Shown here: in pieces, positions 1 to 23,206 of the stretch
Layout: each line of letters begins with the position of its first letter
How positions within the stretch are numbered: position 1 is the stretch's first letter
From: a virus
DNA: 23,206 nt
Virus record (IMG/VR): IMGVR_UViG_3300020172_001089
Coordinates: 1 to 23,206 of that record
Reading direction: 5' to 3' (one strand)
The notes under the pieces: model-generated
Told to the model about the DNA's origin: nothing
Seen by the model: only the letters and a program-made list of their open reading frames with translations
The model's database searches: none
Position numbers and translations under genes: made by a program

Positions 1-769
<769 letters not shown>

Positions 770-778
770 GGATGTTCC

Positions 779-2578
779 TTACGCCATTTTGGAGAGTGCC
801 AACTCGGCCAGACCTGCTGGGCGCTGCTTGGCTTTAACTTTGCCGCCCTTTTTCATTCTGCTCAAGCCGTAGCCTGCCATGCCCAGACCTGCCAGTTGTG
901 ACACGGTGCTAGGGGCTGCTTGGTACTGCTGGGTCGTGGCTGTCTGGAGGGGCAAGCCGCGAAGCAAACCACTCATAAAGGCCAACTGCTGCTGCGGATA
1001 CTGCTGCGCAGTGCCGTAGTTCTGAATCTGCTGGTCGATGTATCGCTGCGCCTGAGCCTGCTGTTGAGCGCCCAATTGGTTCTGCAAACCAATGTTGCCT
1101 GTCTGCTGCGCGTAACGGTTCTGGCCCAAGGTGCCAAGCTGCCCTGCGGCCTGCATCCCAGACTGCAATCCTTGCAACCCCAGGTTTGCGCCAAACTGAC
1201 GGGACTGCTCCCCGGCCTGTTGACCTGCCAGACCGTACTGTGCACGTTGCTGTGCGGCGGTCATGCCCTGGCCCGCGCCAAACTGACGAGATTGTTCCCC
1301 GGCTTGTTGCCCCGCCAGCCCGTACTGAGCACGCTGCTGCGCAGCAGTCATACCTTGACCTGCGCCAAACTGACGAGACTGCTCACGCATTTGCTGCGCA
1401 TTCATGCCTTGCTGTTGGTTGGCCAGTTGTGCCTGGAGGTTCTGCCCAGAACCAAGCCCTTGGGTTTGCAGACGCGAAGCTAGGTTCTGCTGGCCCACAT
1501 TGAAACCCATGCCTTGGTTGGCCAATTGCGCTTGCAGGTTTTGGCCAGCGCCAAGTCCTTGCGTTTGTAACTGGGAAGCCAGGTTTTGCTGGCCCACGGT
1601 AAGCCCTGCACCTTGGTTGGCTTGTTGTGCTTGGAGGGCGGCTTGTTGTTGCTGATTGAACTGTTGCTGGGCATTTTGAAACGCCGCGCTGCGCCCAGTG
1701 GCCAGGATGTCGCCCTTTTGCAAAGCCAAGTTACGCGCTGCTTCTGCGTCCAAAAGCGCTGCACGAGAACCGCCAAACGCACCAGATTTAACCGCTTGCC
1801 CCGCACGTTGCGTTGCGGCAATGTCCGCTTGTCTTTGGGCTTCCCGCTGCTGCACACCCACCACGTCTTGCATAAACGGGTCCATGTACTTGTTGACGTT
1901 CTGCCCCGTATAGTCTTGCGTGCTAACCCGCTCGGCTGGCCCCATCTGGTACTGCTGCAAGTTGGGGGCATTTACGTCTGCCGGGCCTTGCATTTGCAAG
2001 TCTTGCAACTGCGGAGCGTTGACTTGCTGCGCGTTGAATTGCCCGGTGCGGTAGTCTTGGGGGGCTTGGAACTGGTTGCCAAAGTTCTGTGCCCGATACT
2101 CTTGGGGCGCTTGGAACTGGTTGCCAAAGTTCTGGGCTTGGTAGTCCATGTTCATGGCCCGCTGCCCCGCAGCGCCTGCCAGATTAGATGCCATATCCAG
2201 TTCAGGAGAAGTGCCAAGCTGACCTGCCGCGCCCATGGCTTGGTTCTGCAAGGGGCTAAAAGGCGCAATATAGTCTGCCGCGTTTTGGCTGTACGGCGTA
2301 TACCCACGCATGCTGGTGGGCACCATGTTGCCGCTGGCGTCTCTGTCGTAGTTGTAGATTTGTTGCTGAGCGGTGCCCAGCATGGTCTCTACATACGGGC
2401 GTGCGTACTCAGGGACGTTGGTGTTTTGAACCGTGGTCTGCTGGGGTTGTGCCTGTCCGCCCCCTCCTGAACCGCCACCGCCCTGGGGTGCAATCTTGTG
2501 ATTGCCAACGTGTTTGAAAGCTTCCGCGGGCAAGTCAGGGATGCCCAGGAGCGCCATGCTTCGGTCGTTAAATCTCAT
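779..2578 (-). CDS. Gln-rich repeat protein with GAFGGSR core, probable internal virion protein
   Basis: This is a 599-residue, strongly Gln/Ala/Gly-rich protein. It starts at the ATG at 2578, which overlaps the previous stop as ATGA, with GAGGT upstream. Residues 231-305 hold YMDPF, a QREAQRQADIA helix and GAFGGSR. From memory, this core recurs in long proteins of marine and freshwater podoviruses encoded near tail or ejection genes. Three sets of tandem repeats are visible: 15 residues twice (148-177), 33 residues twice (329-394) and 29 residues twice plus a partial third copy (399-463). The C-terminus is basic (RMKKGGKVKAKQR, 575-586). A Gly linker occupies 33-41. I infer an extended helical or disordered protein carried in the virion. 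No enzymatic motif is visible. It sits between a GNAT-like gene and the partial long gene. Confidence 0.85.
   Translation of the reverse strand: MRFNDRSMALLGIPDLPAEAFKHVGNHKIAPQGGGGSGGGGQAQPQQTTVQNTNVPEYARPYVETMLGTAQQQIYNYDRDASGNMVPTSMRGYTPYSQNAADYIAPFSPLQNQAMGAAGQLGTSPELDMASNLAGAAGQRAMNMDYQAQNFGNQFQAPQEYRAQNFGNQFQAPQDYRTGQFNAQQVNAPQLQDLQMQGPADVNAPNLQQYQMGPAERVSTQDYTGQNVNKYMDPFMQDVVGVQQREAQRQADIAATQRAGQAVKSGAFGGSRAALLDAEAARNLALQKGDILATGRSAAFQNAQQQFNQQQQAALQAQQANQGAGLTVGQQNLASQLQTQGLGAGQNLQAQLANQGMGFNVGQQNLASRLQTQGLGSGQNLQAQLANQQQGMNAQQMREQSRQFGAGQGMTAAQQRAQYGLAGQQAGEQSRQFGAGQGMTAAQQRAQYGLAGQQAGEQSRQFGANLGLQGLQSGMQAAGQLGTLGQNRYAQQTGNIGLQNQLGAQQQAQAQRYIDQQIQNYGTAQQYPQQQLAFMSGLLRGLPLQTATTQQYQAAPSTVSQLAGLGMAGYGLSRMKKGGKVKAKQRPAGLAELALSKMA
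1190..1384 (-). repeat. 29-codon tandem repeat inside the Gln-rich gene
   Basis: Two consecutive copies of a 29-residue unit (EQSRQFGAGQGMTAAQQRA and following) are encoded here, and a third copy is cut off after seven residues and diverges. The copies are close at the nucleotide level, which suggests recent duplication or homogenisation. Confidence 0.85.
1397..1594 (-). repeat. 33-codon tandem duplication inside the Gln-rich gene
   Basis: Two adjacent 33-residue units beginning GQQNLAS(Q/R)LQTQGLG are encoded (residues 329-361 and 362-394). They are unrelated in sequence to the 29-codon repeat that follows, though both are Gln-rich. Confidence 0.85.
2048..2137 (-). repeat. 15-codon tandem duplication inside the Gln-rich gene
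   Basis: The unit AQNFGNQFQAPQ(E/D)YR occurs twice in a row (residues 148-162 and 163-177). A more distant relative with RTGQFNAQQ follows. Confidence 0.85.
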
Positions 2579-2988
2579 ATTTTTACCTCTACTACTACGT
2601 AGCGTTCAGCAAACCCGTACCTCTTCCACAGCCGCGCAATGGACTCCCGCGCTGCACCTTGAATCTTCGTTGCGCCCATGCTGCGCAGAAGCGTTTTCAA
2701 CTGCTCAAACGTGTCGTCGTTTGAGATCAACTTGCCGCCAATCGCTGTGACAAACGCCACCCGGTCGTTGGGGTAGTTCAAGAAAGACACTGTAGCTGCG
2801 CCGTGCACTTTGGTCTCTTCGTCAGCGGCCACTAACAACACCCACTGCCCCTGCGTTGCGTACATCTTGATCTGGTCAAGCGTGTAGTCATCCCCGCCGT
2901 ACTTGTTTGCTGAAGCAATGAACTCCTCCACCAGCGGCCAAGTCTGGGCAACAAACTGCTGCGGTACGTGCTGGACAGTGAGCGTCAT
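2575..2988 (-). CDS. GNAT-fold-like small protein (possible T7 gp13-like virion protein)
   Basis: This 137-residue protein overlaps both neighbours by four bases (ATGA at both ends), so it is translationally coupled. No clear Shine-Dalgarno precedes its ATG. The layout resembles a GNAT acetyltransferase: an N-terminal helix (17-27), a central strand pair (HGAATVSFLNYPNDRVAFVT, about 62-81), a helix (92-104) and a C-terminal ESIARLWKRYGF (about 116-127), like the ARLYERLGF ending of the family. The acetyl-CoA-binding Q/RxxGxG/A loop is not recognisable, so I infer a structural or degenerate member. T7 gp13 occupies a comparable place, just before the internal core genes. A working acetyltransferase is possible but unsupported. 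Confidence 0.75.
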   Translation of the reverse strand: MTLTVQHVPQQFVAQTWPLVEEFIASANKYGGDDYTLDQIKMYATQGQWVLLVAADEETKVHGAATVSFLNYPNDRVAFVTAIGGKLISNDDTFEQLKTLLRSMGATKIQGAARESIARLWKRYGFAERYVVVEVKI

Positions 2989-4106
2989 GCGGGCATGTAT
3001 TTGTCAGGGTTGATCTGTTTGGCCTGGGACTTTTTGCCCGTTCTGGCAGCGCGAACCCTGTCCATCATCTTGTACAACTGTTTGGCCCCAGCGTCAGATG
3101 AGCCGTTGCCCAGGTGGGAGACCACATCGGCAGAAACCACAAACTCGTCGTTGGCCAACCGGGCAGGTTGCTTGCCTGCAATGGTGGCAGGAATACTGTC
3201 ACTCATGCCGTCTCCGGGGCCTTTGAGCATGCGCCCGCCACGAGCATAGTCAGCATAGCCGCCCAGATCGGACAAACCGCCACCAGCCATGCGCCGGGGT
3301 TGGGGAACCAACGGAGAGTACCTGGATGGGTCGTACTTAAACTTGCTCAACGGCCCTTCGTACTTTTCCTTTTCAGGGGTGCCGTACTTGTTTCCGTCCA
3401 AATAATTTATTCCTTTGACTGCGCCCATAGCGCCCAGGCCGTATTTGGCCATGGTGGGGAGCTTGTCCCAAGCCTGGGTCATTTGGTCAATAAGCCCTTT
3501 TTCATCGCTTCGACCGCTCATGGTTGGGTCACCAACACGCATAGCTTTGGACATGGCATCATTAAAATTAACGCCCCCCGGTGTGGGGTATGGGCTGGCA
3601 GGCCCCATTGTCAAATCAGGGGAAGCCTCTGCCAACTTAGAAATTGCTGCATTGGGATCAACCGTTTGCGCCGCAGACTGTAGCGCTTGCTGCGCAGCGC
3701 CGCCCGCAAAGTCAACTCCTGGGTTGCCCATCATTTGTGCAATATTGTTTCCTTGCCCCAAGCCGGGTTGGTACAAGTTAGCGCCTGTTTCCAATGCGGA
3801 AGGCACTACCCCTGGCTGCATAGCCGCCTGTGTAGCAGAGGCAATAGCGGGATTGAGCGCGGCTGTGCCAAACTCGCCTTCCAGCAACGGCGTTAAGTTA
3901 GCCAGCCCGCCAGACCCGCCAGCAAGCCCCGCCCCTTCTAGCGCACCGATACCGCCAGCAGCACTGCTCAAACCCGCAAGTTCTCCTGCGCCTGCAAGAG
4001 CACCAATGCCGCCAGCAAGTTCAGCTCCGCCCACCGCTGCCCCGGCAATTTCACTTGCCATTACTGCTTCAAGAAGCGCTGCTTCGCCTACTCCGCCTCC
4101 AGCCAT
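2985..4106 (-). CDS. Ala/Gly-rich virion protein with C-terminal GPGDGMSDSIPA domain
   Basis: The protein has 373 residues. It starts at the ATG at 4106, with AGGAG seven bases upstream. Residues 1-70 are almost entirely Ala, Gly, Leu and Ile, with two related copies of GGIGALxGAG (32-41 and 51-60). This could form membrane-active or tightly packed helices. Residues 273-292 contain MAGGGLSDLGGYADYARGG, and residues 297-353 contain GPGDGMSDSIPATIAGKQPA followed by an EFVVSADVVSHLGNGSSDAG segment and a basic helix. From memory, this C-terminal block is very common in uncultured aquatic phage proteins and has no assigned function. The place between the tail hub and GNAT-like genes resembles that of T7 gp14, so an ejected membrane-spanning protein is a reasonable inference. 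Confidence 0.85.
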   Translation of the reverse strand: MAGGGVGEAALLEAVMASEIAGAAVGGAELAGGIGALAGAGELAGLSSAAGGIGALEGAGLAGGSGGLANLTPLLEGEFGTAALNPAIASATQAAMQPGVVPSALETGANLYQPGLGQGNNIAQMMGNPGVDFAGGAAQQALQSAAQTVDPNAAISKLAEASPDLTMGPASPYPTPGGVNFNDAMSKAMRVGDPTMSGRSDEKGLIDQMTQAWDKLPTMAKYGLGAMGAVKGINYLDGNKYGTPEKEKYEGPLSKFKYDPSRYSPLVPQPRRMAGGGLSDLGGYADYARGGRMLKGPGDGMSDSIPATIAGKQPARLANDEFVVSADVVSHLGNGSSDAGAKQLYKMMDRVRAARTGKKSQAKQINPDKYMPA

Positions 4107-4142
4107 AGCGTACTCCTGGTTAATTGTTCAAATGGTATCATG

Positions 4143-4469
4143 TCAAGCCTTTATCCGCAAAGGGTAACTGCTTGCTGCGCCGCCTGAAGTGTCGTAGTAG
4201 ATGTCGCCTGAACGCAGGTTGGCAAAGTCGGCTTGAGTTGGCAAGCTGATGACAAACTGTCCAGCCGTAGTGGGGCTTGGTTGGGCAAGCGTTAAGCCTG
4301 ACACCACGTCCGCAGTTCCCATACCAGAAGAAGCAAATATTGCAGGAACAGGGCTGTTTATTTGGTTGAAATACAGCCGCAGTATGTTCATGAACTGCTC
4401 TTGGTATGTCTCGTCATACGCTTTTGGGGCAGTCGGCAAACGAGGCGGGGAAACAGTTTTATATCCCAT
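4143..4469 (-). CDS. Small conserved virion-operon protein of unknown function
   Basis: The product has 108 residues. I chose the ATG at 4469 (MGYKTVSPPRLP) because GGAG lies six bases upstream and the previous gene stops just before it. A longer frame from 4499 would overlap the end of that gene. It contains a helix with DETYQEQFMNILRLYFNQIN (about 18-37) and a C-terminal part with FANLRSGDIYYDTSGGAASS and YPLRIKA. From memory, the helix plus the LRxGDIYYDTS ending is common in aquatic phages beside the tail-hub gene. No function is known to me. A 36-base gap follows, holding only the next ribosome binding site. Confidence 0.85.
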   Translation of the reverse strand: MGYKTVSPPRLPTAPKAYDETYQEQFMNILRLYFNQINSPVPAIFASSGMGTADVVSGLTLAQPSPTTAGQFVISLPTQADFANLRSGDIYYDTSGGAASSYPLRIKA

Positions 4470-4470
4470 G

Positions 4471-7020
4471 TTATCTCCTGCCGTCAGGGCGAATGTCAAT
4501 ACGAGGAGCGCCCAGTTGCCACTGCACCCCCAACCCGTCTAACGCGTTGCCTGTGGTTCCAGAGCTGACCCTAAACGCCATTTGACGCCCGCGAATCCGC
4601 ACGTAGACCTGCTGGGTGAACTGCTGCACGTTGTACGTAATCTGGTTCTGGTAGTTCTGGGTGCTAGTTACCCCTGGATTGTTTGAAGGCCCGTAAGCCG
4701 CGCCGGGGAAAGTCCGTGGCAACGCTGTGAAATATGCGGTTGGCTGGTTTACGTTGGAGCCATCAAACGTCAAGTCGGGGATCAGTCGCCACACAAACCC
4801 GAAGTTGTTGCCCTCTCCAATATCAAAGTCCGATGACTGCACATTGGCCACAATAGGAACCGCCGGGTTGACCGTGCCGTCATCTACGCCAGATTCATGG
4901 TAAACAAGCAGTGCATTCGTACTCCCACCAGCAGCGCCGTAAGTGGTTGCCATTGGCAACGCCCGAAGCGAACTATCCAACCATGCTGTACGGCCTTGAT
5001 ACGCTCCCGCGTAGTTTGTCCAATCTCCGTAGTACCAAACTTGATCCAAGTAGTTGTATATGACGTAGCGGTCAATCACGTTGGAATTGGCCGAGCAATA
5101 CTGCCACCAGATTTCGCTGTACCCTTCGTTTGTGCCTGCTACAAACTGAAAAGACTGCGATCGGTTGATGTCGGTAAAAACATATTCCCGCAGCGTAGAC
5201 GGCAGTGTTTCCACCCGGCCTGAGTACATATAGAACTTATCCAGCCCCATCCAATATGTGATGTTGTTGGCAGTGGCCACAGCGTTGGGGCCAGCAATGG
5301 AGATGTTGTCGCCCAGAAGTTGGAAGTTCCACACGTATGGCGGGCCAATGAACTGCATGGAGTAAACGGCAGAATCAGTAAAGACCAAAATTTCTTGCCG
5401 GGTTTGCTGAGCCGTGATGATGGACGATCCGTGGCTGAGCCTATACCCCCCTGCTAGGTTGATAAGGTCGGGCGTCCACGTTAGCAAGTCTTCTTTGTCC
5501 GACCAACGAATTTGCATGGGGTCCAGGGCAGTAGTAGCTTCCACGCCTGTGGGGTCGTTTGTTCCAAACGCAATTAAAAGGCGGCTGGCATCAGACACCA
5601 AGACAAAGTTGCACAGCGTTGGGCAGCTAGCGTCTGCGTCCCAATACGCATTGCTGTTTTGGGTGTTGTTGTTCCCTGCATTGATTGCTTGTGCGCGATT
5701 GAAAATAGTGGGGTTCGTGTCCACCACCCAGTAGTAAATCGCCCCGCCACGAGGATTAAACACCAAGTTCTGGCCGTAGTTGGACTCGCTCCAGGTGCGC
5801 AACTGCACTCCAATACCAAGCCCGGCAGGAGCCGCAGAACCCCAACCTGTGGCCGCACTTGTACCAGAAGAAGCGTATTGAACAACAGACGCCCCACTTG
5901 CATGGGCGGTCACATACCCTGCATACCCCCGCACACAGCCCGTGAACGAAGTACCCGTTTTTCCTGAGTACGAAATGACTTCGCCACCAACGGCAAACGT
6001 GCCGGTTGCAGCAAACGTAGACGCATCTGTCACATTGATGGTCACTGTGGAGTACTGAATCACCCCAGTAGCGGAAACGTGCGCGGCTGCGGTAGACCCA
6101 CTGGCACCGCGAGTACAGCCAGTCAAAGTTGTGGCGGTTACCCCCGAGTACGAAATAATCTCGCTGTCAATCAAGACACTGCCAGAAGCCGCAAGAGTCG
6201 CCGTACTTGCCACACTGATTGTTGTGACTGCGTTATCTATGGCGGCGGATAAAACGGTGTTACTTACGGTGGCCAAAGCGCCGTTCAACGCGGTTGTGAA
6301 CAACGGTCCCGTAGAGCCGCCCCAACCTCCAGCGCCCCAGCCCGTACCAATGGTGAACACATCGCCACCAGTGGTAATTTGAAATGCAAAAACAGCCGCA
6401 CCTGTTGTGCCCGCAGTCACCGTAACGGTAGAAGCAACATAGACCTGTATGGTGAACTGCGAACTGTTCACGTATGTCATCTGAAACTCGGCATTGAGGT
6501 TTGCCGCAGGGATGCCGTTGACGGCGCTGGCCACCCCGGAGATGGTCACAAAATCGTTTGTCTGCCCGTTGTAGCCTGACACGTTACAAGTTACTGTGAC
6601 ATAGCGGTTGGCACCAGAGGCCGAAGCAGTCGTGGTAAACGCGTTGGAGGCCACGGTGACTGCCGCAGGAGGGATTCCCGTTATAGGCGTCACATCGTAA
6701 AAATTACCGCCATTGCCGTTTTGGATGTAGTACTTGAGGTTGGTGCCCAGCGCAAGCAAGTTGTACCCAGACAGTGTGATCCAGTTCCACATGGCGCGGC
6801 ACACGCCCCACAAAGTTCCCGTTGTGGGGTACGCAATGCTGGTAGAAACCGTCCCAACCACAGGAGACAAAGCTCCTGTGTCTTTTACCCAGCCACCAAT
6901 TTTTTCTGGTAGACCAGAACGAAAACGCACCTTGTTGGTTTGGTACCAACCGCCTTCGTTGCCGTAGTTGGTGCTTTCTCGGTTTGTACCGGGTCTGAAT
7001 GCAAGTTTCTGTAAGGGCAT
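4471..7020 (-). CDS. Tail hub / packaged-DNA stabilisation-like protein with inserted beta modules
   Basis: This is an 849-residue protein starting at the ATG at 7020, with AGGA seven bases upstream. The N-terminus has GTNRESTNYGNEGGW, VRFRSGLPEKIGGW and CRAMWNW. The middle has RTWSESNYGQNLVFNPRGG and IYYWV, and the later part has QEILVFTDSAVYSMQF, YWMGLDKFYMYSGRVE and YVIYNYLDQVWYYGDW, a beta-propeller-like run. It ends in QWQLGAPRIDIRPDGRR. This pattern resembles the P22 gp10 / T7 gp12 class of tail hub proteins, which plug the portal channel and link it to the needle or nozzle. Residues 118-216 look like an Ig-like insert. Residues 259-382 are two copies of a module that also occurs in the gp11-like adaptor gene. 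The inserts split an otherwise continuous Trp/Gly-rich region (GWGAGGWGG ... TGWGSAA). Confidence 0.85.
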   Translation of the reverse strand: MPLQKLAFRPGTNRESTNYGNEGGWYQTNKVRFRSGLPEKIGGWVKDTGALSPVVGTVSTSIAYPTTGTLWGVCRAMWNWITLSGYNLLALGTNLKYYIQNGNGGNFYDVTPITGIPPAAVTVASNAFTTTASASGANRYVTVTCNVSGYNGQTNDFVTISGVASAVNGIPAANLNAEFQMTYVNSSQFTIQVYVASTVTVTAGTTGAAVFAFQITTGGDVFTIGTGWGAGGWGGSTGPLFTTALNGALATVSNTVLSAAIDNAVTTISVASTATLAASGSVLIDSEIISYSGVTATTLTGCTRGASGSTAAAHVSATGVIQYSTVTINVTDASTFAATGTFAVGGEVISYSGKTGTSFTGCVRGYAGYVTAHASGASVVQYASSGTSAATGWGSAAPAGLGIGVQLRTWSESNYGQNLVFNPRGGAIYYWVVDTNPTIFNRAQAINAGNNNTQNSNAYWDADASCPTLCNFVLVSDASRLLIAFGTNDPTGVEATTALDPMQIRWSDKEDLLTWTPDLINLAGGYRLSHGSSIITAQQTRQEILVFTDSAVYSMQFIGPPYVWNFQLLGDNISIAGPNAVATANNITYWMGLDKFYMYSGRVETLPSTLREYVFTDINRSQSFQFVAGTNEGYSEIWWQYCSANSNVIDRYVIYNYLDQVWYYGDWTNYAGAYQGRTAWLDSSLRALPMATTYGAAGGSTNALLVYHESGVDDGTVNPAVPIVANVQSSDFDIGEGNNFGFVWRLIPDLTFDGSNVNQPTAYFTALPRTFPGAAYGPSNNPGVTSTQNYQNQITYNVQQFTQQVYVRIRGRQMAFRVSSGTTGNALDGLGVQWQLGAPRIDIRPDGRR
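5875..6246 (-). repeat. Two tandem copies of a beta insertion module in the tail hub gene
   Basis: Residues 259-323 and 324-382 of the hub protein align with each other: VTTISVASTATLAASGSVLI / VTINVTDASTFAATGTFAV, then E(I/V)ISYSGxT, then TGC(T/V)RG. A third relative lies in the adaptor-like gene at 19725-19955. Confidence 0.8.
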
Positions 7021-7028
7021 TTCGATTC

Positions 7029-7505
7029 CTATGACAAGAACATGGCGCGTTCGTCAATCCGACGGTTTTGCAGCCCTTTGAGTATTTTCCCACCAGCCAT
7101 GCAGTACTTCAAGAGTTCTTCCGCAGCACCCGCTTTATCGCCCCGAAGCAGCTTTTGACGAAGCGTTGAACGCTGGAGGGTCCCCAGGCCCACGTTAAAA
7201 CTAAAGCTAACAAGGCTATCATACATGCCTTGTGTAAGAGGGACAGGACAGAAAGAATGCACCCCGCGCTCGAAGCGTTGCAGATCGGCTCTAAGAATTC
7301 CATCTACTTCGTCCTTGGTGAATTGTCTGTTGTCTTCCGGGCGCAGGGCAAACCCATCCCGGTCTTCAATCTTTAACTTCCCCTGCTCTGGGTACATGAC
7401 ATGGCCCACACCAATCGTCCAAAGCTTTGCCGGGCATCGGTAGGGTTTATACCGAATGCCCTCGTGGTGACAGATGACCTTGATGGCCTCTGGGCTGAGA
7501 TTCAT
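7029..7505 (-). CDS. Endolysin, GH24 lysozyme (N-acetylmuramidase)
   Basis: This 158-residue enzyme would cut the beta-1,4 link between MurNAc and GlcNAc in peptidoglycan at the end of infection. I chose the ATG at 7505 because it overlaps the holin stop as ATGA. The frame extends 16 codons further upstream but only inside the holin gene. The GH24 E-8-D/C-5-T signature is present as E15, C24 and T30 (HHEGIRYKPYRCPAKLWTIG), then the VGH strand. The usual Asp is Cys, a known active variant of the family. Later motifs include LTQGMYDSLVSFSFNVG, typical of the C-terminal lobe, and a C-terminal LQNRRIDERAMF close to the family's GLxxRRxxExxLF. There is no signal peptide or N-terminal hydrophobic anchor, so export should depend on a canonical holin. 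Confidence 0.95.
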   Translation of the reverse strand: MNLSPEAIKVICHHEGIRYKPYRCPAKLWTIGVGHVMYPEQGKLKIEDRDGFALRPEDNRQFTKDEVDGILRADLQRFERGVHSFCPVPLTQGMYDSLVSFSFNVGLGTLQRSTLRQKLLRGDKAGAAEELLKYCMAGGKILKGLQNRRIDERAMFLS

Positions 7506-8005
7506 TTTTTGAACGCCTGACCACCGAACCAAAAGCTCACGATACAGGCCCAAATGATCTGGGTTTCATCATCCCACAGGTTGTCCAGCGCCACGGTAAA
7601 TTCCACGTTTGTATGCCATGCGTAGTAAAAACCAAAAATCTCGACAAACATAAACATGGCAAACATGCCGTAAGTGATGACGCTACGGGTGGCGGCTCTC
7701 ATGTTGATGACCCAGGTGCTGGCCCCTTGACCCAAGGCTACATCATGTGCATACAGGGCTTGGCGCTCCTGCATGGCCGTCTGGGCGTTGGTGACCTCTG
7801 CGTTGATCTGTATCTGCTCAGTCTGGATGTGTTCAATCCGTTCCTGCGCTTCCAAACCAGCTTTCTTCAGGGTCAGTTCCCGCTCGGTCTGCATGGCGGC
7901 AAGGGCAAGCTCATGCTTCTTGTCGGCCCGGTCTTGAAAGAACTCAAGGATTTTTGGGAGTCCGCCCATCAGGAAACTGATGAGGGAGGAGAACAGTGTC
8001 AGCAT
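7502..8005 (-). CDS. Holin, 3-TM type (GTA-holin-like)
   Basis: The product has 167 residues and starts at the ATG at 8005, with AAAGG about seven bases upstream. Residues 1-22 are hydrophobic (LFSSLISFLMGGLPKILEFF). Residues 25-90 form a charged Gln/Glu/Lys-rich helix likely to be a coiled coil. Two clear membrane helices follow at about 107-130 (SVITYGMFAMFMFVEIFGF) and 147-163. The tail FWFGGQAFKK matches, from memory, the ending of the 3-TM holin family found in gene transfer agents and many phages (FWFGGRAF). It overlaps the endolysin gene by four bases, which supports a holin role: forming the inner-membrane hole that releases the endolysin. Confidence 0.87.
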   Translation of the reverse strand: MLTLFSSLISFLMGGLPKILEFFQDRADKKHELALAAMQTERELTLKKAGLEAQERIEHIQTEQIQINAEVTNAQTAMQERQALYAHDVALGQGASTWVINMRAATRSVITYGMFAMFMFVEIFGFYYAWHTNVEFTVALDNLWDDETQIIWACIVSFWFGGQAFKK

Positions 8006-8008
8006 TGT

Positions 8009-8464
8009 TTAACCTTTCAGTTCAAAACTTAAGTTGGGGTGGCGTGGGTACTGCACAACGCGCTCCCCCTCGGGGCATTTGTATTTGATCGTTGCCAGCA
8101 AGGTTGCTTTTCCGTCAGCAATTTTCTCTTTTCTCACCATCGTGAGTTGGTAGGTAAACGTGTCGATCTCGGGGCCTGCCGGGCCGCTGAACCTGCTTGC
8201 AGTGGTGGTCGCCTCATGCACCATGCCTGCTGCGTCCCGAATGCTTGGGGTGAAGCTCTCAACAGAGCAGTCGTCGCGCTTCTTGATCCGCGCAACGGTG
8301 ACGTTGATTGGCTGCCCAGCCTCTGCCACGATCTTGAAATGCTCTGGTGACCACTCCAAAATAGATCTATCAAACCAGCCAAACTTGTCGGCCAGCGTGT
8401 AACTACCACCCAATGCGGCAACGCTTGCGGCAACTGCCCCAATGGCTTTGGTGAAGTCAATCAT
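8009..8464 (-). CDS. Signal-anchored beta-rich protein in the lysis island, function unknown
   Basis: The product has 151 residues. I chose the ATG at 8464 (MIDFTKAIG), which overlaps the previous gene by eight bases. A TTG seven codons further upstream is possible but has no better ribosome binding site. A hydrophobic helix at about 6-24 (KAIGAVAASVAALGGSYTLA) suggests a signal anchor placing the rest in the periplasm. The remainder is beta-rich with two Cys residues (in DDCSVESF and KYKCPEGE) that could form a disulfide. From memory, similar sequences with ILEWxPEHF and YxCPEGE occur beside phage holins without an assigned function. A lysis-accessory role is inferred from the neighbours only. 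Confidence 0.8.
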   Translation of the reverse strand: MIDFTKAIGAVAASVAALGGSYTLADKFGWFDRSILEWSPEHFKIVAEAGQPINVTVARIKKRDDCSVESFTPSIRDAAGMVHEATTTASRFSGPAGPEIDTFTYQLTMVRKEKIADGKATLLATIKYKCPEGERVVQYPRHPNLSFELKG

Positions 8465-8753
8465 CTTTTTTTCTTTCGGCTTCAATTTGCTTTTGCAGTT
8501 TTTCGGTTTTTTCCATCTGGGCCTTGGCCTCTCGCTTCACCACCATCGTGTCCACATACAGCATCCCAACCAAGGGGATCATCAGCACGAAGACCAGTGC
8601 AAACAGGATCAAGACCAGAAGGTATCCAATCGACCCCGATGATGAAGACTGATTATCCACAGCAGGCATATCAGGTAACCGATTACGAAAGCCACCACCG
8701 CCGTTTCCAAAGCCCTGTCCACTATCTGATTTTTTAACCTTTGTCGCTGCCAT
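8457..8753 (-). CDS. Single-TM coiled-coil protein overlapping the upstream gene (spanin-like candidate)
   Basis: The product has 98 residues. Its N-terminus (1-42) is polar and Gly/Ser-rich. A strong membrane helix covers about 43-65 (IGYLLVLILFALVFVLMIPL), and a charged helix with coiled-coil character covers 72-96 (VKREAKAQMEKTEKLQKQIE). Its first 145 bases lie inside the upstream gene in another frame. A weak GGTGA precedes the ATG. One membrane helix followed by a coiled coil is the shape of an inner-membrane spanin, but in spanins the helix is at the extreme N-terminus, and no lipobox partner is visible. I therefore treat this only as a candidate. Confidence 0.7.
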   Translation of the reverse strand: MAATKVKKSDSGQGFGNGGGGFRNRLPDMPAVDNQSSSSGSIGYLLVLILFALVFVLMIPLVGMLYVDTMVVKREAKAQMEKTEKLQKQIEAERKKDD

Positions 8754-9178
8754 GCTTTCACCCGCTTCTCGTGCAACTCCCGTGCCGCTTGCTCCGATTT
8801 CTGATCCAACAGCCGTTGATACTCTTCAACGATTTCCCGCCAGAGATCGGGCATCCCCATCTCCCAGCGCACCATTCTCTCAAGATCGGCATAGAACTGT
8901 TTGGTCTGCCGCAGATACATCACATTGTCTATGGCTTGTGTGGCAAGGTCGTCTTTGATCCCCTTCTTTCTGTTCTCTTCCCGTTGAACTTCCGCTTTTT
9001 CATGGCTGGTTTCCAGTTCTGCTTGGCCCTTGAAGAAGTTTGAAAGTGCGCCGCCAACTTCGCTTGTGATCTTTGTCAGATCGTTGCCCGTTTTCTTCAG
9101 GTCTTGATAGACGGCAACGCACCCCTTTATGCCTTCATAGGCTCCCTTACAGATTGCAAAGGCCGTGATTGGGTCAAT
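8609..9178 (-). CDS. Tail-anchored helical protein of the lysis island, apparently starting at ATT
   Basis: The reading frame is open from the in-frame TAA at 9184-9182 down to the stop at 8609. The only start with a ribosome binding site is ATT at 9178: AGGAG at 9189-9185 lies six bases upstream. This gives 189 residues beginning (I/M)DPITAFAICKGAYEG. From memory, conserved aquatic-phage proteins near lysis genes begin MDPxTA, which supports this start. The first ATG (8920) lacks a Shine-Dalgarno and would remove 86 residues. Residues 50-150 are highly charged and helical, and residues 157-178 form a membrane helix (ALETAVVAFVIGYLICLLWI), followed by a short polar tail. Function is unknown; position and topology suggest a lysis or membrane role. 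The 3' end overlaps the next gene by 145 bases. Confidence 0.75.
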   Translation of the reverse strand: MDPITAFAICKGAYEGIKGCVAVYQDLKKTGNDLTKITSEVGGALSNFFKGQAELETSHEKAEVQREENRKKGIKDDLATQAIDNVMYLRQTKQFYADLERMVRWEMGMPDLWREIVEEYQRLLDQKSEQAARELHEKRVKAWQRQRLKNQIVDRALETAVVAFVIGYLICLLWIISLHHRGRLDTFWS

Positions 9179-9190
9179 TTGTTACTCCTA
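9176..9190 (-). promoter_or_regulatory. Ribosome binding site deciding an ATT start
   Basis: AGGAG (9189-9185) overlaps the stop codon of the upstream fibre gene (TAG, 9190-9188) and sits six bases before ATT (9178-9176). No ATG, GTG or TTG in the correct frame lies at a workable distance. Confidence 0.7.
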
Positions 9191-11005
9191 GCTAAGCTCA
9201 AACCAACTCAAAAACCCGCCCCGAGAAACAGAGTAGGTTGAACCAGCGGGAATAATAAGGGACGCTGTGTAAGTGAAATTACCAATGGTACTGTTAGCCC
9301 CTTGGAAATTAACCAAAACAAGACTGTCAACGGTGACAGAAAAACCAGCGTAACTCCCATCCCCAACAATAGAAATAGAAATTGGTCGTCCTGTTGAGTT
9401 TGTGTACGATGTGCCAGCCGTTCTAGAACCGGTCAAATTCTGCCAAGTCTGGCTTGCCCCAATGGGCTTTGCAGCGGTGGCCAAGTTTGCAACGGTTACC
9501 GTGCCTGTGCCTGATACGCTGGTGGCCGAACCCGCAGCAATACTAGACTGCGCAATCCAAGTAGGGGCCGCAGCGCCATTGGATTGCAACACCTGTCCAG
9601 AAGTGCCTGCCGCTGAATACGCATGGGCCGTGCCGGTACCGTACCCAACCCCTCCGTTTATTGGGGTATCAGTCGAATTTGTGCCGCCATTTGCAATTGG
9701 CAAAGTGCCAGACACCATGGTTGTCAGGTTTACTGGGTCCCAAACAAAAGTGCCCTGCCAAGTTAAAACTCTGTTTGTGGCAGTGGGCGCAGGTGCAAAT
9801 GTTGTGCCCCCGCCAAGTTGATACGGTATTTGATAGTTGCTGCCGCCCGAAAGATTTGCGGCGCTGCCCGTAGTGTTTTGGTTGAACGTGGGGAAGTTGG
9901 TTAAACTTGCCGCTGACCCGTTAGGGGCTAAAACATCTGTCCCAATAACCAACCCGAGGTTTGTGCGTGCTCCTGGCGCAGTAGTTGCACCCGTACCACC
10001 AGAAGCAACGGCCAACGTAGCGGATAGGCTCCCAGCCGAACCAGTTGTATTTTGGTTGAACGTGGGCCAAGTGAACGTACCCGTACTAAAGTTACCCGAC
10101 TGTGGGGTTCCCAAAATAGGGGTTGTCAACGATGGGTTGGTGGACAGCACGTTCGAGCCGCTGCCCGTTGAAGAGGTTACGCCCGTACCACCATTGGCAA
10201 CTGGCAAAGTGCCTGACACATCTGCCGTCAAAGACACCGACCCCCATGTGGGAGCCCCAGAAGAATTGCCGTGCAGTACCTGGGTAGAAGTGCCAGCCAA
10301 CGTGGTGGCCATCGCAGTGGTGGTAGAGCCGTACACAATGCCGTACTGCGTCAAATTGCTTGCCTGCCCAGTACCGCCGTTGGCCACTGCCAAGGTGCCC
10401 GTGATGTCCGCCGTGCTCAGATCGATAGCATCCCAGCTTGTGTCTGTACCATTAGACTTGAGGTACTTGCCGTTGGCCGTGGTTTGCACGGGAGCCAAAG
10501 CATTGAAGGCTGCGTTGGCCGTGGTTTGCCCAGTACCACCGTTGGCGATAGCCAGAGTGCCCGTCAAGTTCTGGGCTTGCACTTCATAGAAGTTGGTCCC
10601 GTCAGACCAAACCAAAACTTTGTTACCGTTAGAAACAACAATACCCGCGCCCGCTGCGGTGGTGTTACCAATCACAGTCGAGTTGTAAATGGTCATTGAA
10701 TAGCCGCTGTTGTTCCAAACAATGAAAGTTTTGGAGACAGGGGGTGCGTAAACAGAAAAAGCAGCCCCCGTTGTGGTGGTGAACTGCAATATGGCATACA
10801 CCGCTTGGTCGTTTGCCGCTGTGGACGTAGGGCCGTTGCTGTAGGTCAAGGCTTGGCTGGCAGCAATTACGCTAACAGTCTGGTACCCAGTAACCGCAGA
10901 CTCTAGGATGTACGTCAAGTTGTTGTTGGTCGTATCCCCCCAGACACCTGCTTGGGTGCCGTTGGTTGGGAGTTCAATCCGAAGGTTTGGTGAATACGTA
11001 CTCAT
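9188..11005 (-). CDS. Tail fibre protein with GGTG repeats
   Basis: The product has 605 residues and starts at the ATG at 11005, with AAGGA six bases upstream. The N-terminus (TYSPNLRIELPTNGTQAGVW, then GDTTNNNLTYILESA) is a well-known attachment-type domain of phage fibres. The shaft contains repeated (L/P)xVANGGTGxT units (near residues 153, 210 and 270, with later variants ASGGTGATT and ANGGTNSTD), Ser/Thr/Asn-rich and typical of trimeric beta fibres. The C-terminus (SYTNSTGRPISISIVGDGSY to GGFLSWFELS) looks like a compact tip domain. Its role is host-surface binding. A segment in the middle is almost the same as one in the larger fibre gene, which suggests exchange between the two. Confidence 0.93.
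   Translation of the reverse strand: MSTYSPNLRIELPTNGTQAGVWGDTTNNNLTYILESAVTGYQTVSVIAASQALTYSNGPTSTAANDQAVYAILQFTTTTGAAFSVYAPPVSKTFIVWNNSGYSMTIYNSTVIGNTTAAGAGIVVSNGNKVLVWSDGTNFYEVQAQNLTGTLAIANGGTGQTTANAAFNALAPVQTTANGKYLKSNGTDTSWDAIDLSTADITGTLAVANGGTGQASNLTQYGIVYGSTTTAMATTLAGTSTQVLHGNSSGAPTWGSVSLTADVSGTLPVANGGTGVTSSTGSGSNVLSTNPSLTTPILGTPQSGNFSTGTFTWPTFNQNTTGSAGSLSATLAVASGGTGATTAPGARTNLGLVIGTDVLAPNGSAASLTNFPTFNQNTTGSAANLSGGSNYQIPYQLGGGTTFAPAPTATNRVLTWQGTFVWDPVNLTTMVSGTLPIANGGTNSTDTPINGGVGYGTGTAHAYSAAGTSGQVLQSNGAAAPTWIAQSSIAAGSATSVSGTGTVTVANLATAAKPIGASQTWQNLTGSRTAGTSYTNSTGRPISISIVGDGSYAGFSVTVDSLVLVNFQGANSTIGNFTYTASLIIPAGSTYSVSRGGFLSWFELS
10040..10212 (-). repeat. Segment shared with the larger fibre gene (copy 1)
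   Basis: This stretch encodes VANGGTGVTSSTGSGSNVLS, then PSLTTPILGTPQSGNFSTG and FTWPTFNQNTTGSAGS. It matches the segment at 14085-14258 closely, including 32 identical bases (10053-10084 against 14099-14130). A shorter, more degenerate copy (PTFNQNTTGSA) lies at about 9866-9896. Confidence 0.9.
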
Positions 11006-11060
11006 TGCTTTTCCTTACATTGCTTCGCCAGCGGTGCCCGTCAAGTTTTAATCTACGCTG

Positions 11061-11222
11061 TTATTGAGGCGGGGGCGGCACCAGAGTTGCCTGGAAGTCC
11101 ACACCGGCTTGGCGCAGTTTCATAAACAAGTCAAGGCAGTCGGCAATTGATCCTGCGGACAGTTGGCGCATGACCAAGTTGTACTCGGCGGGGGTCAGTT
11201 CAATTTTGATTTTGTCGTTCAT
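11061..11222 (-). CDS. 53-residue small protein between fibre genes
   Basis: ATG at 11222 to TAA at 11063-11061 gives 53 residues: MNDKIKIELTPAEYNLVMRQ, then a helix with ADCLDLFMKLRQAG and a Pro-rich end VPPPPQ. AGAGGA precedes the start, and the gene lies nine bases after the previous stop. The pattern KIELTPAEYNLVMRxL is, from memory, seen in short phage proteins encoded near tail fibre genes. The function is unknown to me. A 55-base gap follows, containing only the ribosome binding site of the next fibre gene. Confidence 0.8.
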   Translation of the reverse strand: MNDKIKIELTPAEYNLVMRQLSAGSIADCLDLFMKLRQAGVDFQATLVPPPPQ

Positions 11223-11231
11223 AGCGTCCTC

Positions 11232-11588
11232 TTAGACGGGTGGAGTTGGAGTTGGTGACGGGGGAGCCCACGGCAAGTCGGCGTCCGTCACAGGATCAAT
11301 CTTATCGGCAATCTGCTGGGCAATCACCCCATCGACGTGTTCCGCATAGGAATCCACGACCAAAGGCTCAATCCAACTGAGCACAATTGCTTGCGTCAAT
11401 TGGTCAAACGGCACAAAGTCTGACTGGCTGGGGTTGGGTGCAAACGGCGTAGCGCCGCTAAACGTGCCCGTGTTGCCATTCTCGTCAGTGCCTGTTTTTG
11501 TCCAGTAGGTCTGCACAACGTAGTCGGGTTTGGTCCCGGCGGTTGTGACTTTCATACCGGTCACGGCCCATGTGTAAGTGATTGCCAT
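11232..11588 (-). CDS. Fibre-associated small protein (cyanophage-like DUF, possible fibre accessory)
   Basis: The product has 118 residues: MAITYTWAVTGMKVTTAGTK, then a beta-rich region, DFVPFDQLTQAIVLSWIEPL, a helix and a Pro/Thr-rich tail. AGGAG lies nine bases before the ATG at 11588. From memory, the MAITxxW...DFVPYDxLTEAxVLxWV pattern is a conserved family in cyanophages and other aquatic phages, usually next to fibre genes. A role in fibre assembly or attachment is inferred from position. The 53-base gap before it holds the direct repeat TTGGCC twice (in GATTTGGCCTCAGATTGGCC, plus strand), with no clear meaning. Confidence 0.85.
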   Translation of the reverse strand: MAITYTWAVTGMKVTTAGTKPDYVVQTYWTKTGTDENGNTGTFSGATPFAPNPSQSDFVPFDQLTQAIVLSWIEPLVVDSYAEHVDGVIAQQIADKIDPVTDADLPWAPPSPTPTPPV

Positions 11589-11641
11589 AGCTCAATGCTC
11601 CTAAGATTTGGCCTCAGATTGGCCGGTTGAATGATACCGCT

Positions 11642-11884
11642 TTACGGGGTTTCCTGCGGCATTGCCGCTTTTATTTCGTCCGCTGTAGCCGCCGCATCAA
11701 TGGCTATCTGCATGGCTGCATACTTTTCACGAATGGTTTGTCGCGCTGCTTCTGCTGCTACGGCGTCATTACCCGGAATCTGCTTCATTATTACTTCGTC
11801 ATACGGCTTGAATTCTTCCGCACGCGCTTCACGACGTTTATCGTGCGCGATTGCTTTGGCTTTGCCAATGTTGATGACAATCAT
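11642..11884 (-). CDS. Small helical fibre-accessory protein
   Basis: The product has 80 residues: MIVINIGKAKAIAHDKRREA, then EEFKPYDEVIMKQIPG and a long Ala-rich helix ending in ATADEIKAAMPQ. The ATG overlaps the previous stop as ATGA, with GGAG just upstream. From memory, the KAKxIAHxxRRxxRxxEFxPxD pattern is common in small proteins following phage fibre genes, possibly tail-fibre assembly factors. The chaperone role is inference. Confidence 0.82.
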   Translation of the reverse strand: MIVINIGKAKAIAHDKRREARAEEFKPYDEVIMKQIPGNDAVAAEAARQTIREKYAAMQIAIDAAATADEIKAAMPQETP

Positions 11885-12072
11885 TCTGAGTACTCCCAGG
11901 CATTTCTAAAGGTGCGGTCTGTCGGAATGTCGGCGACATCCACAATCTTGTAGGGGTTTCCCGCAGGAACATCCTTGACGGCAATTTGCTCAATTGTTAA
12001 CCCACACTCTGGTGCAGGGCAAAGCACGGCCACGCCGCCGTCTGGAGTTTTGTAGATGATTCTTTGGTTCAT
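11881..12072 (-). CDS. Small fibre-accessory protein ending in DRTFRNAWE
   Basis: The product has 63 residues: MNQRIIYKTPDGGVAVLCPA, a middle helix (TIEQIAVKDVPAG), then KIVDVADIPTDRTFRNAWEY. It begins ten bases after the large fibre gene with only a weak purine run before the ATG, so it is probably coupled. The VPxGxPYxIVDxxDIPxDRTFRNAWE ending is, from memory, a recurrent feature of small proteins next to phage fibres. It has two Cys residues (C18, C23) that I do not interpret further. Confidence 0.85.
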   Translation of the reverse strand: MNQRIIYKTPDGGVAVLCPAPECGLTIEQIAVKDVPAGNPYKIVDVADIPTDRTFRNAWEYSE

Positions 12073-12081
12073 AGGGTTCTT

Positions 12082-15000
12082 TCAGCGGAAAATTGCTACA
12101 TTAACAATTGTTTGGTCTTCACTTACATTGTTAATCGCATCAGTGCAGCCAATACTTACCGCAGATGTTGAATAAGTTGCTGATCCCGTTGTAACTGTTT
12201 GTCCACCTGCGCCAACAAGTGAGCAAGACGCGACTGTTGCATAATCAGTGTCGGGCATTGCGGTAGTTAGATTTACGACATACCGCCCTGTGCCGCTATC
12301 TGTAATACTGCTCACATTTACACTTGCGCGAATAGCCACAGTGCCCGTGCCGTTAAAGTTCACCCAGGCCCTGGCCATGTAATATGAAGGGGACCCCGAT
12401 GTCGTGGCTATGGTTCCTCCACCAACAGTTAATCCATTCAAAACAGAAGTACCGGCGGGATTAACGTAGTAGTTGGTGTTGTCGGAGTCGTAGAAGAGGG
12501 GGGAGCGGACGCTGCCTGCTACTTGGGTGAAGCCATAAGGAATTTCAAAATATGAGCCGTTCCAGTACCAAATCCAACCACGAGAGTTATCATGAACACC
12601 CACGTTATCTCCGCCGGTTGACATGAACACATGGCGTGAACCAATGCCGTAACCTGACCAGCCGCCTCGCCCGTTGCCATATGTTGCTACGTTTCCGTAG
12701 CTATTACTTGCTGGCTCAGGAGCCCAAAGCCCGTAACCATAAGTTTGAAAATAAAACCCGGTATTGTTTTGAGCACGGAACCAGTCGTTGGCTAAAACAT
12801 AGCTGAGTTGTGATGTGCCGGCGGGGTCCAGGTAATACCCGGTATTGTTGTTGTCGTAGAAAATGGGGGCACGCATTGACCCAGATGCAAATATATTTCC
12901 GCCGGTATCTATTCCTGCAACGGTAGCCGCTGCCGCTTCGGAGTAAAAGTGGAATGATTCTGTGCCAACTAACACCGAGGCATTTCGCTTACCAACGTAC
13001 CAACCGCTGCCAGAGCCGCCGTTATAGCGAACCATAGCCTCCCACCCGTTACCTGGGTTTATGTAGAGGTATTTATTAGACGCGCCGGTTATTTGAAGGT
13101 CAAAAATATTTGACGTGCTGCGGGGGTCAACGTAATACGTGGTGTCGTTGGAGTCGTAAAAAATAGTACCGTCTACACGACCACCGGAATAAATGCCGGT
13201 TGAACAATAAATGTTATAGGCGGAATTGGTTGTTGAAGTCCCAAAACCCCAACAGTTGTTGGCGTAGAGGTAATAAGACGCCCAACGTCCCCCGGTTTCA
13301 TAATAAATGCCACCGTTTGCTGAGCCATCAAACATTAAGTGTGGTTGATTGCCGCCACCTTGAAAATGAATTCCCCGCCAAGTACTTCTTGACCCAAGAA
13401 TTGCTATAGCTCCGTAGCTACTTGTTGTGTTTGCGTTTAACTCCGCCGTATTTATTGCGGGCCAATACAACCCACCAAGTGTGTTACATTGAATCCAAGT
13501 GTCGGTTTGATAATATGTGTTGCCAAACTTACCAACGTATGTACTAGCGGCATACCCGCCAAGATTGGTGGAATTTGATGCCGTTGTTGCAGTAGCCGCA
13601 TTGCCCGTGACATTAATACCCCAAGTGCCCGAAGCACCGCCGCCTGTCAGGGTGGGGGCGTAGCTGTTGTAGTTGCCGGAGTGAAGAAGTGTTTGTACGG
13701 TTGTTCCATCATAAAACTTGCCGCCACCATAAATATAAGTAGAAGCCGTTCCTTTTATGTATGTGCCTTGTCCAGCAGTAGCGTTGTACCCAAACGAATC
13801 GGATTGACCCGCCATATTAAGTACGGTAGCGCCAGTAGCAGTACTTGTAATAACGCCGCTGAACGAGCCGGTTGTTCCTGCTATCCCCCCAACGGCAGTG
13901 AACGCCCCCTGGTCGGTAAAGCTGAACCGGGTCGTTGGCGTCCCAGCCACGCTGGTCATAAACCGATAGGTCCAACCGGTGTTATCCCCAAACTGCAAAT
14001 AATAGGTGTTGGGGCTTGTGGCGTTGCTGACTGTGTAATTGCCAGATATTGTTCCGCCAGTCAAATTAGCGGCGCTTCCAGCAGATCCAGTAGTGTTCTG
14101 GTTGAACGTGGGCCAAGTGAACGTACCCGTGCTGAAGTTGCCTGACTGCGGAGTTCCCAAAATAGGAGTGACAAGCGATGGGCTGCTTGATAAAACAACT
14201 GAGCCCGTACCCGTGGAAGAAGTTACGCCCGTGCCACCACTTGCTACCGGGAGGGTGCCGCTGACGTGCGTGGCCAAGCCAATTTTGCCCCAGCTTGGGG
14301 CTGAACTCACGCCGCCGGAGATCAGTGCATTGCCAACCGCTACGTCTGCGAGTTTGGCCAGAGAAGTCGTTGTATCCGCATACAGCAAATCTCCCACAGC
14401 ATAGGAGGTCTGCCCGGTGCCGCCCAGAGGAGCGGACACTGCCGTGAAGCCTGTAGCCAACGAACCCGCCGCCAGTGCCCCAGTCCCCGTAATTCCTGTG
14501 TAAGAGCCACTGAGCCTTGAAGTGCCCAACGTGCCAGACGTAATGTTGCTTGCGTTGGTCGTGTCCGTGGTGGCTGATGCCGCAAGCCCAGACACCGCCC
14601 CTGCGGCGATCGCTATGGCCGTATTGGTGACCGAAGTGATCTGGCCCTGGGCGTTGACCGCAAACACAGGAACCTGCGATGCAGAGCCGTAGGTAGCCGC
14701 CGTCACCCCGGTGGTGGCGATGTTGAATGTGTAGGTAGGGGACTCAGACAGCCCTGTCCCTGCGGTGTAGGTAATGGGTGCAGCAAACTGCTGGAAAACA
14801 ATTGCCGTTGTGCCAACTGTTATCGGAGGTGCAGTCTGTTGTACCCAAGCGGTATTGAGATTGACCGTACCGCTGGTCACCAAGAAAAAGTCACCCTCGT
14901 CAATCTGGTCAACGCCTGTACCAGCGGTATCGAAGTCGGTTGCCCGGGTCAGTATGTATGGCGTTCCAGCGGAACCAACCTGAGTGACCGTGTACACACC

Positions 15001-15663
15001 GTTGTTTGCTTGCGTGGCTTCGTTCTTCACCAGTATCCGGTTTGAAGCGACGGTAAGCGTTGAGTCCACAGACAAAGCACCGTTGGCGGTCGCCGTGAGC
15101 GTAGCTCCCACCCCAGAAGTGCCGTTGTTGTACGTGTTTGCTGGCAGGGCTGCGGTAGTCGCCAAATCCACTGCTTCGTGGAAATGAATGCCCGATGCAA
15201 TGGCGTCAGCGTACTGCTTGTTGACAATATCTGTGTTGTTGACCGGGGTTGTAGAAACTGTTCCCGCAGTGATGTTGGCCGTGCTGATGTTGGCCGTGCT
15301 GGTGCCTAGTGTGCCGATGTCGAGAACGTCAACAGCCAGCCCCGCCGCGCTTAGATAAACCGAGCGCGAAGACGGGTAGGTCACAAAGACGTTCTTGGTG
15401 CCCGCAGCAAAAGAAACCAATGACCCTGCGTTGCTGGAAGACAGCACGGTGGTACGAGACAGGGTTGTGCCCGATGAGGTGTACGTACCAATACCAACTT
15501 CCCAGTCCCCTGTAATCAGGTCTACGATGGTGTAGTACGTGGTGTTACCGTTGCCAACCGTGGAAAACGACTGATACCCAAGAACGGCTCCACCAAGCGT
15601 GACAGTACCCGTCCCAGTGGTTGTGGTTATCTCTTGTACCCTGTCTTTTACTACGAGTGCCAT
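12082..15663 (-). CDS. Large tail fibre protein with GGTG and YYxDP repeats
   Basis: The product has 1193 residues. I chose the ATG at 15663 (MALVVKDRVQE) because AGGA lies seven bases upstream and the previous stop is adjacent. A ten-codon N-terminal extension is possible but unlikely. Residues 1-100 form the MALVVKDRVQExTTTTGTG ... GYQSFSTVGNGNTTYY head. Residues about 155-295 form a domain widespread in phage tail proteins (DIVNKQYADAIASGI to RILVKNEATQANNGVYTV to ATDFDTAGTGVDQI). GGTG repeats and a segment shared with the second fibre follow. The distal third has three (I/L)FYDSxxTxYYVxPxxTS repeats. The end is a beta domain (RAWVNFNGTGTVAIRASVN, then VNLTTAMPDTDYA). I infer a trimeric adhesin contacting the host. 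Four accessory genes follow it. Confidence 0.93.
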   Translation of the reverse strand: MALVVKDRVQEITTTTGTGTVTLGGAVLGYQSFSTVGNGNTTYYTIVDLITGDWEVGIGTYTSSGTTLSRTTVLSSSNAGSLVSFAAGTKNVFVTYPSSRSVYLSAAGLAVDVLDIGTLGTSTANISTANITAGTVSTTPVNNTDIVNKQYADAIASGIHFHEAVDLATTAALPANTYNNGTSGVGATLTATANGALSVDSTLTVASNRILVKNEATQANNGVYTVTQVGSAGTPYILTRATDFDTAGTGVDQIDEGDFFLVTSGTVNLNTAWVQQTAPPITVGTTAIVFQQFAAPITYTAGTGLSESPTYTFNIATTGVTAATYGSASQVPVFAVNAQGQITSVTNTAIAIAAGAVSGLAASATTDTTNASNITSGTLGTSRLSGSYTGITGTGALAAGSLATGFTAVSAPLGGTGQTSYAVGDLLYADTTTSLAKLADVAVGNALISGGVSSAPSWGKIGLATHVSGTLPVASGGTGVTSSTGTGSVVLSSSPSLVTPILGTPQSGNFSTGTFTWPTFNQNTTGSAGSAANLTGGTISGNYTVSNATSPNTYYLQFGDNTGWTYRFMTSVAGTPTTRFSFTDQGAFTAVGGIAGTTGSFSGVITSTATGATVLNMAGQSDSFGYNATAGQGTYIKGTASTYIYGGGKFYDGTTVQTLLHSGNYNSYAPTLTGGGASGTWGINVTGNAATATTASNSTNLGGYAASTYVGKFGNTYYQTDTWIQCNTLGGLYWPAINTAELNANTTSSYGAIAILGSRSTWRGIHFQGGGNQPHLMFDGSANGGIYYETGGRWASYYLYANNCWGFGTSTTNSAYNIYCSTGIYSGGRVDGTIFYDSNDTTYYVDPRSTSNIFDLQITGASNKYLYINPGNGWEAMVRYNGGSGSGWYVGKRNASVLVGTESFHFYSEAAAATVAGIDTGGNIFASGSMRAPIFYDNNNTGYYLDPAGTSQLSYVLANDWFRAQNNTGFYFQTYGYGLWAPEPASNSYGNVATYGNGRGGWSGYGIGSRHVFMSTGGDNVGVHDNSRGWIWYWNGSYFEIPYGFTQVAGSVRSPLFYDSDNTNYYVNPAGTSVLNGLTVGGGTIATTSGSPSYYMARAWVNFNGTGTVAIRASVNVSSITDSGTGRYVVNLTTAMPDTDYATVASCSLVGAGGQTVTTGSATYSTSAVSIGCTDAINNVSEDQTIVNVAIFR
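12440..13170 (-). repeat. Three dispersed FYD...YYxxP repeats in the fibre
   Basis: The unit FYDS/N-x-x-T-x-YY-V/L-x-P-x-x-T-S is encoded near 12448-12505, 12815-12872 and 13110-13170. The copies are spaced unevenly (about 370 and 290 bases). Each probably marks a shaft segment boundary. Confidence 0.85.
14085..14258 (-). repeat. Segment shared with the second fibre gene (copy 2)
   Basis: This stretch encodes VASGGTGVTSSTGTGSVVLS, then PSLVTPILGTPQSGNFSTG and FTWPTFNQNTTGSAGS, matching 10040-10212. The two copies are in frame in both genes. Confidence 0.9.
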
Positions 15664-15665
15664 AT

Positions 15666-16586
15666 TTATTCCTGCGTTTTTACAGTTTGCCAAGTGGTTG
15701 ACTGCGCGGTGTTTACTTCTCCCCAGCCCGGCGTTTGTGCAGCGTTAATTGTTGCCCAAGTGGTTGACTGCGCGGTACTTACATTTGCCCAGCCTGATGT
15801 TTGTGCTGCGTTAATTGTTCCCCAATTTGCAGTCTGCGCATCATTGATGATCTCCCACAAAAGACGGGCAAGGATTGAATCGGCCCCCACCGCACTGTCT
15901 TGTATGGTAGCAAGAAAGACGGCTGAAGCCAAGAGTGAATCCAGGGCAGTCGCCACTTCACTGACTTCTGCGCCAAAAATAGACGGGGCCACCAAAGTGT
16001 CGTCAAGACCCGTGGCTGTTTCCGCCACTGCAACCCCAAACCCAGCAGCGGCAGCAAAAGTATCGGACCCCGTGGCCGTATCCACAAAAGACGCCAAGAA
16101 GTCTGCATTTGAACTTGGGGTGTCCAGGGCCGCTGCTAACTCTTGAATGAATACGCTGTACTCAAGTCCCGCAAAGAGTAGATCAGATGCGGTGGTGGTT
16201 TCAGAGATTAAAGCTGCAAAATCTACTTGGGCTGCGACGGTCTCTGACACACTGGCAGTATCCGCGTACACCGCTTCAAAAGTTGCCAAAGAAGCAACCG
16301 TGTCTGCTGCTGTGGCAACGTCTTCAATGTACGCCGGGAAAATCACCAAAGCGGACGGTGTATCCAGGGCAGTGCTTGTGTCTTCTACAGACGCATTGAA
16401 AACGGACTCCGCAACAAAAACAATTTCGCTGGCTAAAACCGTTTCTGCGTTGATTGGCGCAAACAGAGCAACTGCGTTGTTTGTATCTAACGCCGTTACG
16501 GCTTCATCAATTGCACTGTCATAAACGGTGCCGTCTTCTGCTAGAGCGGCAAAAGGCGCAGCGGCAAATGCGGAAGTGCCGAACAC
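15666..16586 (-). CDS. Repeat protein with 20-residue units and C-terminal Trp hendecads
   Basis: The product has 306 residues. It starts at GTG (16586), six bases after the previous stop, without a clear Shine-Dalgarno, so translation is probably coupled. After MFGTSAFAAAPFA, residues about 29-240 consist of about ten units of 20-21 residues with the consensus TATAxDTxxAxxxFxAxIxE. Residues 244-306 switch to six units of 11 residues, each starting with Trp (W-x-x-I/V-N-x-A-Q-T/S-x-x). From memory, similar Ser/Ala/Asp repeat proteins precede fibre genes in aquatic phages. I infer an elongated virion component, with the hendecads possibly forming a trimeric coiled coil. No enzymatic motif is visible. 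Confidence 0.85.
   Translation of the reverse strand: MFGTSAFAAAPFAALAEDGTVYDSAIDEAVTALDTNNAVALFAPINAETVLASEIVFVAESVFNASVEDTSTALDTPSALVIFPAYIEDVATAADTVASLATFEAVYADTASVSETVAAQVDFAALISETTTASDLLFAGLEYSVFIQELAAALDTPSSNADFLASFVDTATGSDTFAAAAGFGVAVAETATGLDDTLVAPSIFGAEVSEVATALDSLLASAVFLATIQDSAVGADSILARLLWEIINDAQTANWGTINAAQTSGWANVSTAQSTTWATINAAQTPGWGEVNTAQSTTWQTVKTQE
15669..15857 (-). repeat. Six Trp-led 11-residue repeats
   Basis: Residues 244-306 read as WEIINDAQTAN, WGTINAAQTSG, then four further units with Trp at position 1 and Ile/Val at position 4. The period is exactly 11 residues (33 bases), and alternate units resemble each other more (NAAQT against TAQST), hinting at a 22-residue duplication. 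Confidence 0.9.
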
Positions 16587-16592
16587 AAAGGA

Positions 16593-17168
16593 TTACGCAG
16601 CGTCGAGGCTGAACGTGTAGGTCACGTTGAGTGTGTCGCCGCTCACCACGGTACGGTCGCCAGGGGACTGGAAGTCGGCTTCAGAGAACAAAACCCCCGA
16701 AGTGCCACTACTCACGGTGCACAGGAACGCGCCTGCAACAACGCCACCAGCACCAGAAATGCTGAACGAGGAGGGAGCCGCAGAATTGCTGATGACAGAC
16801 GGGTCAGCAGTGGTGGCCGTGCCAAACGTCACAGCCTTGCGTGCACCACTGTAGTTGGTGAACTCAGTCCATGCTTTGGAAGCCAGGGTATCCGTAGCAG
16901 CGTATGTCGTGCCAGAGCCAGGGCCAGTCACCAAACCAAGGAAGAAAGCCGCTGTATAGGCGCTCCCTTTGAAGTACTGGGTGTTCATGTTTTGCAGCCC
17001 CTCGTTGACCACAAGGTTGTGCATCTTGTCTTCCCATTTCAGATTGCCGTCTTTGTCCAGGCACTGAACGTGAAACACGCCCCCGGCATAAGCATCGTTT
17101 TGCAGGGCCGTGCCAGCAATCAAACCCGCAGTTACGGCGTCGGTAGATTGAGCTTTTTCGTTGAACAT
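16593..17168 (-). CDS. Conserved virion-type protein (KDGNLKWED family)
   Basis: The product has 191 residues and starts at the ATG at 17168 with a strong AAGGAG. Key segments are FHVQCLDKDGNLKWEDKMHN, LVVNEGLQNMNTQYFKGS, AAFFLGLVTGPG, ASKAWTEFTNYSGARKA and a C-terminal GDRTVVSGDTLNVTYTFSL. From memory, this family (DKDGNxKWxxxxxNLVVxxGL ... YxGL) is very common among phage structural genes near fibres, and its exact role is unsettled. Beta-rich composition and place between two virion-like genes support a structural role. Confidence 0.87.
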   Translation of the reverse strand: MFNEKAQSTDAVTAGLIAGTALQNDAYAGGVFHVQCLDKDGNLKWEDKMHNLVVNEGLQNMNTQYFKGSAYTAAFFLGLVTGPGSGTTYAATDTLASKAWTEFTNYSGARKAVTFGTATTADPSVISNSAAPSSFSISGAGGVVAGAFLCTVSSGTSGVLFSEADFQSPGDRTVVSGDTLNVTYTFSLDAA

Positions 17169-17178
17169 AGGGGGCTCC

Positions 17179-17601
17179 TTAAGCGAGTCGAATGAGTGCC
17201 GATGTGCTGGTGTTTGCAGGCATCGTCACAGGGAAGGTGTTGGTTGATGTTTTGTTGCTGCCAAAGTCCAAGACGCATACAGCGCCATTAGCCCCCGGCG
17301 TGTAAATCAAAGCCCCTCTGGCCGTGATTGCCCCCGTCCAAGAAGGAGAGGAGAAATTGACGTACACAATACTGCCAGAAGAGGCCAGCGTAGTGCCAAT
17401 TGTTGCCGTGACAATTTGCCCGCCCGCAACATAGTTACCGCCAGTGGCTTCGTCCGCCGTAGTGTACTCGGTGGTGTTCTGATCCAGTGTGGCGGCATTG
17501 GTGTACAGCGCCAAATAGAAAGTGTCGGTTGCAAAGTTGATCGTGCCGTTTATCAGCCCCGAGCGAAGAGTGTTGCAACTGAAGTTGCCTTGGAAGGCCA
17601 T
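17179..17601 (-). CDS. Small beta-rich virion-type protein
   Basis: The product has 140 residues: MAFQGNFSCNTLRSGLINGT, TDTFYLALYTNAATLDQNTT, a Gly/Thr-rich beta middle and a TMPANTSTSALIRLA end. The ATG at 17601 overlaps the previous stop by one base (TGATG), with GGGG upstream. The pattern NTLRxGLxNGT...FYLALYTxxATL..TTxY resembles small proteins that commonly precede the KDGNLKWED family gene in phages (from memory). A structural role is inferred. Confidence 0.85.
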   Translation of the reverse strand: MAFQGNFSCNTLRSGLINGTINFATDTFYLALYTNAATLDQNTTEYTTADEATGGNYVAGGQIVTATIGTTLASSGSIVYVNFSSPSWTGAITARGALIYTPGANGAVCVLDFGSNKTSTNTFPVTMPANTSTSALIRLA

Positions 17602-18581
17602 CAGCGAACCCCGCTATTTTGCGGCAGGGGCGACTGCCGATACTGGCCACTGCGGTACGCATCGCTGCGCTCCAGGCCATCCCCCAGACGCTGGGCCAAT
17701 GCAAGTGCTTCTTTGTACTTGGCATCGTACAAACCAATCAAGTCTTGCTCACCCTTCATGAAGGTGTATGCCTCAACCAAAGACCCATACAGCAACACGC
17801 TGTCAAAGTTGTCGCCCAGCCAAGTGCGTCCATTTGCGTTGTCAACTGCTGTAACTGTGATTGTGAAAAGAGTGCCTGTGCCGCCAACATAAGAAGCGCT
17901 TGTCGTCAGAACGTCACCAACAACATAGTACGCACCGCCGTTAACAAGGGTTACGCTTGTAACAATGTTGCCAGACACCACGATAGTAGCAGCGGCTGAA
18001 TTCCCCGTGCCACCGGTTAATGGTACGTTGTAATAAGTTCCGTTAGTCAAGCTACTACCAGTGGTAGTAATTGACGCCGCCGTTGCTACGCCTTGAATAA
18101 TTGATTGCGGGTAATAGTAGTAGTGCAACTCAACGTCATAGACCGCATCAGGTGTAGGGCCAAGAATGAACGACAGCTCGTTGGTAATTACAGGGGACGC
18201 ATCGTTTGAAGTTGTTGGGCCAAACAGTGCGTAGTACTTGGGCGTCGCCGTGTCCGTGGCTTTGGGGTACGCCTGACGAATGAAGTTCACGTCCTTGTTG
18301 AGCAAGAATTCTTGCCCGTCAGCAGTGACGACTGCCAACGAAAACGTGGAAAGAAAGTCTGCCGGGCACGACAAATACTTGTTGCCCGTAGACGTTACCC
18401 CCGTCACGTTTTTACGCAGCGAGGGGAACTGCACCGAGTTGTATATACGTTGTTCAGCCTGCGTGATGAAAGTATTGATCTGTGTCTGAGCAGACACAGT
18501 ACTCCCACTAGCAAGGTATACAGCCGGAAACTGATTTTCGGTGTATGACTGAATTGCGTTATACAAATCGGTGTAGTTCAT
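17601..18581 (-). CDS. Conserved virion/adaptor-like protein with an inserted Gly-rich beta module
   Basis: The product has 326 residues and starts at the ATG at 18581, overlapping the previous stop as ATGA. Conserved segments are FITQAEQRIYNSVQFPSLRK, KYLSCPADFLSTFSLAVV, EFLLNKDVNFIRQAYP, DVELHYYYYPQSI and TWLGDNFDSVLLYGSLVEAY followed by a YDAKYKEAL helix. From memory, this family is widespread in aquatic phages, close to head-tail adaptor genes, and its helix-strand layout is adaptor-like. I rate the exact function as open. Residues about 166-250 (VPLTGGTGNSAAATIVVSG to GGTGTLFTITVTAV) are an insert that separates YYYYPQSI from TWLGDN, which in relatives as I recall them lie close together. 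Confidence 0.85.
   Translation of the reverse strand: MNYTDLYNAIQSYTENQFPAVYLASGSTVSAQTQINTFITQAEQRIYNSVQFPSLRKNVTGVTSTGNKYLSCPADFLSTFSLAVVTADGQEFLLNKDVNFIRQAYPKATDTATPKYYALFGPTTSNDASPVITNELSFILGPTPDAVYDVELHYYYYPQSIIQGVATAASITTTGSSLTNGTYYNVPLTGGTGNSAAATIVVSGNIVTSVTLVNGGAYYVVGDVLTTSASYVGGTGTLFTITVTAVDNANGRTWLGDNFDSVLLYGSLVEAYTFMKGEQDLIGLYDAKYKEALALAQRLGDGLERSDAYRSGQYRQSPLPQNSGVR
17832..18086 (-). other. Gly-rich beta insertion module in the conserved virion/adaptor-like gene
   Basis: Residues about 166-250 contain GTYYNVPLTGGTGNSAAATI, VTSVTLVNGGAYYVVGDVLT and GGTGTLFTITVTAV. This differs from the modules in the hub and adaptor genes and looks like another inserted beta domain. Confidence 0.65.
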
Positions 18582-18778
18582 GCCATCGGGCCTCGGGCCA
18601 TTTTGCCTTTGGTCTGCGCTTTACCGCCACGCACCACAATACCAGAGGTCTTCATGGGCGGGTAGTCTTGACTGCGCGTATTGGCCACGGCCACGTTTGC
18701 TTTGCGCATCGTCTCTTTGGCTGGCTCTTCGCCAACAATCACGTTGGCTACTTTGGTTGCTTGCTTGTAGGTCGCCAT
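18578..18778 (-). CDS. Small basic protein ending in TKGKMARGPMA
   Basis: The product has 66 residues: MATYKQATKVANVIVGEEPA, then a basic middle and SGIVVRGGKAQTKGKMARGP. I chose the ATG at 18778, directly after the previous stop, with GGGGG upstream. A start six codons earlier would lie inside the previous gene. From memory, the ending (I)(V)xRGxGAxTKGxxARGPMA recurs in small phage proteins. It is Lys/Arg-rich with few acidic residues in the second half. Function unknown; DNA binding or virion association is possible. Confidence 0.8.
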   Translation of the reverse strand: MATYKQATKVANVIVGEEPAKETMRKANVAVANTRSQDYPPMKTSGIVVRGGKAQTKGKMARGPMA

Positions 18779-18779
18779 A

Positions 18780-18971
18780 TCAGCCCCCACGACCAACGCT
18801 GCGCTGGTTCATGATTTTGGCCTTGTTGCGCCCGTATTTCAGCATGTCGCTGTTGGTCTTGCCGCCAGCTCTGAGCTTGGTCATAGGCTTGCCAGGGTGC
18901 AGCTTTTTCTCATGCTTATGCACCGCGCCTGCGATCATTTTCTTGTCTTGTGCCAAGTCTTTCTTGTCCAT
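18780..18971 (-). CDS. Small Lys-rich protein (MDKKDLAQDKKMI family)
   Basis: The product has 63 residues, with a strong AAGGAG six bases before the ATG. It contains MDKKDLAQDKKMIAGAVHKH, HPGKPMTKLRAGGKTNSDML and KYGRNKAKIMNQRS. It is rich in Lys and Arg with a helical N-terminus. From memory, close relatives occur in many aquatic phage structural operons. Function unknown. The strong ribosome binding site suggests high expression, as expected for a virion-associated or DNA-binding protein. Confidence 0.82.
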   Translation of the reverse strand: MDKKDLAQDKKMIAGAVHKHEKKLHPGKPMTKLRAGGKTNSDMLKYGRNKAKIMNQRSVGRGG

Positions 18972-18981
18972 CTTCGACTCC

Positions 18982-19410
18982 TTATGTCGTTGCTACCGTA
19001 ACTGTACCCAATTGCACGCTCAAAACCAAGTTATTTGGTGTCAAAGCTGCATCAAAAAATTCTGAACCCCCGACGGGTGTCCAGCCCCACTGAAAAATTC
19101 TGCTGCCCCCGCTGAGAATCCCCTGGGCATCAGCCGCCGAACTGTTGGTCAGTTCAATTTGCAAACCGGTCCGACCAGACACTTTGTAGCTGAGATCAGG
19201 CCGGGGGTCGCGTATCCCTTGCGGGTCATCCACCGGGTACATACCCAGTTGCAACTGCGGCTGATCCGGGTCCCAACACTGGGGGCACACCTTGAGATCA
19301 TATACCTTGGTCTTGACAACTTCTTTGCGCAGCGTGGTCAACTTGAAGCGAAAACCACAACGGTCACACTCCGCAATCGAGTTCTTGCCAGACGCAAACC
19401 TATTGCCCAT
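18982..19410 (-). CDS. CxxC zinc-ribbon protein with C-terminal beta domain
   Basis: The product has 142 residues. I chose the ATG at 19410 (MGNRFASGKNSIAECDRCGF), which overlaps the previous stop as TAATG. Two pairs of cysteines (C15/C18 and C42/C45) should bind one zinc ion. They are followed by the conserved CWDPDQPQLQLGMYPVDDPQ segment. A beta-rich C-terminal part (about 75-142) follows. From memory, this ribbon is a frequent neighbour of the gp11-like adaptor gene in aquatic phages. Its role is unknown; protein-protein contact in the neck is one possibility, DNA binding another. Confidence 0.87.
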   Translation of the reverse strand: MGNRFASGKNSIAECDRCGFRFKLTTLRKEVVKTKVYDLKVCPQCWDPDQPQLQLGMYPVDDPQGIRDPRPDLSYKVSGRTGLQIELTNSSAADAQGILSGGSRIFQWGWTPVGGSEFFDAALTPNNLVLSVQLGTVTVATT

Positions 19411-20351
19411 TAAGTGCCACCCCCAATGAACATCTGCCGGGGCACAAGCCGCAGAGCTGCACGTTCTTGGTCTTCGTCCGCAGCCGTCATCCAAGCCTCG
19501 TCATACTGCTGTTTGAGCACCCCCAGGCGCTCCATGCCACCGGGCACTTTGAGCGCAATGTAGTAGGCCAGTCCTGCTGCCATGCAGGGGATGAAGCGGA
19601 AAGGCACGTCCATGACGTTCACGCCACCGCCAGCATCCTGCACCCGGCGCATGCGCCAGTAGACAAACTGATAGGTCTGGGAGCCGTCAGGTGTGGGCCA
19701 CACAGTGACACGGGGGGCATTGTTGACGCGGATAGGGTTACCCGCCGCAGGGGTCTGCTGAGTCGTGCCGATCTGTGCACGGAACACGTTACTAAGGGTA
19801 TTGCCTGAGATGTAGTTGTAGAACACAGTCTCTGTGCCGCCAGCAGTCACGATGTCCACGTACCCAATGGCCGGGAGCCCCACAACCGAGTTCAACGTGA
19901 TCGTTGCCGCGGTCAAGTCTTGGGACACAAACGTCGAAGCGGTGGTAGCAATCTGCCCGTCCAAGCGCTGATACCAGACCTGGATGGGCCGGGCCTGATT
20001 GAGCTTGTTGGGGATGGTTGCGTAGGTGGACACGCTGATGCGCGTGATCGTCAAATCGGCTTGGTTGGCCAGGATGTTTGCATTGGTGCGGATCACATGA
20101 TCCAGCAAATCCACGGTGTCTGTTGGGACGGCGTAGGTGTTCAGCCCTTGCGTCAGGGTGATCGTGCCCTGCTCAAACGTCCACATATTGATGCCGCGGT
20201 TGGCCCAGTCAGCAAACAGTAAGTTAAGAGACCGACGCGCCGTCTTGAGGTCATAACCCGTGCGCATCTCTGAACCCGCACGTTCAAACGCCTCCTCGAC
20301 CAACTCGGTGAGGTCAAGGTTAAAGCCTGATTGTCCAGAGGTGACTGCCAT
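19410..20351 (-). CDS. Head-tail adaptor-like protein (T7 gp11 tail tubular A-like)
   Basis: The product has 313 residues and starts at the ATG at 20351. The N-terminal FNLDLTELVEEAFERAGSEM and RTGYDLKTARRSLNLLFADW helices, then NRGINMWTFEQGTITLTQG, are the conserved start of podoviral adaptor proteins. PRVTVWPTPDGSQ, YQFVYWRMRRVQDAG and a C-terminal helical region (RFIPCMAAGLAYYIALKVPG) follow. I infer a dodecameric ring between portal and tail hub. Residues about 133-209 form a beta insert (TAATITLNSVVGLPAIGYVD, TETVFYNYISGNTLSNVFRA) between VWYQRLD and APRVTVWPTP. The insert resembles the duplicated module in the tail hub gene. Confidence 0.88.
   Translation of the reverse strand: MAVTSGQSGFNLDLTELVEEAFERAGSEMRTGYDLKTARRSLNLLFADWANRGINMWTFEQGTITLTQGLNTYAVPTDTVDLLDHVIRTNANILANQADLTITRISVSTYATIPNKLNQARPIQVWYQRLDGQIATTASTFVSQDLTAATITLNSVVGLPAIGYVDIVTAGGTETVFYNYISGNTLSNVFRAQIGTTQQTPAAGNPIRVNNAPRVTVWPTPDGSQTYQFVYWRMRRVQDAGGGVNVMDVPFRFIPCMAAGLAYYIALKVPGGMERLGVLKQQYDEAWMTAADEDQERAALRLVPRQMFIGGGT
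19725..19955 (-). other. Beta insertion module in the adaptor-like gene
   Basis: Residues 133-209 follow the same scheme as the two modules at 5875-6246: a T-x-I-x-(V/L) strand, a hydrophobic strand preceding (E/T)xVxFYNYIS or ExISYSG, then a TL(S/T)xxxRxxxGTT turn and an Ala-containing end. Identity is modest, so common origin is inferred, not proven. Confidence 0.6.
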
Positions 20352-20353
20352 GA

Positions 20354-21511
20354 TTAGAACGGGGCGGAAGTGTAGACGCCGCCTCCTGCATCTGGTGGAG
20401 GGGGTGGCGGAGGGGGTTTAGGCATTGTCAAACCAGGGTCCAGCGGCTGTGGGGCCACGACCGGGGGACGGTATGACGGAGGCTGCAAATACTGCTGCAA
20501 CGCATCCAGGCCACCGTACTGCTGGCGCTGTTGTTGCCCAAATTGGGCTTGCTGCTGCATCTGGTTTTGCATCTGCCCGTAGCCGTAGTCTTGTTGGGGC
20601 ATTTGTCGCCCGTACCCACCACGACCACCAAAGCCACCGCCCATGCGACCGCCAAACGCACCACGACCGCCGCCGTAGCCGCCACGACCGTAGTCAGGCA
20701 TGCCCATTCTGTTGTCGATGCGCTGATTGCCGTAAGTTCCGGGGGTATACAGGGTCAATGCGTCCATCATTCCTGGGTCGGGTTGCTGCGGCATCACCGC
20801 AGGCATGGCTCTGAACCCTGTGTCACCCATCTGCCCTTGTTGGGGCTGCTGGAACCCGCGCAGCTTGCCCTGCAAGTCTTGCAACTGCTGAAACATGGGG
20901 GCTTTTTGCATGTACTCGTTCATCTGGCGACCAAGGTCTTGCTCCTGCTTCTGGTACGCCTGGAAGTCCGGGTTGTCCATGTACGCAGGGCGCTGACCCA
21001 TTGGTTGAGGCATTTGGTTGGCAGCACCAAGTTGTCCCATTTGCTGGTGCCGCATGAAGGCTTGTGCTGCTTGCTGGTCAAACGGACCCGGCGTCTGCTG
21101 CCCTTGCTGCTGACCAAAACTGTTTCTATAGTTCTGATAGGCTTGTTGGTCTTGTTGCAACTGTTGCTCAGGAGAACGCATCGCCTGATCTTGCGTACGT
21201 GGCGTCGCACGATATTGCTCAAAGGATTGGGGTTGATTGGGCTGTTGCTGCTGCCCACCAAACGGGTTCTGCATTGGCTGCATGCCATACGGCTGCTGTT
21301 GCTGCATGCCATACGGACTGCCGCCGCCAAAATCATTTATACCTGGACCAAAGCCGCTTGATCGCTGACCACCGCCCATACCCCCACCAAGATTGTTCAT
21401 GTACGGCTGCGCGTAGGAAGGGACGCCCCCGCCCGGCTGCGCACCTGCGTTGCCCATGGGTTGTTGCCCCATCCCGCCCGAACCGCCTGCACTGCCTGCG
21501 CCACCACTCAT
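20354..21511 (-). CDS. Gly/Gln-rich, mostly disordered protein with RGG patch
   Basis: The product has 385 residues, starting at the ATG at 21511 (ATGA overlap). It is dominated by Gln, Gly, Met, Pro and Tyr. Residues 1-66 are Gly-rich and residues 67-170 Gln-rich. A short helix-like region spans 180-220 (FQAYQKQEQDLGRQMNEYMQ). Residues 275-302 are an RGG-type patch (GRGGYGGGRGAFGGRMGGGF). Residues 303-345 are Gln/Tyr-rich, and 366-373 are eight consecutive Pro. I do not recognise a family. It lies between small basic genes and the adaptor. The composition is like nucleic-acid-binding prion-like proteins, but this could equally be a flexible virion or scaffold protein. Confidence 0.85.
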   Translation of the reverse strand: MSGGAGSAGGSGGMGQQPMGNAGAQPGGGVPSYAQPYMNNLGGGMGGGQRSSGFGPGINDFGGGSPYGMQQQQPYGMQPMQNPFGGQQQQPNQPQSFEQYRATPRTQDQAMRSPEQQLQQDQQAYQNYRNSFGQQQGQQTPGPFDQQAAQAFMRHQQMGQLGAANQMPQPMGQRPAYMDNPDFQAYQKQEQDLGRQMNEYMQKAPMFQQLQDLQGKLRGFQQPQQGQMGDTGFRAMPAVMPQQPDPGMMDALTLYTPGTYGNQRIDNRMGMPDYGRGGYGGGRGAFGGRMGGGFGGRGGYGRQMPQQDYGYGQMQNQMQQQAQFGQQQRQQYGGLDALQQYLQPPSYRPPVVAPQPLDPGLTMPKPPPPPPPPDAGGGVYTSAPF

Positions 21512-21744
21512 GATCTGTACCCCGCTGTTTTCTTTGCGATGCTTTTGGGTTGCGCCACAAACTGTTTACCCGCCGCCTTGCCTGCACGTTTTGCCCGCGT
21601 TGTCGCAGCATACTCGGCAGGACTCAGGCTCTTGATCGCCGCTTCAGGCAAGTACCGCTCCCCCGTCTTGGACGAAGGCTTCCCCGACTTGGTACGCCAT
21701 TTCTGGTCGCCCCAATTTTTCAGGGAAGTCTGCGGTGCTTTCAA
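21508..21744 (-). CDS. Small basic protein (WRTKSGKPS...GERYLP family), TTG start
   Basis: The product has 78 residues. It starts at TTG (21744), which overlaps the previous stop as TTGA. There is no ATG in frame before its conserved core, and GGGGG lies about nine bases upstream. Key segments are NWGDQKWRTKSGKPSSKTGE, RYLPEAAIKSLSPAEYAATT and KQFVAQPKSIAKKTAG. From memory this is a phage domain of unknown function (I believe DUF5872), which also appears in some large eukaryotic viruses. It is strongly positive. A virion or DNA-binding role is inferred. Confidence 0.83.
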   Translation of the reverse strand: MKAPQTSLKNWGDQKWRTKSGKPSSKTGERYLPEAAIKSLSPAEYAATTRAKRAGKAAGKQFVAQPKSIAKKTAGYRS

Positions 21745-22016
21745 TCGCGGTAGCCCCCGCCAGCAGCCTTGTACTTCTTGGCTACCAACTGTGCTTTACG
21801 AGCAGACCACTGACCTGCGCCAGTGCCGTGGGTTGCCGCTGCCTTCACCTGGGAGACGATCTTCTTGCGAAGACCGGGCTTGGTGTAATTGCCAGCAGCA
21901 TTCACCGTTCCACCTTCTTTGTACTCAGTGAAATCGGTGTCATCCCGGCGCTTCTTACGCTTGGCTCCGGGCATTTTGGAGGGGTTGATGTCCCCCATCC
22001 CACGGCTGGCAATCAT
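21741..22016 (-). CDS. Small basic protein (SRGMGDINPSKMPGAKRKKR)
   Basis: The product has 91 residues. I chose the ATG at 22016, one base after the previous stop; a second ATG six codons later is possible. It begins MIASRGMGDINPSKMPGAKR, with a KRKKRR cluster at 19-24, then TEYKEGGTVNAAGNYTKPGL, a RKKIVSQVKAA helix, GTGAGQWSARKAQLVAKKYK and an AAGGGYRD end. From memory, the MASRGMGxINPSKMPxxKxxKRKD start is common in aquatic phage structural regions. Highly basic and probably nucleic-acid-binding; the function is not known to me. Confidence 0.83.
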   Translation of the reverse strand: MIASRGMGDINPSKMPGAKRKKRRDDTDFTEYKEGGTVNAAGNYTKPGLRKKIVSQVKAAATHGTGAGQWSARKAQLVAKKYKAAGGGYRD

Positions 22017-22017
22017 C

Positions 22018-22383
22018 TCAGCACTTTCCGCCAGACTTCATGCCCAGGGGCTTGGAGCCAGCCATCTTGACCATCGTGCCCTTGGTTTTACCCTTGGAAG
22101 CGATGCCGTCACGGCTGGGGGCACCAGTTTTGACGCTGCCCATCTTGGCGTTGGTGATGCCACCGGACGCCATTTTCTTTGTGCCCATTGCTTTCTTTTT
22201 AGCAATCATTTCCATGAAAGGGTTTGCTTTAGCCATATCACCACCTCTTTTAAAAGACTTGCCTTTGTCGGCGTTGCTGAAATCTTTGCCCACGGATTGT
22301 GGGACTCCTACCTTCTTGGCAAACGATGGGTTGTGGGCCACCGCAGCCATGAAATTGTGCTGTTTCTTACTTGTTGACGGCAT
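22018..22383 (-). CDS. Small basic protein (SKKQHNFMAAVAHNPSFAKKVG)
   Basis: The product has 121 residues. It starts at the ATG at 22383, overlapping the previous gene by 17 bases. Residues 4-38 form a conserved helical segment (TSKKQHNFMAAVAHNPSFAK, then GVPQSVGKDF). The rest is Lys/Gly/Met-rich with MASGGITNAK (71-80) and DGIASKGKTKGT (92-103). From memory, the N-terminal segment is a recurrent small domain in aquatic phages. The GI-(A)xKGKTKG motif resembles the GIVVRGGKAQTKG stretch in the protein encoded at 18578-18778. Function unknown; strongly positive. Confidence 0.83.
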   Translation of the reverse strand: MPSTSKKQHNFMAAVAHNPSFAKKVGVPQSVGKDFSNADKGKSFKRGGDMAKANPFMEMIAKKKAMGTKKMASGGITNAKMGSVKTGAPSRDGIASKGKTKGTMVKMAGSKPLGMKSGGKC

Positions 22384-22555
22384 CTTTATGTGCCCACCGT
22401 TGTACGGTATCAGTCTCCCAGATGCGGATAACCATCCACACGATGGTCAACACGCCGCCAATAAGCGTTACCACGGGCGTCATCCACCCTAAGAAACCCC
22501 CAAGGCCCATTACTACGGCAGCGCCGTCAGTCATTGTTTTTACGTCATGGTTCAT
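22367..22555 (-). CDS. Short holin-like membrane protein
   Basis: The product has 62 residues: a short polar start (MNHDVKTMTDG), a hydrophobic stretch from about 11 to 44 with a Gly/Pro break (AAVVMGLGGFLGWMTPVVTL, then IGGVLTIVWMVIRIW), and a charged end (RWAHKDAVNK). This fits two short membrane helices with a tight turn, as in class II holins such as T7 gp17.5, or one long helix. It lies far from the endolysin gene, inside a run of basic protein genes, so either it is a second holin or it has another membrane role. GGAAG is found about nine bases before the ATG. Confidence 0.78.
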   Translation of the reverse strand: MNHDVKTMTDGAAVVMGLGGFLGWMTPVVTLIGGVLTIVWMVIRIWETDTVQRWAHKDAVNK

Positions 22556-22556
22556 G

Positions 22557-22811
22557 TCAGCACTTCCAAGCCCGCAGGCTCTTGTTAATCCGACTGTTTG
22601 GGTCTTTGGCTGTCTTCTCGGAAGTCAGCTTTTTCTTCATCCCAGTCATCCTTGCACAGAAAGAGTCGCGCCTGCTGCCGCCCTCTGGCTGCGGTGCTTT
22701 CAGCCCCGGCTTGCCGGGGTTGGCCTTGTTGTAGGAAGCTCGGCCTTTGGCGTTCAAGCCGCCCTTCTCGGATTTGCCTTCCTTGCGTTGCCATGCAGGT
22801 GACTTAGCCAT
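22557..22811 (-). CDS. Small basic protein (SPAWQRKEGK...SFCARM family)
   Basis: The product has 84 residues: MAKSPAWQRKEGKSEKGGLN, AKGRASYNKANPGKPGLKAP, SRRDSFCARMTGMKKKLTSE, and KDPNSRINKSLRAWKC. From memory this is a phage family of unknown function (I believe DUF6321), with the conserved GGLNxKGRxSYN and RRxSFCARMxGMK segments and a near-terminal Cys. The two conserved Cys could bind metal or form a disulfide. The ATG at 22811 overlaps the preceding gene by eight bases. Net charge is strongly positive. Confidence 0.87.
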   Translation of the reverse strand: MAKSPAWQRKEGKSEKGGLNAKGRASYNKANPGKPGLKAPQPEGGSRRDSFCARMTGMKKKLTSEKTAKDPNSRINKSLRAWKC

Positions 22812-23100
22812 AGAACACCGAGAGACTGGTTAACGAGCCAACGCTCAGCGTCAAATACAGACCCGCAGACGCCAAAATACCTTCGCCGGGGACGATGACA
22901 TACGTGGAGTTGGCTACTGTTTGGCTTGTAATGTCCATCGTAAACAAAACATCGCCTGAAGCACTGCCATTACGAATTTCAAATGTGCACGCGGTGCTTA
23001 TAGCAGGTGTAACAATAAAACCTTTTAGTCGTGTGCGTTCTGCAAAAAACGACCCAGCGGTGCTACGGTGCGCTGATTTAACGTCTGTTTGCATCGTCAT
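22804..23100 (-). CDS. Small beta-rich protein of the virion operon
   Basis: The product has 98 residues. I chose the ATG at 23100 because AGGAG lies seven bases upstream; a TTG two codons earlier is too close to that site. Segments are VKSAHRSTAGSFFAERTRLK, TFEIRNGSASGDVLFTMDIT, TYVIVPGEGILASAGLYLTL and SLSVFYG. It looks like a single beta-sandwich. From memory, similar short proteins (RxKGxxVxxxxSxxxxFxIRNGSASGxVLF ... VxFYG) are found near phage capsid genes. A capsid decoration or structural role is inference. Confidence 0.83.
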   Translation of the reverse strand: MTMQTDVKSAHRSTAGSFFAERTRLKGFIVTPAISTACTFEIRNGSASGDVLFTMDITSQTVANSTYVIVPGEGILASAGLYLTLSVGSLTSLSVFYG

Positions 23101-23120
23101 AATCAATCTCCTTTTTTAAC

Positions 23121-23136
23121 AGGGGCCGAAGCCCCG
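23121..23136 (-). promoter_or_regulatory. UUCG-capped hairpin in the leader of a small structural gene
   Basis: On the minus strand GGGGC-TTCG-GCCCC forms a five-base-pair GC stem with the extra-stable C(UUCG)G loop (23126-23122 pairing with 23135-23131). It lies between the partial gene's stop (23146) and the AGGAG of the next gene. A T-tract does not follow it on this strand (it reads TGTTAAAAAA), so it is not a standard intrinsic terminator. It may act in mRNA processing, 3'-end protection or partial attenuation. Confidence 0.6.
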
Positions 23137-23145
23137 TGGGGTTGA

Positions 23146-23206
23146 TTAGGCAGTACGAGTGAAGACGTATGCTGTTGCGCTGGAGAACATGATGGTGAAA
23201 CGACCA
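23146..23206 (-). CDS. C-terminal 19 residues of a gene entering from the right edge
   Basis: The minus strand reads in frame GRFTIMFSSATAYVFTRTA then TAA at 23148-23146. Only the end is visible, so the product cannot be named. The composition is that of a beta strand ending, and the position at the head of the operon is where a capsid or capsid-associated gene might lie. That is a guess. Confidence 0.5.
   Translation of the reverse strand, partial: GRFTIMFSSATAYVFTRTA

Follow-up and report, generated by a model that had tools for sequence, protein, structure and literature searches.

Why would a phage place a run of small, very basic proteins among its virion genes, and what might these proteins do there? 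The question is raised by the 23,206-base virus record IMGVR_UViG_3300020172_001089, which was analyzed over its whole length (hereafter, the window) and whose six basic proteins are denoted B1 to B6. All virion genes of the window, including every feature described here, are carried on the minus strand. The first-pass annotation had reported four Lys/Arg-rich proteins encoded nearly contiguously, with a short membrane protein as the one interruption, together with two further basic proteins of 63 and 66 aa within 18578-18971, and all of them were recovered as open reading frames on the minus strand where they had been placed. The main cluster consists of B1 (84 aa, 22557..22811), a short membrane-type protein (TM, 62 aa, 22367..22555), B2 (121 aa, 22018..22383), B3 (91 aa, 21741..22016) and B4 (78 aa with a TTG start, 21508..21744), and the second cluster of B6 (63 aa, 18780..18971) and B5 (66 aa, 18578..18778; 72 aa if a TTG start is taken). 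The capsid side of the block is marked by D100, a neutral protein of 100 aa (22804..23106) located directly upstream of B1 and overlapping it by 8 bases, the order MCP - D100 - B1 being seen in L089 and L174, and the head-tail side is marked downstream by P313, a 313-aa virion gene (19410..20351). B4 overlaps both of its neighbors by 4 bases, and a single base separates B3 from B2 and TM from B1.

The basic composition was indeed found to be shared. B1 to B6 have a K+R content of 18-27%, a pI of 10.4-10.6 and a net charge of +12 to +19 per 100 aa (+19 in B1), and they are the six most basic among the products of the window's 31 genes, the other 25 reaching at most +4.6 per 100 aa. The clustering of the six basic genes among the 31 is mildly unusual when gene order is shuffled (P ~0.016), thus composition clustering alone is modest evidence, and the strong evidence is the conservation of the block.

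One fixed gene order was observed in at least hundreds of IMG/VR contigs, with the cluster following the major capsid gene and preceding the head-tail genes. With head-gene names assigned by reading the sequences, the order among the matches listed is TerL - portal - scaffold - capsid gene - D100 - B1 - (TM) - B2 - B3 - B4, followed by P313 - P170 - B6 - B5 - P326, with B2 present in one to three tandem copies. To count the members, contigs were anchored on B4 and regarded as informative if at least 2.5 kb was visible upstream (n = 47 among the matches listed). B1 and B3 are present in all 47 and B2 in 46, so that the profile searches agree with the expectation that the set is conserved as a block across aquatic phage contigs. 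TM, which has no convincing Pfam or PHROG match, is present in only 15 of these 47 and is an optional member. The second cluster is syntenic as well (B6 in 53, B5 in 54 and P313 in 54 of the 55 informative contigs among the matches listed). The dN/dS is ~0.10 for the B1 (0.105), B3 and B4 families, indicating strong purifying selection and comparable to the ~0.10 of the neighboring 313-aa virion gene, and the B2 family is under weaker constraint (0.24). B5 (0.38), B6 (0.41) and TM fall in a range of 0.38-0.43, indicating weak constraint. On this basis, B1 to B4 are treated as the core of the cassette, and B5 and B6 as associated. The window itself has no near match among phage records, and no relative of B6 was found among phage isolates; a profile match between B6 and B2 was set aside because copies of B2 had probably entered the B6 set as contaminants.

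B1 is a full-length member of DUF6321 (PF19846), matching positions 1-72 of the 72-position profile over residues 12-82 with 69.3 bits against a cut-off of 28.5 (E = 4.5e-19). The same domain forms the C-terminus of several long PHROG families, and DUF6321 was detected in 535 isolated phage genomes, mostly of marine cyanophages. No paper on DUF6321 was found in the literature search.

B3 and B4, when searched alone, have no significant match in Pfam, including DUF5872 (PF19197), hence their assignment rests on natural fusions and intermediates. A natural B3-B4 fusion of 132 aa (L220) matches positions 2-110 of the 116-position DUF5872 profile (E = 3.4e-4), and further natural fusions were found (L494, L495 and others). 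B3-like intermediates match profile positions 1-38 above the cut-off (L452, 1-38, E = 1.4e-8), and 50 of the 64 intermediates are matched at E < 1e-3 by an un-iterated B3 seed profile. In CRP-7-type contigs, the two halves of DUF5872 correspond to two genes, here called SAY (N-terminal half) and SLR (C-terminal half), and SLR proteins match profile positions 49-99. A relation between B3 and the cyanophage SAY domain did not emerge when their profiles were compared directly, and it is drawn through the intermediates and DUF5872; the B4-SLR comparison gave a weak score of 21.2, versus at most 17.3 in column-shuffled controls. Among 50,697 phage isolate records, B3 and B4 match exactly the same 17, which span the HMO-2011, roseophage, pelagiphage and Methylophilales phage lineages. 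Both the pairing and the natural fusions can be explained by Pfam DUF5872 being one family in two halves. Judged by these sequence relationships, B3 (in its C-terminal part, approximately residues 37-90; phrog_17747) and B4 (phrog_14910, E = 9e-37) are the N- and C-terminal halves of DUF5872, encoded here by two adjacent genes. The earlier view that the cluster proteins are unrelated and without fold-like similarity does not hold for B3 (91 aa) and B4 (78 aa), the two halves of one family that also exists in fused form in nature. A single incidental mention of DUF5872 was found in the literature, its annotation in Chrysochromulina parva virus (PMC12085832).

The N-terminus of B2 is 81% identical to PHIKZ165.1 over 42 aa (HMM E = 1.3e-23). 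This domain, comprising the N-terminal 42-45 aa of B2, also starts GAP32_317 and the jumbo-phage protein CBB_322, and B2 matches PHROGs 22033 and 25121, which are annotated "virion structural protein". The cluster is not a random collection of unrelated DUFs: it combines DUF6321, a split DUF5872 and a phiKZ165.1-type domain, all under constraint.

The same trio recurs in other phage lineages. B1, B3 and B4 are found in the phage isolates Lederberg, HTVC033P, HTVC035P and MEP401/402, in the last of which they directly precede TerL, and 77 of 80 MEP-type contigs carry both B3 and B4. CRP-7 and its relatives carry a trio of divergent B1, SAY and SLR just before TerL; SAY and SLR are together in all 80 CRP-7-type loci and DUF6321 is present in 52. 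A DUF6321 gene lies between the MCP and tail tubular protein genes of P-SCSP1k. In T4-like cyanophages, the three are fused as SLR-SAY-DUF6321 in 75 proteins, the fused gene being located between the terminase small and large subunit genes (the gp16-gp17 interval), and S-SZBM1 has a DUF6321 protein of 165 aa in this interval.

Relatives were also observed outside phages. A scan of bacterial and archaeal genomes returned 71 loci, with B4 accompanied by B3, fused or adjacent, in nearly all of them; many of these loci are on phage-like contigs and others are not. A full-length B4-B3 fusion is present in 11 of 99 genomes of one SAR11 family, in several cases between ordinary metabolic genes, and 7 of 101 genomes of the Micromonospora family have a full-length B3-B4 fusion that is extended by a further domain at the C-terminus. 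Acidobacterial DUF5872 proteins have K/A/P-rich, histone H1-like tails, one sphingomonad DUF5872 protein has a weak C-terminal Rho_N match (E = 0.0026, below the Pfam cut-off), and a SAP-like tail, not recognized by Pfam, was seen on a bacterial DUF5872 protein. These tails and fusions point to a nucleic-acid-associated, nucleoid-type role of the bacterial DUF5872 proteins. The AF2 models of B1 (pLDDT 90.6, pTM 0.69) and of the B3-B4 fusion (pLDDT 86.0) are confident and mostly helical, suggesting that B1 and B3-B4 probably fold into domains and are not disordered, protamine-type proteins. When these two models were compared with the PDB by Foldseek and VIA-align, no significant fold match and no DNA-binding fold was obtained; significant matches in a viral structure library are all to unnamed entries. 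No relative with a solved structure was found for B1, B2 or B3, and matches of B4 to designed "Cake" proteins were rejected as chance, since they cover 12 residues only.

Two of the four core families can be linked to virions by mass spectrometry of relatives. The link is strong for CBB_322, of which 43.6% is covered by 30 unique peptides from virions (PMC5259590 Table 4). It is weak for S-CREM2 gp137, a protein encoded in the terminase interval with a divergent DUF6321 at its C-terminal end (E = 5e-7): it was detected in purified virions with 4 unique peptides, although these cover 4.1% of the protein and need not derive from DUF6321 (PMC10665884 Table 3). For S-SZBM1, the published table of detected proteins lists neither S-SZBM1_192 nor _194 (PMC9146016), and no podovirus cassette member is reported in virions in the literature searched.

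T4 internal proteins carry an N-terminal targeting peptide that is cut by the prohead protease gp21, and they are ejected with the DNA (PMC7411985), whose phosphates are contacted by their lysines (PMC3012670). Comparable features were observed around the cyanophage DUF6321 proteins. S-SZBM1_192 starts with MKTFKQYITEA and contains RAE followed by GAAW, the latter opening DUF6321, and the DUF6321 protein of S-CAM1 has the T4-like start MKSFKELRSDIREAAE. In cyanophage polyproteins, a Glu is positioned exactly 4 residues before the first DUF6321 Trp in 40 of 55 distinct contexts, compared to a Glu frequency of 8%, though the polyproteins are mutually related and the 55 contexts are thus not independent trials. 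This Glu usually precedes Gly or Ala, and the flanking residues vary. An overall enrichment of EG or EA was not seen in these polyproteins (1.11 and 1.02), hence the conserved Glu that marks the DUF6321 boundary is all that speaks for a cleavage site. Starts of the MKSF/MKTF type were found in 15 ORFs in 503 kb of T4-like loci versus 2 in ~3,500 kb of other loci. They mostly belong to a neighboring ORF of the stretch that encodes the DUF6321 polyprotein, and most of the polyproteins themselves were seen to lack such a start. Near their N-termini, the capsid proteins of S-CREM2 and S-SZBM1 have LLTE-A and ILTE-A, respectively, which by analogy to T4 would be their maturation sites. The window's basic proteins have no targeting sequence. 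No prohead protease was recognized in the window or its clade, thus the processing logic of the cyanophages is not simply transferable to that clade.

The occurrence of the same set across unrelated viruses, and partly on bacterial chromosomes, suggests that the proteins probably ride with viral DNA in the particle. We infer, with a probability of about 50%, that the cassette encodes capsid-internal DNA-binding proteins working like the T4 internal proteins, which would be packaged, bind DNA and be ejected. Under such circumstances, late expression of the operon segment that runs from the major capsid gene to the head-tail genes would yield B1 to B4, which would enter the capsid with the genome, where their dense positive charge would neutralize the DNA and help to compact it during or after packaging. 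They would then leave with the DNA at infection and could protect or organize the incoming genome.

Alternatively, they could assist the terminase, portal or prohead in packaging or assembly, e.g., in the loading or handling of DNA ends, without remaining in the virion. Either the trio or its fusion adjoins the terminase genes in MEP401/402, in the CRP-7 type and in the gp16-gp17 interval of T4-like cyanophages, and such adjacency also fits a packaging accessory. We nonetheless regard this as unlikely, since the genes come after the capsid gene and away from the terminase in the window's clade and in P-SCSP1k, and S-CREM2 gp137 and CBB_322 were detected in mature particles. A somewhat less probable explanation is that the proteins are injected effectors against host defense or host machinery, like T4 IPI*, with the charge serving only for riding with the DNA. 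In T4, the internal proteins form a varied group with anti-restriction functions that have nothing but the targeting sequence in common (PMC3012670), and a neighboring 707-aa protein of S-SZBM1 has a SAM-lyase domain (PF23780, E = 6.8e-8) just after the T4-like stretch ITYREFIAEG. DUF6321 and DUF5872, however, are strongly conserved across phages of cyanobacterial, SAR11 and methylotroph hosts, unlike the fast-changing T4 effectors, and DUF5872 is also a chromosomal gene in bacteria. The chromosomal relatives bring up the least probable alternative, nucleoid-type proteins that act unpackaged on phage or host DNA late in the infected cell. The fused B4-B3 gene among housekeeping genes in SAR11 and the DNA-binding-like tails of DUF5872 in actinobacteria and acidobacteria fit this explanation, but the location in the virion operon and the virion mass spectrometry of relatives argue against it.

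Going beyond capsid-internal DNA binding, it is conceivable, though doubtful, that DUF6321 and the split DUF5872 form one exchangeable genome-compaction module, deployed as separate genes or as a polyprotein cut in the prohead. If so, a nucleoid-type system would be common to podophages, T4-like cyanophages, an algal giant virus and bacterial chromosomes, and phages would build it into their capsids. The sequence families are already known; in the literature searched, neither the joining of these families in one module nor the proposed role appears to have been described. Through this linkage, some of the most widespread genes of aquatic phages that still lack an explanation would gain a concrete role that can be tested, the binding of DNA inside the capsid. 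It also raises the possibility that the heads of small tailed phages hold nucleoid-type proteins, which have been described in particles chiefly for eukaryotic viruses and for a few large phages.

Among known systems, the T4 internal proteins IPI-III are likewise small basic head proteins, and the cyanophage DUF6321 proteins share with them the T4-like starts and the boundary Glu, whereas the window's proteins resemble them without evident sequence homology and show no targeting sequence, and no prohead protease was recognized. Pfam DUF6321 is a family without assigned function, whose cut-off B1 exceeds over the full length of the profile; it is a free-standing gene in the window and the C-terminal domain of long proteins in T4-like cyanophages. 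DUF5872, a single profile in Pfam, is split into two adjacent genes in the window, and its halves are in the reverse order (B4-B3) in SAR11 chromosomes. The N-termini of PHIKZ165.1, GAP32_317 and CBB_322 are homologous to that of B2, in which the domain is followed by a lysine/glycine-rich tail and does not head a virion protein of 800 aa.

Among the window's relatives (within loci L005-L233), the basic protein B2, which consists of a phiKZ165.1-type N-terminal domain and a lysine/glycine-rich tail, is often encoded by two to three diverged tandem copies, and an ORF resembling the small basic protein B6 sometimes sits between them. B4, the C-terminal half of DUF5872, has 136 aa in CRP-13 (L237:3551-3958) and carries an extra glycine/lysine-rich extension at its C-terminus. 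A chromosomal gene of 138-142 aa, in which the DUF5872 halves are reversed (the B4 half preceding the B3 half), was observed in SAR11 (Pelagibacteraceae) genomes (L540:5986-6411; further in L526, L529-L533, L536, L541 and others), with genes for a TspO-like protein and an SDR often lying beside it.

Three basic proteins of the window, B2 (22018-22383), B3 (21741-22016) and B6 (18780-18971), and two large ones (2985-4106 and 779-2578) contain a short (F/Y/L/M)(K/R/A)xGG motif, in the forms FKRGG, YKEGG, LRAGG, YARGG and MKKGG. The enrichment of this motif is not clearly significant (5 observed vs. 1.3 expected, with up to 7 in shuffles). The large protein at 2985-4106 has 373 aa, and its C-terminus (GPGDGMSDSIPATI...DVVSHLGNGSSDAGAKQLYKMMDRVRAARTG) has a profile match (E=3.5e-20) at the C-terminus of a MinM2 protein with a calcium-binding annotation.

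In the T4-like cyanophage S-SZBM1, the 707-aa protein S-SZBM1_194 (L570:18253-20376), whose gene adjoins that of the small terminase, has a DUF3008-like N-terminus (E=0.0046) and a SAM-lyase domain. Directly ahead of the SAM-lyase domain lies an internal ITYREFIAEG, which resembles the capsid-targeting sequence of T4; the protein is possibly a packaged anti-restriction cargo.
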